64,000 nt of DNA, taken from Streptomyces sp. NBC_01142. GTDB taxonomy: Bacteria; Actinomycetota; Actinomycetes; Streptomycetales; Streptomycetaceae. The stretch is from NCBI RefSeq assembly GCF_026341125.1, contig NZ_JAPEOR010000003.1:992001-1056000 (forward strand), in the 5' to 3' direction. How positions within the stretch are numbered: the stretch's first letter is position 1; every line of letters begins with the position of its first letter. The notes beneath the pieces are model-generated. The model saw nothing but the letters and a program-made list of their open reading frames with translations, was not told the DNA's origin and made no database searches. The position numbers and the translations under genes are program-made. Below, one piece after another: positions 1 to 64,000 of the stretch.

Positions 1-311
1 TGCCCTTGTTGCCGCGCCGGCTTGACGACCATCTGGCGTTCGAGTCCCCTGAGACGCCCGAGCTGCCTTCGGTGGCCGTCGGCCGCCTCTGGTACGACAC
101 GGTCAGCCACGTGCATTCGCCGGCGCTGGTCGCCGCCGCGGCGTCATTCGGGGCGGACCGCCTCGTACTCGGCACGGATTTTCCGTACGAGGACGGAGAG
201 GTCTTCGTGCGGGCCGTGGACTACATCGCTGACTCGGGGCTCGCCCCGGAGGAGGTCACGATGATCCTCGACACCAATGCGGCAGACCTGCTCGGCCTGT
301 CCGGGCCGTGA
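1..311 (+). CDS. Amidohydrolase (ACMSD-like), C-terminal part
   Basis: The gene enters from the left edge, so its start is not visible; the frame is open from base 3 to the TGA at 309-311. About the last 100 residues are present. They read ...SPALVAAAASFGADRLVLGTDFPYE..., and the G-T-D-F-P block followed by a helix and an N-A-A-D-L-L end is the usual C-terminus of metal-dependent amidohydrolases of the 2-amino-3-carboxymuconate-semialdehyde decarboxylase type. The Asp of GTDFP is the conserved metal/catalytic residue of that family. Substrate cannot be told from this piece. No following gene shares its strand. Confidence 0.75.
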   Translation, partial: PLLPRRLDDHLAFESPETPELPSVAVGRLWYDTVSHVHSPALVAAAASFGADRLVLGTDFPYEDGEVFVRAVDYIADSGLAPEEVTMILDTNAADLLGLSGP

Positions 312-469
312 TCCTTCGCCCACCACAAGGCGAGCGGTGTTTCGGTGCCGGTTGCCACACCCGGTAGACGCCACCATCCACCTGGCCGGACTCCGCGGCC
401 GGGCGGGCGTCTCCTGCCAACACCGGCCGCGGCGGGCGCGCGCCCCGGTCCCGCGGCGTGTGGCTTCCT

Positions 470-1786
470 TTACCACGGGCGGGTAATTCTGTTGGTGTCC
501 AGAGTTACAGAGCCGTCGATGGCCAATACCTGGCCGTTGACCGTCACGCCGGCGTTCACGGTGATCGATGTCTGGGCCAGGATCCTGCCTGCGAAGTCGG
601 TGTCGGTACCCAGAGTGGCTGAACTTCCGATCAGCCAGATGACATTGCGGGCCGTGGCGCCGTTGGTGAGGAGCACGTGGCTCGCGGTTGCCGTCGTCAG
701 GGTCGATCCGACTTGGAAGATCCAGTCGGCGTTGCGGTCGCCCTGGGCATCCAGCGTGAGGGTGCCACTGAGCGCGATGGAGGACGCGGCGTTGTAGACG
801 CCGGGGGGCAGTGTCAAGCCGCCGATGTCTCCGGCGATGCTGGCGTCCGGGATCTGGCCGACGGCGTTGTTGTACGTCGTGATCAGGTCGGCATGGGCTG
901 CGACGGCGTCCGCGTCCGAGTTGTGGATGCTGCCGTCGACCTGGCCGGGTGGGAAGCCAGTAAGGGACACTCCCGGGCATACTCCGAGGTCTCCGGTGAT
1001 GCTCGAGAGGCCGGTGTTGGTGACCGACTGTCCGCCCAGCACCGCGAAGCGTCCCAGATAAGTGTAGGCGTCCGAGGCGGTTGTGGTGCCACCGAGAGTG
1101 GTGACCGAGACATCGGCAGGGCCGAGCTCTCCAACTGGCAGCAGGGCGTCGATCTCAGTGTCGGAGGCTATCCGGTAGGAGATGGCGGGTGTGCCGTCGA
1201 AAGTGACACCGGTGGTGTAGGAGAACGCGGTCCCGGTGATGACGACGAGATTGTTGCCGTCCACCGGTCCTGAGTCGAGGGTGACGACGGTGATGGAAGG
1301 CGAGTCGAGGTAGGTATAGGTGACTCCGCTGGCGATTCCGCCCCTGGCTCTTACGGTGACCCCCACCGGGCCCGCGGAGGTCACCGCTGGGACCACCACG
1401 GTGAGCTGGCCGTCGGAGTCGACGGTGAACACGGCGGCCTGCGTACCGAATCGGACCTCGCTCGTGGTGTAGAGGCCGACACCTGTGAGTGTCACCGTAT
1501 TGCCGCCTCCCAAGGGACCCGCGGGAGGCGGGTCGAGACGAAAGGAGGGCGGCGGCAGGTAGTAGAAGGTGCCGACAGTTCCCGTTCCCCCGGGGGTTGT
1601 TACGGAGACCGGAACGGGCCCGTGGCCGGAGGGGGTGATGGTGTCGGTGGTGGTGTCGCTGACGACCGTGAAGCTCGTAGCCTGGCGCGAGCCGTAGCGC
1701 ACGGTGGTGGTGCCGGTGAAGTGGCTCCCGGTGAGGGTCACCGCGTCGCCCCCGCCGGTGGATCCCTGGTTCGGTGAGACTGGCAT
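470..1786 (-). CDS. IPT/TIG-repeat protein with ice-binding-like (DUF3494) domain
   Basis: The 438-residue product begins with three IPT/TIG immunoglobulin-like domains (roughly residues 1-75, 76-158 and 159-241, each with a G-G-G-x-x-V-T-L-T-G type core). These are followed by a DUF3494 ice-binding-like beta-solenoid domain (about 245-438), marked by FAVLGGQSVTNTG...GDLGVCPG and a D-W-I-F-Q-V-G-S segment. Proteins with DUF3494 bind ice or act as adhesins. TIG domains usually form stalks in cell-surface proteins. There is no signal peptide: the protein starts directly in the first TIG strand with MPVSPNQGSTGGG. The ATG at 1786 is the only sensible start. A non-classical export route or a cytoplasmic role is possible. 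Family assignment is firm; an antifreeze function is inference. Confidence 0.85.
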   Translation of the reverse strand: MPVSPNQGSTGGGDAVTLTGSHFTGTTTVRYGSRQATSFTVVSDTTTDTITPSGHGPVPVSVTTPGGTGTVGTFYYLPPPSFRLDPPPAGPLGGGNTVTLTGVGLYTTSEVRFGTQAAVFTVDSDGQLTVVVPAVTSAGPVGVTVRARGGIASGVTYTYLDSPSITVVTLDSGPVDGNNLVVITGTAFSYTTGVTFDGTPAISYRIASDTEIDALLPVGELGPADVSVTTLGGTTTASDAYTYLGRFAVLGGQSVTNTGLSSITGDLGVCPGVSLTGFPPGQVDGSIHNSDADAVAAHADLITTYNNAVGQIPDASIAGDIGGLTLPPGVYNAASSIALSGTLTLDAQGDRNADWIFQVGSTLTTATASHVLLTNGATARNVIWLIGSSATLGTDTDFAGRILAQTSITVNAGVTVNGQVLAIDGSVTLDTNRITRPW

Positions 1787-1991
1787 AGGGCGCTCCCTGA
1801 GTCCATCACCGACGGACGGGGCGCGTCTCGAACCAGCCCCTCGTTCGGCGACACAGCGGTTCGACTACACCAAGTAGCCCACCGGTGCAAACCAGTGTCA
1901 ATGGCCAAGGACTCATGCCGCCCGCAATGGAGGCGCGTTGAGCGCTTCGTGTCATACGGTGACCACCGGCGCACCCAACAGCGCCGTCGGC

Positions 1992-2392
1992 TCACGAGTT
2001 CCCACGCACCATCCGCGAGCACCTGCGGCACGCGGCATCCGAACGGTCGCCCCCCGCCCCCAGCAGGCCCACCGCAGGCGCCGTGGCGGCCACCGCCTCC
2101 GGCGACGGCTTGAAGTAGCGGCGGACATTCTCCGGCTTCTCGTGCCGGGACTTGACCATCAGCATCAGCAGCGACGCACCCTGCTCGCTGAGGTGAGTCA
2201 GGGAGGAGTGACGGTACTTGTGCAGGTCCCATCCGGTGTGCCCGGCCCTCCTACGGCGGTGTGCTCTTCCAGCAGGGCGCGGGCCTGTCCATCCGGGCGT
2301 CCTTGGCCTTGGCCGCGGCGCTCGGCGAAGTCCAGCTCTCCTCGATGTTCACGCCCAGGATCTCCTCTGCTCGCCCAGCGGTCTCGTACCTG
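1992..2392 (-). pseudogene. Tyrosine recombinase (phage-type integrase) C-terminal remnant
   Basis: Read on the minus strand, three pieces in different frames line up with one actinobacterial tyrosine recombinase. [17 protein letters not shown] lies at about 2392-2338, [15 protein letters not shown] at about 2290-2245, and [21 protein letters not shown]...[12 protein letters not shown] at about 2243-2090. The last piece holds the H-x-x-R box (HKYRH) and the final Tyr (VRRYFKPS). The segment ends at TGA 1992-1994. An internal stretch between the first two pieces is missing, and at least one frameshift is present, so no working enzyme can be made. It is probably left over from an integrated mobile element. 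Confidence 0.7.
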
Positions 2393-2400
2393 TTGACTGG

Positions 2401-2612
2401 GTGCCGATGGACGGCGTCGTACGCACGGACTGGCGCGAGGCCGTGGTCGACGACAACGGCAGGTCGACGACAACGGCAGGATCGAGCGCATCCCCTACGA
2501 GCTGTGCGTGCTGGTCGCGCTGCGGGACGCCATCCGGCGCCGCGAGATCTACGTCGAGGGCGCGGCCCGCTGGCGTAGTCCGGAGGACGACCTGCCCGGC
2601 CGGCTTGGCTCG
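2401..2612 (+). pseudogene. Tn3-family transposase internal fragment
   Basis: Two reading frames together give VPMDGVVRTDWREAVVDDNG and RIERIPYELCVLVALRDA...YVEGAARWRSPEDDLPG. This matches the middle region of Tn3-family TnpA before the catalytic domain. The frame change is caused by a perfect tandem duplication of 17 bases (ggtcgacgacaacggca, about 2443-2476). Removing one copy restores a single frame. No terminal repeats or other TnpA parts are next to it. It abuts the integrase remnant on one side and the WD40 chimera on the other. Confidence 0.7.
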
Positions 2613-2702
2613 CGAGTCCGGCGTCGTTCGCCTCGTTTGCTCTCATCCGCTCTACGGCCGCCTCTACAGTGCTTGCCATGGGCAGGCGGGTTCGGGGGCG
2701 AT

Positions 2703-2945
2703 ATGGCGCGTGTGGTAGGGGTCCATGGGATCGCAAGCAGCTCCTGGGAGAGGACCCCGGTCGCGGTTACCACCAGCTCCGACCAGACAGTGCGGGTATG
2801 GAACCTGTATACCGGCGAGCTCGCAGGGCTCCTGGCGGCGACCGATCCGCGTGCTGTTTCCCTCACCCCTGAGGGAGATCTCGTAGTAGGCATGGGTGAC
2901 GATGTAGCGGTTTTCAGCCGACGCTCTCTTCGCAGGCCCCACTGA
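2703..2945 (+). pseudogene. Chimeric remnant with a WD40-repeat C-terminus
   Basis: An 80-codon open frame starts ATG at 2703 with MARVVGVHGIA, which looks like the first residues of actinobacterial serine-hydrolase or WD40-type large proteins. It then jumps straight into a WD40 repeat (PVAVTTSSDQTVRVWNLYTGELAG) and one more degenerate blade ending at TGA 2943-2945. Functional WD40 proteins need several blades, so this is most likely the two ends of a large gene fused by an internal deletion. It could be expressed as a small protein, but no function is claimed. Confidence 0.5.
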
Positions 2946-3214
2946 TCGGCAGACAGCAACGGCGCTACTCGGGCAGGAGCGTCAGCTCCACCGCCGAGTG
3001 CCGGCTTCAGGCAACAGACTCACCCTCACGGCCTTCGTCTTGATTCAGTGCACCTTGGTCGGAGCACATGACTCAGACGAAGGCCGCCTCAGTGTCCGGC
3101 GAACGCCCAGGTCAGCGACCTGGTTCGAGGCACACTTCGAGGGTGCGCAACGCTGTTCCGCAGCACCGGCGAGCGCCGCGCCGAGCTCACCGCCCACCGC
3201 GACGACGCCTCCGC

Positions 3215-4393
3215 TCACGGGGTGCTGGGGCCCCCGGCGCACAGTGCGTGGTCGATCAGGGCGCTGGCCGCGTTCTCCTGGTCCAGTATGTGCTCCGGGG
3301 TGTCGCCGCGTGCCTCGGACATGGAGACCACGGCGCTTCGCCTGCCGTTGTCGGTGACGCCGTTGAGGGTGATGTAGCCGCCGTCCCCGCCCTCGTGGCT
3401 CCAGTAGGTTCCTCCGCAGCTCAGGGGGCGTTCGACCAGGCCGAGCCCGTATCGGCCGCCGGGCCACAGCTGTTGGACCTCCGCGCTCACCGGGACGGTC
3501 TGCTTCATCTCGGCCAGCTGCCGCGTCGGGAGCAGGCGGCCCGCGAGCAGCGCGCGGAGGAAGCGGTTCTCGTCCCGCGTGGTCGTGGCGAACGATGTCT
3601 CGTAGTCCACCGGTATCTGGTCGGTGACGTCCACCACGGCGCCGGGGCCGAAGAGCTGGTAGGCCTTGGCGTGCGGCCGGGGCAGGGTGGGCGAGGTGCC
3701 CATCCACCGGGTCTGGTCGAGGCCGAGCGGGCGCAGGATGCGGTCTTCGATCTCCTGGTGGGCGGGTTGATCGGTGGCCTTCTGGATGATCATGGCGAGC
3801 AGGAGGTAGCCGGTGTTGGAGTACTCCCAGCCCTCGCCGGGCGGGAAGTCCGGCGCGTGGGCCATGGCGCGGGCAACCAGCTGCTCGGGGCTGTAGACGT
3901 TGTGGCGCTGCTGGTAGTACTCCTCCGGCGTCGTGTATCCGGGCAGGTCGTCGTGGATGCCGCTGGTGTGCTGGAGCAGTTGGCGGATGGTGATCCGGCT
4001 GCCGTCGTTGCCGTTACCCTGCACCGCTCCTGGCAGCCAGTGGTCGACCGTGTCGTCCAGGGACAGCTCGCCCTCGGCCTCCAGTTGGAGGATCACGGTG
4101 GCGACCAGAGTCTTGGACGTGCTGGCCATGCGGAAGTAGCCGTCGGAAGGGACCGGGCGGCCGGTGTTCAGGTCGGCGGTGCCGCTGGTGGCGACCGACT
4201 GCCGACCGTCAGGCGCGATCACGCGGGCCTGCACACCGCTGATACCGAGGGCGTGGATCGCCTCGGTGTCCTGGCGCAACTGCTCCACAGGGGAGGGAGC
4301 GGCGGGCTGGGCGACGGCGGTGGCCACCTCGGCGGCGAGCAGCGCAGCGACACCGGCTGCCACGGCGAGGTGCTTTCGCAGAGTCGAAGTCAT
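3215..4393 (-). CDS. Secreted serine hydrolase, beta-lactamase class C / D,D-peptidase family
   Basis: The 392-residue product has a clear signal peptide (MTSTLRKHLAVAAGVAALLAAE..., cleavage near residue 28-30). All three penicillin-binding motifs are visible: S-T-S-K at 91-94 (nucleophile Ser91 and Lys94), Y-S-N at 191-193, and H-E-G at 333-335 in place of the KTG box, which is typical of class C-like esterases and D-Ala-D-Ala carboxypeptidases. It should act outside the membrane on peptidoglycan peptides, beta-lactams or small esters; the sequence does not settle which. It stands alone on its strand. Start ATG 4393 is chosen because the signal peptide begins there. Confidence 0.88.
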   Translation of the reverse strand: MTSTLRKHLAVAAGVAALLAAEVATAVAQPAAPSPVEQLRQDTEAIHALGISGVQARVIAPDGRQSVATSGTADLNTGRPVPSDGYFRMASTSKTLVATVILQLEAEGELSLDDTVDHWLPGAVQGNGNDGSRITIRQLLQHTSGIHDDLPGYTTPEEYYQQRHNVYSPEQLVARAMAHAPDFPPGEGWEYSNTGYLLLAMIIQKATDQPAHQEIEDRILRPLGLDQTRWMGTSPTLPRPHAKAYQLFGPGAVVDVTDQIPVDYETSFATTTRDENRFLRALLAGRLLPTRQLAEMKQTVPVSAEVQQLWPGGRYGLGLVERPLSCGGTYWSHEGGDGGYITLNGVTDNGRRSAVVSMSEARGDTPEHILDQENAASALIDHALCAGGPSTP

Positions 4394-4920
4394 GACTGAA
4401 CGCTATTTTCGCCCCCCAACGGGCCGCGATCCGGCGCACCCCAGGATGGGAAGGGGGGATATCCCCCCAGCACGGGCCGTCACCAGTCTGGCGTCGACCT
4501 GCCGGGCGCGGTGTGACGGTTCTCGACCGAGCCGGCACCGTCGGGGCGTGCTGGACGGCGCTGTATCCGAGCGCGACGGCTTGGGTGACGTCCGGGCCGA
4601 CTCCTCCGCCGAGCACCGGCTTGTTCGAGGGGCCCGCCGACCATGGAGGCCGCTGTCCATCAACGGCCGAAAGGTGACAGAACAAGCTAAGCGCTCGGCT
4701 TCTGCCCCGGCTGTCTCCACCGCTCAGCTCAGCGCCTGGTGATATTGATCCGAGGAGCCCTCGAGCCGATAGCCGATCACGGGAGTGACTCCCCGGAATC
4801 GGCCCAGGGTTCTTGGGGCAACTGCCGTAACGCAGCGACACCTTGTCGCTCCGGCCAAGACTCTTGACGGCAGTCTTGGCCGCGCTGTCTCCGTGGCGGC
4901 TTCACGCTCGGCCGGCGCCG

Positions 4921-6033
4921 TCAGGGAGTGAGGGGGGCGGAGCAGCCGTGGGCCTTCGCCGAGCGCTCGGCGAAAGCCTTGAGGACGGCGCGTTCGTGGG
5001 CGAGGTCCGCGTGGCGCCTGGGGCTCTTGCCGTTGTCGTCCTGCTCGGCGGCCGGATACAGGGTGAACAGGGCCAGGCCGTCGGGGCACTTGGCCGTCGT
5101 CCAGCTCATCCGGCCGTCACGGTCGCGGTAGTGCGCGGGTGTGTCGGCGGACGGTGCGACCTCATAGCCCTCCTCCTCGTAGCCGAGCAACCGCTCTTGT
5201 GCATAGGGGCCGTAGTCCCCTTCGAGTACGTAGCGTTTCCTGAGGCCGGCGTCAGCGAGCCGGCAGGTCTCGTGCGGGGCGCCCCCGCGGGCGGTCTCGG
5301 TGGCGATCGCCACACCGCGCGCGGAGGGAATGCCGGAGCAGGTTCCGCCGGCGGTGCCGAGCGGCTTGTACTCGTCCTCGTTCACCGGCAGGTCGAGGCT
5401 GCGGACGGGCTTTCCGAGCTTGGCCCCGCAGTGCTGGGCCTTCGAGGCCTTCGCCGCGGTGGAGGTAGCGATCTTGGCGAACTGCGGCCGGTTCGACGGG
5501 TCGTCGAGTGTCTTGTCGAGCGTGGTCTCGACGGTGACGGACAGACCCTTGATACTGCTCGCCCCGGTGCACTTCAGGACCAGGCTCGCGGTCACCTCGT
5601 CGTCTTCGTCGGCCTTGAACGGGTCCGTGCCGGCCCCGTGTTTGTCCGGGTCGGCCCCGAAGAGCCCCGTCCATCCGTGGCCGATCGGTACGGAGAGCGC
5701 GCTCGCTCCGGGCGAGCCTTCGTAGAGGGAGTCCCAGGACTGCCCGAGGCGTGCGGTGTCGGCGATACGGATCTCGGCGGTGCCGCCGTCGTGGACGTGC
5801 ACCTCGCAGCCCACGAGGCCCGCATCGCGCCTTTCGTGCTCGACCTCGACGGCCCCTGGCCCCAGGACGCCGCGCACCGTGTTCCGGTCGAGCAGGCCGT
5901 CGCAGGCGCCGTCGAGCGCCGACTCGTCGCTCCAGCGCTGGAAGTCTCCGTGCACCAGAAGGTATCCGGCGATGGCAACGGCCACTGCGACCAGGGCCGC
6001 GACCGCCCGTAGGACGATCCGCCTCACTGCCAT
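4921..6033 (-). CDS. Membrane-anchored conserved hypothetical protein (paralogue of upstream gene)
   Basis: The 370-residue product starts MAVRRIVLRAVAALVAVAVAIAGYLLV, one N-terminal membrane segment, followed by a long extracellular part with paired cysteines (ACDGLL, GCEV, TCSG, TCRL, KCPDG, GCSAP). The frame is open further upstream, but the ATG at 6033 is chosen because it overlaps the end of the upstream gene by 10 bases and puts the membrane helix at the N-terminus. It shares layout and short motifs with the upstream product (A-C-x-G-L-L near the start, a late K-C-P/E-C-P-G-G-L block), so the two look like tandem paralogues made together. No enzymatic domain was recognised. Confidence 0.8.
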   Translation of the reverse strand: MAVRRIVLRAVAALVAVAVAIAGYLLVHGDFQRWSDESALDGACDGLLDRNTVRGVLGPGAVEVEHERRDAGLVGCEVHVHDGGTAEIRIADTARLGQSWDSLYEGSPGASALSVPIGHGWTGLFGADPDKHGAGTDPFKADEDDEVTASLVLKCTGASSIKGLSVTVETTLDKTLDDPSNRPQFAKIATSTAAKASKAQHCGAKLGKPVRSLDLPVNEDEYKPLGTAGGTCSGIPSARGVAIATETARGGAPHETCRLADAGLRKRYVLEGDYGPYAQERLLGYEEEGYEVAPSADTPAHYRDRDGRMSWTTAKCPDGLALFTLYPAAEQDDNGKSPRRHADLAHERAVLKAFAERSAKAHGCSAPLTP

Positions 6034-7283
6034 CCCTCCACCTCTCCGAGGATCTTGGTGTGATGACAGTCCTGCTGCCGGGGCCAGCCCTCGGGGTCGG
6101 CGAGATAGCTGTCCATCAGCTTGCGGGCATCCTTCGAGAACTTGGTCCGCTGAGCCTCGCTGAGCGTGGGTCCGCTGAATTGGGATGTCTCCATGTGAAC
6201 GGTGACACGGTGGTACGTGCTGCCCGCGGCGCACTCCGCACCAGCCCACAGGGCGAGTTCGGCCGGCTCCGACTCGGGGATGACCTTCGTCCTCGTCCCC
6301 TCGCGGAAGGTGAAGCTGTCACCGGTGTAGTGGTACTTGCCGTTGGCGGACTCGCTGAGCGGCCCCGCCCAACTCGCCGCCGAGACATTGACGACCGCAC
6401 CGTCCGGTGGTGTCGGCTCGGTGTACGTCGGGTCCTTGCGGTCCAGGATGGTGGCGTGGCAGACGCTCAGCAGCCGTGAGTCCTGCAGATCTCCGCTGGC
6501 GGTCCACTTGCCGGGGAAGCCCGCGCGCTTGCCGAGCCCACGGCACTTCTTCACGCCCAGGCCCGGCTCGTCGATCCTGACGACCCTCATGTTGCCCCCG
6601 TCCGCGTCCTGGGTGACGTGGGCCTCATAGGTGTCGATGACCCGCGTGGGCATCTTCAGCGGGGTGCCGCCGCATTTCTGCGCCGCGGTGATCCCGTTGG
6701 CGACCTGCACGGCGGTACGGAAGTCGGCGAGGTGCTCGGCCCGCTCACCCTCGCCGGGAACGGGCAGATCGACATCTGCGGTGACATACATCCCGGACAC
6801 CTCGCGGACCCGGCCCTCGAGCCCGCCGGGGCACTCGGCGACGACCCACGTCCGCCCGTCCTCGCCGACCCTGCCGGTGACGCCGGGCGCCTCGTACCCC
6901 TCGGAGTCACCGCCGGGCAGGATGTCCTCGGCCCGCACCGTCATCGGCAGCGGGGATATGAGCGCGACGGCCCGCACCTGCACCGACCCGTGCCCCGGCC
7001 AGGTGACGGAGCAGTTCACCAGGGAGCGGCTGTCCTTATCGGGCTCGAGCATGGTGCCGTACTGGCTCACCTCGCCGGCAATGTCATCGGGCACGAGGCC
7101 CCGCAGCTCCTTGTACGGCAGCAGCCCTGCACAGGCACGCTTCAACTGCACCTGATTCGCCGCCGAATGGCCACTACCGTCAGAATTGCCGGTACTGAAG
7201 AAGAACACCGCACCGGTGACGAACAATACGAGCGACAGCCCTGTCATCAGCGGCTTGCGCAACCATGACGGCACCCGGCCCAC
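6024..7283 (-). CDS. Membrane-anchored conserved hypothetical protein
   Basis: The 419-residue product has one N-terminal membrane segment (residues about 12-30, LMTGLSLVLFVTGAVFFF) and a large outside domain with about eight cysteines (ACAGLL, NCSV, ECPGG, KCGG, KCRGLG, VCHA, ECAAG, DCHH). It is the first gene of a two-gene unit; its TGA at 6024-6026 lies inside the start region of the next gene. The pair resembles lipoprotein-like or membrane-anchored proteins often found next to each other in Streptomyces. Function is unknown, and no catalytic motif was seen. Confidence 0.8.
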   Translation of the reverse strand: MGRVPSWLRKPLMTGLSLVLFVTGAVFFFSTGNSDGSGHSAANQVQLKRACAGLLPYKELRGLVPDDIAGEVSQYGTMLEPDKDSRSLVNCSVTWPGHGSVQVRAVALISPLPMTVRAEDILPGGDSEGYEAPGVTGRVGEDGRTWVVAECPGGLEGRVREVSGMYVTADVDLPVPGEGERAEHLADFRTAVQVANGITAAQKCGGTPLKMPTRVIDTYEAHVTQDADGGNMRVVRIDEPGLGVKKCRGLGKRAGFPGKWTASGDLQDSRLLSVCHATILDRKDPTYTEPTPPDGAVVNVSAASWAGPLSESANGKYHYTGDSFTFREGTRTKVIPESEPAELALWAGAECAAGSTYHRVTVHMETSQFSGPTLSEAQRTKFSKDARKLMDSYLADPEGWPRQQDCHHTKILGEVEGWQ

Positions 7284-7487
7284 CGAGTTCCCTCCCCAGT
7301 ACTACCGGCAGATCACGTCACCACCGGCGGATCAAGGCCTGGAACCTATCAGAGCCGTAGCTCCCTGCATTTCGCAGATCGAACGGGCCTGTTTTCCTCG
7401 ATCTTGGTTGCACTTCCATCTGGCGGCCGGATCTTCGTGGGGGTGGGGCGGCCGGCCACTCCAGTAACGGACGGCAGCCAACTGATT

Positions 7488-7512
7488 GACCGCCCGGCAC
7501 CCCCGGGCGGTC
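7488..7512 (-). terminator. Rho-independent-type hairpin
   Basis: GACCGCCCGG and CCCGGGCGGTC form a ten-base perfect stem around a short loop. It lies downstream of the minus-strand DUF3592 gene and upstream of the 7283 start, so it can end the former without entering the latter. There is no T-run, as is usual in this GC class. The remainder of 7284-7719 shows no supportable gene. Confidence 0.6.
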
Positions 7513-7719
7513 CACCCTGCGACTGGCTCGACCATCCCGTCCCAGGAGCGTAAGGCCAATTGAAACGCGAAGTCACAACAACAAAGGTGACTGGGCGCCC
7601 CAGTTGGTTGTGGCCGCTTGTCCGTGATGGATACGACTGCCGAACCCGCGTTCTGAGCACGGCCACACCCACTTCGGTGGACGGCGAGCGGCCGAACCAA
7701 GCCTTTCGCGAAGCAGAGC

Positions 7720-8235
7720 CTAGGGTTCGGTAGTCCAGCTCTGCTCCGGACTGGTGCCGTCGTCATCGACCGACGAGTCCATGAATACGGCCAGACCGAA
7801 GCCCAGCGCGGCGAAGAAGAGCCCTATACATGTGAAGACCACCAGCACTGCGCCGGTCAGATACGACATGACCCCGAGCCCGGGCGGCGCAGCGGCTGGT
7901 ACCGCCTGCTCGGGGCGATGCGGCAGATATCGCACGGGCACGATGTCCCCCACCACATAGAGCTGGTCCGAGGCGACCTGGGCCCGCACATCCCGTCCGT
8001 CGGACGTCCGGAACCCGAGGATCTGACGCCGCTGGCTGTGCCCGTGCCCGTTCGAGGAACGGTGCATCACGAACGTCTCCAGACAGCGAGCCTCGGCGAC
8101 CAGTCCCTCCCGCAAAGTCCGCTTGTACGCCGAGGTCCTCCGCACCATCCAGATGAGCATCCCGATCCCGAAGGCAGCAAACAGCAACCCGAACGCCCCG
8201 AACACAAAACCGAACGCCCCACCCACAGCAGACAT
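7720..8235 (-). CDS. DUF3592-type membrane protein
   Basis: The 171-residue product has an N-terminal membrane segment (GFVFGAFGLLFAAFGIGMLIWMV), a soluble middle domain (about 40-115: EARCLETFVMHR...ILGFRTSDGRDVRAQVASDQLYVVGDIVPVRYLP), and two closely spaced C-terminal membrane segments. The helix-domain-helix order and the P-V-R-Y box are those of DUF3592. The start at ATG 8235 is chosen because a G-rich site (aggggggatacggg) precedes it. The role is unknown; members are small integral membrane proteins. Confidence 0.75.
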   Translation of the reverse strand: MSAVGGAFGFVFGAFGLLFAAFGIGMLIWMVRRTSAYKRTLREGLVAEARCLETFVMHRSSNGHGHSQRRQILGFRTSDGRDVRAQVASDQLYVVGDIVPVRYLPHRPEQAVPAAAPPGLGVMSYLTGAVLVVFTCIGLFFAALGFGLAVFMDSSVDDDGTSPEQSWTTEP

Positions 8236-8900
8236 CCCGTATCCCCCCTGATGGACCGGCCCCAGATCTCTCCACGCTGGGCCGACGACGTCCGTGACGA
8301 TACCCAGCAGGGGGCCAGCGGTTCCCATTCCCCATGGCCAGAGGTGGCGAACGGGCCTTGCTTTCGTGCCCGGACCTGGATCCTGATCCGGCCGTAGCCG
8401 TCACGGAAGAGCGGACACAACCCGCCAGTTCGGTCTCGCCGACGACGGCCCGGCGCGGTGGGCTGAGCAATGCCGGCTGTTCGGTGAGGCGGGCATGGCG
8501 GACCGTTCAAGCGTGCACCGTGTGCTGACCCCGCTTCGGCCTGGCCCGCCTCGCCCACTGCACATCAGTCAACGGCGCCCTGAGAAGCCGTTGTTGTACC
8601 GAACGGCTCGCTCGGCCCTCGCGAAGGGCAGGTTCTCTGCCGGCTGCGCCAGAGCCTGCCGGCGGAGTTCCACGATCGGCTGTGCTGTCGGGTGCGACAG
8701 CTTGAGGACCGATCAGCGGAGGCCGACAGCTGCCGTGATGACCGACTCGCAGACCGTGCGCTCCACTTCCCCTGTTGGTGCCCGGGTGGCGCTCCGACCG
8801 GGGGCACCTGGCAGATCAGGGTCAGGAGCGATATGCTCCCCGCGATGATGACTCATTCTGTTGGCAGATTGGGGGTCCCATCCGCGCAAGGTGAGTGCTG
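8236..8900. other. Intergenic region with a possible IS5-type transposase relic
   Basis: No intact gene is supported in these 665 bases. On the plus strand at about 8560-8800, short translated pieces (SLRTDQRRPTAAVMTDSQTVRS) recall the R-P-T-A-A-V-x-D-S-Q-T-V-R block just before the first catalytic Asp of IS5-type transposases, but frames are broken and the match is short. The right end must carry the promoter of the 8901 operon. A site aaggtgag at 8888-8894 serves as its ribosome-binding site. Confidence 0.3.
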
Positions 8901-10298
8901 ATGCTCACTCAGACCGCGAATGAGGATTCCCGCCTTTCCTTCTGGCTGCGCGTGCGTGAGTTCGCCGTGCCGCCTTCCATGATCGAGACTGCGACTGCCC
9001 GCCGTTGTGCCGGGGACTGGGCAGGGGCGTGCTCCGCCGCAGGCATCGATGTCGATCTCAACCTGCGTGCCGTGGCGCGCACTCATGGCCGCGACCTCGC
9101 AGCCCAAGTCCGGGCCGACCTCCGCCATCTGGCTCCTGACCTGTTGCGCTGGCACATGCCGAGGATCGCTCCTGAGGGGCTGCTGCGCCCAGGTCTGACC
9201 ATCGCTCTGGCTCGGTACGACGCTGCGGGGCATGAGGGCGCATACCCGGTGCACCTCATGGTCCGGACTCCGCCGGCCTGGGCGGACGGCGGTCAGCGGA
9301 TCAGCCTCACCCTGTGGAACGGATCCCACTTCGAGACCGGCGCCTGTCGGCATCCGCATCCCCAACCCGACCGGCGGTTCCGCCTCGACCTGCACCGCCA
9401 CCTGTGGGACGCGCGCAGGACCGATGAGCTGCGGGTCCGGTCCGGGGCCGATCGGCTGCCCGCCGACGGCCGTCCAGTGAACCCGGATCTGCTGGGGATG
9501 GTGCCGCAGGGGCGCAGCTGTGCCGTTGACCGGTGGGCGGCCGAGGCGGCGATTCTGCTCCACGCCGAGGGGCGGACGACCCGTACCGTCACGGTGCGGC
9601 TCGGGGCCCGGCACCGGCTGGTCCTGGACCTGGTCGCGGACAGAGACTGCGACGGACCGCCCGCTGTGCGGATCGCCTCGGCGCCCACGGACGGCAGCGC
9701 CTCCGCACTGCCGGTCCTGCCCGACGCGGCGACCTGGGTGCTACCCGACCTGGAACTGATCCGCACCGGTTCGATCGAGGTCGATCGGCTGCACCCGCTG
9801 GTCGCCTCGGCACTGGTACCGGATCATTCGCCGACCGGTTCCTCCCGGATTCCGGACCGGACAGGACAACCGCGCCTCGTGGAATGCCGGGGAGCCCAGC
9901 ACCGCATCGGCCTGGTCAACGGGGTACTGACGCCTCTGGACCACGATCCGGCCGAGATCCGTCGGGAGGAACTGCTGGTCGCACTGACCGGTCATCCGCT
10001 TCCCTGCCTCCAGGCCATCGATGAGGCACACCGTCATCCGGACTGCCTCGTCGGCGTCCGCGAACGCCTGGACCACGGCGACACCGCCGGCGCGCTGGCC
10101 GTCGTCGAGGGCCTGCTGGGTCCCGACGCGATGCTGCGCACAGGCGCTCTGCGGGACGAACTGGAGACGGCCGTGCTGCGGCGGATCACCTACGGACTGT
10201 TCAGGGCAGGCCTGGCCGGCCCCGGACCCGACCGTATCCCTCCAGGCCTCCGCCGCCCCCGTGACCACCGCTCGCACCCGCGCCACGCGACCCGCTGA
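8901..10298 (+). CDS. Conserved protein of unknown function, first gene of MoxR/VWA operon
   Basis: The 465-residue product has no signal peptide or membrane segment and no family I can name. It is rich in Arg, Leu and His, with a predicted mixed fold: a helical N-terminus (about 1-95), a beta-rich middle (about 100-300, for example ISLTLWNGSHFETG and TVTVRLGARHRLVLDLVADRD) and a helical C-terminus (about 330-450). ATG 8901 is preferred over the GTG at 8895 because aaggtgag lies seven bases upstream of the ATG and only one upstream of the GTG. It is 60 bases ahead of the MoxR ATPase gene, which overlaps the VWA gene, so it is most likely the partner or substrate-recognition subunit of that machine. 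Confidence 0.8.
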   Translation: MLTQTANEDSRLSFWLRVREFAVPPSMIETATARRCAGDWAGACSAAGIDVDLNLRAVARTHGRDLAAQVRADLRHLAPDLLRWHMPRIAPEGLLRPGLTIALARYDAAGHEGAYPVHLMVRTPPAWADGGQRISLTLWNGSHFETGACRHPHPQPDRRFRLDLHRHLWDARRTDELRVRSGADRLPADGRPVNPDLLGMVPQGRSCAVDRWAAEAAILLHAEGRTTRTVTVRLGARHRLVLDLVADRDCDGPPAVRIASAPTDGSASALPVLPDAATWVLPDLELIRTGSIEVDRLHPLVASALVPDHSPTGSSRIPDRTGQPRLVECRGAQHRIGLVNGVLTPLDHDPAEIRREELLVALTGHPLPCLQAIDEAHRHPDCLVGVRERLDHGDTAGALAVVEGLLGPDAMLRTGALRDELETAVLRRITYGLFRAGLAGPGPDRIPPGLRRPRDHRSHPRHATR

Positions 10299-10358
10299 CC
10301 CGGGGACCTCCGTCCCCCGCACCCACTCGGCCCACCACGAACCCATAGGTGATCGAGC

Positions 10359-11621
10359 ATGCCCACATACACCCCGTTCGCTGCAACCGGCACCCTCTCC
10401 GAACCAGCCCACGCCTCCCAGCTCGACGTCGCCGGCGAGTTGCTGGCCCTGCTGCGCGACGCAACCACTGAACCGCGCCCCGACACACAACTGGAGGCCC
10501 TGACTCTGGCGGTGGCCGCCGACCTGCCCGTGCTTCTGTGGGGTGAGCCGGGGATCGGCAAGACCGCGGCCCTGACACAGCTTGCCGCGGCCCTGGACCT
10601 TCCCCTGACCACAGTGATCGCCAGCGTGCACGAGCCGTCCGACTTCTCTGGGCTGCCCATAGTCGGAGACGATCCCGCGGAACAAGGTGTCCCGATGGCC
10701 CCGCCGGACTGGGCGGTGCGACTGGTGCGGTCCGGCCGGGGGCTGTTGTTCCTGGATGAGCTGTCCACCGCGGCACCAGCCGTTCAAGCCGCCCTGCTCC
10801 GCCTCGTGCTCGAGCGGCGGATCGGCGCCCTGCAATTGCCGCCCGGGATCCGGATCGTGGCTGCCGCCAATCCGCGATCCTCGGCGGCCGACGGCTGGGA
10901 GCTGAGCCCGCCTCTGGCCAACCGGTTCGTTCATCTTCAGTGGACCCACGACCACGAGGTCGTGGTACGCGGCCTCGGTGGGACTTGGCCCCGGGCAACA
11001 CTTCCGCGGCTCGACCCGGAGGGGTTGTCAGAGGCCGTGGACTTCGCCCGCCGTGCGGTGTGCGGGCTCCTCTCCGCCCGCCCCGGGCTCGTGCACCGGC
11101 TGCCCAGCAACGAAACTCGCCGGGGCGGCCCCTGGCCGTCACCCCGAAGCTGGGAGATGACACTGTGTCTGATTGCCTTCGCGTCCGCGGCCGGTTCCTC
11201 CCGGGAAGTCCTTTCCTTGCTGGTCAGGGGCACAGTGGGGGACGGTCCGGGGCTGGAGCTGCTGGCAAGCCTGGACCGGATGGACCTCCCGGACCCCGAG
11301 GTGCTCCTCGCCGACCCGGCGGGTGCCGCCCTGCCCGAGCGGGGGGATCTACGCCAAGCAGTGCTTGACGGTGTGGTGGACGCGGTCCGTAAGCGCCCGG
11401 AGAAGTCCCGCTGGGACGCGGCGTGGGCGCTCCTGGCCCGGGCGGTGGAGACCGGAGCCCCGGACCTGGTGGTCGTTCCCGCGACCACACTCGCCGCGCT
11501 GCGCAACGAGGACTGGGACGTTCCGGAATCGATCGAGCGGCTCGCCGGAGCGGTGTCCCTGTCCCGGCGAGCAGACCACGCGGCGGCCCGGGCCGCGGTC
11601 GCCGCGAAGGCCGGCCGATGA
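10359..11621 (+). CDS. MoxR-family AAA+ ATPase
   Basis: The 420-residue product carries the full AAA+ set: Walker A G-E-P-G-I-G-K-T (62-69), the MoxR-type H-E-P-S-D-F-S-G-L-P loop (91-100), Walker B F-L-D-E (131-134) and sensor Asn171 (AAANPRS). MoxR ATPases work as hexameric remodelling chaperones that act with VWA-domain partners. Here the partner gene follows with an ATGA overlap (11618-11621), so the two are translationally coupled. Ribosome-binding site aggtgatcg precedes ATG 10359. It acts in the cytoplasm; its client is unknown. Confidence 0.93.
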   Translation: MPTYTPFAATGTLSEPAHASQLDVAGELLALLRDATTEPRPDTQLEALTLAVAADLPVLLWGEPGIGKTAALTQLAAALDLPLTTVIASVHEPSDFSGLPIVGDDPAEQGVPMAPPDWAVRLVRSGRGLLFLDELSTAAPAVQAALLRLVLERRIGALQLPPGIRIVAAANPRSSAADGWELSPPLANRFVHLQWTHDHEVVVRGLGGTWPRATLPRLDPEGLSEAVDFARRAVCGLLSARPGLVHRLPSNETRRGGPWPSPRSWEMTLCLIAFASAAGSSREVLSLLVRGTVGDGPGLELLASLDRMDLPDPEVLLADPAGAALPERGDLRQAVLDGVVDAVRKRPEKSRWDAAWALLARAVETGAPDLVVVPATTLAALRNEDWDVPESIERLAGAVSLSRRADHAAARAAVAAKAGR

Positions 11622-12877
11622 TCCCGGGCGCACCCGGAACTCTGGACCTCGACAAGCTCTTCGCTGCCCGACTGCACGCCGCTCGGGTCCGGCCCTACTT
11701 GGCGACGGCGCTGTTCGCCCTGCACGTCGTGGAGTCGCGGCGGGTCCCGACGATGGCCGTCGACCGGAACTGGCGGTGCTACGTCTCGCCGGGGTTCGTG
11801 GACCGGACGCCGGTGGAGGACCTTGCCGGGGTGTGGGTGCACGAGTTGTCGCACCTCCTTCGCGACCATCACGGGCGCAGTGACCGGGTCGCGCGGGAAC
11901 GCGGGCTGGTAGGCCCGGGGGAACGGCTGCGCATGAACATCGCCGCAGACTGCGAGATCAACGACGACGCGTTCGGTGACGGGTTGGTCCGGCCTGAAGG
12001 CGCTGTCAATCCGGGGTCTTTGGGGCTGCCCGAGGGGGAGCTCATGGAGGACTACCTGCGCCAGTTCCGCCTCGGGCCGCATACACAGAGCTTGGCCTGG
12101 CTGGACTGCGGCAGTGGCGCCGACGGACTGGAACGGGAGTGGGACCTGGGACCGGACGGCGCGCACGGCCTCAGCGCGCAGGAACGGGACGCGGTTCGGT
12201 TCCGGGTGGCGCAGGGCATCACCGCCCGTCCGGGGAACGCCCCGAAGGGGTGGCAGCGGTGGGCGGAGGAGGCGTTCCACCCGCCGCAGCCGTGGCGGGA
12301 GTTGCTGAGAGCGGCGGTCCGCTCGGCAGCCTCCGGCCCCGGCGCAGGCGAGGACTACACCTACGGCCGGCCGTCGCGTCGCTCGGCCGGGGTGCCCGGC
12401 GTTGTTCTGCCGAGCCTGCGGCGCAGGCCGCCTCGGGTCGCCGTCGTCATCGACACATCCGGGTCAGTCAGTGACGCCGAACTGGGCAGCGCACTCCTCG
12501 AGGTTGCCGCGATCTCCCGTGCCGTGGGCGGCCGTCGTGACCTGATCACCGTGCTCTCGTGCGACGCGGCGGCCCGGTTCGTGCACCCGCTGTGCCGTGC
12601 GGAGGGAATTCCGCTGGTAGGCGGTGGGGGTACGGATCTACGCACGGGCTTCGCAAAGGCGCTCCGGGCGCGGCCCCGACCAGACGTCATCGTGGTCCTG
12701 ACCGACGGGCAGACGCCCTGGCCGGGCACGCGACCACCGTGCCGGACGGTGGTGGGTCTGTTTCCCCGGCAGCAGGCATCCCGGTCATGGGACGAGGACG
12801 ATCCCGATTACGTACCGGACTCGCCGCCCGAGTGGGCACGAGTGGTGGTCATCGGCTCGGCTCCCGCTGCTCGGTGA
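11618..12877 (+). CDS. DUF2201-type zinc-peptidase-like/VWA protein, partner of MoxR
   Basis: The 419-residue product has two parts. The N-terminal half carries a zinc-peptidase helix H-E-L-S-H (75-79, WVHELSHLLRDH) followed by a D-C-E-I-N-D motif (111-116) that may supply a further metal ligand. The C-terminal part is a von Willebrand A domain with a complete MIDAS: D-T-S-G-S (279-283), the threonine of G-G-G-T-D (337-340) and the late Asp of L-T-D-G (361-364). This pairing is the DUF2201 'putative metallopeptidase plus VWA-like' architecture. Its ATG overlaps the stop of the MoxR gene. Proteolytic activity is inference from the HExxH only. Confidence 0.9.
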   Translation: MIPGAPGTLDLDKLFAARLHAARVRPYLATALFALHVVESRRVPTMAVDRNWRCYVSPGFVDRTPVEDLAGVWVHELSHLLRDHHGRSDRVARERGLVGPGERLRMNIAADCEINDDAFGDGLVRPEGAVNPGSLGLPEGELMEDYLRQFRLGPHTQSLAWLDCGSGADGLEREWDLGPDGAHGLSAQERDAVRFRVAQGITARPGNAPKGWQRWAEEAFHPPQPWRELLRAAVRSAASGPGAGEDYTYGRPSRRSAGVPGVVLPSLRRRPPRVAVVIDTSGSVSDAELGSALLEVAAISRAVGGRRDLITVLSCDAAARFVHPLCRAEGIPLVGGGGTDLRTGFAKALRARPRPDVIVVLTDGQTPWPGTRPPCRTVVGLFPRQQASRSWDEDDPDYVPDSPPEWARVVVIGSAPAAR

Positions 12878-13246
12878 GCCCCCTCAGGAGGGCGCGGAAG
12901 AATCCCTGCCGACGTGTCACTGAGCAGCCAGTCGGGTTCACGATGTAACGGAGCATCATCGACGCGCAGTCGGTGAAGGCGGCCGCGTCGGTGCCTGCCG
13001 CGACCAGGGCTTCGACGCGGGCAAGCGCGGGCAAGCGCGGGTAGGCGGGGGCAAGCGCGGGCAAGAAGGCCGTCCGCCGTCCGCTCGCCAGTGGTCGGCC
13101 AGGGTGTCCATGGTCCGTCCGTAGTCCGGTGCCGGCGCCGGCACCGGCACCGGCACCGCAGCGTCGAGTCCCTCCCGCCAGATGATCCGAACGAACGGCC
13201 CAAGCGGGTCTGGCAACGGGGGCTGGTAGGCGTGGTGCGCGGCCAC
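12849..13246 (-). pseudogene. Possible frameshifted small gene spanning short repeats
   Basis: On the minus strand, one frame from 13246 reads MAAHHAYQPPLPDPLGPFVR...YGRTMDTLADHWRADGG. After a run of imperfect ten-base repeats (gcgggcaagc, about 13017-13066) another frame reads ARVEALVAAGTDAAAFTDCASMMLRYIVNPTGC and on to a stop at 12849-12851. Both halves look protein-like and together would give about 130 residues. A second short repeat (ggcacc units, about 13138-13158) encodes a Pro-Val run in the first half. No family recognised. It overlaps the end of the VWA gene by about 29 bases on the other strand. Slippage at the repeats could be the cause of the frame change. Confidence 0.3.
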
Positions 13247-13447
13247 GACAACAGGCTGCTGCCAAGCCGCCTCGAACGCGGGGACTCATGGACGTCCGGG
13301 GGCGGTGATCACGGGCGTCCCCGTCCTGGACAGTCTGCTGGAGTGGCGCCCAAGGAGCCCGTGATCGTCATTCCGGAGGTTCGAAAGCACTCACTCAGCC
13401 CTGCGAGGTTTTCCAAGGACGCCGGCGCCGGCGCGTCCCGCCCGGGA

Positions 13448-13483
13448 GTCCGGGTGGCGGCCATCAGAAGGCGCCACCCGGAC
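13448..13483 (-). terminator. Strong hairpin downstream of the 13953 gene
   Basis: GTCCGGGTGGCG (13448-13459) and CGCCACCCGGAC (13472-13483) are exact reverse complements around a 12-base loop. It starts 9 bases beyond the stop of the minus-strand gene ending at 13492, the expected place for a terminator. Confidence 0.75.
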
Positions 13484-13491
13484 AAACCGGC

Positions 13492-13953
13492 TTACAGGCC
13501 CTTGCAGATCCGACGGGCCTCGTCCAGGTCCTTCTTCACCATCTCGTCGAAGTCGAAAACTTGGGCATGGCGGTCCTGTGACCGACGTATGGCCTGCGCG
13601 AGCGGCTTGAATTTCGCGTCCCCCGCGGCCGCCGAGGCGGAGAGCACCCCTGCTGCGGCATAGCGGTTGAGAGCGATGTCGCCGTCCGCCCCCTTCGCGC
13701 CGTACTTCGCCTCGTCAAATCCGTCGAGCGCCTGACACGCGGCGCGAGCGTCACCTGCCGGACCGGATTCCGTGACGGGGGCGCTGCCGCTGTCGTCGCT
13801 GAGTGCCCAAGCCGCGCCCACGCCACCACCGCCGACCAGGAGCCCCAGCATCAGCAAAGCAACCACGGTCCCAGTACGGCGACGTGGGGGTGGCGTGGAT
13901 GCTGCGGGAGTGGTCGGGGAGAGGGGGGCGGCGTCGGGCTGCTGTGGTTGCAT
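13492..13953 (-). CDS. Membrane-anchored hypothetical protein
   Basis: The 153-residue product begins with a Pro/Thr-rich cytoplasmic stretch (MQPQQPDAAPLSPTTPAA...), then one membrane segment (about 30-55, TGTVVALLMLGLLVGGGGVGAAWAL), then an outside alpha-helical domain of about 95 residues with two cysteines (RAACQALDG and RRICKGL at the very end), which could form a disulfide. ATG 13953 is used because the frame upstream has no typical composition. No domain family recognised. A good terminator follows directly. Confidence 0.7.
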   Translation of the reverse strand: MQPQQPDAAPLSPTTPAASTPPPRRRTGTVVALLMLGLLVGGGGVGAAWALSDDSGSAPVTESGPAGDARAACQALDGFDEAKYGAKGADGDIALNRYAAAGVLSASAAAGDAKFKPLAQAIRRSQDRHAQVFDFDEMVKKDLDEARRICKGL

Positions 13954-14109
13954 CCCGCCAAAGATAGTGAGAGCGGTGGTCGGGCTTCTCAGAGGGCTGG
14001 TACTCAAAGACAAGGCCGGCGAGGCGGCCAGGCGTGAACGCCGCGGCGCTGGGCTGGACCCGCACCGACCAACTGTGCCGGCCGAGCATGTACGCAAGAG
14101 CGACGACGG

Positions 14110-14304
14110 GTGTTCGTCGCCCCTGCCACAGGGCGGCCAAGGGCCGCCGAGCCGGCCCGTGTCGCGGGCTCACGCCGGGCCGTCGAGGAGTGTTGCCAGG
14201 CTGCGAAGAACGAATGCGGCCTGGATGAATACGAGGTCCGCCGCCACGACAGTGAACAGATCCGTGTCCTGGCCGCCGACCTCGCTCGACGAGTGCTTCG
14301 ATGA
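14110..14304 (+). pseudogene. IS701-family transposase relic (C-terminal core)
   Basis: The translated segment PARVAGSRRAVEECCQAAKNECGLDEYEVRRHDS corresponds to the block of IS701-type (DDE, SRSO17) transposases that contains the catalytic Glu in W-x-V-E-E-x-F-Q-A-A-K-N-E-C-G-L-D. Here the Trp has become Arg. Only about 60 codons remain, with nothing recognisable of the first two thirds. It lies just ahead of the USP gene and may have brought the 14305-14337 flank with it. Confidence 0.65.
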
Positions 14305-14337
14305 CGTAGTGCGATGTCCGGAAGGAAGGTGAGTCCG

Positions 14338-15213
14338 ATGGAGCGGCCCCTGGTCGTGGGCGTGGACGGCTCCGAACCGAGCCTGCGGGCCGTGGACTGG
14401 GCGGCCGATGAGGCCGGTCTGCGCGGAGCCCCCCTACGCCTGGTGAACGCCTCGCTGTGGGAGCGATACGAAGGCGCGGCGCTCGCCGACGATCTGGGTG
14501 AGCCGTCGGAGCGCGTGCTCGCCGAGCAGATCGTCGCCTCGGCCGCGGAACGCGCCGGCCGCCGCAACCCGGATCTGAGTATTTCCACCGACATTCTGCC
14601 CGAGGAGGCGGTGACCGCCCTCCTGCACGAGGGCGGCAGCGCCTCCGCGCTGGTGATCGGCTCACGCGGTCGCGGCGGAATCTCCGAGCTGCTTGTCGGC
14701 TCGGTCAGCCTTGCCGTCGCCGCGCGCGCCGACTGCCCGGTGATCGTGCTGCGCGGCAGCCATGAGAACCGGCCCGGCCGCGGAATCCATCAGCGCATCG
14801 TCCTCGGCGTCGACGAACCGCCGGAAGGATCGGCCGCCGTACGCTTCGCCTTCCACGCGGCAGAGGTGCGGCATGCCGAACTGCACGCCGTACGGGCCTG
14901 GCGCCGCCACGAGCCCACCGACCACCCTCTGCTCGTGGGGGAGTCTGCCCGCTCCTACGAGAACCGGGCAGTGGAGACCGTGGACAAGGCGCTGCGCGAG
15001 GCCGTGGCGGAGCATCCGTCTGTCGAGTTGCACCGCCGAACCGTCGAAGGTTCCGCCCGCAAGGTCCTGATGGACGCCTCGACCACCGCCGATCTGCTGG
15101 TCGTCGGCGCTCAGCGACGCCACGGGCACATCGGGCTTCAGCTCGGCCGGGTCGCCCACGCGGTGCTGCACCGTGCCGTCTGCCCGGTGGCCGTCGTGCC
15201 GCAGCGGGCGTAA
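14338..15213 (+). CDS. Universal stress protein, two UspA domains
   Basis: The 291-residue product is two UspA domains in tandem (about 1-140 and 150-291). The first has the complete ATP-binding signature G-2x-G-9x-G-S (GSRGRGGISELLVGS). The second has G-x-x-R-9x-G-R, so nucleotide binding there is doubtful. The start is ATG 14338, preceded by ggaagg at 14321-14327. An in-frame ATG at 14314 has no such site. In actinobacteria these proteins are cytoplasmic and tied to dormancy, hypoxia and redox stress. The tail-to-tail neighbour is a polyphosphate kinase 2, and a second USP of the same build lies beyond it. Confidence 0.92.
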   Translation: MERPLVVGVDGSEPSLRAVDWAADEAGLRGAPLRLVNASLWERYEGAALADDLGEPSERVLAEQIVASAAERAGRRNPDLSISTDILPEEAVTALLHEGGSASALVIGSRGRGGISELLVGSVSLAVAARADCPVIVLRGSHENRPGRGIHQRIVLGVDEPPEGSAAVRFAFHAAEVRHAELHAVRAWRRHEPTDHPLLVGESARSYENRAVETVDKALREAVAEHPSVELHRRTVEGSARKVLMDASTTADLLVVGAQRRHGHIGLQLGRVAHAVLHRAVCPVAVVPQRA

Positions 15214-15230
15214 CCGCGATGGCCGCCGAC

Positions 15231-16049
15231 TCACTCCGTCAGACCGGCTGCGTGGTCGGGGACGTACGTCTGCAGATCACGGGGCGGGCGGACATAGCCG
15301 GTGGACGGCGGTCTCGCCGGAAGTTCGAGCACCCTCGGCGGCACCTCGTGGTACGGAACGGAGCCGAGCAGATGGGCCATCATGTTGAGCCGTGCCCGGC
15401 GCTTGTCGTCACTCTCCACGACGTACCACGGAGCCTGCGCGATGTCCGTGTGCACCAGCATCGTGTCCTTGGCCCGCGAGTAGGCCTCCCACCGGGTGAT
15501 CGACTCGAGGTCCATCGGCGACAGCTTCCAGCGTCGTGTCGGGTCCTGGAGCCGGCGAAGGAACCGCTGCTCCTGCACGGCGTCGCTCACCGAGAACCAG
15601 TACTTGCGCAGCAGGACCCCGTCCTCGACCAGCATCCGCTCGAAGATGGGGCACTGATGCAGGAACCGCTGGTGCTCCTCCTTCGTGCAGAAGCCCATCA
15701 CATGCTCGACACCGGCGCGGTTGTACCAGCTCCGGTCGAACAGGACGATCTCTCCCGCGGCCGGCAGCTGCTCGACGTACCGCTGGAAGTACCACTGGGT
15801 GCGCTCGCGCTCCGTGGGCTTGGGCAGGGCCACGGTCCGCGCGACGCGCGGGTTGAGGTGTTCCGCGACCCGTTTGACGGTGCCGCCCTTGCCGGCTGCG
15901 TCCCGGCCCTCGAACACCACCACCAGCCGGGCACTCTCCGACCTCACCCACTCCTGGAGCTTCACCAGCTCCGTCTGCAGCCTCAGCAGCTCCCGCTTGT
16001 ACACGCCACGAGGAAGCGTCGCCACCGGCCGCTCCTTCTTGCCGGCCAT
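15231..16049 (-). CDS. ppk2: Polyphosphate kinase 2 (single-domain)
   Basis: The 272-residue product has a P-loop Walker A G-R-D-A-A-G-K-G (48-55), the PPK2 lid-region Arg/Glu cluster (KPTERERTQWYFQRY) and Walker B L-F-D-R-S-W-Y-N-R-A-G (about 103-113). PPK2 enzymes move phosphate between polyphosphate and nucleotides (NDP to NTP, or NMP to NDP). It is one-domain length. ATG 16049 is chosen because ggggagg lies just upstream; an in-frame ATG at 16073 lacks one. It is flanked by two universal stress genes, which suggests a role in energy storage under stress. Confidence 0.93.
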   Translation of the reverse strand: MAGKKERPVATLPRGVYKRELLRLQTELVKLQEWVRSESARLVVVFEGRDAAGKGGTVKRVAEHLNPRVARTVALPKPTERERTQWYFQRYVEQLPAAGEIVLFDRSWYNRAGVEHVMGFCTKEEHQRFLHQCPIFERMLVEDGVLLRKYWFSVSDAVQEQRFLRRLQDPTRRWKLSPMDLESITRWEAYSRAKDTMLVHTDIAQAPWYVVESDDKRRARLNMMAHLLGSVPYHEVPPRVLELPARPPSTGYVRPPRDLQTYVPDHAAGLTE

Positions 16050-16309
16050 GCCGCCTCCCCAGGTCGATGACATCACGGAGTCACTGGTGCCCGAGGCCAA
16101 GGACCAGGACAGCGCAGCGCAGTACGGACGAAACCGACCGTACTGACCGACGGGGAACTGCGCACCCTGGACGCCCGCCGGCAGCTGCCGGCTCTGGCCG
16201 AGCCGACGCCACAGGCCAAGGGCAGGTGGACCGCGCCCGGCAGCGCCCTGCGGTGGAACCGTCCGAAGTGACGCCCCAGAGTGGGGTGTGTCCGGAAGGC
16301 GGTGACACC

Positions 16310-17179
16310 GTGGACAGGCCGCTGTGTGTAGGAGTCGACGGCTCGGAGCCGAGCCTGCGCGCACTCGACTGGGCGGTTGACCAGGCGGTGGCGCATGGCA
16401 CGCCGCTGACCGTCGTGCACTCCTGGCGCTGGGAGCAGTACGAGAGCCATCAGCCGTCCTTCGGAGTGACGCGGGGTTCGTCCCAGGTTTTCGCGGAGAA
16501 CATCGCCGGCTCGGCCCTGGTACGCGCGGTACGGCGCAGCGCCGCATTGAAGGTGACGAGCGAACTGACGGCCGATGACCCGGTGACCGCGCTGATCGAG
16601 GCGAGTCGGGGTGCCTCGGCCGTCGTGGTCGGCAGCCGCGGACGCGGAGAGCTGGCTGGTCTGCTGCTCGGTTCGGTGGGCCTGGCGGTTGCCGCGCGCG
16701 CCGGCTCGCCGGTGATTGTCGTGCGCGGCGAGGAGGTGAACCTGCGGCGTGGCTTTCACCGGATCGTTGTCGGCATCGATGAGCCCGAGAAGTCCCGTGC
16801 GGCCCTTGAGTTCGCGTTGCGGGAGGCGGAGATGCACGGTGCCACGCTGTGCGTGGTGCATGCGTGGCGCTGCCCGGCCCGCGAGATTCCTGACCATCCG
16901 GACCACCGGGCCGACACCGAGCAGCACACGCGGCATGCCGAAGAGCTGCTGGCCGCTGCTCTGCGCCTGGTCGGCCGGACCGATCGCGTCGCTGACATCC
17001 AGCGTGAGGCCGTAGAGGGCCAGGCCCGGCCGGTCCTGCTGGACACGTCACTCACCGCGGACCTGTTGGTCGTCGGGGCTCGCCGCCGTACCGGGCGCCT
17101 CGGCATGCAACTCGGCCCGGTCAACCACGGCGTACTGCACCACGCAGCCTGCCCGGTGGCCGTCGTCCCGCACGAATGA
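16310..17179 (+). CDS. Universal stress protein, two UspA domains
   Basis: The 289-residue product is a paralogue of the gene at 14338. The first UspA domain carries G-S-R-G-R-G-E-L-A-G-L-L-L-G-S, a full ATP motif; the second domain has GARRRTGRLGMQLGP, which lacks the final Gly-Ser/Thr. GTG 16310 is the likely start: it aligns with the start of the paralogue, and both are preceded by a closely similar leader (gtccggaagg...ggtga). It is divergent from ppk2 with a 260-base spacer that should hold both promoters. Confidence 0.9.
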   Translation: MDRPLCVGVDGSEPSLRALDWAVDQAVAHGTPLTVVHSWRWEQYESHQPSFGVTRGSSQVFAENIAGSALVRAVRRSAALKVTSELTADDPVTALIEASRGASAVVVGSRGRGELAGLLLGSVGLAVAARAGSPVIVVRGEEVNLRRGFHRIVVGIDEPEKSRAALEFALREAEMHGATLCVVHAWRCPAREIPDHPDHRADTEQHTRHAEELLAAALRLVGRTDRVADIQREAVEGQARPVLLDTSLTADLLVVGARRRTGRLGMQLGPVNHGVLHHAACPVAVVPHE

Positions 17180-17309
17180 CCGCAGCCGCGGACCGGCTCA
17201 CGCCCCGATTCCGCCGTGCGTATGGAGATTCATCACGCGACGACATCCGTGAAGCCTTCCTCGGCCTTGCCACCTGCCTCATCACCCACCGACACGTCCC
17301 TCGCCTCTG

Positions 17310-18140
17310 TCAGGGCCTCTCACGCGACGGCTTGCTGAAGTAGGTGACCGGACGCTGCTGCCGTTCTCCGTCGACGACGATGTCGACGGCCTCGTTGTAA
17401 AAGGCCACCCGGTCCTTGATGATCCGCACGGAGGGCAGAGGATCGGGATAGCTCCAGGCGATGTCCGGCTGCACGTCGGCGCCGCCCGCCCACGACCAGT
17501 AGTCGGTCGCCACACCCTTGTACGGGCAGCGGGTTCGCACACTGGTTGGAGTGAGAAGATCGAGGCGGACGTCCTCCCGCGGAATGTAATAGCGGACCGG
17601 CAGACGCGTCTCGAACAGCAGAACCGGCGTACGCGTGTCCGCGACGACGGTGCCCTCGACCTCGACCTGGACGTGCCGGGTGCTGGGCAGCGCGTCCACT
17701 CGGCTGTACGGGTCACGCGGGTGCACGAAGATCTCCTCGTCCTCTTCGTACCAATGGTCGAGAACCTCGTGCCCGAACCATTCGAAGCTGATGTAGCCGG
17801 CCAGCTCCTCGCTGGGATAGGTCCAGGCCGCTGCCCGGACGGTCCGGTCGGCGAGCACAAGGTCGTAGAAGGCTGTCGCTCCCGCGTGACGCCGCGGGTT
17901 GGTGGGCCGCTCGGTCCTTCGCAGCAGATCCATCCGGATGTCTCCGGCCGGGAAGGCGTACAGGGGTACGGGACGACCGGGCTCCCACACAAGAACCGCC
18001 CGGCGGCTGTCCACGACCGTGACCTCTCCCTTCGTCGCACGCACCCAGCGTTCGCTCGGCTCCCAGACAACGCTGTGGATCGAATCCGGCCGCCGGCGTA
18101 CGACCGGCACGGCTTCCGGGTCCCCATTCGATGTGGTCAT
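17310..18140 (-). CDS. DUF427 domain protein (two copies)
   Basis: The 276-residue product contains two DUF427 (small beta-barrel) units. The first covers about residues 18-115 (SIHSVVWEPSERWVRATKGEVTVVDSRRAVLVWE...). The second covers about 160-270 (VQVEVEGTVVADTRTPVLLFETRLPVRYYIPREDVRLDLL...CPYKGVATDYW), which holds the hallmark C-P-Y-K-G-x-A-x-Y-W. ATG 18140 follows ggagggag. The biochemical role of DUF427 is not established. It closes the stress cluster and is convergent with the second USP. Confidence 0.85.
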   Translation of the reverse strand: MTTSNGDPEAVPVVRRRPDSIHSVVWEPSERWVRATKGEVTVVDSRRAVLVWEPGRPVPLYAFPAGDIRMDLLRRTERPTNPRRHAGATAFYDLVLADRTVRAAAWTYPSEELAGYISFEWFGHEVLDHWYEEDEEIFVHPRDPYSRVDALPSTRHVQVEVEGTVVADTRTPVLLFETRLPVRYYIPREDVRLDLLTPTSVRTRCPYKGVATDYWSWAGGADVQPDIAWSYPDPLPSVRIIKDRVAFYNEAVDIVVDGERQQRPVTYFSKPSRERP

Positions 18141-18837
18141 CGGTCTCCCTCCTCGCTCCGGCAGCTGTCTCTGCACTCAGTACCCCTGATGCCGCGGCCG
18201 CGGGGCCGCGTCGGCATCCATGTCCACGCTGCTCCGGATCACAGCTCGACGCAAACGCCGCTGTGGACTGCACGGCGGCCTCGGTGTCAGCGCTGGAGAC
18301 GCAGCCTCGCTTTCGATGGCACCTCCGCCCCGGGACAGGGCGGAGGTGCGGAGGCAGGCGACGTTCGAATGGGCTTTGGCCGGCTGTCCGGCATGAGGAG
18401 GTCCGCGAGTCTCCCGCGATCTCTCCTTCACGCACCTCATACATTGTGACTCGCTTGAGGGGTTCTTCTTCAGGGTGGTGCAAGACGGTCTTCTGCGCGT
18501 TGCCGTCGAGTAACTGGTCGATATCGCGGGCGCGTTGGGCGCTGGGCGGCGGCATGTAGTCTTCACCCTCCCGGCTATCGACGACGAGGGCGGCGCGCTC
18601 GTCGATCGGCAGGACCCAGGGCACAGCGAAGGGCCGCGTGCTGCACCGACAGTGTGAAGGGGCCGCTCAGCATGCCGACGGCTGTCGGGGTGCGGACCGA
18701 CGTGCAGGTGTGACCGGTCATGGCGGTGGCCTCTTGCAGACCGGCCCCACAGCAGAGTCACTTGAGATAGCCGAGAGCACTCTTCGGGGCGGCTCGTACG
18801 ATATTGACTGGACACCAGGAACCGGCATGACACCGAG
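18141..18837. other. Intergenic region with a weak minus-strand open frame
   Basis: Nothing here is firmly supported. On the minus strand a frame from about 18645 to 18380 reads RPFAVPWVLPIDERAALVVDSREGEDYMPPPSAQRARDID..., with plausible composition for about 70 codons before it turns Arg/Cys-rich, so it could be the remains of a short gene. The region also has to hold the promoters of the genes at 18140 (minus) and 18838 (plus). Confidence 0.25.
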
Positions 18838-19821
18838 ATGGATCCGCCCGTGACCGTTTGCTTCCTCATCTCCAAGTATGGCGAAGCCGAACGTTCCGGG
18901 GCGGTCGACGCCTGGACGTCTCACGAGGACATTGGCAGGTCGTTCAACGGTCGATCCTTGACGGCCGAGGAGTACCACCGAGTGGAGGACGTGTACGTCT
19001 CGGCCGTGGAGTCCGTGGCCAACGCGGTGGGCGTGGATCGTCTGGAATTGAGAAACGTCATCCTCAATCAGCCCGCGCCGTGCTGGCTCGGCCATATCTA
19101 CGACGGCCGGGTTGTCGACCTGAAGACCGCCCTGCTGCTGGTAAGGGCCATGCTTCGGGATGGTTGGATCTCGTGCTCTCTTGAGAGCAGTGACATCCTG
19201 CGGGTGGGGGTTGTGACGGACTTCTATCTGTCGGTGGAGATTCAGCCGGGCGCGATTGGATCCTTGGCGAACGTGGAGCGGCTGGGGTTGTACCCGGTGC
19301 AGGTGGACTGCTGGTCGGAGGATTGTGGTGACATTCCACTCGTGTCCCGCCTTGCGGATGAGGGGTTCTGGGAAGAGGTGGCAGCCGGTGCCGCGGTTGC
19401 GCGATCCGCGATGGTTGTCCTTGAGCGCTGGGCGGAGGGGTCCTGCGGTCACCGGTGGTTTCTCGTTGAGGATGAGAACCTCGCGGCGGTCGCCAGATCG
19501 GTTCGGTCGCAGTCCTTGGTCACGGCATTCTTCGATCCGAGGATTCGGCGGGCTTCCAGAAGTCACTTCCGTCGGGCAGTGAGTTCGTCCGTGGTCGACG
19601 ACTCGCCTGTCGTGATCTTCGCTCGATCTGCCGGAGGCGACGCGCTCGACGTTCTGACGTGGGGTGAAGGTGATGCCCTGCCGAGCGAGGCCGAGTTGCC
19701 TGCGGGTGATGAGCTCGGGTTTTTCGTGTGGCCGAACGAAGATGCGCTGTTCGTCCGGGCGGTGGTGCCGGGCGAGGACGGTCGTATTGTTGCCCGCTGG
19801 CCGGATCCCCGGACCGGGTGA
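18838..19821 (+). CDS. Hypothetical protein, unknown family
   Basis: The 327-residue product is cytoplasmic by composition and acidic, with lower GC at third positions than its neighbours (more T-ending codons), which hints at transfer. Recognisable segments include SFNGRSLTAEEYHRVEDVYVSAVESVANAVG and a Trp/Cys-rich middle (VQVDCWSEDCGDIP). ATG 18838 has a weak upstream site; a GTG at 18850 is an alternative. The stop TGA overlaps a GTG that opens the following S41 peptidase tail. The style is that of contact-system immunity or regulatory proteins, but no family match is claimed. Confidence 0.65.
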   Translation: MDPPVTVCFLISKYGEAERSGAVDAWTSHEDIGRSFNGRSLTAEEYHRVEDVYVSAVESVANAVGVDRLELRNVILNQPAPCWLGHIYDGRVVDLKTALLLVRAMLRDGWISCSLESSDILRVGVVTDFYLSVEIQPGAIGSLANVERLGLYPVQVDCWSEDCGDIPLVSRLADEGFWEEVAAGAAVARSAMVVLERWAEGSCGHRWFLVEDENLAAVARSVRSQSLVTAFFDPRIRRASRSHFRRAVSSSVVDDSPVVIFARSAGGDALDVLTWGEGDALPSEAELPAGDELGFFVWPNEDALFVRAVVPGEDGRIVARWPDPRTG

Positions 19822-20405
19822 GCGCCCTCGACGGGTCCGTTGTCCTGTCAACCCCGTACGTGACGGAGGATGATTGGCCTGGACGCGACGACAACACCGG
19901 GGCCGGAGGCGCCAACGTCTGGACCCACGGCCTGCTCAGCGCGCTCCTGGAGGGGGAATCCGGCCTCCCCTATGCCGAGCTGCCCAAGGGAGCGGGCATG
20001 CGTGTCTCGATCCGCCGCACGCTCCGCGTCGACGCTCTGTCGGGAACGCCCGTGGAGGACCTGGGTGTTGTCGCCGACGTGCGCCACAGAATGACCCGCC
20101 GAGACCTGCTGGAGGACAACGTCGACCTGCTGGCCCGGGCGGGCGAGCTGTTGGGGACCCGGCCTCCGCGCACGCTCACGATCACCGAAGCCTCGCGCGC
20201 CAACGGCTCCCTGCGGCTCAAGCTGAAGACGACCAATGTGGACCGGGTGGACGTCTACATCGACGAACGGCCGCGGGATTCGGTGGACGTCGCCGACGGC
20301 CAGGTCGACGTCACGGTGGACAACGCGAGTGCGGCGGAAGCGGTGAGGGTGGACGGGTTCGCGAACCGGGATCTCGTCGCGAGCTGCCGGAAGCGGCTCG
20401 GCTGA
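19818..20405 (+). pseudogene. S41 (tail-specific) peptidase, C-terminal fragment
   Basis: The frame reads DDNTGAGGANVWTHGLLSALLEG...GMRVSIRRTLRV...GTPVEDLGVVADVRHRMTRRDLLEDNVDLLARAGELL, the C-terminal quarter of the S41 peptidase core found in actinobacterial PDZ/S41 proteins. The N-terminal three quarters, including the catalytic Ser/Lys region, are absent. A GTG at 19818 overlaps the preceding stop, so a 195-residue product could still be made by re-initiation, but it would not be an active protease. Confidence 0.65.
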
Positions 20406-20774
20406 GCCCGGCGGGGCGCGGGGCCGAGGATTCCGACAACGTCGGGGCGCGAAGTCCCATACGTCGAGTTCCGCGTACGTGGCGGGCGTGCCGCCTCCCG
20501 TCGTCGAGGTAGTCCAACCGTCGTCGTCAGTCGCCTGCTTGGGGCGGTATCACCGAAGTCCACGGTCGGCCTGTACTCGGCGGTCCGCTGTGATGCTCGG
20601 GCAGGTGTGTCCGAGCGGATGTGCAGCGCCCCGCGCGCGGGTGGGCTTCCGTACGGTGCAGGCAGCGGGGGTGTCGCTCCGGCCTTACCCGGACGGGGTG
20701 ATGGATCCGGCTCGAAGTAGTTCCTCGCTGCGTCCACGCCCGCTGCCCCTCATGTCCCCGGCAGGTATTGTCGG
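20406..20774. other. Non-coding stretch
   Basis: These 369 bases separate the S41 fragment from the 3' end of the FMN reductase gene. I see no supportable gene, hairpin or repeat in them. Confidence 0.5.
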
Positions 20775-21407
20775 CTATCGCTGCCCGGACACTTCCTCGT
20801 AGGGGAACCGGGCGGGCAGGGCCTCACGCTGGAAGAAGGTCTTGGCGCGGATCGCGGCCCGCTCGTCGTCCCGCACCTGGCCCGGCCGAGAACCGTTGCC
20901 GAACAGCACTCCGCCGAATCGCATCCGCATGTACGCCGCCGTGTGGTTGAGGGTGGTCACCAGCCCGTCGGCGACGGCCTCGTCGCGGTCCGACATGACC
21001 GTCACCCCCCACAGGGTCCGGCCCGTCATCCGTTCCTTGAAGTCCGAGCCGGGCACTGTCAGCCAGCCCGACCAGTAGTCGAGGTAGCGCTTGGTGTGCG
21101 CGGAGAGGGTGTACCAGTACAGAGGTGAGGCGATGACGATGTCGGTGGCATTCACAGTGGCCTGTCGCAGCATCTCCTCGTTCTCCCCGGCCGGCCACGT
21201 GTCGGTCTCGTGCCGTCCGTCTTGGAAGTCGGGCAACGGCAGTTGGGCCAGGTCCACCCAACGCTGTGAGGTTCCGGCGGGCAACTGCTCGGCGGCGGCC
21301 TGTGTGAGGATCTTGGTGTTGCTGTCATGGCGGGAGCTGCCGAGGACGAAGAGGAACGAGCGGTCGGTCGCCGCCCGACTGTTGTGTGAGGCAACAGAAG
21401 AGGTCAT
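20775..21407 (-). CDS. NADPH-dependent FMN reductase / NAD(P)H:quinone oxidoreductase (flavodoxin fold)
   Basis: The 210-residue product has a flavodoxin-like start with the flavin phosphate loop (FVLGSSRHDSNTKIL) and the second conserved block A-S-P-L-Y-W-Y-T-L-S-A-H-T-K-R-Y-L-D-Y-W, which in this family binds the isoalloxazine ring. Such enzymes reduce quinones, FMN or azo compounds in the cytoplasm. The damaged GntR gene lies upstream on the same strand with about 220 bases between, so regulation by it is possible but not shown. Confidence 0.85.
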   Translation of the reverse strand: MTSSVASHNSRAATDRSFLFVLGSSRHDSNTKILTQAAAEQLPAGTSQRWVDLAQLPLPDFQDGRHETDTWPAGENEEMLRQATVNATDIVIASPLYWYTLSAHTKRYLDYWSGWLTVPGSDFKERMTGRTLWGVTVMSDRDEAVADGLVTTLNHTAAYMRMRFGGVLFGNGSRPGQVRDDERAAIRAKTFFQREALPARFPYEEVSGQR

Positions 21408-21627
21408 GTATCACTCCAGGAGTACGGAATCGAGTGGATGCAACAGGCCACCCCGGCCACGACGATGGCGACCGGCTGTTCGGATGGCGGGCTACCGGAG
21501 CCGGGGTGGTGCGACCTGAACGGTGTGCGTGCGGGGCGGTTCATCGATGACTTTGCCGAGGCCGTCGTCGATGCTGCCGCCGTCACCGCGGACGACGTGC
21601 ACGGAATGCCTTCTCATGGGGGTGACG

Positions 21628-22047
21628 TTAAAGCTTCACACCAATGGGAAGGTCAACCTTGGAACGGGGCGAGTCACCCAGTACGGCCGTCAGGGCATCG
21701 AGCAGGGCGCGGTCGTCCGCGCCCAGCCTGCGCCCCGCTGCCACATGGCGGCGGGCTGCTTCGGCCAGGCGGGCCACGCTGTCCGGGCGGGGTGTCTCGG
21801 GCGGCCGGGCGACTCGGGTGCCCGCGCCCGGCGCGAGTGGACCAGTCCGGCACTCTCCAGCTCGCGGTAGGTACGGGCCACGGTGCCCGGGCGCGAGACC
21901 GAGGTCCGCGGCGAGTCGACGCACGGAGGGCAGCCGGGTCGCTGGAGGGAGGTGTCCGCCGAGGATGAGCTCGGACAGACTGATCCGGATCTGTTCGTAG
22001 GGTGGGATGGGGCTGTCAGCCTCCACGCAGAGGAATGGCTCGCTCAT
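21628..22047 (-). pseudogene. GntR-family (YtrA-like) regulator with two compensating frameshifts
   Basis: The frame from ATG 22047 starts as a standard GntR winged helix (PIPPYEQIRISLSELILGGHLPPATRLPSVRRLAADLGLAPG). It then leaves frame for about 25 codons, during which another frame reads TVARTYRELESAGLVHSRR, and returns for GAGTRVARP...DDRALLDALTAVLGDS. One extra G in a ggg run (near 21888) and one missing base in a gccggg run (near 21830) would explain it exactly. As it stands, the recognition helix is destroyed. Uncorrected sequencing indels in G runs are a serious alternative. Confidence 0.75.
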
Positions 22048-22060
22048 GCCGCGTCCGGTG

Positions 22061-22200
22061 TCAGCCGGGCGTACGGGCGAGCTGGACCGCGGAGCAGCCC
22101 AGTGCCGCCACTCCGGTGATCCCGGTGGCGAGGAGGGCCAGGCTTCCCGCGTCGGTCACGCCGCCGGTGCAGACACCGTTCAGAAGTCCTTTGGAGGCGG
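22061..22200 (-). pseudogene. C-terminal scrap of a small membrane protein
   Basis: About 45 codons read GLLNGVCTGGVTDAGSLALLATGITGVAALGCSAVQLARTPG and stop at 22061, only 14 bases ahead of the GntR start, so it was probably the preceding gene of that operon. The composition is that of one membrane segment. The rest is replaced by IS5 sequence at about 22200. Family unknown. Confidence 0.3.
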
Positions 22201-22209
22201 GGGTCGCGG

Positions 22210-22681
22210 CTGTATCTTCAGCTGCCGGCCCTGCGGCGAGGCCGCGTTTTCCTGGCAGCGCTGAACACAGACCATGGCCATCACACCCGGGCAGTGGGCG
22301 GACTGCACCCAGTCCGAGCTGGTCATGGACAGGATCCGCGTCCCTCGCAGGGGGCGTGGCCGTCCGCGCCGGACCCCGGACAACGTGGGTGCGAACCGGG
22401 CGTACAGCAACCGCAAGATCCGCGCGTACCTGCGCAGGCGCGGCATCGTGCATGTGATCCCCGAGAAGAAGGATCACAAGGCCGCCCGCCTGCACGGAAG
22501 TTCACGCGGCGGACGGACCTCGGGCTTGGACACGGACCGGTACGAGGAGCGCGACACCGTCGATCGGGCGATCAACAAGCTGAAACAGTTCAGAGCCGTC
22601 GCTACTCGTTATGACGAATGCGGATATGTTTTCAAGGGCACTGTCACCGCCGCCTCACTCCTCATCTGGTTCAGATCATGA
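22210..22681 (+). pseudogene. IS5-family transposase, N-terminally truncated
   Basis: The open frame reads TPGQWADCTQSELVMDRIRVPRRGRGRPRRTPDNVGANRAYSNRKIRAYLRRRGIVHVIPEKKDHKAARL...DRYEERDTVDRAINKLKQFRAVATRYDECGYVFKGTVTAASLLIW. This is the second half of an IS5-type DDE transposase with the catalytic Asp replaced by Asn in V-G-A-N-R-A-Y-S, and the late catalytic Glu replaced by Asp in D-T-V-D-R-A-I-N. The first half, including the first Asp, is missing. It ends 16 bases before the stop of the aldo-keto reductase on the other strand. Confidence 0.8.
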
Positions 22682-22697
22682 CCGACGAGGCTGAGCC

Positions 22698-23537
22698 CTA
22701 TGCCAACTCGGGCAGACGGTTGAGTCGGTCGCGGTGGGCCTGGGTCAGGTGAAGACGTTCCGCAGCAAGGTTCTCCTCCAGGTGGTCGATCCGGGCAGTG
22801 CCCGGGATCGGGAGGATGACCGGCGAACGGCCGAGGAGCCAGGCCAGCGCGACCTGCGTGGGAGTGGTGTCGACTTCGGCCGCGACGGCAGCGACCTCGG
22901 CCCTCGTCCCGGACTTCCCCCAGGCGACAGGGCGCCACGGCAGGAATGCGATGCCTGCCGCTTCGCAGGCCGCGAGCACGGGCTCGTGCTCGCGGTCGAG
23001 CAGGTTGTAGCGGTTCTGCACGCTCGCGACGTCGACGATGTCCTGTGCTTGGTTGAGTTCGTCGACGGTGACCTCGGACAGCCCGATCCGGCCGATCTTG
23101 CCCTCGGTCCTCAGGTCCAGCAGCGTGCCCATCTGGTCGGCGAGCGGCGTCCCCGGATCGATACGGTGCAGCTGCAGCAGCTCGATCCTCTCAACGCGCA
23201 GTCGGCGCAGCGCCTGCTCGACCTGATCGCGCAGAACAGCCGGCCGCCCGTCGAGCTTCCACTCGTCTGAGGAACCCGATCGAGCAACGCCAACCTTGGT
23301 GGTGATCAGCAGCTCCGCCGGGTAGGGGTACAGCGCCTCAGCAAGGAGTTCCTCGTTGGCGCCCCCACCATACAGATACGCGGTGTCGATCAGAGTGACG
23401 CCCAGTTCGACGGCTCGCCGGGCGATCGCGAGAGAGGTTTTGCGGGCCGGGCCCGGATCCGTTGGCAACTGCATGGCCCCGAACCCGAGCCGCCGCACTT
23501 TCAGATCCCCGCCGATACGAAACGTAGTCGATGTCAC
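22698..23537 (-). CDS. Aldo-keto reductase
   Basis: The 279-residue product is a TIM-barrel aldo-keto reductase with the complete catalytic tetrad Asp51 and Tyr56 (DTAYLYGGG), Lys81 (ITTKVG) and His124 (LQLHRID). The NADPH-binding end I-L-P-I-P-G-T-A-R is also present. It reduces aldehydes or ketones with NADPH in the cytoplasm; the substrate is not predictable. The N-terminal T-S-T-T-F-R-I-G-G-D-L start fits ATG 23537. It is single, with its 3' end against the IS5 relic. Confidence 0.92.
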   Translation of the reverse strand: MTSTTFRIGGDLKVRRLGFGAMQLPTDPGPARKTSLAIARRAVELGVTLIDTAYLYGGGANEELLAEALYPYPAELLITTKVGVARSGSSDEWKLDGRPAVLRDQVEQALRRLRVERIELLQLHRIDPGTPLADQMGTLLDLRTEGKIGRIGLSEVTVDELNQAQDIVDVASVQNRYNLLDREHEPVLAACEAAGIAFLPWRPVAWGKSGTRAEVAAVAAEVDTTPTQVALAWLLGRSPVILPIPGTARIDHLEENLAAERLHLTQAHRDRLNRLPELA

Positions 23538-23663
23538 GTGTTGCCTTCTCCCCTTCGCTCAAGAGGCAACGCTAACAGCACAGTTGGCCACAACAACGGC
23601 CCCAGCAACGGTTGTCCACCGGCCAGAAACAAACAGCTACCTGATCGAAGAGGTACTGCCTAG

Positions 23664-23900
23664 TAGGGCTTTGTTACGTGGGTCTTGCCTCGTTGGGTGT
23701 CTGGTAGTTCGCTGCTGGTATGAGGGTCGGGGAACTCGCTTCGTGTCGTGCCCGGTTGGAGGAGTTCGGCGGGGAGGTGTTCGCGCCGCTGGTGCGGCGG
23801 GATCAGCGTGAGAAGGGCGCCTTGTATCTGCGGGGCTGCTGCTGGACGGCCGACGTAAGTCGATGCAGCCGATGGCCGGGCGCTTGGGCGGACGGCCCGT
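23664..23900 (+). mobile_element. IS701-family left end with truncated transposase N-terminus
   Basis: The terminus TAGGGCTTTGTTACGTG (23664-23680) is preceded by CTAG (23660-23663), the target type used by IS701 elements. A short leader is followed by ATG 23740 and MRVGELASCRARLEEFGGEVFAPLVRRDQREKGALYLRG, the start of an IS701-type transposase. The frame slips near 23850 (continuing as MQPMAGRLGG in another frame), and homology ends near 23900. The same terminus occurs, oriented the same way on the plus strand, at 26296, where it is the other end of a second copy. Confidence 0.8.
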
Positions 23901-23924
23901 CCCGCTTTACGGCTCCGACCCCGC

Positions 23925-24160
23925 CCAGCCCTACACCCCACCACAAAGCAGACCTGTGGGCCTGGGCCGGCGGCCAGTCCACCGCCGAACTTCGCCGAGC
24001 ACTTCGCCTGCAGCTCGCCCTCGGGCTCGGATGCGGCCTCGACACCCACGAGATCATCCCCCTGCGCAGCCTGGACGTCCGCATCCTGGAGGACACCAAC
24101 ATCGCCGTCCCAACACACCGCGCGGGCACTCGTTCGCGGACGGGCCGGCCGACCCCCGCC
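23925..24160 (+). pseudogene. Possible tyrosine recombinase catalytic-domain fragment
   Basis: The plus-strand frame reads ADLWAWAGGQSTAELRRALRLQLALGLGCGLDTHEIIPLRSLDVRILEDTNIAV and then becomes low-complexity Pro/Thr/His. The pattern L-x-L-G-L-G-C-G-L-x-x-x-E-I-x-x-L-x-x-x-D-V resembles the start of a phage integrase catalytic domain, where the Arg of the first motif normally follows the Gly-Leu. Here that position is Asp-Thr-His. The fragment is short and the call tentative. Confidence 0.35.
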
Positions 24161-24338
24161 CCTCACCCGGCACCACCCCAGTACACTCCCCACCACCCGG
24201 TGGCTGACCAGGCAGGACATCAAAGTCCGGCTGGAGTACCAGCCGTGGACTTCGCGGCCGGAAGCGCGGGAGTAGTCGCGCCCCTGTCGTCCAACCCCGC
24301 GGATGCGCTGCTTCCTCGGCCCGCTTGAGGAGACGTTC

Positions 24339-24713
24339 GTGCTGGATTCCGCTACCGCGCAGTTCATCGAGGCTGTCGGGAAGCTGCCGCCCGACACGCT
24401 CGTCGCAGTGTTCGATCACGCACTGCGGCTGCACCGCAGCGGCGGCCGTGAGGCGAGCCGCGCGCTCCGGCTGTCCGCATCGGAGCTCTCCGAGATCGAC
24501 CACGCGGTCCGTTCGACGCTGCTTCCGCGCGCGGATCAGCTCGATGCGTTCCGCACCGGGCTGCACTCGGACGCCAAAGCTGTGTGCTGCATCGCGGCAA
24601 GGGCGATCCGCACACGCGCAAAGTGTGCCGAGGCGCACTACCGCGTACTGATCGAGCCGTTCGCAGCCGCCGGCGTCGACACCCCTGCTCACCCGGCGAC
24701 CCCACCGTCCTGA
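24339..24713 (+). CDS. Small helical hypothetical protein
   Basis: The 124-residue product (MLDSATAQFIEAVGKLPPDTLVAVFDHALRLHRSGG...) is all-helical by pattern, with an Arg/Ala-rich middle and a Pro-rich tail. GTG 24339 is preferred because gaggag lies six bases upstream. Third positions are strongly G/C, which supports coding. It is convergent with the next gene. No family recognised. Confidence 0.6.
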   Translation: MLDSATAQFIEAVGKLPPDTLVAVFDHALRLHRSGGREASRALRLSASELSEIDHAVRSTLLPRADQLDAFRTGLHSDAKAVCCIAARAIRTRAKCAEAHYRVLIEPFAAAGVDTPAHPATPPS

Positions 24714-24738
24714 TCACCGGTCGTCCCCGCCGGCGGGG

Positions 24739-25251
24739 TCAGTGCCAGTTCTCGGCCGTGTGGACGAACCAGAGTGCCTCCCGTCCCTCGTTCCGGGAGG
24801 CCTCGGCCGCCAGCTCGAACGCGGCAGCGCGATCGTAGGCATCCTCAGAGCTCGTCGCCGGACCAGCTGGACTCTTGACCAGATATCCGCATACGCTGCG
24901 CAGCCACGTGGCGTGCGACGACGCCAGCTCGCGAAGCGTCGCGGCGTGGGGCGACGCCGTGCGCGCCGGCGTCTCCGGCGGATCGACGCGCGGGGCGCGG
25001 TGGAGCCCCGGCCATTCGCGCGCCACCTCACCGTGACTGAAGACAGCCACTTTCTGCGCATGCCGAAGGATCATGTAGCCCATCGGGATCCATTCCGCCA
25101 GATGCCCGTCGTACTTCTTCGCGGGGTCGGCGAACGCATAGGTGGATCGAGAGCCGCCGAAGATCACGTACTGCGACCCGGCCTGCCCGCTGTCGAACGG
25201 GTCGATGCGGTCCGCCTCGACCGGCGGGTACTGGTAGTGCTCCATACCCAC
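24739..25251 (-). CDS. Hypothetical protein
   Basis: The product is 170 residues from GTG 25251, or 168 from ATG 25245; no clear ribosome-binding site separates the two. The N-terminal half looks well structured (EADRIDPFDSGQAGSQYVIFGGSRSTYAFADPAKKYDGHLAEWIPMGYMILRHAQKVAVFSHGEVAREW) and the middle is Pro/Thr-rich. No known domain, signal peptide or membrane segment is seen. Confidence 0.5.
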   Translation of the reverse strand: MGMEHYQYPPVEADRIDPFDSGQAGSQYVIFGGSRSTYAFADPAKKYDGHLAEWIPMGYMILRHAQKVAVFSHGEVAREWPGLHRAPRVDPPETPARTASPHAATLRELASSHATWLRSVCGYLVKSPAGPATSSEDAYDRAAAFELAAEASRNEGREALWFVHTAENWH

Positions 25252-25463
25252 GATGGTGTCAGAGCGCTCGGAGGGGGTGTTTCAGCAGGGGCCTGGTGTT
25301 CCGAGTCTTGGCGCGTGCGGCGGCCCGTCTTGAGCGCGCTGCGCCGACGCCGTGGTCGCGGGCAGGGAAGGGCTGTTCCGAGCTCGGTCGGCCTCGGTCC
25401 CGGGCGGGGGCCCGCCCGGCACTCGGCCCGCACTGTCACGCCGCCCCGTCATACCCTTCCGCC

Positions 25464-25868
25464 ATGAGCGTCTCTCTCTACTACAGCGCGCACCGCACGA
25501 CACCGCCGACCGAGGCCGAGTCGGCCTGCGTCGCGCGCGTCGTCCCCGCGCACATGGCGTCGTTTCCGTACGACGACGAGGAAAGCCTGTACGTGTACGT
25601 CCGGCGTGCGGCCGAGCCGGAGGAGATCGTCGCCGGGTCCACCAAGATGCCGCTCGATCCCGGTCGTCTGATGCCGGTGATCGCCCATGTGCTGGATTCC
25701 GTGACGGAGTTGCGCCGGGCCATGCCGGATGCCGAGTGGCGCGTGCACATGGACGACCTCGACGTCCCGTGGGACGAGGCCGAGGGGTACGCCCTGCCCG
25801 GGATGCGCGACGCGGACCTGATTGCGGAGCTCGCGGCGGTCCACGACGGTGACGGGGCAGCGGGATGA
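25464..25868 (+). CDS. Small acidic hypothetical protein
   Basis: The 134-residue, strongly acidic product (MSVSLYYSAHRTTPPTEAESACVARVV...) has alternating strand and helix patterns and conserved-looking blocks SFPYDDEESLYVYV and WRVHMDDLDVPWDEAEGYALPGM. It is the first of two genes that overlap by four bases (ATGA at 25865), so they are translationally coupled. Acidic small cytoplasmic proteins in such pairs are often immunity-type proteins in Streptomyces, but no toxin is seen nearby. Confidence 0.65.
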   Translation: MSVSLYYSAHRTTPPTEAESACVARVVPAHMASFPYDDEESLYVYVRRAAEPEEIVAGSTKMPLDPGRLMPVIAHVLDSVTELRRAMPDAEWRVHMDDLDVPWDEAEGYALPGMRDADLIAELAAVHDGDGAAG

Positions 25869-26161
25869 GGGAGGAGAGCGCGGGGAAGGCCGCGGACGCC
25901 GTGGCGCCCACGCCGGATCAGTGGCGCCTCATCGAGTTCGGCGAGGCGCTGTACCGCCGCATCGCTGCGGACGCCGAGATCGGTCACGTGCTGCTGCCCG
26001 AGGACGGTGCGGTGGCTGTCGTGCACCGCGTGCGGGGCGGTGGGACGATCCTCGTGGCGGCCGACCGGTCGGTGCTCTTCTTCGGCTCGGCGCTCGACAT
26101 CAGTGCCGCCCTGATCGAGTTCCGGGCCGGCCGACGCACGCCTGTGGAGCTGTTCCAGTAG
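25865..26161 (+). CDS. Small hypothetical protein coupled to the 25464 gene
   Basis: The 98-residue product (TPDQWRLIEFGEALYRRIAADAEIGHVLLPEDGAVAVVHRVRGGGTILVAADRSVLFFGSALDISAALIEFRAGRRTPVELF) looks like one alpha/beta domain. It starts within the stop of the preceding gene (ATGA), a firm sign of co-translation. Function unknown. Confidence 0.65.
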   Translation: MREESAGKAADAVAPTPDQWRLIEFGEALYRRIAADAEIGHVLLPEDGAVAVVHRVRGGGTILVAADRSVLFFGSALDISAALIEFRAGRRTPVELFQ

Positions 26162-26295
26162 CGGGAGACGCGGGGCAGGGACGGCCCGCCGAGGGCCCGC
26201 TTCCGATCAGGCCTGGCGGCCGATCGGCGCGATGGTGTCACCGAGCTGCTCCTGCGTCACTCGGACCCCCGTCCGGAGCCTCACCACCGGAACGG

Positions 26296-27060
26296 CTAGT
26301 AGGGCTTTGTTACGTGGTGTCGTAGTGCTGCCATGGGGTGGGTTGTCGACAGATGGGGCAGGTGCCGGTCCAGGTGGCCAGCAGGTGTTGGAGGAGGTCC
26401 AGGGCCTGGTAGAGGGTCAGGCCCTGGCAGGGGCGTTTGGGCACGACCGCTGTTCGGTCAGGAACAGGTGGGCTGCCGTGACCAGGGTGACGTGCCGGTG
26501 CCAGCCGGTGAAAGAGCGGCCTTCGAAGTGGTCGAGTCCGAGGGCCGTCTTGAGTTCGCGGTAGTCGTGCTCGATGCGCCACCGCAGTTTCGCGATGCGG
26601 ACGAGGTCGCGGGCGGGGATGTCTGCGGGCAGGTTGGATATCCAGTACTTGACCGGCTTGTCCTCGCCTTCGGGTCACTGGGCGATGAGCCAGGTCGGCG
26701 GGATCGTTCCGTCGGTGGCGGGTTTGGGCCGCCGCCCCGCGAGACGGATCCGCACAAGAACGAAGTGCGAGCTCATCGCGGCTTTGGAGCCCTTGCGCCA
26801 GGTCAGGGTTCGTCCCTGGCGTCGTCCGGCGGCCAGCACGTGATCCCGTAAGGACACTGGACGGGTGCGGTAACGCGGACGGGGCCTGGGCCCGAGACCG
26901 CCATAGGCAGGCTGGTGGGGTTGGGCATCCTCACCGTGGGCGGTCATTTCGGCCTTGGCCTGCAGGACGTAGGCCATGCCGCGGCCGCGGAACCTGGGCC
27001 GCGGACGGCGGACGGCACTGCAGTTCGATCGCGGCGGCGAGGGCGGAGGCGTCCAGCGAA
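26296..27060 (-). mobile_element. IS701-family right end with degraded transposase
   Basis: On the minus strand the translated pieces read GRGMAYVLQAKAEMTAHGEDA...RYRTRPVSLRDHVLAAGRRQGRTLTWRKGSKAAMSSHF...IPPTWLIAQ, then a TGA where IS701 proteins have Trp, then ISNLPADIPARDLVRIAKLRWRIEHDYRELKTALGLDHFEGRSFTGWHRHVTLVTAAHLFLTEQ. The second part holds the catalytic Glu (DYRELK). The N-terminal third is missing. The element ends at TAGGGCTTTGTTACGTGG (26300-26317), flanked by CTAG (26296-26299), the same terminus as at 23664. Confidence 0.8.
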
Positions 27061-27499
27061 GACCAGCCTGCTTGATATGTCCCAGCGTCCGCGCGCGCTT
27101 TTCGGGAGTCTGGGTCTCCCAGATCCAGCTCACGGCAACGGCAACGGCATGGCGATCAGCGGCATGCTGTGACTGAGATCTGCCAGGAAGTTGATGCGGG
27201 CCAACAGGCCCGCATCAGAGGCGCACGGTGATGTCGAGAAGGCTCGCACCACGCGGCGAGGGCTTGACAGCTGTAGCGGTGACATCGTTGACGAAGTAGG
27301 ACCCCATCTCGATGTCTTCGGCATCGAGGAAGGCCAGATCTGCCTTCCCTCCCAAAGCTCGGCGGTCGCCGAGATGGTCGAGGCAGGCCGGCGCCCGCCT
27401 TGCGGCGCACGCCCCAGGGGTTCAACCTGCCGAAGACCGTCCTTCAACGGAGTGAACAAACCTCTGGCCTCGTGCGCGAAGCCCCAGAAGTCGCTCTTT
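27061..27499. other. Unassigned degenerate coding scraps
   Basis: On the minus strand at about 27360-27222, a frame reads GGKADLAFLDAEDIEMGSYFVNDVTATAVKPSPRGASLLDITVRL and stops, which looks like the tail of a real protein. No family was recognised and its upstream part is not in frame. Confidence 0.3.
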
Positions 27500-27831
27500 C
27501 TAGGCTCTCATCCCGCGGATCTCAACTCCGTAGTACTTCAGCATCTTGACGGTGCGCTTCCGGGTCCGCTCCTTCATGTACGGGAAGGAGTCTTCGATCA
27601 GATTTTCGGGGTTCAGGAACTGCTCGAGAACCTGAGATACACGGCACCTCTCAGGGATTCATCAGGGCTTTCCATGAGCCTTTCCACCAAGTCGAAGCAT
27701 CGCTGCATGAGTGCTGCCGTCAGAACAGCCTGGTCCGCAGGCATGCCGTACTTCTCTGAGATGAACTCCGCGGACTCCGGGACCATTCGAAGCACCAACA
27801 GGGGGACTTCGGCGGTACGGATCTCACTCAT
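27500..27831 (-). pseudogene. Small hypothetical gene with one frameshift
   Basis: From ATG 27831 the frame reads MSEIRTAEVPLLVLRMVPESAEFISEKYGMPADQAVLTAALMQRCFDLVERLMESPDESLRGAV. A one-base slip near 27645 is needed to continue as SQVLEQFLNPENLIEDSFPYMKERTRKRTVKMLKYYGVEIRGMRA to the TAG at 27500-27502. Together they would form a helical protein of about 110 residues. No family is recognised. Either it is a recent pseudogene or one base is missing or extra in the sequence. Confidence 0.5.
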
Positions 27832-27989
27832 GCTTTCCCTGGATCGTCTCATCGTCATGACCGTGCGGTGGGGGAGCAGGCTATGTTCTGCGCCGTGCGA
27901 GCTCCTGCTTGCGCAGTGGGTCTGCCCGCCGGCGCGACAGACCCACTTCCGCCTCGGGTGTTACACCTGGGTGGGGACAGCCGTATCAG

Positions 27990-28284
27990 GCACACCGCCC
28001 AGGTGGGGATGCGGCTGAAGACGGCGCTGCCGGCCCCGTACGAGCCGGCATTGGTCAGGGCGACGGTCTCGTCGGAGTCGGTGATCTTGGTGACGGCCGG
28101 CGTCGGCCCGAATGTCTCCTCGGTTCGCCGCGGGGGCGCCGGGGGCGACGCCGACGAGAATGGTCGGCTGGACGTAACGGCCGTCGGCCGCACGGGAGGT
28201 CGAGCCGGGGTGTCCCGCGCGGCTTCCCTCAGCCAGGGCTTTCACCACCCCCGCGCTCAATCTCGCCCCCACTGGCCCAGGCAA
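27990..28284 (-). pseudogene. Aldehyde dehydrogenase fragment
   Basis: Two minus-strand frames join as ADGRYVQPTILVGVAPGAPA and RTEETFGPTPAVTKITDSDETVALTNAGSYGAGSAVFSRIPT. This is the part of an NAD(P)-dependent aldehyde dehydrogenase around the E-E-x-F-G-P motif, close to the C-terminus. One frameshift separates them, and both ends of the enzyme, including the catalytic Cys, are absent. Confidence 0.75.
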
Positions 28285-28305
28285 TCCGGCGCAGGGGCAG
28301 GCGTG

Positions 28306-29418
28306 CTATCCCAGCGTCACACTCTGAGGGCCTCCAGGCGTCGGTGCTGTCATCGGCTCCGAGGCGGAGCGCTGGTGGGGAAACGGCAACTCTCCCTGCT
28401 GCACGGCAATGGTCCGTGTCGGCGCGGGAACGCTGATGCCCTCGGCACGGTAGCGCTGGTGCAGACGCTTGATGAACTCATGCTTGATCCGGTACTGGTC
28501 ACTGAACTCGCCGACCCCCAGGATCACCGTAAAACTGATCCTGGAGTCGCCGAACGTGTGGAAACGAACGGCCGGTTCATGGTCGGGTACGCCGCCATCA
28601 ACGTCCGCCATCACGCTCTCCACGACCTCCGTGGTGACCCGCTCGACATGCTCCAGATCACTGTCGTAGCCGACTCCCACCTGGACGTTCAGCGTCATCT
28701 GCTGTTCCGGCCGGTGGTAGTTGGTCATGTTGGTGCCGGACAGCTTCGCATTGGGGATGATCACCAGGTTGTTGGAGAGCTGACGCACCACAGTGTTACG
28801 CCAGTTGATGTCGACGACGTAGCCCTCCTCGCCGCTGCTGAGCCGGATGTAGTCACCGGGCTGCACCGTTCTGGAAGCAAGGATGTGCACACCTGCGAAG
28901 AGGTTGGCCAGAGTGTCCTGCAAGGCCAGGGCGACTGCCAGACCTCCCACGCCCAGCGCGGTGAGCAGCGGGGCGATAGAGACGCCCAGGCTTTCCAGTA
29001 CGACAAGAAAGCCCATTGCCAGCACCACGACGCGCGTGATGTTCACGAATATGGTGGCCGACCCGGCGACACCGGACTTGGACTGTGCCAGCGCCTGTAC
29101 CAGTCCGGCGACGAACCTCGCGGCCGTGACGGTCGCAGCCATGATGAGCACGGCGGTGAGCGTCATGGTGACGTTGCGTCCGACCCCGGCGTTGAGCGGC
29201 AGCACCGACGCCGCGATCGCCGCGCCGCCGGTGATCGCGGCCCACGGGGCCAGTGCCCGCAGGGCGTCGACGATGATGTCGTCGCCGCTCCAACGCGTTC
29301 TGTCCGCCCGTACGCCGAGCCATTTGAGGATCATGCGCAGAAGCAGGGCGGCCGCTATGCCTGCGGCCACCGCGATTCCGGCGACGATCACGTCGTGCAT
29401 GGTGAGGTCCCGGTTCAC
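28306..29418 (-). CDS. MscS-family mechanosensitive ion channel
   Basis: The 370-residue product has an N-terminal set of membrane helices (about residues 10-30, 50-80, 85-110 and 130-150). The pore-lining MscS helix follows, rich in Gly and Ala (SIAPLLTALGVGGLAVALALQDTLANLFAG), then the beta domain with P-G-D-Y-I-R and the G-x-V-x-x-I-x-W-R-N-T block, and the cytoplasmic alpha/beta vestibule (SVPAPTRTIAV near the end). It lets ions out under low osmolarity. GTG 29418 is chosen because ggagggg lies directly upstream; ATG 29400 is an alternative. Confidence 0.92.
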   Translation of the reverse strand: MNRDLTMHDVIVAGIAVAAGIAAALLLRMILKWLGVRADRTRWSGDDIIVDALRALAPWAAITGGAAIAASVLPLNAGVGRNVTMTLTAVLIMAATVTAARFVAGLVQALAQSKSGVAGSATIFVNITRVVVLAMGFLVVLESLGVSIAPLLTALGVGGLAVALALQDTLANLFAGVHILASRTVQPGDYIRLSSGEEGYVVDINWRNTVVRQLSNNLVIIPNAKLSGTNMTNYHRPEQQMTLNVQVGVGYDSDLEHVERVTTEVVESVMADVDGGVPDHEPAVRFHTFGDSRISFTVILGVGEFSDQYRIKHEFIKRLHQRYRAEGISVPAPTRTIAVQQGELPFPHQRSASEPMTAPTPGGPQSVTLG

Positions 29419-29868
29419 AGCTCCCCTCCAGTTGCACAGGGAAGAGCGCCAGCGGCGGTGATTGCCGCCGGGATCCAAATGTGATACATCGTCACCTTTT
29501 CACCTGTGCATTCTGGGAGTGCGGTTGTGCGGTCGCGTCCGGGCGACGTATGAAGTCGACTCGGCGCGAACTGTCATCCTGCCGCACGCCGCAGGCACTG
29601 CTGCTGATGGGCCCCACCCCCCGGCATCGCGCGCTGGGCCACCAGTGAGCTGAGGAGTCCCGGAACGCTCGTACAGGGGCGCTGCGTCAGGGCAGCTGCT
29701 GGGACGGCACCAACCAGCATTGGCTGCTCATCCCGGTGAACCAGACCCTGATTCGGGAGTCGTCATCCTTCGAGCATGCGAGCGCAGATCAATTGAGTAC
29801 GCGTACCCACTCCTTGCCGGGTAGCCGCGCCCATCCGCCGCGCTCCCCCGCCGGCATACCGTCCCCGT
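29419..29868. other. Non-coding region
   Basis: These 450 bases lie between the divergent starts of the MscS gene and the 29869 gene. They should contain both promoters. No gene or strong repeat is supported. Confidence 0.45.
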
Positions 29869-30564
29869 ATGCCCGAGGAGACCGTACCAACCAACACCAC
29901 CCCCGCCCCGACCGAGTCCAGGTCCCTCTCTTCCGTCCTCGGGGCCCTCGGATGCGGCTGCGCCGCGCTCGTCGTCGTACTCGTCGTCGTACTCGTTCTG
30001 GTCGTCCAGCTCGCATGGGGCTCATGGGGGTCGACGGACTTTCCCCGCGTCGCGCCCCAGGACATGGCGAGCCGCGCCTTTCAGCGTTCCCAGGAGGCAT
30101 ACGACGTCGTGGGGTTCAAGCGCTCCGTAGAACCAGGGGTCGAGGACATCGGCATCAGCACGGAGAACACGTTCGGCTCCGGCTTCTGCTATGACGGGGG
30201 TCTGCTGGGGCTGGAGGACAAGACCGTCGACGGCGCCTACCGGATGAGCCACAGCTGGGCGCTGGACCACGTGCCCGCGAACCGGGCCGTCTCCGGCCTC
30301 CGCCGACTGCACCAGCACCTCAAGGACAACGGCTGGGAGGTCACGTCCTACCGTGAGGGCGGGAAGGGCAGGGACTGGTACCTGTTCGTCCAGCGGGACG
30401 ACGGGGCCGAGCGGATGTCCTTCACCTGGTTCCCGGACCGGGAGTACTTCACCGGCGACGCCACCGGGCCCTGCGCCTACGACCCGGAGTGGGAGAACGG
30501 CGACGTCGGCCCCTCCGGGGACAACCAGTCGCCACCCGTCCTCGGGCCCGCACAGCGGGACTAA
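29869..30564 (+). CDS. Membrane-anchored hypothetical protein
   Basis: The 231-residue product has a short Pro/Thr-rich cytoplasmic end and one strong membrane segment (about 22-50, LGALGCGCAALVVVLVVVLVLVVQLAW). An outside domain of about 180 residues follows (FGSGFCYDGGLLGLEDKTVDGAYRMSHSWALDHVPANRAVSGLRRLHQHLKDNGWEVTSYREGG...) with two cysteines. A good hairpin terminator follows. No family named. Confidence 0.75.
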   Translation: MPEETVPTNTTPAPTESRSLSSVLGALGCGCAALVVVLVVVLVLVVQLAWGSWGSTDFPRVAPQDMASRAFQRSQEAYDVVGFKRSVEPGVEDIGISTENTFGSGFCYDGGLLGLEDKTVDGAYRMSHSWALDHVPANRAVSGLRRLHQHLKDNGWEVTSYREGGKGRDWYLFVQRDDGAERMSFTWFPDREYFTGDATGPCAYDPEWENGDVGPSGDNQSPPVLGPAQRD

Positions 30565-30576
30565 GGTGCGTTCCAG

Positions 30577-30606
30577 AAGTGGATCTTGATGTGTCGAGAT
30601 CCACTT
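30577..30606 (+). terminator. Hairpin after the 29869 gene
   Basis: AAGTGGATCT (30577-30586) and AGATCCACTT (30597-30606) pair perfectly around a ten-base loop, 13 bases after the stop codon. The right arm runs into the IS5 scrap, so it may instead be part of that element's end. Confidence 0.55.
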
Positions 30607-30690
30607 CGCGGGCAGCAGGATCTGACGAATGCGCAGTGGGCGAAGCTGGAGCCGCTGCTCCCGGTCGGGAAGACGCGGGCGTGGCTCTGT
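30607..30690 (+). pseudogene. IS5-family transposase N-terminal scrap
   Basis: The plus-strand reading QQDLTNAQWAKLEPLLPVGKTRAW is the N-terminal D-L-T-D-x-Q-W-x-x-L-E-P-L-L-P box found in IS5-type transposases. Homology stops after about 25 codons. No other part of the element is present. Confidence 0.6.
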
Positions 30691-30853
30691 TCACAAGAGA
30701 GGACGGAGATTCGACGGCGGTTCGGGAAGCACCTGATGGTCAGGACCGGATCGAGATGTTCAGGAGTTTGGACAGCAGCCGGCCTCGCACGGGCCGGTGT
30801 GGTGTCGTGCGTGTGGTCGCAGGGCCGAAGCCGGGTGAGCCTGGGTTCTGGGG

Positions 30854-30884
30854 TTGAAGTTGTCGCTACGGCAGCTTCTACCGT
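30854..30884 (+). promoter_or_regulatory. MerR-type promoter/operator of the TipA-like gene
   Basis: A -35 box TTGAAG (30854-30859) and a -10-like box TACCGT (30879-30884) are separated by exactly 19 bases, the over-long spacer that marks promoters activated by MerR-family proteins. The spacer holds an imperfect dyad: arms GAAGTTGTCG (30856-30865) and CGGCAGCTTC (30869-30878) match at 8 of 10 positions around a 3-base centre. It lies 54 bases ahead of the regulator start, so autoregulation is the natural reading. Confidence 0.7.
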
Positions 30885-30937
30885 CATGACCAGGGCCGGA
30901 GAGACCGGCCCGGTGACGCACTCGTGAGGGAGCGGCA

Positions 30938-31699
30938 ATGGACTGGCCGATCGCGGAGGTTGCCCGGATGTCGGGCGTGACCGCCCGGACCCTGCGGCAC
31001 TACGACGAGATCGGCCTGCTGCCGCCGGCTCGGATCGGCGCCAACGGCCACCGTTACTACGAGGAGCACCAGCTCCTGCTGTTGCAGCAGATCCTCGTAC
31101 TGCGAGCGCTGGGCGTCGGGCTGCCCGAGATCGGGCGAGTCCTGGCCGAGCAGGTCGACGAGGTGGAAGCCCTGCGCGGGCACCACCGGCGGCTGCTCGC
31201 CGAGCGGGACCGGCTCGACGCCCTGGCCGGCACCGTCTCCCGCACGATCGCGGAACTGGAACAGTCCAGGAAGGACGGCCAACCCATGACCGCCATCAAC
31301 CGCCCGGAGAACCTGTTCGAGGGCGTGCAGCCCTCCCAGTACGAAGAGAACCTGCGCGACTTCCCCGTGCTTGCCGAGGCAGTCGGCCGACGGGCCGCCA
31401 CGATGAGCCCTGCCGAGGCCGAGGCCGGGCACCGCGAGCGCACGGCGCAGATGATCCGGCTGGCCGAGCTGATGGCCGCCGGCACCCCGGCCGACGCCGA
31501 ACCCGTGCAGGCCGAGATCGATGCCCAGTACCGGGCGCTCACGGAACTGCGGGCCGTGTCCGCCGATGAGTACCGCACGATCGGACGCTCCTGCGTGGAC
31601 AACGAGCAGTGGCGTGCCGCGTACGAGGCAATCGCCCCGGGCCTGGCCGCGTACCAGCGGGACGCCATGGAGGCGTACGCCACGACCCGGCTCGGCTGA
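30938..31699 (+). CDS. MerR-family regulator with TipAS drug-sensing domain
   Basis: The 253-residue product matches the length and layout of TipAL: a winged-helix DNA-binding domain (3-70, IAEVARMSGVTARTLRHYDEIGLLPP), a coiled-coil dimerisation helix (about 75-112), and a C-terminal antibiotic-recognition (TipAS) domain (about 120-245, with QYEENLRDFPVLAEA and a late Cys, SCVDNEQW). An internal ATG at residue 117 (31286), preceded by aggaagg, could give a separate TipAS-like drug-binding protein, as in the tipA prototype. Such regulators activate their own promoter on binding thiopeptides or other drugs. Confidence 0.9.
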   Translation: MDWPIAEVARMSGVTARTLRHYDEIGLLPPARIGANGHRYYEEHQLLLLQQILVLRALGVGLPEIGRVLAEQVDEVEALRGHHRRLLAERDRLDALAGTVSRTIAELEQSRKDGQPMTAINRPENLFEGVQPSQYEENLRDFPVLAEAVGRRAATMSPAEAEAGHRERTAQMIRLAELMAAGTPADAEPVQAEIDAQYRALTELRAVSADEYRTIGRSCVDNEQWRAAYEAIAPGLAAYQRDAMEAYATTRLG

Positions 31700-31709
31700 G
31701 CCGCAACGG

Positions 31710-31733
31710 GGGCCGCCGCACCAGCGGCGGCCC
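31710..31733 (+). terminator. Hairpin after the TipA-like gene
   Basis: GGGCCGCCGC (31710-31719) and GCGGCGGCCC (31724-31733) form a perfect ten-base stem with a four-base loop, starting 11 bases after the stop of the regulator. Confidence 0.75.
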
Positions 31734-31945
31734 TCTACGGTGCGCCACCGCTGGGACCGGAGCACGAGCAATCGACTTCGGCCCGGAACGAGTGCCTCCC
31801 AACGAGCTGAACAATCGCTGTCGGAATCCGGTTCCGGTACAGATCTTGGGGAGTGATCACGGAGCGCGACCTTGCTGTTCGATTGCGCGGGCTCATCACG
31901 AGCCCTGGCAGTCCGGCCTACACGCCCACCCATAGCCTCCGTACA

Positions 31946-32491
31946 AGACTGGTGATCCATTCAAGTGCCGCTGTGTCCTCTGCCATGACTACGGGGACCG
32001 AGATGAAGCAGACCGGGCTGATCTGACGATCATCGAGAATGTGCAGCAGCATGGATGGCACGTCGTCATGGTTCCCGAGGACGATATCGGCCCGGGATTC
32101 GCCTACACGATCGGCCTGTCACACATCCACGGTGCACCTGAACTCGCGATGTTCGGGCTCGATGTCCACGCCATGCACCGCATGCTCAACACGCTTGGAG
32201 AGAAGCTAGCGCCGGGCGCCGTCAGGATGACGGCCAAAGCGCCAAGGCGTTATCGATGGCCACCAAGTCGCGCTCAGGCACGTCGACCTCCGCTGGTACC
32301 GGACCTTCTTCGGGCGAGCCATCGGGTTCTACCGGCGGCCTCCCTTCCCTGTCCTGCAAGTTGCGTGGCCCGATGCGGGAGGCCGCTTTCACTGGGAAGA
32401 ACAGGTTGAACAGTGGCATCGGGAGTCACAGCCTCAGCTGTGGCTGCTACCGAGTGAACACCCTGTCGGAATCTGGGCGACCGAAGTCTGA
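31946..32491 (+). pseudogene. DUF4262 domain gene, start lost and frameshifted
   Basis: The reading KCRCVLCHDYGDRDEADRADLTIIENVQQHGWHVVMVPEDDIGPGFAYTIGLSHIHGAPELAMFGLDVHAMHRMLNTLGEKLAPGAV is followed after frame changes near 32228 and 32252 by DGHQVALRHVDLRWYRTFFGRAIGFYRRPPFPVLQVAWPDAGGRFHWEE...HPVGIWATEV. This is a complete DUF4262 protein in content. No ATG, GTG or TTG precedes the conserved C-R-C-V-L-C-H-D-Y start in its frame, so the 5' end is also damaged. A shorter product could start at GTG 32041. DUF4262 function is not established. Confidence 0.75.
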
Positions 32492-32744
32492 CGCCAGATA
32501 GCGCCGACCAGTCGCAGATCAGCACACAAGCGCACGTGAGCCGTATCAAGGCTCGGTTTGCACATCTTGCGACAGCGGCCGCGGAGGGTTACTGGAGCAG
32601 GATCATCTTGTAGTAGTTCGAATCGAGCTCGACCGGCGCCGTACAGTCGGGTGACGCTGGTGCATCCTGCCGCGGCAGACAGCGTGAGCCAGGCGGTGAC
32701 GGGACTCCTGGACCGTGAGCTGCCTCCTCAGCTCTCTGCCGGGT

Positions 32745-33728
32745 TCACGATTGCGTGCCCTTCAGCCGTGGGTGGTCGCCCGGACCTACGGCGGAGTGGG
32801 CGAGCGGGGTGGGGGAGAGGTCGCTGGCATCCTCGCCCGGTTCCAGGAGGGTGTCGGCGGCTCCCACAACCAAGGGGTCGGGTTTGCCAACTGCTTCCTC
32901 GTTCCTGCTGGTGTAGTCGAAGCGCCGCAGCAGGCTGCGCATCGCCTCGAGTCTGCCCCTGCGCTTGTCGTTTGCCTTGACCACGGTCCAGGGAGCTTCG
33001 GCTGTGTCCGTGGCGCGGAACATGTCGACCTTGGCTGCGGTGTAGTCGTCCCAGCGGTCCAGTGAGGCGAGGTCGGTGGGGGAGAGTTTCCACTGCCGGA
33101 CGGGATCGACCTGGCGAATGGCAAAGCGAGTGCGCTGCTCGGCCCGCGACACCGAGAACCAGAACTTCACCAGCAGGAATCCGTCCTGAACCAGCATGCG
33201 CTCGAACACGGGGCACTGCTCCAGGAACAGTTCGTACTCGTCCTTGGAGCAAAAGCCCATGACGCGTTCGACGCCTGCCCGGTTGTACCAGGAGCGGTCG
33301 AAGAACACGATCTCGCCCGCCGAGGGCAGATGGGCCACATACCGCTGGAAGTACCACTGGCCGGCCTCGCGCTCCGTGGGCTTCTCCAGGGCCACGACCA
33401 GGGCACCACGCGGATTGAGACGTTCGGTGAAACGCTGGATCGTGCCGCCCTTGCCTGCGGCGTCCCGGCCCTCGCAGACCACGATGAGTCGTTGACCGGT
33501 GTCCTTGACCCAGCGTTGCAGCTTCAGCAACTCGATCTGCAGTACCCGCTTCTGCCGTTCGTACGCGTTGCGCCCCACCCTGCGTTCGTACGGATAGTTC
33601 TCCCTCCACGTCTGGATCGCCCCGCCGGTGGCATCGAGCAGCACCGGCTGTTCCGGTCTGCTCGCGTCCACCGTCAGGCCGTCCAGTAGCTCCCGGGCCT
33701 CTTTGTCTCGGGCGTCGCTGTTCACCAT
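32745..33728 (-). CDS. ppk2: Polyphosphate kinase 2
   Basis: The 327-residue product has PPK2 Walker A C-E-G-R-D-A-A-G-K-G-G (about 90-100), the lid block KPTEREAGQWYFQRY and Walker B F-F-D-R-S-W-Y-N-R-A-G. Compared with the PPK2 at 15231 it has an extra N-terminal region (about 50 residues, VDASRPEQPVLLDATGGAIQTWRENYPYERR) typical of the ppk2 subfamily with an N-terminal lead. ATG 33728 is used because an aagaagg site is next to it; ATG 33794 has none. It interconverts polyphosphate and nucleoside phosphates. It stands alone here. Confidence 0.93.
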   Translation of the reverse strand: MVNSDARDKEARELLDGLTVDASRPEQPVLLDATGGAIQTWRENYPYERRVGRNAYERQKRVLQIELLKLQRWVKDTGQRLIVVCEGRDAAGKGGTIQRFTERLNPRGALVVALEKPTEREAGQWYFQRYVAHLPSAGEIVFFDRSWYNRAGVERVMGFCSKDEYELFLEQCPVFERMLVQDGFLLVKFWFSVSRAEQRTRFAIRQVDPVRQWKLSPTDLASLDRWDDYTAAKVDMFRATDTAEAPWTVVKANDKRRGRLEAMRSLLRRFDYTSRNEEAVGKPDPLVVGAADTLLEPGEDASDLSPTPLAHSAVGPGDHPRLKGTQS

Positions 33729-34272
33729 GGCCTTCTTCCCGCCTCTGTCCTGTTCACCGTAGTTGTCTTCGGTGAAATGTGCGACGGCCTTCATGCAGCA
33801 TTACTGATGAGTAGCTCGCACGCTGAAGGGAGGGAAATCAAATGTGCGGCAGCGTGTACCTGCAATGCACCCGAAAGGGCAGAGGGCAATCTGGATTTCC
33901 TGAACCGCAGAAGGGCGATAGAGGCTGGATATGAAGGTGACGGGCCCGGGAACGGAGGCGCCGGACCCTGGAGCTGACCAGTGGCCCTGGTGGGCCGCGC
34001 GGGCTGTTTCGCCAGCGCTCGCCGCCAGTGTTTGTCCGCGACGTCTGATTCCCTCGCGGCGTGGTGAACCTCCCCGAGGTTATTGATCTCCTCCAGGCTC
34101 ATCGGAAGCGTGCGGCATGAGTCGCCGAACTGCCCAGGAGGATGGCGCGGCGAAGCCCGACGACGTCGCGTTGTGCAGGCCTGGATTCGTGCAGCTATCA
34201 CGCCAAAGGCGGCGGAAAAGTATGGCAAGGCTAGGGGGGGTGCCTCTATGTCCTTCGTCAAGCCTGAGCAGG
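33729..34272. other. Region between ppk2 and the IS110 element
   Basis: No gene is well supported in these 544 bases. A minus-strand frame around 34098-33970 (SLEEINNLGEVHHAARESDVADKHWRRALAKQP) has some coding character but no clear end or match. The last part, near 34200-34272, should be the non-coding end of the IS110 element beyond its transposase stop. Confidence 0.35.
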
Positions 34273-35481
34273 TCATGCGGTGGCTGTCTCGGGGGTGCGG
34301 GATTCGTAGAAGGTGCCGTCGCGGAGCATGGCGAACAGCACGCTGATGCGGTGGCGGGCGAGGCGGAGCAAGGCCTGTGTGTGGGTCTTGCCGCGGGCTC
34401 TTTGCCGTTCGTAGTAGGTGCGGGAGGCGGGGTCGTGCAGGGCGGCGAACGCGGAGAGGAACATGGCCCGTTTCAGGAGCCGGTTGCCTGTTCTGGGGGC
34501 GTGTTCGCCGTGGATGGAGGATCCGGAGGACCTCGTTGCCGGGGCGAGGCCGGCGTAGGAGGCAAGGTGGGCGGCAGTGGGGAACGAGGTGCCGTCGCCG
34601 ATGGTGACCAGCAAGGTGGCGGCGGTCCTGACACCGACTCCGGGCATCGAGGTCAGGACCTGGGAAAGAGGGTGCGACTCAAGCAGCTCGCCGATCTGGG
34701 CTTCCAGAGCGCGTCGTTGTTCGTGGACGGCGGCCAGCGAGCGGGCCAGCGAGGGCACGACCACGTCCAGGGTGCCGGTGCCCGGGACCACGACGGTCTG
34801 TTCGTCGAGCGCGTCGAAGATGTCGTCCACCAGGCGTTCGGCCATGCGCGGGGCCTTGGGCCGTATCAGGTTCACGAGCCTGCGGCGTCCGGCCTTACGC
34901 AGGGCGGCGGGCGAGCCGAAGCGTTCCAGCAGGTGCGTCACAGCCTGGTGGTCCAGGCGGGGCCCCAGTACTCGCTCCAGGCTCGGGTGGAACTGGGTGA
35001 GCAGGCCGCGGAGCCGGTTGCTGGTGCGGGTAGCCTCGGCGGCGAGGTCCTGGTCGAAGCCGGTCAGGACGGTAAGCTGGGCCGCGGTCTCGTCGGCCAG
35101 TTCCAGGGCCCGCAGGGTGTGAGGCATGGTGCGGGCGGCGTCCGCGATCACGTGCGCGTCGCGGGCATCGGTCTTGGCCTCACCGGGATACAAATCGGCG
35201 ATCCGCCGCATCGCCAGCCCTGGCAGGTAGGCCACGTGGCAGCCGGCGTCCCGGGCCACCGCGAGCGGCAGGGCGCCGATCGATGCGGGCTGGTCCACGA
35301 TGACCAGCACGCGGCCGAACCTGGCCGTGAGCTTGTCGAACACGGCCCGCAGTTTCGGCTCGCTGTTGGGCAGCCGCTTGTCGTAGACGGTCTTGCCGCC
35401 CGCTGTCAGGCCGTGGCCGTGGTGGTCGCCCTTGCCGACGTCCAGGCCGAGGAAGACCGCGATTTCACCGGTGTCGAGCAC
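34273..35481 (-). CDS. IS110-family transposase (intact)
   Basis: The 402-residue product carries an N-terminal RuvC-like DEDD domain: Asp in G-L-D-V-G-K-G-D-H-H, the acidic V-I-V-D-Q-P strand, and the K-T-D-A-R-D-A-H-V-I-A-D block. A C-terminal Tnp20 domain follows, with S-M-P-G-V-G-V-R-T-A and A-S-Y-A-G-L-A-P-A-T-R-S-S-G-S-S, in which the last serines include the proposed catalytic Ser. GTG 35481 is the likely start; the frame also allows GTG 35529. No stop or frameshift interrupts it, so it may be active. IS110 elements have no long inverted repeats and use an RNA from a non-coding end to choose targets. Confidence 0.92.
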   Translation of the reverse strand: MLDTGEIAVFLGLDVGKGDHHGHGLTAGGKTVYDKRLPNSEPKLRAVFDKLTARFGRVLVIVDQPASIGALPLAVARDAGCHVAYLPGLAMRRIADLYPGEAKTDARDAHVIADAARTMPHTLRALELADETAAQLTVLTGFDQDLAAEATRTSNRLRGLLTQFHPSLERVLGPRLDHQAVTHLLERFGSPAALRKAGRRRLVNLIRPKAPRMAERLVDDIFDALDEQTVVVPGTGTLDVVVPSLARSLAAVHEQRRALEAQIGELLESHPLSQVLTSMPGVGVRTAATLLVTIGDGTSFPTAAHLASYAGLAPATRSSGSSIHGEHAPRTGNRLLKRAMFLSAFAALHDPASRTYYERQRARGKTHTQALLRLARHRISVLFAMLRDGTFYESRTPETATA

Positions 35482-35674
35482 CGCACCCCCCGAGGGTGGT
35501 CGTTCCGTCCCGGCCTCACCCACCGGCACCGAGCGCGCGCATCCACGTTACGCAGACCTGCCACCCTTCAACGGCCGGGCGTTGCGCTCGGCCGGGTGAC
35601 GGTCGGGCCTCTCATCAGCGGTCAGACGGTGCCCCGGACCCGGTGACACCACCCCCCAGGTCATCGCTTCGACA

Positions 35675-35804
35675 GGGGGCAACAGTCATGCCGGGCCCGG
35701 AGGCCAGGAGCCCCGTTTCAGGGCCACGAAGAAAGTAACGGGGGCAACAGTCATGCCGGGCCCGGAGGCCAGGAGCCCCGTTTCAGGGCCACGAAGAAAG
35801 TAAC
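35675..35804. repeat. Perfect 65-bp tandem duplication upstream of the IS110 transposase
   Basis: The 65-base unit (35675-35739) that begins gggggcaacagtcatgccgg is repeated exactly at 35740-35804. Each copy holds the palindrome ccgggcccgg and a second short hairpin candidate around gtttcagggcc. It lies 194 bases before the transposase start, where the non-coding left end of an IS110 element is expected. It may mark the element end joined to a target copy, or duplicated guide-RNA sequence. The rest of 35805-36006 shows no gene. Confidence 0.85.
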
Positions 35805-36006
35805 GGGGGGCCGTAACTGCTGGTCGTCACGTATGGCGCTTCATGAAAACGGCCACCCCCTGCTTGGACTGGCCTCGAGTTGCTCGCCCTGATGCCCCAC
35901 ATGGACGAGGGTTGTGAGACGTTGCGGCGGCCGCGGGTTCACCACGTGGGGGGCTGCAGGCGAAATCCTCTGGTCCGTAGGCCCCTTGGGGTGATCGGAT
36001 AGGCGC

Positions 36007-36516
36007 ATGAGTCTTCCTCGTACCGGGGTGGCCGAGGTTGTCGTGCCAGTCCTCGTCCGTGACCTGACGCCCACTGATCTGCCGGCCTGTACGTGGTCCG
36101 GCTCGACCGCCCATCTGATGCAGGTGGAACGGGAGTTGGTACGCGCGGCAGCGGGGGATGTGGACTATCTGGCGGTGTGCACCCCGGCCGATGTTCCGGT
36201 GGCGATCGGAGGCATCGACTACCGGGTCACGGCCGGCGTAGGCACACTCTGGCAGCTCGGGGTACTCCCGGCCCTGCAGTCGTGTGGTCTGGGCACCATG
36301 CTCATCCGGGCCGCGGAGGACCGCATCAGCTCACGCGGCCTGCACAGGGCCGAGCTCGCGGTGGAGGAGAGCAATCCACGAGCCCGGGCCCTGTACGAGC
36401 GACTGGGCTACCTGGCCCACGGTCGCCGACCGGACGCCTGGGACGTCCAGGCGCCGGACGACTCACTGCTCCGGTACGAGACCATGTGCACGCTGATGCA
36501 CAAGGACTTGTCGTAG
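36007..36516 (+). CDS. GNAT-family N-acetyltransferase
   Basis: The 169-residue product has the GNAT acetyl-CoA site L-G-V-L-P-A-L-Q-S-C-G-L-G-T-M-L-I (Q/R-x-x-G-x-G/A, about 79-95) and the later strand E-S-N-P-R-A-R-A-L-Y-E-R-L-G-Y typical of RimI-like members. ATG 36007. Substrate unknown. The next gene starts 10 bases after its stop, so the two are probably one transcript. Confidence 0.88.
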   Translation: MSLPRTGVAEVVVPVLVRDLTPTDLPACTWSGSTAHLMQVERELVRAAAGDVDYLAVCTPADVPVAIGGIDYRVTAGVGTLWQLGVLPALQSCGLGTMLIRAAEDRISSRGLHRAELAVEESNPRARALYERLGYLAHGRRPDAWDVQAPDDSLLRYETMCTLMHKDLS

Positions 36517-36526
36517 GGGGCGCCGC

Positions 36527-37012
36527 GTGGCGATGGAAGTGTGGGCGCCGATCTTTTCACTCGCAGGCGTCGCCCTCGGCGGCGGCCTGACGGCGCTCTC
36601 CCAGCGCGCCACTCAGCGCTCCGCCGAACGGCTGGAGGAACGCCGCCAGGCAGCGGCCACCAGCGAGGCGCGCCGAGCGGAGCAGATGCAGGCGATCAAG
36701 GACTTCATCGCCTGCGCCCAGGATGCCGAACGGGCGGCCTACAGCCGTCCCGAGGCTTGGGGTGATGACGAAGACTGGAACAGTGCCGCTTCGGGCGCCA
36801 TGACCAGGCTCTGGATCGCTGAACGGCACCTCGTGCTGCTCAGCGACGCGGACCTGCACGCCCCTGTGCACACATACGGTCGGGCACTCAACCAGGCGGT
36901 GTGGCGAGAGATCGGCGACGTCGAGGTCAATGAGCACCTCGAGGAACACAAGATCGCCTTCATGGCCGCGGCACGCGCGAGCCTTGCCTCCTCTCGAGTC
37001 CAAGCAACCTAG
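36527..37012 (+). CDS. Hypothetical protein with N-terminal membrane helix and coiled coil
   Basis: The 161-residue product starts MAMEVWAPIFSLAGVALGGGLTAL, one short membrane segment, followed by a charged coiled coil (QRATQRSAERLEERRQAAATSEARRAEQMQAIKDFI) and a helical C-terminus. GTG 36527 is used. This layout (membrane end plus long charged helix) is common in small actinobacterial proteins of unknown role. Confidence 0.75.
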   Translation: MAMEVWAPIFSLAGVALGGGLTALSQRATQRSAERLEERRQAAATSEARRAEQMQAIKDFIACAQDAERAAYSRPEAWGDDEDWNSAASGAMTRLWIAERHLVLLSDADLHAPVHTYGRALNQAVWREIGDVEVNEHLEEHKIAFMAAARASLASSRVQAT

Positions 37013-37128
37013 GTGGGACTCCTCCGTTCAGGAGCCGCCAGGACGGGCGGCCTCCGACGCCCGTCTCGAATCCCTGAGCAGTTGGGGAACGAAGAGCCGC
37101 ACTGGCGGGATTTCACAGGTTCCCCTCA

Positions 37129-37655
37129 TCACTGGAGAGCGACGCGCAGGCCCCGGATGTACCAGTGGAACCGTGAGCCGTCCTTGCTGTGCGGCTGCTT
37201 GCCGGGGGTGAATCCTGCCCGCCGCGCGACGGCGGCGGATGCGGGATTCTCCGGCTCTACCTGGATCACCGCCTCCTGCCCACCCTCACTGGCTGCGTAC
37301 CGGGACGCCAGGACGACCGCGCGGGTAGCCAGGCCACGCCCTCTCCAGGACGGATAGAGGCCGTAGGCGACATTCACCTGGCCGGGAGCCAAGCCCTCCC
37401 CTGTGAACCGCAAGTCGATCGTCCCTGCGAGTGCCTCGTCGGCGCCTACCCGGATGCCAAAAGCACGGAGCGGCCCGGCATGTCCCACTGTTCCCAGCAG
37501 TGCTGGAAGTACGCTTCAACGCCCTCGCGCGTGCCGGGACCACCGTTGAGCCAGCGAACCAGCAGCTCATCCTCCCCCGTGAGATGCGCCTTCACATCGT
37601 CCAGGCGCAGCGGCGACAGAGTGATGATCCCGTCGGACAGCTTCACTTCATGCAT
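37129..37655 (-). pseudogene. GNAT acetyltransferase with one frameshift
   Basis: From ATG 37655 the frame reads MHEVKLSDGIITLSPLRLDDVKAHLTGEDELLVRWLNGGPGTREGVEAYFQHCWEQW. It then slips near 37460, and another frame continues PLRAFGIRVGADEALAGTIDLRFTGEGLAPGQVNVAYGLYPSWRGRGLATRAVVLASRYA, which holds the acetyl-CoA site W-R-G-R-G-L-A-T, down to the stop at 37129. With one base corrected it would be a complete protein of about 175 residues. Confidence 0.75.
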
Positions 37656-37753
37656 CCGCCGATTCTTGACGTCGAAGCTGCGTCGCACCAGCGGATTCCG
37701 GCGGAACGTCGCGCAGAGCTACCCCGCCACAGGAGATGATCTTGGTGTGGCTG

Positions 37754-38423
37754 GTGTGATCACGGCGTCGGAGCCGTCTTGGACAGCCCCCGTTCACCGG
37801 GCTGAATCCGCGCTGCATCGGCAACTTGCTGACCGTACTACGGCGCGAAGGCGCCGGATGCGGTCCGCAAGGGGCGACCGTGGAGCCTCCCGTTGGAGGG
37901 CCGGGTCCTGCTGGTCACTGCGTACTGGCGCACCAACCTGACGCTGCGGCAGCTCGCCCCTCCGTTCGGCATCTCGAAGTCCGCGGCCGACCGCATCATC
38001 GACCATCTCGGGCCGGTACTCGCACTCCAGCCCTGCAAGCGGTTTCGCGGGGACACCGTCCTGATCGTGGACGGCACCCTGGTCCCCACCCGCGACCATG
38101 CTGTGGCGGCAGAGTCGAACAATTACCGGTACTCCACCAACCATCAGGTGGTCATCGACGCCGACACCTGCCTCGTCGTCGCTATCGGTCGACCGCTGCC
38201 CGGCAAGCGCAACGACTGCAAGGCATGGGAGGAATCCGGAGCCAAAGCCGCCGCCGGTAAGACGATCACGATTGAGGATGGCGGAGTCCGCGCCCGAGTC
38301 GAACGCGTCTTCGCCCGGATGAAGAGCTGGAAGATCCTGCGCGACTGCCGCCTGAAAGGCGACGGTGTTCACTACGTCGTGGGGGGCATCGCCCGTCTGC
38401 GCAACCTCGCCCGCGCCGGATGA
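37754..38423 (+). pseudogene. IS5-type (DDE_Tnp_4) transposase with internal deletion
   Basis: N-terminal pieces in shifted frames (VITASEPSWTAP, PFTGLNPRCIGNLLTVLRREGA) lead to a long frame with RTNLTLRQLAPPFGISKSAADRIIDHLGP (helix-turn-helix) and DTVLIVDGTLVPTRDH (first catalytic Asp). After I-E-D-G-G it jumps in frame to VRARVERVFARMKSWKILRDCRLKGDG (final Glu). About 35 residues that normally lie between are missing. Frameshifts plus the deletion make it non-functional. Confidence 0.8.
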
Positions 38424-38535
38424 GCGAGCAGGCCGCACATCACGCGGTCACGTGCGGGCCGACTCAGAGATCATTTACGGGACAACCCCATAGGGGAGGA
38501 GGAATAGAGCCGGCGCAGGTGCGGCTGTCATCAGC

Positions 38536-39228
38536 ATGAGCACTCTTGGACTGATCGGCAGTGGACACATCGGCAGTACCCTCGCGAGGCTCGGCGTAGC
38601 CGCCGGACTCGATGTCGTCCTCAGCAACTCACGCGGACCTGAGACCCTCGCGGACCTGGTGGCGGAGCTGGGCCCGCGCGCCCGGGCCGCGACATCCGCC
38701 GAGGCTGCGGCCGTCGGCGACTGGGTCGTGGTCACCGTCCCGCTGAAGAACTACCGCCAGGTGCCGGTGGCGCCGCTGGCGGGGAAGGTCGTTCTCGACA
38801 CGAACAACTACTACCCGGAGCGCGACGGAGAGATCGCCGAACTGGACGCGGAGGAGACCACCACCAGCGAACTCCTCCAGCGGCATCTGCCGGACGCCAA
38901 GGTCGTCAAGGCGTTCAACAACATCTTCTTCACGCATCTCGCCGCGCTGGCCCGGCGCTCGGGCGCCGTGGACCGTTCGGCGTTGCCGATCGCCGGCGAT
39001 GATCCCGAGGCGAAGGCCGCCGCCACCCGGCTGCTCGATCTCCTCGGCTATGACGCAGTGGACGCGGGGCCCCTCGCCGACAGTTGGCGTTTCCAGCGTG
39101 ACACGCCCGCTTATGTCGTTCCGTACGCGAAGAACCCGCAGGGCCGCGGCATTTCCATGGATGACCCGGGAGTGAGCGCGGACGCCGCGACGGTGCGCGT
39201 GGCCCTGGCTGCGGCCCAGCGCGGCTGA
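38536..39228 (+). CDS. NADPH-dependent F420 reductase-type oxidoreductase
   Basis: The 230-residue product opens with a Rossmann dinucleotide site L-G-L-I-G-S-G-H-I-G-S-T-L-A (4-17) and has S-N-S-R-G-P (about 36-41), as in NADP-binding F420 reductases, then a mixed C-terminal domain (KVVKAFNNIFFTHLAALAR). Relatives move hydride between NADPH and coenzyme F420 or reduce other substrates. ATG 38536. Single gene. Confidence 0.87.
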   Translation: MSTLGLIGSGHIGSTLARLGVAAGLDVVLSNSRGPETLADLVAELGPRARAATSAEAAAVGDWVVVTVPLKNYRQVPVAPLAGKVVLDTNNYYPERDGEIAELDAEETTTSELLQRHLPDAKVVKAFNNIFFTHLAALARRSGAVDRSALPIAGDDPEAKAAATRLLDLLGYDAVDAGPLADSWRFQRDTPAYVVPYAKNPQGRGISMDDPGVSADAATVRVALAAAQRG

Positions 39229-39613
39229 GCCGCGACCGAGGTGGGCTGAGCTTGTCCGGCGTTCTTTGCGCGGGGCGGGCCTGCTCAGTAGGGCCCGGCT
39301 CCTTTGCGGGGCCCTCCGCCGGCGGCAGCGGAGACGGAGCCGGGAGCCGGGCAGATGCCAGGCGAGGATTCGCCACACTCACGGCTGGAGTAGGGCCTGT
39401 GGATCGGTGCTCGGCAGCCACCTGGTCCACTCGATTCCGCTTGGCAGAAACCGTCCGTTAGATATCATCAATTCACACGCGAGGTGCGTGACTACTGCTG
39501 TGGCAAGGGAGGTTGATGAATATGGCCCGGCACACGCTTCATCAACATGCCCTTGTCCGGGTCGCGCGAGGTTGGAGAGCGGCCCGGTCGTTTGAATCGA
39601 CCAGGAGTGTTGC
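39229..39613. other. Non-coding region ahead of the GNAT gene
   Basis: 385 bases with no supportable gene. Near the right end the sequence is unusually AT-rich for this window (around 39455-39490, ttagatatcatcaattcac), which would suit a promoter for the 39614 gene. Confidence 0.4.
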
Positions 39614-40126
39614 GTGTCTGCTTTTTCATTGACCGGTACGGACCTGACCACTGACCGCCTCGTGCTGCGGCCTTGGTCCGCAGGTGAGATCACCGCTGTC
39701 CTCGGTGACGCGCGGTTGGAGCACTGGGCTGAGGACTTTCCCGCCGAGGGCGACCGCGTCATCGCCGGTTTCATCGCCGAGCAGTCGGAACCGCTGAGCG
39801 AGTACGGTCACCGTCAGATCATCGAGCGGGAGAGCGGCCTGGTGGTCGGCTCCATCAGTCTGCTCTGGCCGCCGAGTGACGGCGCTCTCGAAGTCGGATA
39901 CGGCATCGTGGACTCGCGGCGCGGCCGTGGCTACGCCTCCGAGGCCACCCGGGCCTTCGTGGAGTTCGCCCTGACATCGCCGGACGTCACCACGGTGTAC
40001 GCCGATGTGGAACTGTCGAACCCGGCCTCGGTACGCGTACTGGAGAAGGCCGGACTGCAATGCTGGAGCAGTGACGCAACGGCAGCTCGGTTCCGCACGA
40101 CAGCACCAGACCTGTCCCAGCGGTAG
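39614..40126 (+). CDS. GNAT-family N-acetyltransferase (RimJ/RimL-like)
   Basis: The 170-residue product begins L-T-T-D-R-L-V-L-R-P-W, the usual RimJ/RimL-type opening. It has the acetyl-CoA loop G-I-V-D-S-R-R-G-R-G-Y-A-S-E-A (about 98-112) and the late N-P-A-S-V-R-V-L-E-K-A-G-L motif. GTG 39614 is preceded by aggagtgtt. A strong terminator follows within 10 bases. Confidence 0.88.
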   Translation: MSAFSLTGTDLTTDRLVLRPWSAGEITAVLGDARLEHWAEDFPAEGDRVIAGFIAEQSEPLSEYGHRQIIERESGLVVGSISLLWPPSDGALEVGYGIVDSRRGRGYASEATRAFVEFALTSPDVTTVYADVELSNPASVRVLEKAGLQCWSSDATAARFRTTAPDLSQR

Positions 40127-40131
40127 TTCCG

Positions 40132-40170
40132 CGGGATCGGCAGCGGCGCAACCTGCCGCTGCCGATCCCG
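40132..40170 (+). terminator. Strong 15-bp hairpin
   Basis: CGGGATCGGCAGCGG (40132-40146) and CCGCTGCCGATCCCG (40156-40170) are exact reverse complements around a nine-base loop, directly after the GNAT stop codon. Confidence 0.85.
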
Positions 40171-40710
40171 GCCGTGCCCTCACCCGTCCAGCGAAATCGA
40201 CGGGGTGGGGGTGAGGGCGGACTGTTCGTCGCCCAGTCGATGCTGTGGGCGTCGGCGACCAGGTCCCGCTACACGTTGAGGTTGTCGAGGTCGAGGATCT
40301 GGGTCAGCAGACTTCGCGGCGCGGCGTCTGGACGCCGGGCACGGGGGAGTGGTCCTCGCTAGCGGCACAGTGACGCACGCGGTGCTCACCGCGCAGCGGC
40401 TCCTTGCCGATGCCGGGCGCTGGAACCGCCTCCCTTCCCGGCGGACAGGCGAAAGCTGAGACCGGCCGCGACGCGCTGGAGTTCTTCTCGCCGCTGGGCT
40501 CCGCCAACGAGCTGATCAACCGCGTACTGGCCCCCCATCCGGACGACCTGGCCATCTCCAGCCGGACGCCGGCCGACGTTGAATTGCTCGTCCAGTGCAG
40601 CTCAAGGCTGCCAATGCCTGGGGAGGAACTGGCAGGGCGGTGATGCGCCGAGGAACCGGGGATGCTGGTGGAGCATCATCACTGTTCGGGTCCGCATACC
40701 TGTGTGGGCG
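40171..40710. other. Degenerate region
   Basis: No intact gene. Short protein-like plus-strand pieces occur at about 40370-40460 (GTVTHAVLTAQRLLADAGRWNRLPSRRTGES, ending in TGA) and 40470-40640 (LEFFSPLGSANELINRVLAPHPDDLAISSRTPADVELL). On the minus strand at about 40320-40220 is ILDLDNLNV, a stop, then RDLVADAHSIDWATSS. They look like broken ends of several genes; none was identified. Confidence 0.35.
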
Positions 40711-41109
40711 TTATCGGATGAATCGGGGGAGCCATTTCGCTTTGTAGTCTGGGTGCCAGGCGTATTCGGCGGCCAGTTGGCGTACTGCGAAGCCGAGTCC
40801 GACGGCACGGCCCGAGGTGTAGTCGTCGTTCGGGCGGTCGATGTCGTGGTCAGCCACTTCGGTGTACTCACCCAGGAGGACGCGGCTGGTTTCGATGCGG
40901 GTCAGCGTGCGAGCCGGGTCCTGGAGCGCGATGTGCCGGTCGTAGCCGGCTCCTCTGACCGTGAACGCGATACCGGAGGTCCTGTCGTGGACCTCTCCGG
41001 GCACTTCGGCCGGGCACCTCCAGCTCGCGCCGCCGGCGTCCCGCGCGACTTGCTCCTCCTCGGTGAGCCGCGCCTCGATGAAGGTCACCATGTCTGTGTT
41101 GCCGGCCAT
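40711..41109 (-). CDS. DUF6221 family protein
   Basis: The 132-residue product fits DUF6221, a family confined to actinobacteria and often found near mobile regions: MVTFIEARLTEEEQVARDAGG start, a middle ending in R-H-I-A-L-Q-D-P-A-R-T-L-T-R-I-E-T-S-R-V-L-L (the family's H-I-A-x-x-D-P-A-R box), and the end A-E-Y-A-W-H-P-D-Y-K. Function unknown. Its start overlaps the small open frame ending at 41085. Confidence 0.75.
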   Translation of the reverse strand: MAGNTDMVTFIEARLTEEEQVARDAGGASWRCPAEVPGEVHDRTSGIAFTVRGAGYDRHIALQDPARTLTRIETSRVLLGEYTEVADHDIDRPNDDYTSGRAVGLGFAVRQLAAEYAWHPDYKAKWLPRFIR

Positions 41110-41324
41110 GCGTCGCTGCTTCCTCTCGTGATGTGCTGTGCGATGACTGCCGGGTCATTGTGGGGGACCTCGGACCTGGCGATCCAGTTGTCTCCTGACA
41201 CGTCGACGGCGTCCTTTCCCACCGGCACCCGGTGCTTCCCTGCCTGGCGCTGCGTCGGCCGGCGCTGAGCCAGTGAGCCGCGGATCGGGCTGCGGCAACG
41301 GAGGTTGGCGTCGCTGATGACCAT
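41085..41324 (-). CDS. Small hypothetical open frame
   Basis: A 79-residue frame ends DAVDVSGDNWIARSEVPHNDPAVIAQHITRGSSDAWPATQTW and overlaps the DUF6221 start by 25 bases. The last 45 residues look protein-like, the first 30 are Arg-rich. It may be the preceding gene of the same transcript or a chance frame. Confidence 0.35.
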   Translation of the reverse strand: MVISDANLRCRSPIRGSLAQRRPTQRQAGKHRVPVGKDAVDVSGDNWIARSEVPHNDPAVIAQHITRGSSDAWPATQTW

Positions 41325-41359
41325 CTCGAATTTTGAATTTCCCTCAGTGCTGCTCTTCG

Positions 41360-41392
41360 CCCCAGTTGGTTCACGGGGTGAACCAACTGGGG
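41360..41392. terminator. Perfect 14-bp hairpin
   Basis: CCCCAGTTGGTTCA (41360-41373) and TGAACCAACTGGGG (41379-41392) pair fully around cgggg. It lies downstream of the minus-strand gene ending at 41461. Confidence 0.75.
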
Positions 41393-41414
41393 GGATGTGA
41401 GGAGCGGGAAGCAG

Positions 41415-41448
41415 AAGGACTCACCGGTCACGCGCTCGGTGAGTCCTT
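41415..41448. terminator. Second hairpin, 12-bp stem
   Basis: AAGGACTCACCG (41415-41426) and CGGTGAGTCCTT (41437-41448) are exact reverse complements. It begins 12 bases after the stop of the 41790 gene, so with the 41360 hairpin it makes a double terminator. Confidence 0.75.
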
Positions 41449-41460
41449 CGGTGGGGTGAG

Positions 41461-41790
41461 TCAGTGGGAGGAGAGGAAGCCCTCTGACTGGTCGAGATGG
41501 AATGGGGAGCCTGGTCTCTCGGGTGTCCATCCGTTGGCGTGAGCGGTGCGAATGCTGTCAGCGACGTCGGAGGGCAGCACAGGGTTGGCCCGGGTGCCGA
41601 ACCAGTTGCTGGGGTGCGGCTGGTTGGTAGCGATCACCAGTGTGGTGCCCGGAGTCTCGGCGTGCTCGACCGCATAAGTAAGGGGCGACCAGACCAGTCC
41701 CTGGTCGTAGGTCGGCCTTCCCCGAAGCCGCCATCGGTAGGTGGTGCCGTCCACGGTTATGCGCCGCGACCCCTTCTTCAGCAGTGCCAT
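41461..41790 (-). CDS. Conserved small Streptomyces hypothetical protein
   Basis: The 109-residue product (MALLKKGSRRITVDGTTYRWRLRGRPTYDQGLVWSPLTYAVEHAETPGTTLVIATNQPHPSNWFG...) has a beta-rich start and a G-W-T-P-x-x-P-G-S-P-F end, which I associate with a widespread Streptomyces small protein of unknown role. ATG 41790 is chosen over the longer frame because the conserved part begins there. Two hairpins follow it. Confidence 0.75.
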   Translation of the reverse strand: MALLKKGSRRITVDGTTYRWRLRGRPTYDQGLVWSPLTYAVEHAETPGTTLVIATNQPHPSNWFGTRANPVLPSDVADSIRTAHANGWTPERPGSPFHLDQSEGFLSSH

Positions 41791-41910
41791 GCCCACGTCC
41801 TTTCTCAAGGCGACGATAGTGAACGGCTCCCGTTCATGTCGCACGGGTTTCCCTCGGGCGGGCTGGGCGCTGTCCGACGGGTTGTATGACCAGGTCGACG
41901 ATTGCATCGT

Positions 41911-42167
41911 TCTGACCGGTGTGGGGCGGGGGGATCTGTCGGATCAGGAGTGGGCTCGGCTGGAGTCGCGCTTGCCGAAGTATGCGGGACGGGGCGGGCG
42001 TTGGAAGAGCCGTCGCAGGGTGATCAACGGCGCGCCGCAACGAAGTCGAGCGGACGGTCAACGCCCTCAGGGGCTTCCGCGCAGTAGCCACCCGATCCAA
42101 CAAGAGGGCGTACATCTTCCACGGCACCGAGACCGTCGCTGCCATTCGCCTCTGGCTTCGCTCGTGA
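41911..42167 (+). mobile_element. IS5-type deletion derivative
   Basis: The N-terminal box GDLSDQEWARLESRLPKYAGRGGRWKSRRRVINGA is followed at once, in another frame, by the C-terminal block RRNEVERTVNALRGFRAVATRSNKRAYIFHGTETVAAIRLWLRS and TGA 42165-42167. Everything between (first two catalytic acids, about 160 residues) is missing, while both ends are preserved. This is the shape of a short non-autonomous derivative, not random decay. Confidence 0.8.
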
Positions 42168-42618
42168 CCGCCGGACAGTCCTTAGGTGTGCTGTCCGGCA
42201 GGTCTACCGAAGTCGGCCTGCTCCCACGGCACTCCACCATGCGGTGGATCTCCATAGCGGCGCCCTCCGCCGCATGGGGGAAGCGGATCATGCGCCGGTC
42301 TGATCCCTGCGCGCCGCGGATCCAGAACAGTGATCCCATGGCAATCAGCGAGACGAGTCCAACGACGGCGGCCGAGGGGCCCGAGCGGCCTGTGCCGCTC
42401 TGGGCGGAGCGCATTGCCCGCGAGATTGGGAGCCACCCCTATCGGGGCGCGTGCGACGCTGCCGGGATGGGTGCCGGAGTGTCCGTGCGAGCGGTCCACG
42501 CGCGGACCGATGTCTGGGGCCCCGAGTTCTCCCAGTCCGCACGTCCGATGAGAACGACACCCGACCCCTCCGTCGTTTCCCGGCAGTCAACTGTGTTGGG
42601 GACGATGGGGGGCCATCT
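42168..42618. other. Region ahead of the DUF6191 gene
   Basis: No intact gene. A plus-strand frame from ATG 42339 reads MAISETSPTTAAEGPERPVPLWAERIAREIGSHPYRGACDAAG, which looks like a true N-terminus, but composition fails after about 45 codons. It may be a truncated gene. The promoter of the 42619 operon should be at the right end. Confidence 0.3.
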
Positions 42619-42975
42619 GTGACGATTTGGCTGATGTCGTTCCCGGCGTTCTTGTGTCTGCTGGTTTTGTTCGCCCTGGTGGAGAGCGCGTGGCGATGGT
42701 TCACGGGGCTGGGCTTGATCCCGTGGCTACACAGGCGCACGGGGCGGTCGTTGTCGAACATTGCCTTCGATGAATTCACGGCGGTCGTGAACGGAAACAA
42801 GACGGTGGAGCTGGAGCAGCGGCGGGTGGAGCTGCTGCGGCGGGACGACGAGAGCGACGGTGCGCCGCCCCGCTCCAGCATTGACCTGACCAAGGGCACG
42901 GCGTTCATCGTGTTGCCACAGGGAGCGGACGACACGTGCGCTGACAGGCGCGATGTCCTTGAGGGCCGGCGGTGA
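42619..42975 (+). CDS. DUF6191 family membrane protein
   Basis: The 118-residue product has one N-terminal membrane segment (WLMSFPAFLCLLVLFALVESAW), then the DUF6191 block TGRSLSNIAFDEFTAVVNGNKTVELEQRRVELLRRDDESDGAPPRSSIDLTKGTAFIVLP. GTG 42619 with ggggggcc upstream. Its end overlaps the next start (GTGA at 42972-42975). Function unknown. Confidence 0.82.
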   Translation: MTIWLMSFPAFLCLLVLFALVESAWRWFTGLGLIPWLHRRTGRSLSNIAFDEFTAVVNGNKTVELEQRRVELLRRDDESDGAPPRSSIDLTKGTAFIVLPQGADDTCADRRDVLEGRR

Positions 42976-43481
42976 GACGCGAACCGGAGGGAACAGGTGC
43001 AGAACCGTCCACGCTGTGGGGGCGTATCGCGTGCTTGTGGGCGGCCGCGTTCGCCGGGCTGCATTTCTACTGGGCCGTCGGTGGTGATGTGGGGCTGAGC
43101 ATCTCCGCCGGTCCGCTGGCCACCGAGCGCCCGCTGTGGTTCGTCGTAGCCGGTTTGTGGGGTGTGGGCACGCTCTGCCTCCTCGGCGCCTTGCTGGCAT
43201 GGCTGCTTGCCCGGTCCAGGCTCCGGGGTGTTCCCGCTCTGCTGGCAAGGTGGCTGGGGTGGGGCGTCAGTGCCCTCCTACTGGTCCGGGGCATCGGTAT
43301 CGAGGTGCTGCTGTTGACCAACACGACGCACCTGGACACCTCGGTGAGCGTGGGGCAGCGGGCCTGGACGCTGGCCCTCTGGAACCCCTGGTTCATCGCC
43401 GGAGGACTGGCCTTCGGCCTCGCCGCCCTTCGGTCCCGCAGGCATACCGACGCAGAACCGCCACCCCCGTCGGGAGGTTGA
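42972..43481 (+). CDS. DUF3995 membrane protein
   Basis: The 169-residue product has four membrane segments (about 17-38, 52-78, 88-112 and 130-152) and the W-A-A-A-F-A-G-L-H-F-Y-W-A-V-G-G opening typical of DUF3995. GTG 42972 overlaps the stop of the DUF6191 gene, so the pair is co-translated. Role unknown. Confidence 0.82.
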   Translation: MRREPEGTGAEPSTLWGRIACLWAAAFAGLHFYWAVGGDVGLSISAGPLATERPLWFVVAGLWGVGTLCLLGALLAWLLARSRLRGVPALLARWLGWGVSALLLVRGIGIEVLLLTNTTHLDTSVSVGQRAWTLALWNPWFIAGGLAFGLAALRSRRHTDAEPPPPSGG

Positions 43482-43490
43482 TTGCTCCGC

Positions 43491-43742
43491 CGGCCAGCCC
43501 GCAGCTCCGGCGCGGACCTGGCCCATGTGTGCGAGTCGGCCGCCGAGAGCGCGCTGCTCGAGTCGGCTCGCACCGGCACCATCCGCATGATCGGCACGAA
43601 GGACCTGCTCGATGCGGCGAAGTCTGTGGTGCCGTCGAGCGAGCCGTGGTTTGCGGCGGCACGGAACGTGGCGATGTTCGCGAACGAGGGTGGGATGTAC
43701 GACGACCTGGTGACGTACCTGAAGAAGAGGCGGAAGCTGTGA
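43491..43742 (+). pseudogene. AAA+ ATPase C-terminal fragment
   Basis: SGADLAHVCESAAESALLESARTGTIRMIGTKDLLDAAKSVVPSSEPWFAAARNVAMFANEGGMYDDLVTYLKKRRKL is the C-terminal lid and tail of an AAA+ ATPase of the kind normally placed just before a TPR gene, as here. The ATPase core is missing. The fragment begins at once after the DUF3995 stop, a clear deletion junction near 43482. Its own stop overlaps the GTG of the TPR gene. Confidence 0.75.
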
Positions 43743-44872
43743 CGGCGGTACATCCGGATCTGGAGCGTGCCGAGGCCCTCCACGAGATCGGGCGCTACGA
43801 CGACGCGGCGCTCCTCCTGGCCGAGCGGCTCGCGGAGGACCCCGACGACGCCCGCGCCTGGACCGCCCTGGCCCGCTGCCACCTGAAAACTGGGCGGCCC
43901 AAGGAGGCGGTCGAGGCCACCGGCGAAGCACTCGAGCGCGCTCCCGAGTACGTCGACGCGCTCCTGGTGCGGTCTCAAGCGCTGCGGGCGGCGGGCGGCG
44001 GGCGGTGGGCTGGACGAGGCCGAGGCCGTACTGCGCGAAGCGGTCCGCGTGACTCCGCAGTTCTGGGGCAGCTACGCGATGCTCGCCGACGTTGTGTTCA
44101 GGCGGAGCGTGGTCCGGTTCGCGCAGGAGCAGGGGAAGAAGGAGATCAAGCCCGAGGAGATGCCGGCCCTTGCCGAGGAGGCGACCGCCCTGGCCAGGGA
44201 GGCGATCCGGCTCGGTCCGGAGGAGATCTACGCGTACGAAACCGCATTGTTGATCGCCGGATTCTCGGGCGCCAAGGAAGACGCCGACCAGTTCGAGCGC
44301 GCCATCCTCCGGCTCGACCCCAGCCACCCGGGCGCCCTCGAACGTCAGACCGCGAAGGCGGCCAAGGCCCCGGAGACCGGCGCGACCCAGGCGCCACCCT
44401 GTACGCCGACGGGCTGGCCGTCGCACCCGACAACGCTTCCCTGCGCAGCGGCCTCGACAAAGCCACCTTCCGGCTGCTGCGCGGCACCCGCTGGCTCGCC
44501 CTTGCCTGCCTCGCCGCAGCAGGCGTGATGATCGACCTGTTCGCCACGGCGAAGCACCCGACCCTGCGGGAGCTGCCCGTGCCGTTGGGCAATCGGCTCT
44601 GGCTGCTGGTGGTCATGGGGGCGATCTGGGGGCTCGGGGCCTGGCGGCGCTATCGCAGGCTCCGCACGGGGGTGCAGCTGAACGTGCGTTCGCTGATCCG
44701 CCGCGAACTGTGGGCTCGTATCGTCCTCGGCCAGGCGGCCTTCACCATGCTCTGCGCCCTGCTGATCACCCAGGTGCCATGGACGGACCGCTCCGTGCCG
44801 CAGATCCTGTTCTTGGCGGGCCTGGTGGTGCCCTGGTTCACGATCTCCTACGATCACCGGAAGACGCGGTGA
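43739..44872 (+). pseudogene. Tetratricopeptide-repeat membrane protein with two frameshifts
   Basis: From GTG 43739 (overlapping the AAA+ stop) the frame gives TPR units (VHPDLERAEALHEIGRYDDAALLLAERLAEDPDDARAWTALARCHLKTGRPKEAVEATGEALERAPEYVDALLVRSQALRAAGG). It slips within a gggcggc repeat run near 43995 and continues DEAEAVLREAVRVTPQFWGSYAMLADVVF..., then slips back near 44395 to ATLYADGLAVAPDNASLRSGLDKATFRLLRGTRW and four membrane segments to TGA 44872. The two slips compensate, so the content is a full TPR membrane protein of about 375 residues. Decay or sequencing error are both possible. Confidence 0.8.
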
Positions 44873-45002
44873 CCATTGGATCCAGCGCGAGTCCCAGCTC
44901 GTGGATCAGACGCGGCAGGTAGAGGTGACGGTCGTCCGCTGAGTCCCACCGCCAGTCCGTCCGCAGGCTTCGGAGCACCGGCCGGGAGGTGCGGCGCCAG
45001 GC

Positions 45003-46202
45003 TCAGAGCACGCCTCCCGCCTCGTCGTGGAACACCTCCGGCCAGTAGCGGAAGTCGTCCTCGCCCGTCGAGGGGAGGCAGGCGACCGGGTCCACCGACG
45101 CGAGGACCTCGGCCATCGTGTCAGCGAGCTGGTGGTAGAAGTCCTGGGTGAAGTCGTGCTCCTCGTCGAGCCGTTGCTCCAGGCTGTACATCCACATCGT
45201 GAACGCCAGCGTGGATATGTCGGCGTTGACCGGAGTCGTCGTGTCGTCACCGTAGAGGTGGTACGAGAGGAGGCCTGTGCGGCCGTCGATCACGACCTCG
45301 AAGTCATGGATCAGGCTGCCCAGACAGACCAGGTTGTCCGCGTCGGCCGGCATCCGGCAGGGATCTTCGTCCGTGGGGGTCTCGGACTCCGCGAGTGTCC
45401 GGAGCAAGGATTCGTCGCGCCACAGGCCGAACATGAGCTCCACCTTCGGTAGCCCGACCTCCGTGAGGAACCGTCGAGTCGGCTCGTGGACCAGGGCCGC
45501 AGGCAGCGCAGAGGGTTCGATGCGCACCATCTCTTCCGGGCCGAACTCCTCGTCCAACAACCCCGTCGGCAGCTCCAGCCGAAGGCCCGCGCCCGGTGCG
45601 GCGACCAGAGCCAGCGGTCGGACGACGGCGGCGATCCGCCAGAACGCAGGGAGGGGATGCTCCCATGCGGACGGCGTGCCTGCACTGCCCCAGCCGTCGT
45701 CGCCCCAGTCCTCGTCGGCGAAGACCGACATCAGCAGCGCCGATGCCTCCGCCACCACAGCGGTCCCGGTCCGCCCCGCCAGCGCGGCGAACCTGCCCCG
45801 CATCAAACGGAAGTCGTCCACCTGCGCGAGGAATCGCGCCAGGGCGTCGACGGAGGGTGCGAGAGGGATCACGTCGATCAGGCCGGGCGAGTTCTCGAGG
45901 AGGTACATGCTGAAGACCCGGCCCGTGGCCCCGTCAAGGACGACCTCCTGGGCGTCGTTCTCCTCGCAGCGAAGGTGTCCGATCAGCAGCAGGTCCGCGA
46001 TGTACGGATCGAGCTTGCCCGGGTCCGCCCCTTTGGCGAGCAGATCCGGGACGGGCACCACCCGGGACTCGGCAAGCGGCACGAACCGGATCAGGCCGTG
46101 CTCCGCGGGCAGCCCGGGTCCGGTCAGGCGGCGGCGGGTCGCCTCGTGCGTGATGGACGGATGGAGTGCGTGCGCGGGTACGACGATGCTGTTCGCGGAC
46201 AT
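45003..46202 (-). CDS. Tandem SUKH-4 immunity-type protein
   Basis: The 399-residue product is two SUKH-4 domains in tandem. The first (about 20-175) has LTGPGLPAEHGLIRFVPL and DAQEVVLDGATGRVFSMYL. The second (about 225-395) has LTEVGLPKVELMFGLW and DFEVVIDGRTGLLSYHLY. The repeated G-L-P-x-E/V opening and the V-x-D-G-x-T-G-x-x-x strand are the family marks. SUKH proteins are cytoplasmic inhibitors, mostly of secreted nuclease toxins in polymorphic toxin systems. No toxin gene is seen on either side. ATG 46202. Confidence 0.85.
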   Translation of the reverse strand: MSANSIVVPAHALHPSITHEATRRRLTGPGLPAEHGLIRFVPLAESRVVPVPDLLAKGADPGKLDPYIADLLLIGHLRCEENDAQEVVLDGATGRVFSMYLLENSPGLIDVIPLAPSVDALARFLAQVDDFRLMRGRFAALAGRTGTAVVAEASALLMSVFADEDWGDDGWGSAGTPSAWEHPLPAFWRIAAVVRPLALVAAPGAGLRLELPTGLLDEEFGPEEMVRIEPSALPAALVHEPTRRFLTEVGLPKVELMFGLWRDESLLRTLAESETPTDEDPCRMPADADNLVCLGSLIHDFEVVIDGRTGLLSYHLYGDDTTTPVNADISTLAFTMWMYSLEQRLDEEHDFTQDFYHQLADTMAEVLASVDPVACLPSTGEDDFRYWPEVFHDEAGGVL

Positions 46203-46384
46203 GGATCCCCCTGGTGCTGTGCCGTGATCTCTCTACGACCACCACGATAGGAGGCACCACTGACAGCGGGTCAGCTGCGAGCTGCGCACGCGACGAAGTG
46301 CGTCCAGGAGGCGGGGGAGAGCGCGGGCTGCGGGCGCCGGAGCGCGGACCCGACGGTGTCCCGCAGGAATGGCCCTAGGCTCGG

Positions 46385-46969
46385 GTGATGGGCAGCTTCA
46401 CCACACATCGCCTGCGGGCGCACGACCGTACGCGTTCGCCGGTGCAGCGCTTCGGCGCGCTGCGCACGTGCATCGCGGAGTTCGCTCCGTACGGCTTCCG
46501 CGCGACCTACCATCACGTGTGCCGCAGCGCCGGGATTCCGGCCGAGCCCGAGGTGGACTCGGAGGCTGTGGTGCGGGCAGTCGAGGAGCTGCACGCCGCG
46601 CGGGAGATCTGGCTGGCGGAATTCCGTGTGTGGCAGGTCCGTCGCCGTACGCAGAAGGCCGTCGGCGTACGCATTCCCGACCCGCCCGAACCACGACGCC
46701 TGCTCTGGTACCCCGACCCGGAGTTCCACCCGGCCGAACCGCTCGCGGCGGTGATGCCGCGCATCCTGCGCGCCCCCGCCGGGGATCTGGCCGAATGCCC
46801 GGTGTGCGAAGCGGGCCGCGGCAGGAAATCCTGGCACGACGGGTTCACGGAGCACCAGCTCTGCGCGGGATGCGGGGTGAGCCTCGCCGGACGGCCCACC
46901 GAGCCCGCTCCCGGGGTCGAGGCCGCCCGCGCGGAGCGCTGGAGGCTGGTCTGGAGGCGTCGGGTATGA
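46385..46969 (+). CDS. Hypothetical protein with a zinc-ribbon-like motif
   Basis: The 194-residue product has a helical N-terminus (FGALRTCIAEFAPYGFRATYHHVCRSAGI), an Arg/Trp-rich middle and a C-terminal C-P-V-C-(about 19)-C-A-G-C pair of cysteine knuckles (about 144-168) that should bind zinc. Start is GTG 46385 or ATG 46388. It may bind nucleic acid, but this is inference from the motif alone. Confidence 0.7.
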   Translation: MMGSFTTHRLRAHDRTRSPVQRFGALRTCIAEFAPYGFRATYHHVCRSAGIPAEPEVDSEAVVRAVEELHAAREIWLAEFRVWQVRRRTQKAVGVRIPDPPEPRRLLWYPDPEFHPAEPLAAVMPRILRAPAGDLAECPVCEAGRGRKSWHDGFTEHQLCAGCGVSLAGRPTEPAPGVEAARAERWRLVWRRRV

Positions 46970-47076
46970 GAACGGGCCGTCGCTGTGCTGTCCGCGCGTG
47001 GGCGGCCCGTGGTCACGGGTCCGGAGGGTACGGGAGCCCGGCCATGATGCGCCGGCCCCGAGACAGGCTTGGGGTC

Positions 47077-47339
47077 TGTCGTCAAATGATCTTGGTGCTG
47101 GATCGCGGTTGGGTGATGAGTCGCCACGAACTGCCGGATGCCGAGTGGGTGTTCGTCCGTCCGCTGCTGCCCCGTTCGGAGCGGGGCAGATCTGCAAACG
47201 GCGCAGTGTCGTCGAACGGTGTTTCAACAGGTTGAAGCAGTGGCGCGGCATCGCGACGATACGACAAGACCGCCGGGTCCCTACCGAGCAGCTGTCACCC
47301 TCGCATCGCTGCCTATGTGAGGGTGACACGTTGACGACA
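47077..47339 (+). mobile_element. MITE-like IS5 derivative with inverted termini
   Basis: TGTCGTCAA at 47077-47085 is exactly matched in inverse at 47331-47339. Between them the plus strand encodes only the transposase ends: MSRHELPDAEWVFVRPLLPRSERGR, then directly CKRRSVVERCFNRLKQWRGIATIRQD with the late catalytic Glu, then YRAAVTLASLPM in another frame. About 260 bases in all, with the catalytic centre removed and termini kept. It could be mobilised by a full-length relative elsewhere in the genome. Confidence 0.75.
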
Positions 47340-47360
47340 ACTCCTGGGCTGCCTTTCGGG

Positions 47361-48127
47361 TCATTCCCCGGCCCCGGCGTGGATGTTGCGGCGGCGCGGT
47401 CGGCCCCGGTTCCGGCCGCGGCTGGTCCGCATCCGGCTGGTCCGCATCCGGCTGGTCCACAGCCGGGCTGCGGCCTCCGGGTCCCGCGCGGCCAGTTCGG
47501 CGAGCGCCGGGTGCAGGTCCGCCTGGGCCAGCCGTTCGGCGAGCGGATCGCGGCGGTCGGCCTCGTCGCGCTGACTGCTGTACCGGTCGAGCCAGGCGAT
47601 CTGCCCGATCAGCGCGAGGCTGGTGGTGGCGGCAGCAGCCATTGGACCGGTCCGCGGGGTGAGCTGTCCAGCAACGCGCTGCCGGTGAACGCAATCTCCG
47701 CCAGGAGCAGCGACACCCCGGCGCAGGCCAGGCAGCAGGGGCTGTTCACTTGGGCCGGCAGCCCGGACAGCAGACGGGCGCGGCAGGCGGCGTGGAAGTC
47801 CTCCCGGATGGTGCCGAAGGCAGTGTCGCGGAGCACGATGTTGCCGAGGGCGGCGGGCGCGGTGCGGCGGCGCAGCGCTGCGAGCAGGGCGTCCGGCAGC
47901 GTGTGCCCGGCGGCGCGCGCGGGGTCGGCACCGGCCGCGGTGAGGCTCAGGTTGCCGCGGTGGTTGACGGTGACCAGCCCGTCGAGCAGCAGTTGGGATG
48001 CGGCTGCCTGGGTGTCGTCCTCGGGCCACCAGCGGTCGGCGGCGACATGGTACGGGTCGAGCACGGCGCAGCGCTCGCTCGCCGCCCGGTAGCGCTGGCC
48101 GTCCCAGTGGCGACGCAGGCCGAGCAA
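47361..48127 (-). pseudogene. Hypothetical membrane protein, frameshifted
   Basis: From about 48127 the frame reads GLRRHWDGQRYRAASERCAVLDPYHVAADRWWPEDDTQAAASQLLLDGLVTVNHRGNLSLTAAG...DALLAALRRRTAPAALGNIVLRDTAFGTIREDFHAACRARLL...CLACAGVSLLLAEIAFTGSALL. It shifts near 47665 and continues as TGPMAAAATTSLALIGQIAWLDRYSSQRDEADRRDPLAERLAQADLHPALAELAARDPEAAARLW. The tail contains a 15-base tandem repeat (ctggtccgcatccgg, about 47428-47457). The layout recalls TIGR04222-type actinobacterial membrane proteins; that link is tentative. The 5' end abuts an IS110 scrap. Confidence 0.55.
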
Positions 48128-48300
48128 CCCGTCCGTCGCGGATCAGAGCCTGTAGTGCGTTGACGCGGCGGCGGGCGAGGGCGAGGACCGCCTGGACGTG
48201 TCGCTTGCCTTCGCCGCGCTCGCGGTCGTGGAGGGCCCGGTCACCGGTCCTGGCAGCAGCACCGAACCCGAGCTGACGGACCGGCTCCAGCACCAGGTTC
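48128..48300 (-). pseudogene. IS110-family transposase C-terminal scrap
   Basis: RTGDRALHDRERGEGKRHVQAVLALARRRVNALQALIRDG matches the extreme C-terminal region of IS110-type transposases (the R-G-K-x-H-x-Q-A-x-L-A-L-A-R-R-R-x-x-x-L-x-A-x-x-R-D-G box). It differs in sequence from the intact IS110 copy at 34273, so it came from another element. Nothing else of it remains. Confidence 0.7.
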
Positions 48301-48567
48301 TCGACCAATGGACCGACGCGTCCCCCTGCCCCCACACAGCATGGAGAGCCCCGGCGGCGCCGGACCTTCGGCGGCCGGGCCGACACAAAGAGGAGGAGGC
48401 ACAGGGCGACACCGACCGGCAGGAGTCGTCGCTGGTGTACGAACCTGGAGACGTGGCCCAACGGGCATCAACGGGTGCCCGGCCGCAGCCTGACGTGGCG
48501 TGATGTACCGCGGTCACTCCGGAGGCAGTAGGCCGCCGAAGTGACCGCAGTGCACGGATCGTTGGCG

Positions 48568-49902
48568 TCAGCCGACGATCCGCTCCACGACCCAGTCGGC
48601 CAGCGTCTCGGTGACCTGGCTGTGCTCGGTGTTCTCCGTGTCGCACTTGAACTCGTCGAGCATGCTCTTCTCGACGGGCAGCGACTCGATGTCCTCGTAA
48701 GGGCTTACGTTCCATGCGACCGGGTCGAAGTCCAGCGCTACCGCGCTCACCGCCGGGACGAAGCAACTGCTGCGGTACTCCTGTGGGATCTCGGCCTTGA
48801 GCGCGTCGGCGATCATGCCGAAGGAGGCGAGACCGCCGCCGGGGGCGCCGTCGAGGGCAGGTACGTGGGAGGTGTTGCTGCGGCGTACCTGACCCAGCGC
48901 CTTCATCTCGCCGACCGGCTGGTGCTCGCCGCCGTTGGGCTGGAAGCGGGCCGTCGCGGCGGCAATCAGCGGCAGTCGCCAGTCGAACACCGTCTCGCCG
49001 GGCGGCAGGTCGCGGCCTGTGCCGTCTCCGGTGCCGTTGGCCACGCCCAGCTTGCGGGGGCGCATCGGGAACTGGCCGTACTGCTTCAGCTCCGCCAGGA
49101 ACTGCTTACGCAGTTCGCTGGTAGTGGCGACCGGGCCGGAGTACTTGGCATTTTCGACCCAGGCCCACAGCAGTTGCTGGGCTGCGGGGCTCCTGATCAG
49201 GTCGGCCTGCTTGGGCGCGTCGGGGTTGCCGGTGGGGAAGGACTCGAAGAAGTAGGCCATCTGCTGGAGCACCAGCGGGATCCACGCTCCGTTGTGGGGG
49301 GTGTCCCAGGAGATGTAGGTCTCCGTCTGGTGGTCCATGCCGTGGTGCTCCATCTCGGCGAGGGCATAGCGGGTGATCATGCCGCCCATGCTCACTCCGC
49401 CCACGATCAGCGGGGCATCGCCCTGCCGCTCGCTGATGGCCTGCTGGATGGCGCTGATCACCACACCGGCGTTCGCCTGGATGTAGGTGTGACGCTGCTC
49501 GAAGCCGACCAGGATGACGTCGACGCCCGCGGCGAGCAGTTGGTCGAGGAGGCCGGGCTTGCCCTTCTTGTAGGGCGCGTTGAAGTGCCCCCACAGTCCT
49601 GGCAGATCGCTGGGGCCGTAGTTGAAGCCGTCCGCGAAGATGAAGGGCCGCTTCAGGCTCTTGTGTCCGTTGGCCAAGTAGACCTCCGCCGATCCGGTCG
49701 CCACCTCGCGTCGGTAGGGCCGGGCGGACCGCAGCTCCCAGGTCCTTGGCTTCCGATCCTCGGGATGGGCCGCACGGGCCGGGCTCGCGAACCAGACGCC
49801 CGGCTTCAGCGCCCCGGCGAGCGTCGCCGACGCCTCGGCCGAGGGCTTCTCTTCAGCCTGCTTCGCCGTCAACTCGACGTCGATCCTGGCTTCCTGCGCC
49901 AT
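48568..49902 (-). CDS. Alpha/beta hydrolase (lipase/esterase-like)
   Basis: The 444-residue product has the nucleophile elbow G-V-S-M-G (169-173, Ser171) after strand APLIVGG, a preceding F-I-F-A-D-G-F-N-Y-G-P-S-D oxyanion-type region (about 87-100), and W-D-T-P-H-N-G (about 200), a motif seen in large lipase-like hydrolases that open lids over acyl chains. No signal peptide, so it should be cytoplasmic. ATG 49902 is chosen because gaggcgg precedes it; ATG 49932 is an alternative. Substrate unknown. Confidence 0.82.
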   Translation of the reverse strand: MAQEARIDVELTAKQAEEKPSAEASATLAGALKPGVWFASPARAAHPEDRKPRTWELRSARPYRREVATGSAEVYLANGHKSLKRPFIFADGFNYGPSDLPGLWGHFNAPYKKGKPGLLDQLLAAGVDVILVGFEQRHTYIQANAGVVISAIQQAISERQGDAPLIVGGVSMGGMITRYALAEMEHHGMDHQTETYISWDTPHNGAWIPLVLQQMAYFFESFPTGNPDAPKQADLIRSPAAQQLLWAWVENAKYSGPVATTSELRKQFLAELKQYGQFPMRPRKLGVANGTGDGTGRDLPPGETVFDWRLPLIAAATARFQPNGGEHQPVGEMKALGQVRRSNTSHVPALDGAPGGGLASFGMIADALKAEIPQEYRSSCFVPAVSAVALDFDPVAWNVSPYEDIESLPVEKSMLDEFKCDTENTEHSQVTETLADWVVERIVG

Positions 49903-50279
49903 GACTACCGCCTCTGCTTGGGTGCTTTTCATGGATATGCCACTGGATGTGTGCGGCGGTCTGCACCGCGCCCGCATGCGATTGGGCAGGGCAGCGCCTT
50001 GGGGTTGCCGCCAATCCCCGGCACATACGCAGGGCTCCGTCCCCGCATGGTCACCGAGTGTAACAGATTGGTAACCTAGCGTGTCATCGGGCGAGTGAGT
50101 CGTCGGGAGTCCCCGGGCCGGACACCGGTTCGGGGACTCCCGGGACTGCCGACACCGCGGTCCCCGGCAGACCCAGCTTGTGTCGGCTGCCCCCGACCGG
50201 CGTTCACCCCCCACGCGTGAGGGCAGAGCAGAGGGGGATACGCGTCGGCGGACACCGCTTCCCTCTTGCCGCAGATGAA
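49903..50279. other. Non-coding region upstream of the hydrolase
   Basis: 377 bases that should hold the hydrolase promoter; around 50040-50090 there is a less GC-rich patch (gtgtaacagattggtaacctag). No gene is supported. Confidence 0.4.
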
Positions 50280-50620
50280 CGGCGTCTCGGGCCTGGAGGG
50301 CGTCTTTCCCCGCGCCCTCCAGCAGACCCATGTCGCCAGGCCGATGCGACCGGTGACATCGACTGGCCGGTCCAGATCGACTGCACCATCGTCCGCGCCC
50401 ACCAGCGCGCCGCCGTAACCGGCCGAAAGAGGAGAAGCATCAGCTGGATGAACCGGACGATCGCGCCGTCGGCCTGTCCCGAGAAGACCTGACCACCGAA
50501 CTCCACCTCGCCTGCGACGGTCGCGGCAGACCTCCCGGCCATCCTCCTCACCGCAGGCCAACAACGCGACAGCGTCTGCGCCGAGCCCTGAGGACGTACG
50601 CCGCAAGCCTGATCCGCGAC
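50280..50620 (+). pseudogene. IS5-family transposase middle fragment
   Basis: Shifted frames give DATGDIDWPVQIDCTIVRAHQRAAV (first catalytic Asp in V-Q-I-D-x-T-I-V-R-A-H-Q) and DDRAVGLSREDLTTELHLACDGRGRPPG. These match the central part of an IS5-type transposase (S-R-G-G-L-T-T-K-I-H-L-A-x-D-G-x-G-R-P). N- and C-terminal parts are absent. The bases from here to 50772 show no gene. Confidence 0.7.
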
Positions 50621-50772
50621 GGCTCGGGCTGGCCGGCTGCGGCCCCGCCCGGGGATGTCGCCACGTACCTTCGCGGTACCACGGCCGGCATCGTCTCCAG
50701 ACCGACCCGACCCGGCCGGACCCGTCCGGCAGTGAAGGGTTCAATAGTGCCGGGCGGTGGGCCGCGGCGGGT

Positions 50773-51942
50773 TCAGGATCGAGCCGGGCGCGGTCCGGTG
50801 ACCGCCTCGGCGAGCAGGCTGCGCCCGGCCGGGGTGGTGAGGACGCCGCGCAGAGCTGTGTCCTGTACGGCGCGAGCGGGTGCCGAGCGCAGCGTCCAGG
50901 CGCGGGTGGCGAAGTCGGTGCGGGCGAGCACGCGCAGGGCGTCGGCGCGGCGGGCGCGGCGCCAGGCCGTGAGCCCGTCGGCCGCACGGCCGCCGCGGGC
51001 GGTCGCACCCGGCAGCGCGGCGGCGAGTGAGACGGCGTCCCGCAGGCCGAGGTTGAGTCCCTGCCCGCCGACCGGGCTGCACACATGGGCGGCGTCGCCG
51101 ATCAGCAGCACCCGCCGGCTCCCGTGGCGTGCGGCGAGGCGCCGGTGGGTGCGGAAGGTACTCGTCCAGCGGCATTCGCGTACGGCCGCCGTCCACCCCC
51201 GGGCCGCCGCCTCGGCGGCGAGCATCCCCGGGCCGTCCGCACCGTTCGGTGCGGGGCCGTGCGGCAGGTGCAGCACCACCGGGGCCCAGCCGTCGAGGTG
51301 CATCGGAACCACCACGAGAAGGCCGCGCGGCCCGCCGATCATATGCACTCGCGCCGGGTCCAGCGAGGGATCCTCGACCCGCAGGTCGGCGAGCTGCCAC
51401 GTGCCGGCATAGGTCCGGCCGCGAAACGCCGTACCGGCCAGGGCGCGCAGTGTGCTCGACGCGCCGTCGGCCGCCACTACCCAGCGGGCGCGCAGTGGGT
51501 CGAGGGCGTCCGACAGCACGGTGACGCCATCGGCGTTCTCCTCGACCGACCGGACGGCCGCCGAGCGGTGCACGCGCACACCCGCGCGTTCGGCCTCCGT
51601 GGCGAGCATGCCCTCGGTCGCACATTGCGGGACGGTCAGGATGTACGGGTACGGGGAGCGCAGGCGTGTCAGGTCGAAGCCGCCGAGCCTGTGCCCTTGC
51701 GACCACATCTCCACCGTGTCCACGCGCCGGCCCAGCGGGTGTAGTGACTCGGCCAGCCCGCTCGGGGCCAGGGCCTCCAGGGTCCGCGCGTGCAGGTCCG
51801 TCGCCCGGGACTCGGTGACCGGACCGGGACGGCGTTCCAGCGCCACCGCACCGAGCCCCGACCGGGCGAGCAGCAGTGCGGCGCTCAGGCCGACCGGCCC
51901 TGCCCCCACCACCACATCCGCGTCGATCGCCACGTCCGGCAC
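50773..51942 (-). CDS. FAD-dependent aromatic-type monooxygenase
   Basis: The 389-residue product shows all three flavin hydroxylase marks: V-V-V-G-A-G-P-V-G-L-S-A-A-L near the start (dinucleotide fold), V-V-A-A-D-G-A-S-S (DG motif, mid-protein) and R-V-L-L-I-G-D-A-A-H-V-C-S-P-V-G-G-Q-G-L-N-L-G (GD motif). It belongs to the PHBH/phenol and polyketide hydroxylase family, using NAD(P)H and oxygen. GTG 51942. It is downstream of the RidA gene but separated by a strong terminator, so it is likely transcribed on its own. Confidence 0.9.
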   Translation of the reverse strand: MPDVAIDADVVVGAGPVGLSAALLLARSGLGAVALERRPGPVTESRATDLHARTLEALAPSGLAESLHPLGRRVDTVEMWSQGHRLGGFDLTRLRSPYPYILTVPQCATEGMLATEAERAGVRVHRSAAVRSVEENADGVTVLSDALDPLRARWVVAADGASSTLRALAGTAFRGRTYAGTWQLADLRVEDPSLDPARVHMIGGPRGLLVVVPMHLDGWAPVVLHLPHGPAPNGADGPGMLAAEAAARGWTAAVRECRWTSTFRTHRRLAARHGSRRVLLIGDAAHVCSPVGGQGLNLGLRDAVSLAAALPGATARGGRAADGLTAWRRARRADALRVLARTDFATRAWTLRSAPARAVQDTALRGVLTTPAGRSLLAEAVTGPRPARS

Positions 51943-52058
51943 TCTAGTCGGGCCCGGTGGTGCGCGGACCGCGGACCGTGGGCCCGGAACACGGTCGGCC
52001 GTGCGGTCCTGACGGACGTGACAGACAGGTGGCGAGCATCACGCACGCCTCCTCGACG

Positions 52059-52093
52059 CCTCGTAGGCGAGCCGCGTGCGCTCGCCTACGAGG
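52059..52093 (-). terminator. 14-bp hairpin after the RidA gene
   Basis: CCTCGTAGGCGAGC (52059-52072) and GCTCGCCTACGAGG (52080-52093) pair fully around a seven-base loop, between the stop of the RidA gene (52225) and the start of the monooxygenase (51942). Confidence 0.85.
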
Positions 52094-52224
52094 TGGTCCC
52101 TCACCGGAGCGACGTGTTGCCCGGACCTTCGTGTCCGATGGCGCCCGTTCACATTGCCACGCCACCCCGTTACTGAACCGCCACCCGCGTCGGGTTGAAC
52201 AGCCCGGCTGCGGGCGGCGGCGAG

Positions 52225-52626
52225 TCAGGGCCGGGCGGCGACGGCCTCGACCTCGAACAGCACGTCAGGCGCAGCCAGGCTCGCGACACCGATGAGGGTT
52301 TGCGTGGGCGGTTTCGTGCCCCAGCCCTCCTGCACGGCCCCGGCGATTGGCCCAAGCTTGCTGACGTCATGGTTCACCACATACGTCCTGAGCTGGACGA
52401 CGTGGCTGAGGTCTAGCCCATGGGCGGCAAGAGCGACGCCGATGTTGTGGAACGTCTGCTTCACCTGCTCGGTGAAGTCGGTCGAGACAACCGCGCCGTC
52501 TGGGCCCGATCCGTACTGACCCGCGATAAGCACCAGTTCCGTACCTGCGGGGACGGTGGCGGTGTGGCTGTAGCCGAACGGGACCGGGTCGTGCAAACCG
52601 TCCGGATTGACAATGGCGTGTGCCAT
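52225..52626 (-). CDS. RidA family protein
   Basis: The 133-residue product fits the RidA/YjgF fold in length and motifs: I-A-G-Q-Y-G near residue 37, and the H-V-V-Q-L-R-T-Y-V-V-N strand whose Arg contacts carboxylates in deaminating members. RidA enzymes hydrolyse reactive enamine/imine intermediates; this subgroup could have another role. ATG 52626 follows gagaggtgac. It is divergent from the WYL regulator across a 97-base spacer holding a perfect palindrome. Confidence 0.88.
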   Translation of the reverse strand: MAHAIVNPDGLHDPVPFGYSHTATVPAGTELVLIAGQYGSGPDGAVVSTDFTEQVKQTFHNIGVALAAHGLDLSHVVQLRTYVVNHDVSKLGPIAGAVQEGWGTKPPTQTLIGVASLAAPDVLFEVEAVAARP

Positions 52627-52684
52627 GTGGGTCACCTCTCGTGTGCGATGGGGCGTTGTCATGCTGGTAAGCCTCCCAACGAAT

Positions 52685-52703
52685 CACGACATCTCATGTC
52701 GTG
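52685..52703. promoter_or_regulatory. Perfect 8-bp palindrome, likely operator
   Basis: CACGACAT (52685-52692) and ATGTCGTG (52696-52703) are exact reverse complements around ctc, in the middle of the spacer between the divergent RidA and WYL regulator genes and 20 bases ahead of the regulator start. It is the best candidate binding site for the regulator next to it. Confidence 0.75.
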
Positions 52704-52723
52704 TATTCCTGTAGTGTTTTCGT

Positions 52724-53698
52724 ATGCGCGCCGATCGGTTGGTATCGCTGGTCCTGCTGCTGCGGCAGCACGGTCGGCTGTCCGCGACCGCGCTGGCCCG
52801 CGAGCTGGAGGTATCCACCCGCACCGTGCTGCGCGACATCGAGGCGCTGTCCGCAGCCGGCGTCCCGGTCTACGCCGAACGCGGTCGGCACGGCGGCTTC
52901 GCTTTGCTGCCCGGTTTCCAGACCGAGCTCACCGGACTGAACCACGACGAGGCACTTGCCCTGCTGGTCGCCGGATCGCGGCGCGGCGCGCAGGCATTCG
53001 GACTCGGCTCGGCGCTCGCTTCGGCCATGCGCAAGGTGGTTGACGCGCTGCCCGAACGCTCTCGGGCCACCGCGGCCGGCGCGGCTCAGCGATTGCTCAT
53101 CGACCCGGAGACCGACCTCCTCTCGCGTCGGCCGGTTGTCGAGGAGGTGCCTGACACCATCGTGGCCGAGGTGCGGCGCGCGGTGTTCGCCGGACACAAG
53201 CTGCGCATCCACTACGCGGCTGTGGATCAGACCCCGAAGTGGCGCACGGTGGACCCGATCGGCCTGGTCACCGTGCGCGACCAGGGCTACTTGCTGGCCA
53301 CGCGGTCCGGCGCGGACCGCACCTACCGGCTGTCCCGCATCTTGGCCGCCGAGGAACTCGCCGAACCGGCACAGCGACCAGAACGGGTCGATCTGGACCG
53401 GGCCTGGCAGGAACGCAGCACACGGTTTCGGACCGGCGGCGACCAAGTCACCGTGCTGGTACGGGTGAACCCGGCGCGGCGGGAGGATCTGGTGGGCACC
53501 GCGCTGGCCGTCCTCGCCGAGGAAGCCGACGCAGACGGCTGGCTGCGGCTGGAGGTGACCTTCCAAGATTCGAGACATGCCGAATGGGCGCTGTGGCAGC
53601 TCGCCACGAGCGCGGAGGCCCTGGCCCCGCCGTGGTTGCGCAACTCCCTGCGCAACCGCGCCGCCGCGATCGCCACCTGCTACGGAGTGTCATCCTGA
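52724..53698 (+). CDS. YafY-type HTH/WYL transcriptional regulator
   Basis: The 324-residue product starts with an HTH_11 winged helix (1-60, RLVSLVLLLRQHGRLSATALARELEVSTRTVLRDIEALSAAGVPVYAERGRHGGF). A WYL domain follows in the middle (about 140-225, LRIHYAAVDQTPKWRTVDPIGLVTVRDQGYLLATRSG...YRLSRI), then a WCX-type C-terminal domain (about 235-315). WYL domains sense small ligands. It should control the divergent RidA gene and itself. ATG 52724. Confidence 0.92.
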   Translation: MRADRLVSLVLLLRQHGRLSATALARELEVSTRTVLRDIEALSAAGVPVYAERGRHGGFALLPGFQTELTGLNHDEALALLVAGSRRGAQAFGLGSALASAMRKVVDALPERSRATAAGAAQRLLIDPETDLLSRRPVVEEVPDTIVAEVRRAVFAGHKLRIHYAAVDQTPKWRTVDPIGLVTVRDQGYLLATRSGADRTYRLSRILAAEELAEPAQRPERVDLDRAWQERSTRFRTGGDQVTVLVRVNPARREDLVGTALAVLAEEADADGWLRLEVTFQDSRHAEWALWQLATSAEALAPPWLRNSLRNRAAAIATCYGVSS

Positions 53699-54110
53699 GA
53701 GTTGCCGCCTTCTGCGAGCCGCCGCCGAAGCCGACAAGCGCCGGCCGAGCTCGTCGGAGTTCGACCTCACCCCGCGGCACCTGTCACCGTTCGCGGAGGC
53801 CCCCACCTGTTCCGCGGCCCTGTCGTGCAGTTCGGCGAGCCGGAAGAGGGCCAGGGTCCCGCCGGCGTCGACGGCCTGCCCGGCGAGCTGTTCGGCCTCC
53901 TCACGATCCCCGGCTCTTTCCCGCAGCTCAGCGAGCCGGTGCAATGCGTCGGTGTTGCCTGCCTCTTTGGCTTGCCGATACAGGATCTCCGCGCTTTCGT
54001 AGTTCCCGGCCGCCCTCGTCCTCTGGCGAGCTGGTACAAGGCCCACGTGTGGCCGGCCTCGGCGGCTTGCCGGGCGAGTTGTTCGGCTCCCCCGTGATCC
54101 CCAGCCGGAT
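53690..54110 (-). pseudogene. TPR/Sel1-like repeat protein C-terminal fragment
   Basis: Two frames give GDHGGAEQLARQAAEAGHTWALYQLAR and NYESAEILYRQAKEAGNTDALHRLAELRERAGDREEAEQLAGQAVDAGGTLALFRLAELHDRA, a run of 34-36-residue helical repeats found in long Streptomyces repeat proteins. A frameshift separates the first repeat from the rest. The 5' part is replaced by a MerR helix-turn-helix. Its stop region overlaps the end of the WYL gene by a few bases on the opposite strand. Confidence 0.65.
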
Positions 54111-54124
54111 CCGGATCAGGCCCA

Positions 54125-54270
54125 CCACGGCCTGGGCGTCGTAGCGCCGATATCCCGAAGCGTCACGTTCGGGTTCGGCGAGCAGGCCGCGCCGGTGATA
54201 GGGGCGCACGGCCCGAACTGTGACCCCCGTCTGGGCAGCGAGCTGGCCAATGGCGAGCGCCGGACACGAT
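54125..54270 (-). pseudogene. MerR-type DNA-binding domain fragment
   Basis: ALAIGQLAAQTGVTVRAVRPYHRRGLLAEPERDASGYRRYDAQAVVGLIRIR is a MerR helix-turn-helix and wing, with Pro in place of the usual Tyr-His pair spacing (VRPYHRRGLL for LRHYHRIGLL). It runs on into the repeat fragment, so a deletion has joined the two. The dimerisation helix is missing. Confidence 0.65.
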
Positions 54271-54388
54271 CTCCCCAGTGTGTGCTCGGTCGGTGCGATG
54301 CTCGTCGGGCCGGGGCGAGGTGCAACGGGCCGCGCCCCGGCCGACCGCTTCACGCCCTCTCAGCCGCGAGGGCACACCGGACCTGCTG

Positions 54389-55171
54389 TCAGGGGCAGTT
54401 GACCATCGAGTCGCCGGTGTCGCGGTTGCAGGAGTCGAAGGCGAGGCCGCCGTCGAGGCTGTCGTTGGCGTTGACGCCGTCGGTGGCGTTGAGGGTGTCG
54501 TTGCCCTCGTCGCCGCTCAGGGTGTCGTTGCCGCTTCCTCCGGCCAGAGTGTCGTTTCCGGTGTTCCCGTTGAGGGTGTCGTTGCCCTCGTCCCCGTTGA
54601 GGGTGTCGTTTCCGGCATTGCCGTTAATGGTGTCGTTCCCTCCCAGTCCGGAGATGGTGTCGTTTCCGGGCCCACCGTTGATGGTGTCGTTGCCCGGAGT
54701 CGCTGCTGTGAGGCCGAGGACCCCGGTCGGGTCGTCGCCGACGAGACGATCCGCGCGGGGGCCGCCGTTGAGCTGATCCTTGCCGTCGCCCCCGTAGAGA
54801 GTGGCGGGAACATCCAGATTCGGGGAGACCGTGATGTCGTCGTCGGCGTCCTGGCCGTTGACCTGCACGGCCGTGGGGAGCGGGCACGCCGCGGTGTTCT
54901 CCGACCGTGTCTCGCAGGGGGCTACGGCGCGCACTTCGTCCGTGTTGTCCGACACGAGGACGACGCTGCCCTGACGGCGGATGGTGATGTCATTGGCCAC
55001 GCCCTGATCCGCCGTGACGAGCAGGGTGCCGCCGGCCATCTCGACCACCGTGGCGCCCGCGAGTTGCCGGGGCTCGGCGGTGAGCGGGGCCGCTGAGGCC
55101 GAGGTGCCGGCCAGTGCAGCGCAGAGGAGCGCTCCGGCCGACAGGATCACGTAGATACGTCGTGCTGTCAT
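54389..55171 (-). CDS. Secreted RTX-like calcium-binding repeat protein
   Basis: The 260-residue product has a signal peptide ([29 protein letters not shown]), a beta-rich N-terminal domain with one disulfide candidate ([17 protein letters not shown]), and then about ten nine-residue repeats of the form G-G-x-G-N-D-T-I/L-x (about 140-235), the calcium-binding RTX parallel beta-roll. It ends with a short capping region ([23 protein letters not shown]). No protease or lipase domain is attached. ATG 55171. It is the second of two tandem paralogues of equal length. Confidence 0.88.
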
Positions 55172-55239
55172 GGTTGTGCGTCTCCTTCGTCGTGTAGCTG
55201 GCACTGGGGGCCTGTCTCCGTGCCGTTCGCGCGCGCCGG

Positions 55240-56022
55240 TCATGGGCACTCTGTGACGCTGTCGCCCAGGTCGGCCGGGCAGCTGTCGGCCTGGGTGCCC
55301 CCCTGGACGTAGTCGTTGCCGCTGACATCATCGACGGCGTTGAGACTGTCGCGGCCCGGGCCCCCCTCCACGAAGTCGTTGCCGGTGCCGGCGACCACCT
55401 GGTCGTCACCGTCGCCACCGCTCACCACGTCGTTGCCGGCGCCTGCGTTGATGACGTCGGAGCTGGCCCGGCCCTCGATCGAGTCGTTGCCGGCGCCGCC
55501 GAAGATCCGGTCCGGGCCGCTGGCGCCGGTGAGCGTGTCGTTGCCGCCTCCACCGGAGAGGAAGTCGGAGCCTTCGTCGCCTTCCAGGGTGTCGTTGGCG
55601 CTGCCGCCCTGGAGGCTGTCGTCACCCGCGCCACCGACCAGGGTTACCCCCGGACTCGCCAGGGAGGACGTGACGTTGTCGGCCTGGTCACCGGCGTTGA
55701 CGACGAACTCGGTGAGGCTGTTGGCCCCCGGGCAGACGGCCTCTGTGGCGCTGATCGCGGTGCACCCGCCGAAAGCCACGATGGTGTCACCGGTGTCCCT
55801 CACCCGGATCGTGTTGCCGACCTGCCACACGGAGATGGTGTTGCCCAGGCCCACAGCGGCGGTGACGGTGACCGACGTGCCGTTCTTGCTCACCAGCGTG
55901 CCGGCCACGGCGGAGCCGGGCGGCTGGGTACCGGGGGTCGCACTCGCCGGGCCGGTGAGGCACAGCGTGAAGCCGAACACCGTTGTCAGGAGCGCAACGG
56001 TGCGATAAAGCGCCTTGTCCAT
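55240..56022 (-). CDS. Secreted RTX-like calcium-binding repeat protein (paralogue)
   Basis: Also 260 residues: signal peptide ([31 protein letters not shown]), beta-rich domain with a cysteine pair ([16 protein letters not shown]), RTX repeats ([37 protein letters not shown]...), and the same cap ([22 protein letters not shown]). ATG 56022 follows aggaggcag. It lies 68 bases upstream of its paralogue on the same strand, so the two are likely one transcript. Confidence 0.88.
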
Positions 56023-57525
56023 GACCTGCCTCCTGGAAAGCGTGCGGGATCGTTGTTCGGCACGAAATACTTTCGTGGCCCATCCAGTGGTGACATGGCG
56101 CAGCAACGCCACCCGCATGCCTGGAATGGCGTTTGCCGTTTGGGTGCGTGAGGCCGTTCCACGGGCCCGCGAATCTTTGCCTCGTCACCTTGGTACGGGA
56201 CAGCAGAATTTTGCCCGCCGGAAACGGCCGCTTACGGTGTGCTCGCCTTCCCGGCCTATGACGGCAGTACGGCGGTGCGTGATGGCTTACAGCAGAACTG
56301 ATCGCGCATTGTCGGAAACGGTTGCCACACATCGGATGATGCCAGGCGCCCTCAGCTGCCGGGCCTGAGTATGCCGTGTGGAGACCTTGTGGAGGAGAGG
56401 GTTTAGCGCCATTGAAGGGATAATTCCCTGAGTCTCTGACGTGCGGTGCAGGCCGTGCCGATGGCAGGAGTGCTGCGGAAAGGAACGCGTGCAGAGTGGC
56501 GGAAACACCACCTCATGGCTTCCGGACTGCAGGCATGTGTCGTTCCCCCAGCCGCGTACGAACGGCTGCGGGCCAGTGCGGAATCGTTCGCCGGCGATCC
56601 CGCGGCTGCACCCTTTCGTGGCTGCGCTCTGTTCGAAGCCCCTCGCACCGGGCCGGGGAGGTGCACGTGCAGACGTCCATCGACTTGCCCGACGGTTGGA
56701 CGCCCGCGCTCATCAACGTACGCATCCCGTTCTTCTGCGACGGCAAGCACTGGGCCGACGTGGCTGCCACGGAGGCCGGCTGGTCCGGCAGCGGGAACAC
56801 CTTCTCGGTGGATGTCTCAACAGCCGTACGGGCTACTTCCGCGCACACCTCCGTGCCACTTCCACGTTCCAGTCGGCCACGTCGGCGCCGGTCCAGGCGG
56901 GGCGATAGCCAGTCGGCACACGCAAAGCCCCCGGTCGCGAAGACCGGGGGACCTTGGTCTGTGTCCACGCGGTGGCCCGTTGGCGGGTGTCGAGTTCCCG
57001 TTGTGCCTCGGAGGCGGCATCGATATCGGGTGGTCGCGGCCACGCCCGCCAGCGGGCACCGGGCCTCTCGTCTCGACCGTGGCCAATCCGATGGGCCCGT
57101 ATGGACGGTCTCGCTGCTCTCGCAGCCCGGCCCCAGGCCATCGGGTCGTGGATGCCGGGCGGCCGAGCGAGTGGAAGGCTCTGTTCCGCCGTGGGTGAGG
57201 TGTGGACTGTTTCCACGCCGCTGTGCGGGTTGTTGGAAGCGACGATGCCCGAGGGCCTGGTCCGCAACGCGATCTCGCTGCCCCGGCCTGGCCGGACTGC
57301 GCCTGCCGCGCGGCCCGCCCAGTCCGCAGCCTGTACCCGCCTCCACCCCGGCCCTCTCACCCCGAGACGGGAAGAGCCCCGCACCGGCCCGCACACTCGT
57401 GTTGAGTGCCGACGCACGCCGTTCCTGCAGGCCGCTGACCGAAGGCCTCGAATGTCCAGGGCGATAGCCGGGTGCGGGGTGCCGTTGCCCGGGCCGGACC
57501 GCGGGAACCGGACATCAGGCGTACA
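56023..57525. other. Long region without an intact gene
   Basis: About 1.5 kb. The first 350 bases should contain the promoter of the RTX pair. A plus-strand frame at about 56661-56820 reads VHVQTSIDLPDGWTPALINVRIPFFCDGKHWADVAATEAGWSGSGNTFSVDVS, and another at about 56460-56650 reads MAGVLRKGTRAEWRKHHLMASGLQACVVPPAAYERLRASAESFAG. Both look like parts of one broken gene of unknown family. On the minus strand near 56900-56835, GYRRAWTGADVADWNVEVARRC-like sequence is a further scrap. From 56960 to 57525 nothing is supported. Confidence 0.4.
56928..56950. terminator. 9-bp perfect hairpin
   Basis: CCCCCGGTC (56928-56936) and GACCGGGGG (56942-56950) pair around gcgaa. It sits downstream of the broken plus-strand frame at 56661 and is of the kind found at gene or phage-module ends. 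Confidence 0.65.
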
Positions 57526-58074
57526 TCAGAGCTGAAACTCGGCGGGAGACACTCCCAGCGCCGTGCAGGCCTCCCGGATGATCACCTGCTCGGCCTGCGA
57601 GAAGTCGCCGTCGGCACCCGCGATGACGATGCCGGTCTGGATCACCGCCCTCGCCTCGGTCGGCTTCTTGGCGGCCTTGGCGATGTCCTGCATCGCCTCG
57701 GCCTTGCCCTGCTGGAAGTTGTGGGTCAGCTGGTCCACGTGCTTGTTGAAGCGCTGGCGCAACTGCTCCGGCGGGAAGTTCTGCAGCACCTCATTGCTGA
57801 GGATCATCGACTCGACGTGCTGCCGCTCGGCCGGGTCCACCTGCCCGTCCGCAGCCGCGACCAGTGCGCACATCGCCATGCTTGCGTCTCGGTACGCACC
57901 GCTCTTCAGCTCGGTCTTGAGGGAGCCGAGCTGCGTCTTGAGCGCGCTGACCAACTGGGCGCGTGAACCACCGCCGGACCCCGCGCCGCGGCTGTGTCCG
58001 CCGGTCGTGCCGCGCCCGCCCTGGGACTGCTGCAGAGTCCTGGCCTGGTCCTTGAGCCGGTCCCACACTGCCAT
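57526..58074 (-). CDS. TerB-family tellurite resistance protein
   Basis: The 182-residue product has a short Gly/Ser-rich linker (HSRGAGSGGGSRAQL) and then a TerB helical domain (about 55-180) with its two acidic metal-site stretches, A-A-A-D-G-Q-V-D-P-A-E-R and I-A-G-A-D-G-D-F-S-Q-A-E, as in KlaA/TerB proteins. TerB-type proteins are linked to tellurite and stress resistance. ATG 58074 follows gaggtgacg. No other ter gene is in the window. Confidence 0.88.
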   Translation of the reverse strand: MAVWDRLKDQARTLQQSQGGRGTTGGHSRGAGSGGGSRAQLVSALKTQLGSLKTELKSGAYRDASMAMCALVAAADGQVDPAERQHVESMILSNEVLQNFPPEQLRQRFNKHVDQLTHNFQQGKAEAMQDIAKAAKKPTEARAVIQTGIVIAGADGDFSQAEQVIIREACTALGVSPAEFQL

Positions 58075-58608
58075 TGACGTCACCTCGGTATTCGTCTGAG
58101 TCATCGCTCGCGGACCCGCGCGCGCTCACCTGACCAACGGCCGCTCCCGGGCAAAGGTTCCGCAAAGCGCGCCGACCCTGCCCTCGTTCGCTGAAGTTCA
58201 CTGTCCCGAGGTTCCCGGTCCCGGAGTATTGAGGGTCCCGGGGACATTCGGTCCCGGGATTCTCGGTGTCCTCGCCCCCGGCCCGGCCCGGTCCACGACT
58301 GGTTCGTCATGCCGCTGGCCAGCGATGACTCAGAGGCCACCGTCGAGGACAAGAGGACCGAACTGCATGATGCGGCCCAGCTGCGGCCCAGGTGGATGCC
58401 GTGACCGCCGCCCTGGCCGAGGCGCATCGGCACGGCTGGATCCACCGGGACATCACCCGCCGCTCGCGGGACGCTGGAGTGCCCGGCGACCGGCCGGGGC
58501 ATACGGAGGGCAGACAACCAGGCGTAGGCCGAGGCTGAGGTGGATCCCAGCCGAGTACCTCGCGAACCAGCACTCAATCGCCGACACGCCGCGGTTATCC
58601 TGCGCAGC
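58075..58608. other. Region between divergent TerB and IMPase-like genes
   Basis: 534 bases with no well-supported gene. A short plus-strand frame at about 58401-58530 (VTAALAEAHRHGWIHRDITRRSRDAGVPGDRPG) has weak helix-turn-helix flavour but no match. A run of repeated gtcccggg/ggtcccgg words near 58203-58256 is of simple-sequence type. Confidence 0.35.
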
Positions 58609-59424
58609 ATGCTGATCATGAACACGGAGACTGACGCGCAACTGGCCGTGACGGCAGCCGAAGCGGGAGCGGCTGTGGTCCGCGACATGTACGGGGAATC
58701 GCTGGCGCGGTTCGAGAAATCTGCTGGTGACTTCGCGACAGCCGCAGACCTTGCGGCAGAGAAGGCCATCCTCGACATTCTGGGAACCGCCCGACCCGAC
58801 GATGCCGTGACGGGCGAGGAGAGCGGACACACCGGAGCGGACGGCGCGGATCGCAGGTGGCTGGTCGATCCCTTGTGCGGCACGCTGAACTACGCCGTGC
58901 ACAACATGCTGGTCGCGGTGAACGTCGCTCTGCGGGTGGGGCCTGACATCACAGCGGCCGCAGCAGCCGACCCGTTCAACGGCGAGGTGTTCTGGACTGA
59001 CGGCGAACGCGCCCATCTCCGAAAAGGCGGCGTAGATGAGGAACTGACGCCTTCGCCCGGTTCCCGGCTGGTAGACATCAACCTCGACCCACCGTTCCCC
59101 AACTCACCGGCCTTCCGGGCGGCTCGCATCCTCACCGCCCCAGGATTCACCGAGCACTTCCGGCCTCGCGTCGTCTCCACCACCCTGGCGGTGGCCTGGG
59201 TCGCCGCAGGCCGAAGGGCCGCTTACGTCACCGACGGCCACCTGCGCGACAGTGTGCATTTCGCCGCCGGGATCGCCTTGTGCAAAGCCGCTGGCTGCGT
59301 GGTGACCGGCATCCACGGCCAACCGCTGCACACCGGCGCAGGTGGACTGGTCGTGGCGGCTGACCAGCAGACGCACGCCGCGTTGCTGGAGATGGTCAGC
59401 AACCAGCTCTCAGCTGACCGATAG
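58609..59424 (+). CDS. Inositol monophosphatase-family protein
   Basis: The 271-residue product shows the family order: G-E-E-S-G (69-73, metal-binding Glu), W-L-V-D-P-L-C-G-T-L-N-Y (84-95) and a late L-R-D-S-V-H-F-A-A-G block with the third metal Asp. In the second motif the usual D-P-I-D-G-T is D-P-L-C-G-T, so one metal/catalytic Asp is a Cys. This may be a subgroup feature or may mean a changed or lost activity. ATG 58609; ATG 58618 is also possible. Confidence 0.82.
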   Translation: MLIMNTETDAQLAVTAAEAGAAVVRDMYGESLARFEKSAGDFATAADLAAEKAILDILGTARPDDAVTGEESGHTGADGADRRWLVDPLCGTLNYAVHNMLVAVNVALRVGPDITAAAAADPFNGEVFWTDGERAHLRKGGVDEELTPSPGSRLVDINLDPPFPNSPAFRAARILTAPGFTEHFRPRVVSTTLAVAWVAAGRRAAYVTDGHLRDSVHFAAGIALCKAAGCVVTGIHGQPLHTGAGGLVVAADQQTHAALLEMVSNQLSADR

Positions 59425-59955
59425 GTCAACCGTGCGCGGCCGTGCAGCAATTGCGTACGGACGGCGCTCCGCGAAGTGCCACGCATGCTGCGGCATGCTC
59501 ATCTGTCAGAAACTCGACCGGCATCCCGGATCTCCCAACAGTCGATCGACAACGACTGCCGAAGGCTCCGGTGCCACAGAACCCGAAGTTCAAAACCTCT
59601 CTTGAGTACCGCCAGGGCTTAGCGCCGTTTTCCTTTCCGATGTTCCTACCGGGGCACATGGGCATCAGATGCGAGCAGGCGAAGCTCGTCCTGAGGGGTC
59701 TTCTCCGAAACAGCGAGCGGGCGGCCCACCAGGGACGTTGACGTTGACCTCGGCTTCGCGCGGAACTCAGGTAGCGCTCGGTGGGGCTCCTCCTCTCCGG
59801 CTGCGTAACTCCATATGGGATGGCCGCGAGGTGGAGTCCGGCGCCGGGGTCGCCACGGCGGCAGGCGAGCACCGCACGCGCAACACCAAAGCGGGGTGTG
59901 ACCGAGATACGCGGCAAAGGGGCAACGGGATGATCTTGAACCTCGGACGGGTCTT
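59425..59955. other. Region downstream of the resolvase
   Basis: 531 bases without a supportable gene between the IMPase-like gene and the resolvase stop. If the resolvase belongs to a Tn3-type element, one terminus might lie here. I looked for a GGGG...TAAG type end and found no convincing 38-base match. Confidence 0.4.
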
Positions 59956-60825
59956 CTACGGTGCCGACACCACGGCGGTGTGTTCGTCGTGCTCGCGCAG
60001 CATCCTCATCACGGTCGCCGGGGAGGGATGCTGGCCCTTCTTCTTGCCGGTGGTGATGACGACCCGCTTCGCGATGTCGCGCAGGCTCATCTCCTGCTCG
60101 CGCAGGTGGAGGGCCATGGACAGCATGGATTCGTCGGTGACGCCGGCGCCGCCGATGGTCTTGCCGCGTTTGCGGGCGGACTCGTGGCCTTCGAGGGTGC
60201 GGTCGCGGATGTACTCGCGTTCCATGCCGGACATGGCCGCTAGTACGGTGAACACGATGCCGGACGGGTCGTGCGAGCCCTTCAGTTCCCCGGTGAGGAA
60301 CTCCAGGCCGACGTCGCTCGCCTTCAGCTCCTCGGCGAGCGTGGCCAGTTCGATACCGCGGCCGAGTCGCTTGTGTTCGTGGACAACGATGGTGACGTGC
60401 ACGCCGGAGGAGCGGATCTCCCCGGCGAGCTTGACGGCGGCCTCCAGCTCGGGGCGTCGGGTGGCGCGGGTGGAGATCTTCTCCGAGAAGACCCGGGTCA
60501 CCCCGGCTTCGGCGAGGGAGTCGAGCTGTGCGTCGAGGGATTGCCGCGCGGTCGAGGCGCGGGCGTACCCGAGACGGACGTGTCCGACCGGCTCGGCGCC
60601 GGCGCTCGCGGGCCGGGGCAGCTCGGTCCAGAGCGAGCCCGGCTTGCGTACGGCGGGGGTCGGCACGCTGAGCACCTTGGTGAGTTGGGGCACGAGGCGG
60701 AAGCGGGCAGTGTGGTACTGGATCGCCACCTTGTTCTTGCCGGTGCGGCAGGGCGAGCCCGCGGGGGCGGCGCAGGTGGACATGGGGCAGTCGTGCGATT
60801 CCACGCGCTTGAAGTCGTCGCTCAC
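59956..60825 (-). CDS. Serine recombinase (resolvase) with N-terminal Cys-rich extension
   Basis: The 289-residue product has a resolvase catalytic domain (about 85-215): G-Y-A-R-A-S-T-A-R-Q-S-L-D-A-Q with nucleophile Ser91, and the V-H-E-H-K-R-L-G-R-G and M-E-R-E-Y-I-R-D-R-T helices. A helix-turn-helix follows (about 225-280, SLRDIAKRVVITTGKKKGQHPSPATVMRMLREH). Ahead of it lies an unusual extension with Cys13, Cys18, Cys26 and a following Y-H-T-A-R-F block that could bind zinc. GTG 60825 is used; the longer frame would run through the res-like repeats. Likely resolves cointegrates of the neighbouring Tn3-type element. Confidence 0.85.
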   Translation of the reverse strand: MSDDFKRVESHDCPMSTCAAPAGSPCRTGKNKVAIQYHTARFRLVPQLTKVLSVPTPAVRKPGSLWTELPRPASAGAEPVGHVRLGYARASTARQSLDAQLDSLAEAGVTRVFSEKISTRATRRPELEAAVKLAGEIRSSGVHVTIVVHEHKRLGRGIELATLAEELKASDVGLEFLTGELKGSHDPSGIVFTVLAAMSGMEREYIRDRTLEGHESARKRGKTIGGAGVTDESMLSMALHLREQEMSLRDIAKRVVITTGKKKGQHPSPATVMRMLREHDEHTAVVSAP

Positions 60826-60835
60826 ACCCCAGACC

Positions 60836-60949
60836 GTTTCATGAGGGTGTTTCAGACGTCCAGCCGTTTGCAACAACTCATGAAACATGATCGCCGCAGA
60901 TGAGTCGCCGCGCGGTGCGGTGTTTCATGAGCGACCACCTATGAAACGC
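60836..60949. repeat. Inverted GTTTCATGAG repeats, probable res site
   Basis: Four copies of one motif lie just upstream of the resolvase: GTTTCATGAG (60836-60845), its exact inverse CTCATGAAAC (60877-60886), GTTTCATGAG again (60922-60931) and the inverse with one change CTATGAAAC (60940-60948). The last two form a 27-base dyad, the size of a resolvase-dimer site; the spacing of the set is that of a res region with sub-sites. It would serve both recombination and repression of the resolvase promoter. Confidence 0.75.
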
Positions 60950-60973
60950 CGAACGCAAGAAGGGGTCGTTTTT

Positions 60974-61684
60974 CTAAGCCGCCCCCGTGCCTGCTTCCCC
61001 ACCGACGATCCCGAAGAGCTCCTCGCAGCCCGTGAGCCCGCTCACCGTCACGGGTGGACGCTCGCGCAAGTGCCAATCTTCACGGGAGAGACGGAACCGC
61101 TGGGACTCGATGACCTTGCCGTGCAGGACGTCACGCGTGATGCCGTCGGGGCGGTAGCCGAGTTTCAGCGACACGGAAACCGAGGAGAAGTTGTCAGTGA
61201 AGGACATCGATGTCGCCGACACGGCACCCAGTTCCGCGAACGCGAGGTGCAGCATGGCAACGCGCATCTCGGTCCCAAGTCCCCGACCCTGATGGTTCAG
61301 CCCGATCCACGAGCCCGAGACGATCTCTTGGCGGATGCCGAAATCCACGGCTCGCATGTCCTGAACGCCGACAGGGCGGCCCTCGAAGAAGGCGACGAGT
61401 TCCAGCGCCCAGTTCTGCGGCGTCCACCGTCCCAGCCGACTCCAGTGCAGCTGCATGACATGCCGTGCGCGCTCGGCTGGCGGCAGATCGGTCCAGGGCG
61501 TCAAGAAGGGCCTGGCGCTCGGCTCGTGGACGCCCCGCGCGGCGACATCGGCAAGCTCCGCCAACTCGTCCTCGGATGGAAGTCGCAACTCCAGACGCGG
61601 AGACCGTACGCGTAGGCCTTTCAACGGCCAATGATCGATAAGCACGCGCGCCAGTCTGCACAGATCGTGCCCGGACCGCACCAC
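60974..61684 (-). CDS. GNAT-family N-acetyltransferase
   Basis: The 236-residue product has an N-terminal L-R-L-P-S-E-D-E-L block and the acetyl-CoA site I-G-L-N-H-Q-G-R-G-L-G-T-E-M-R-V-A-M-L. A late S-V-S-L-K-L-G-Y-R-P-D-G-I strand is typical of the RimJ/RimL-like branch. It is on the same strand as the resolvase and ends just beyond the res repeats, so it may be a passenger of the transposon or the flank of it. Substrate unknown. Confidence 0.85.
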   Translation of the reverse strand: MVRSGHDLCRLARVLIDHWPLKGLRVRSPRLELRLPSEDELAELADVAARGVHEPSARPFLTPWTDLPPAERARHVMQLHWSRLGRWTPQNWALELVAFFEGRPVGVQDMRAVDFGIRQEIVSGSWIGLNHQGRGLGTEMRVAMLHLAFAELGAVSATSMSFTDNFSSVSVSLKLGYRPDGITRDVLHGKVIESQRFRLSREDWHLRERPPVTVSGLTGCEELFGIVGGEAGTGAA

Positions 61685-61786
61685 CTTTTCCCCCTCCCCG
61701 GGAAATGGTCCTCAGAAGCAAAAACCTGTCGAACCAGCGCCCTTTGCTCCAAACGAAGCAGCCCCATCGGTAGCTGAGGGCGCGCC

Positions 61787-62124
61787 GTGACCACGGACGC
61801 GCTGGCGGCGTTGCCTGCCGCCCTGGTACCCGCCCGCGCCTGCGCCGGGCGGGTGCCGAGCACCCCGACACCCCGGTCCGCTACATCACGCTCCGCCAGT
61901 CCATCCGGCCCGCCCCCGACGAGGACCACGGGGCCCGCGATACCGCTGGCCGTATCTACCGGCACCAGTGGTTCGTATGGCCGCACCGCCACACCTACCC
62001 TGACCACGACGACCCGACGGGCTACTCCCGCAAGTGGGTCGACCCCTACCTCGTTACTCCCGAAGGATGCGAGGACGCCCCGATCCTGGGCAGGGAGCGC
62101 GTCGTCAGCGTCCTGCGCCGCTGA
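61787..62124 (+). pseudogene. Conserved small hypothetical gene with one frameshift
   Basis: GTG 61787 opens MTTDALAALPAALVPARACA. After a slip in gccgggcggg (near 61850) another frame, free of stops, gives AEHPDTPVRYITLRQSIRPAPDEDHGARDTAGRIYRHQWFVWPHRHTYPDHDDPTGYSRKWVDPYLVTPEGCEDAPILGRERVVSVLRR to TGA 62122-62124. The second part is clearly coding (strong composition, many aromatic residues). With one base corrected it is a 112-residue protein. No function known. Confidence 0.6.
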
Positions 62125-62155
62125 AGGCACGTCACCAGGTGGGCACCCTGTTGGT

Positions 62156-63240
62156 TCAGGCGGCCTGGCCGAGGCCGGCGGCGGTCAGGTCCTGCTCGCG
62201 TAGAGGGGTGAAGTCGAGCTCGAGCTTCGGGTCGTACGCGTCGGGCTGGATGTCGAGCTCGTGGGTGCTGTACTCGCCGAACCGGTTGATGTGCTCGGTC
62301 AGGTACGGCGAGATGTGCGCCAGGTCTTCCGGATCAATCTCCCAACCCTCCTCCAGCAGCTGTCGCACGATCTCCGCGATGTCCAGGGCGTTGTGGAAGA
62401 TCACTGCGTTCGTGAGCAGGGCGTTGAACTTCATCGCCTTCTCCTGCTCGATCGGGTCGTTGTCCGCGATGACCCCGCGGTTGCCGAAGCCGATCCACTG
62501 GGAGAACCGGTTGAACGACTCCACCTTGTTCGTCGCCGCAGTCACCCGCCGCCGCAGCGGCGCGTCCGAGAGGTAGCGCAGCAGCTGCACGGTGCGGATC
62601 ACGCGGCCGACCTCGCGGAAGGCGGCGTAGGTGGCGTTCTTCCGCGACCCGGAGCGCAGCCGCTTGAGCAGCGTGGAGGAGGAGATCGCCCCCTCCCTCA
62701 CGGAGACGGCCACGCGCATCAGGTGCCGGAACTGGGACTCGATCAGGTCGAAGGCGATGACGTGCTTGCCCGGCTCCCCGAACAGCGAGTCGATGTGCAC
62801 GTACTCGCTCTGCTTGGAGGGCCGGTAGAAGGTCAGTTCCTTCCAGTTCCTAATCCTGGGCATCAGGTGGAAGCCCAGCAGGTGGGCGAGCGCAAAGACC
62901 GGGAAGCTCTGGCCCTGCGTATCTGCGTGCACGGTAGTCGGCTGCACCTCGCTCGTGTTCTTCAGGAGGCCCTCGATGATGTAGACGGCCTCCCACACTC
63001 CGCACGGGATGAAGTGCGTGAACAGCGCGATGTACGTGTCCGAGACGTGGTGGTAGGCGATCCCGCCCGGCTTGCCGTACCTGACGCTCGTCTCGGAGAG
63101 CAGGTTGTCGAGATAGGTGTCCATGTGGGTGCCGTCCGCCGCGACGGCGGTCCCGTCGCCCCACGCCTGCGAGATGTCCAGGCGTGCGTGCGCGTTGACC
63201 AGGTCGAGCTGCGCCTGCAGAAGACCGCTGGCTCGGGTTC
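62156..63240 (-). pseudogene. tnpA: Tn3-family transposase, C-terminal third with full catalytic core
   Basis: From about 63240 the frame reads AQLDLVNAHARLDISQAWGDGTAVAADGTHMDTYLDNLLSETS...YHHVSDTYIALFTHFIPCGVWEAVYIIEGLL...VHADTQGQSFPVFALAHLLGFHLMPRIRNWKEL...NKVESFNRFSQWIGFGNRG... to the stop at 62156. All three catalytic acids are present: Asp in V-A-A-D-G-T-H, Asp in H-A-D-T-Q-G-Q, Glu in K-V-E-S-F-N. The N-terminal two thirds (about 650 residues, including DNA-binding regions) are missing, cut near 63240. Translation from ATG 63124 would lack the first Asp. Residual part of the same element as the resolvase, by proximity. Confidence 0.9.
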
Positions 63241-63319
63241 TCGATGGAGGACGACCGCGGCGTTAGGTGGGGGCATCGGGCACTAGGCTCGGCCACCAGC
63301 CACCGTGACAGGAGTCCCA

Positions 63320-63910
63320 ATGCCCTCGGACAGACCGGCAGACCGCCGCCAAGCACATGGTGCGCCGTTGGCCGACACCCTCACCTACGCTCCGCCCGGC
63401 GTGACGTGTCCCGGCGACGACATGTGGTCGACCGGGATCCGGGGCTACCGCCGTTACGAGCGGACCGTGGTCATCGGGCACGGCGACAGCGACTGGCGCG
63501 CCGCCTCCGAGGCCGTCCTGCATTGGGGCATCAAGCGTCGTAGCGGCTTCAGCGTCGCACCGCTGGCGGGCGCCGGCGAACGGGTCACCGAGGGGGCCGA
63601 ATACACCATCACGGCGGCGTGGGGACCGCTGGCTGTTCGGGAACCGGTCCGAGTAGTCGCCGTCGTCGACACCCCCGACAAATGCGGCTTCGCCTACGGC
63701 ACACTGCCCGGTCACCCAGTGTCCGGTGAGGAGGCGTTCATCGTGTGCAACGCCCCCGACGGCCACGTCACCCTGACCCTGCGTTCGTTGACCAGCCGCG
63801 CCCCCAAGGGTGCATGGCGGCCGCTGTTCCCACTGCTTCTGCTCGCACAACGCTCGTACCGCCGCCGATACCAGCGCGCCCTCCGACACCCGATGCCGCG
63901 GCAGGGCTGA
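63320..63910 (+). CDS. DUF1990 family protein
   Basis: The 196-residue product has the DUF1990 pattern: G-Y-R-R-Y-E-R-T-V-V-I-G-H-G near the start, A-V-L-H-W-G-I-K-R-R-S-G-F, then V-V-D-T-P-D-K-C-G-F-A-Y-G-T-L-P-G-H-P-V-S-G-E-E-A-F-I-V and V-T-L-T-L-R-S-L-T-S. ATG 63320 is preferred over GTG 63305 because caggagt lies just upstream of it. A lipid- or phosphate-linked role has been suggested for relatives only by context; none is visible here. The last 90 bases of the window show nothing. Confidence 0.87.
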   Translation: MPSDRPADRRQAHGAPLADTLTYAPPGVTCPGDDMWSTGIRGYRRYERTVVIGHGDSDWRAASEAVLHWGIKRRSGFSVAPLAGAGERVTEGAEYTITAAWGPLAVREPVRVVAVVDTPDKCGFAYGTLPGHPVSGEEAFIVCNAPDGHVTLTLRSLTSRAPKGAWRPLFPLLLLAQRSYRRRYQRALRHPMPRQG

Positions 63911-64000
63911 AGGTGCGACCGGCACCCATCGCGGAACGACGCCGATCACGCCCCATGCCCCCGCTTGAGCGAGCCTGCGGATGGACTGCGGATCGACTGC

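Follow-up and report, generated by a model that had tools for sequence, protein, structure and literature searches.

A MoxR-type ATPase and a DUF2201 VWA protein encoded with a third partner that carries an unnamed C-H-H-E-C module

Gene layout and gene calls

Three genes lie in a row on the + strand of the window (the whole stretch of DNA analysed, 64,000 nucleotides from a soil actinomycete): gene 1, then gene 2 for a MoxR-type AAA+ ATPase, then gene 3 for a DUF2201 protein. Their features are as follows.

8901..10298, + strand: gene 1 (g1), unnamed partner protein, 465 aa (ORF, homologues, position 5' of the pair)
9861..10055, + strand: C-H-H-E-C module, gene 1 residues 321-385 (alignments A2, 71 rows, and A4, 18 rows; profile match to distant third proteins)
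10359..11621, + strand: gene 2 (g2), MoxR-type AAA+ ATPase, 420 aa (Pfam AAA_5; sequence match to NorQ 9qh4)
10542..10565, + strand: Walker A of gene 2, GEPGIGKT (sequence; kept in 75 rows)
10743..10760, + strand: Walker B of gene 2, LLFLDE (sequence; kept in 75 rows)
11618..11621, + strand: ATGA start/stop overlap of genes 2 and 3 (sequence)
11618..12877, + strand: gene 3 (g3), DUF2201 protein with an N-terminal metallopeptidase-like domain and a VWA domain, 419 aa (Pfam PF13203, PF09967)
11840..11854, + strand: HELSH (HExxH), gene 3 residues 75-79; H75, E76 and H79 invariant in 81/81 close-homologue rows
11942..11968, + strand: AADCEINDD, gene 3 residues 109-117, conserved; AADxEIN helix kept in 81/81 close homologues
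12452..12466, + strand: MIDAS DTSGS, gene 3 residues 279-283; D, S and S invariant in A3 (37 rows)
12632..12634, + strand: MIDAS Thr339 of gene 3, invariant in A3 (37 rows)
12704..12706, + strand: MIDAS Asp363 of gene 3, invariant in A3 (37 rows)

The first-pass annotation had the order, the length of gene 1, the ATGA coupling, HExxH and full MIDAS right. The 4-base overlap recurs in 60 of 75 loci, a count that depends on the chosen start. Gene 1 has an alternative in-frame GTG at 8895, but the ATG at 8901 is preferred because its M1 is kept in at least 95% of 73 close-homologue rows. That gene 1 is a chance ORF is ruled out by its homologues (2936 among 8000 candidates scored in a protein database search), its conservation and its codon-position pattern, differences being commonest at third positions in the three pairs computed. 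Where gaps of 464-623 separate genes 2 and 3 (L043, L070, L078), a hidden gene was likewise rejected, since the intervening stretch reads as gene 3 extended at its N terminus by low-complexity sequence.

Gene 2 matches Pfam AAA_5 (E 9.9e-10) and also AAA_3 (E 2.5e-5), the latter with 24.6 bits under a family cut-off of 27; a second scan gave AAA_3 26.8 bits, or 28.4 with frame neighbours. A search of PDB sequences linked it to NorQ 9qh4 (E 3.7e-7) and returned nothing useful for gene 3 or gene 1. We thus have a MoxR/AAA_5-type ATPase with Walker A and B motifs and, adjacent to it, a VWA protein with a complete MIDAS (DxSxS-T-D). Gene 3 matches DUF2201_N (PF13203) at E 4.1e-25, with 89.4 bits against a cut-off of 23.2, and VWA-like DUF2201 (PF09967) at E 6.3e-15; the PF13203 match together with the HExxH makes it a putative DUF2201 metallopeptidase, and AADCEINDD is likely the helix that would bring the third metal ligand. 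An AlphaFold2 model of gene 3 from an alignment of close relatives had a mean pLDDT of 43.1. The MIDAS is an adhesion site, and the suggestion that the protein senses metal found no support.

Co-occurrence of gene 1 with the pair

Is gene 1 a regular partner of the other two? Among 80 related loci a gene 1 match lies upstream of the pair in 75 (one of them a remnant only), and in the other five the contigs begin within gene 2 or gene 3. Likewise, in 150 same-genus genomes gene 1 is upstream on the same strand for 84 of 93 near-full-length gene-3 matches, six of the nine exceptions being contig ends. Gene 1 is carried by 82 of these genomes and gene 3 by 92; decayed remnants were seen, and genomes without an intact trio often retain just gene 3 fragments. 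No other neighbour cluster recurs in more than 15 of the 80 loci; the unit is therefore the trio, and a larger conserved operon is ruled out. The tabulation proposed by the first-pass annotation thus supports a conserved trio in which gene 1 is the dedicated third partner. The worry raised there, that gene 1 might be missing from most MoxR/DUF2201 loci, is unfounded within this lineage but has substance across all such pairs, where gene 1 is frequently missing: it occurs neither in canonical pairs nor in Rhodococcus-type plasmid operons, in which the machine has different partners. Of 74 plasmid records with gene 3, nine have gene 1, namely the nine whose gene 3 is closest. Partners have been exchanged between sub-lineages of the machine. 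A viral origin was ruled out: in none of six IMG/VR stretches does a relative of gene 1 occur, and there was a single gene-3 locus.

The C-H-H-E-C module of gene 1

No Pfam, NCBIfam or PADLOC family reaches its cut-off with gene 1 (the best Pfam match is DUF7311, E 0.011, 16.7 bits against 27). Profile scans detected no P-loop family in the protein, although an inactive, highly divergent STAND could be missed. Its AlphaFold2 model, again from an alignment of close relatives, had a mean pLDDT of 56.8, and Foldseek gave no match at E <= 0.001 with this low-confidence model. What stands out is a cysteine/histidine-rich stretch of about 60 residues for which there is no Pfam model, with C329, H334, H348, E356 and C369 invariant in A2 and A4. 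A2 comprises 65 of the 72 full-length locus sequences, five database proteins and the query gene; three short gene-1 rows (L014, L020, L069) were excluded from the conservation count, and five loci without upstream sequence and gene-2 rows below 380 aa were also dropped. D349 was left out of the signature: all 18 rows of A4 have it, yet it is less than 95% conserved in the 73 gene-1 rows.

Two distant families of the phylum have the same module, in genes that immediately follow gene 3 as well as in dispersed ones. In G006, G021 and G146 module genes lie directly 3' of gene 3, and 14 of the 19 copies in these genomes are away from the machine. Comparing sub-alignments of gene 1 and of the downstream genes (hhalign) gave a score of 39.7 (P 1.7e-6); the highest score among 60 column shuffles was 21.3. 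A gene-1-only profile found three downstream proteins (E 2.6e-4, 0.0058 per-domain and a weaker 0.037); the other two L120 copies were not among its matches. A profile search of a protein database with the distant third proteins gave four sequences (8000 word-sharing candidates scored, which provides no rarity measure). The module was fused to DUF2087 in two of ten dispersed proteins scanned, and to ankyrin repeats in the single paralogue of gene 1 that was examined. Circular permutation, by which the rest of the distant third proteins would resemble the N-terminal part of gene 1, was ruled out (P 0.49).

Strong module matches occur in 12 of 296 genomes, all 12 of which have MoxR/DUF2201 of the trio type. 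Because nine of the 12 are close relatives, few independent lineages are represented. The tree's bootstrap had not stabilised. Weak partial matches in G032, G226 and G249 (E 0.002-0.009) were taken as chance. The fragmented assemblies G194 and, by similarity, G108 have a trio-type gene 3 but zero module match. Judged by its sequence, the module is a new find, unnamed and common to gene 1 and to distant dispersed proteins of the phylum.

A dedicated client or adaptor

What is observed is that the genes are ordered and coupled in this way, that they are present and lost together, that the module is shared and confined to genomes with this machine, and that partners are exchanged between sub-lineages. 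From these we consider it probable that gene 1 is a dedicated client or adaptor of a MoxR-VWA remodelling machine, recognised via its module; complex formation, the docking surface and the outcome for the client are what we infer. Gene 2 would form a MoxR-type AAA+ ring, and gene 3, judging from its family, would dock on that ring via its VWA, as NorD does on NorQ. Gene 1 would be the machine's own client or adaptor, held by the C-H-H-E-C module and probably by the gene-3 MIDAS. ATP hydrolysis by gene 2 would then shift the gene-3 VWA, so that gene 1 is presented or opened at the metal-binding N-terminal domain of gene 3. In the trio lineage, where that domain has a complete HExxH, it may cut or trim the client; the activity common to the whole lineage would be remodelling of module-bearing proteins, not proteolysis. 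Cutting of gene 1 and loading of it with metal may each be the outcome.

Several observations weigh against the client or adaptor role. Most module copies in the distant genomes are away from the machine, and there a client, an adaptor and an unrelated use look alike. G194 and G108 have the machine type without the module, Rhodococcus-type operons pair the machine with other partners, and the lineages are few.

Does the machine cleave gene 1? The first-pass annotation proposed an ATP-gated protease, in which gene 2 would feed gene 1 to the HExxH of gene 3 for cleavage. We regard this as possible, though on the unlikely side, and for the trio lineage only. The HExxH conservation check favours it, since this site and the AADxEIN helix are kept in all close homologues; Pfam calls DUF2201_N a putative metallopeptidase, and peptidolytic processing is proposed for the jumbo-phage pair in the account given of it (PMC7824862). 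Neither a cleavage site nor a conserved tail came to light, however, and in the sister lineage with the module (the two distant families) the site reads HHxGH in 3/3 loci, His replacing the catalytic Glu; a Nonomuraea relative has HQVTH, with Gln there. Proteolysis therefore cannot be the shared function, and peptidase chemistry, on this comparison of motifs, is not what ties the machine to the module. The metalloprotease claim thus keeps its footing among close homologues but not as a general mechanism.

The site histidines of gene 3 remain where the catalytic Glu is lost, which would suit a metal-insertion chaperone, the gene-3 metallo-domain holding a metal that the MoxR-VWA motor loads into C-H-H-E-C sites of gene 1 and the dispersed proteins. 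The five invariant ligand-type residues shared by gene 1 and its distant relatives fit this reading, as do the NorQ match of gene 2 and the description of NorQD as inserting iron by remodelling (PMC13036017). We nevertheless find it doubtful: C/H/E conservation can be structural or redox, DUF2087 on two dispersed proteins suggests regulators rather than metalloenzymes, and the low-confidence gene-1 model is no guide to whether the residues cluster.

Gene 3 evolves slowly (82-92% identity across families in A3), whereas conflict effectors usually diverge fast. This, along with weak AAA+ matches only for gene 2 and none for genes 1 and 3 in PADLOC, no effector domain in gene 1 by Pfam and no recurrent neighbours in the 80 loci, makes it improbable that the trio is an anti-phage conflict system in which gene 1 senses or carries an effector and is armed by the pair, despite its carriage by part of the same-genus genomes, with decayed remnants, its presence on large plasmids, the partner exchange and the resemblance of dispersed module copies to effector-associated domains as these are described in PMC7159879.

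To return to gene 1 as client or adaptor, MoxR-VWA machines are common, and few have known clients. Here a likely client is encoded beside its machine, and dispersed proteins elsewhere in the phylum have the same unnamed module, so that the identity of the client can be put to a direct test. Machines of module genomes have changed naturally from HExxH to HHxGH, and comparing the two forms would tell proteolysis apart from remodelling without cleavage. The module, present in many scattered proteins of distant relatives, may mark what the machine acts on. More speculatively, and with rather little confidence, the module could be a new type of domain, with a metal site or for docking, by which clients, DUF2087-type putative regulators included, are marked for one MoxR-VWA motor; the zincin-like domain of gene 3 would have a peptidase form (HExxH) and a non-peptidase, metal-handling form (HHxGH), with shifts from one to the other, and a single machine line would load metal into, or activate, module proteins that make up a dispersed regulon.

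Comparison with known systems

A search of the open-licence literature found no functional study of a DUF2201/MoxR trio. The vWA-MoxR ternary systems (VMAP, iSTAND, FtsH, beta-propeller), as PMC7159879 describes them, resemble the trio in having MoxR, vWA and one conserved third protein, in being common in multicellular actinobacteria and in sharing a module among dispersed genes. The trio differs in that gene 1 has no Pfam third-component model, the DUF2201 gene 3 lacks C-terminal effectors and the partners vary by lineage. Gene 1 has no VMAP-C or related domain (up to E 1, Pfam lists only DUF7311) and shows no STAND-like or FtsH ATPase in profile scans; gene 3 has no propeller, gene 2 scores 17.8 bits against bpMoxR (cut-off 27), and the trio matches no PADLOC model of a known anti-phage system. 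Membership of the published vWA-MoxR ternary conflict systems accordingly failed on the defining features tested.

The pairing of MoxR with a metallopeptidase-vWA protein is already known from jumbo phages (Iyer et al. 2021, PMC7824862), where, as in the trio, MoxR adjoins a vWA protein that begins with a metallopeptidase domain. Unlike the trio, the pair has no third partner named in the passage describing it (PMC7824862), whose authors propose a role in virion assembly; the best phage matches are 23-29% identical. NorQ/NorD, in the description of PMC13036017, likewise combines a MoxR-type ATPase, a VWA partner with an extra N-terminal domain and a separate client. That client is a different one, the description names no HExxH domain for NorD, unlike gene 3, and the finger and linker of NorD were not recognised in this analysis. 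Nearest to home are the canonical MoxR/DUF2201 pairs, such as the second pair of the same genome (L171): like the trio they have an AAA+ ATPase and a DUF2201 protein with HExxH and MIDAS, but without the module and with HExLHAALRHG in place of the HExxHLLRDHH of the trio type, and on the tree they stand apart from the LLRDH clade to which the trio type belongs.

Conservation of the gene trio

The three open reading frames of the first-pass annotation were borne out as described when the window was read:

8901-10298 (+), gene 1, 465 aa, for which no family match was found
10359-11621 (+), gene 2, an AAA_5/MoxR-type ATPase (Pfam)
11618-12877 (+), gene 3, DUF2201: a metallopeptidase-like domain at the N-terminus, followed by a VWA domain (Pfam)
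13016-13065, five tandem copies of the 10-base unit CGCGGGCAAG, immediately 3' of the trio
14314-15213 (+), universal stress protein gene, not a conserved neighbour
about 15231-16100 (-), polyphosphate kinase 2 gene, not a conserved neighbour

Behind eukaryotic midasins, the top PDB sequence match of gene 2 is NorQ (9qh4, E 3.7e-7). Genome contigs were scanned with gene 3 and the best 80 of 325 loci kept; these span Streptomyces, Peterkaempfera, Micromonospora, Plantactinospora, Nonomuraea, Acrocarpospora, Sinosporangium, Nocardia, Amycolatopsis, Saccharothrix, Kibdelosporangium and others. The trio is a genuine unit. Far from being absent from most homologous loci, a gene-1 match precedes the pair in 75 of these best 80, and the other five are on contigs that start inside gene 2 or gene 3. 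Genes 2 and 3 overlap by four bases, as they do in the window, in 60 of the 75 (author-chosen starts), and any additional neighbour is shared by at most 15 of the 80. At one locus (L014) gene 1 is reduced to its C-terminal end and gene 2 is frame-split as well.

Of 150 same-genus genomes, 82 have gene 1 and 92 have gene 3, and a same-strand gene 1 lies within 6 kb upstream for 84 of 93 gene-3 matches of at least 350 aa. Six of the nine exceptions end at contig ends (genomes G335, G388, G426, G418, G322 and G408); of the others, one has an intact gene 1 ~38 kb away on the opposite strand (G307), one is a paralogue whose gene 2 is truncated (G363) and one is a distant copy at 42% (G342). In several genomes that lack gene 1 (e.g. 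G300, G334, G386, G407, G433), all that is left of gene 3 is fragments, which points to joint decay of the two genes. One genome (G375) has a gene-1-type match without gene 3. Gene-3 copies of a paralogous type (identity 51-56%) occur in 15 of the 150; at the sole such locus read (L125 of G182, trio at 9144-12272, minus strand), ankyrin repeats lengthen gene 1.

In 296 genomes across the phylum, gene 1 was found in nine, gene 3 in 16 (including all nine) and PF13203 in 22. Gene 1 is also present in 9 of 74 plasmid records having gene 3, and those nine carry the closest gene 3 of all 74.

A module shared by gene 1 and downstream proteins

Upstream gene 1 is absent from three genomes of two other families of the phylum (G146, G021, G006), and the gene immediately downstream of gene 3 there has the region of gene-1 residues ~321-385; G006 has three tandem copies. 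Profile comparison of gene 1 with these downstream proteins gave a probability of 70% (P 4e-5) for whole alignments and 90% (P 1.7e-6, score 39.7) for sub-alignments; 60 column-shuffled controls of the latter scored at most 21.3. Five residues, C329, H334, H348, E356 and C369, show no variation in either the gene-1 alignment (71 rows) or the module alignment that includes distant proteins (18 rows). A Pfam scan of the 18 module members gave nothing over cut-off (best E 0.03), and a search of open-licence papers found no description of the module or of the trio.

Strong module matches (E below 1e-5, searching with the 18-row profile) occur in 12 of the 296 genomes, all 12 of which have gene 3. 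Module and MoxR/DUF2201 machine thus go together, on the basis of few independent lineages, since nine of the 12 are the closely related gene-1 genomes.

Module matches number 10 in G021, seven in G006 and two in G146, and 14 of these 19 are distant from the machine, some adjoining ordinary genes such as uvrA or a DNA polymerase III delta/lepA pair. Pfam analysis of 10 of the 14 dispersed proteins placed DUF2087 at the end of two (E 1.6e-23 and 3e-21), with one sub-cut-off match and seven without any. Many of these lone genes (loci L211-L222) share a C-terminal W-rich, VVDGxFVL-like stretch.

Other partners and the gene-3 active site

Four of four loci read on plasmids of Rhodococcus, Mycolicibacterium, Cellulosimicrobium and Mycobacterium (L183, L184, L185, L228) have a conserved five-gene unit without the module: MoxR, DUF2201, a ~60-70 aa protein, a ~390-400 aa protein (no Pfam family in the two scanned) and a second ATPase matching AAA_30 (two of two scanned). 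This unit looks like a plasmid-borne system. In Allomeiothermus silvanus pMESIL01, a Deinococcota plasmid (L224, 4776-8360), an LRV/HEAT-repeat protein precedes the DUF2201/MoxR pair. By gene content, the partners of the machine are exchanged between lineages. The source genome has a second, canonical pair of HEMLHAALRHG type without the module (L171, G000:C1:3346000-3362000, ~6348-9283), and one more PF13203 match at G000:C1:2642495.

In a tree of 37 DUF2201 rows, the bootstrap of which was unsettled and long branches flagged, the LLRDH clade of gene-3 proteins stands apart from canonical pairs (support 99/99) and splits into gene-1 (100/100), downstream-module (98/92) and plasmid (99/100) lineages. 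The HExxH and MIDAS residues do not vary among close homologs of gene 3, as the ATP-gated protease proposed earlier would need of HExxH. The motif is HExxH in the gene-1 lineage, HHxGH in three of three downstream-module loci, and HQVTH in a Nonomuraea relative (a record classed as plasmid though 11.85 Mb). The metal-site histidines persist beyond loss of the catalytic glutamate. Proteolysis is possible in the gene-1 lineage, but the motifs exclude it as the function that these machines share.

Proposed mechanism and known systems

In NorQD, according to PMC13036017, a VWA finger inserts into the ATPase pore and ATP-driven VWA rotation remodels the client. By analogy, gene 2 would drive gene 3 to remodel gene 1, which may be recognised via its C-H-H-E-C module; that the three proteins form a complex, where they dock and what remodelling leads to are what we infer. 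Ternary vWA-MoxR systems are known (PMC7159879), and those of their defining third components that were sought with Pfam were not found here. The kind of pair that genes 2 and 3 form, MoxR plus metallopeptidase-vWA, has already been described, from jumbo phages (PMC7824862).
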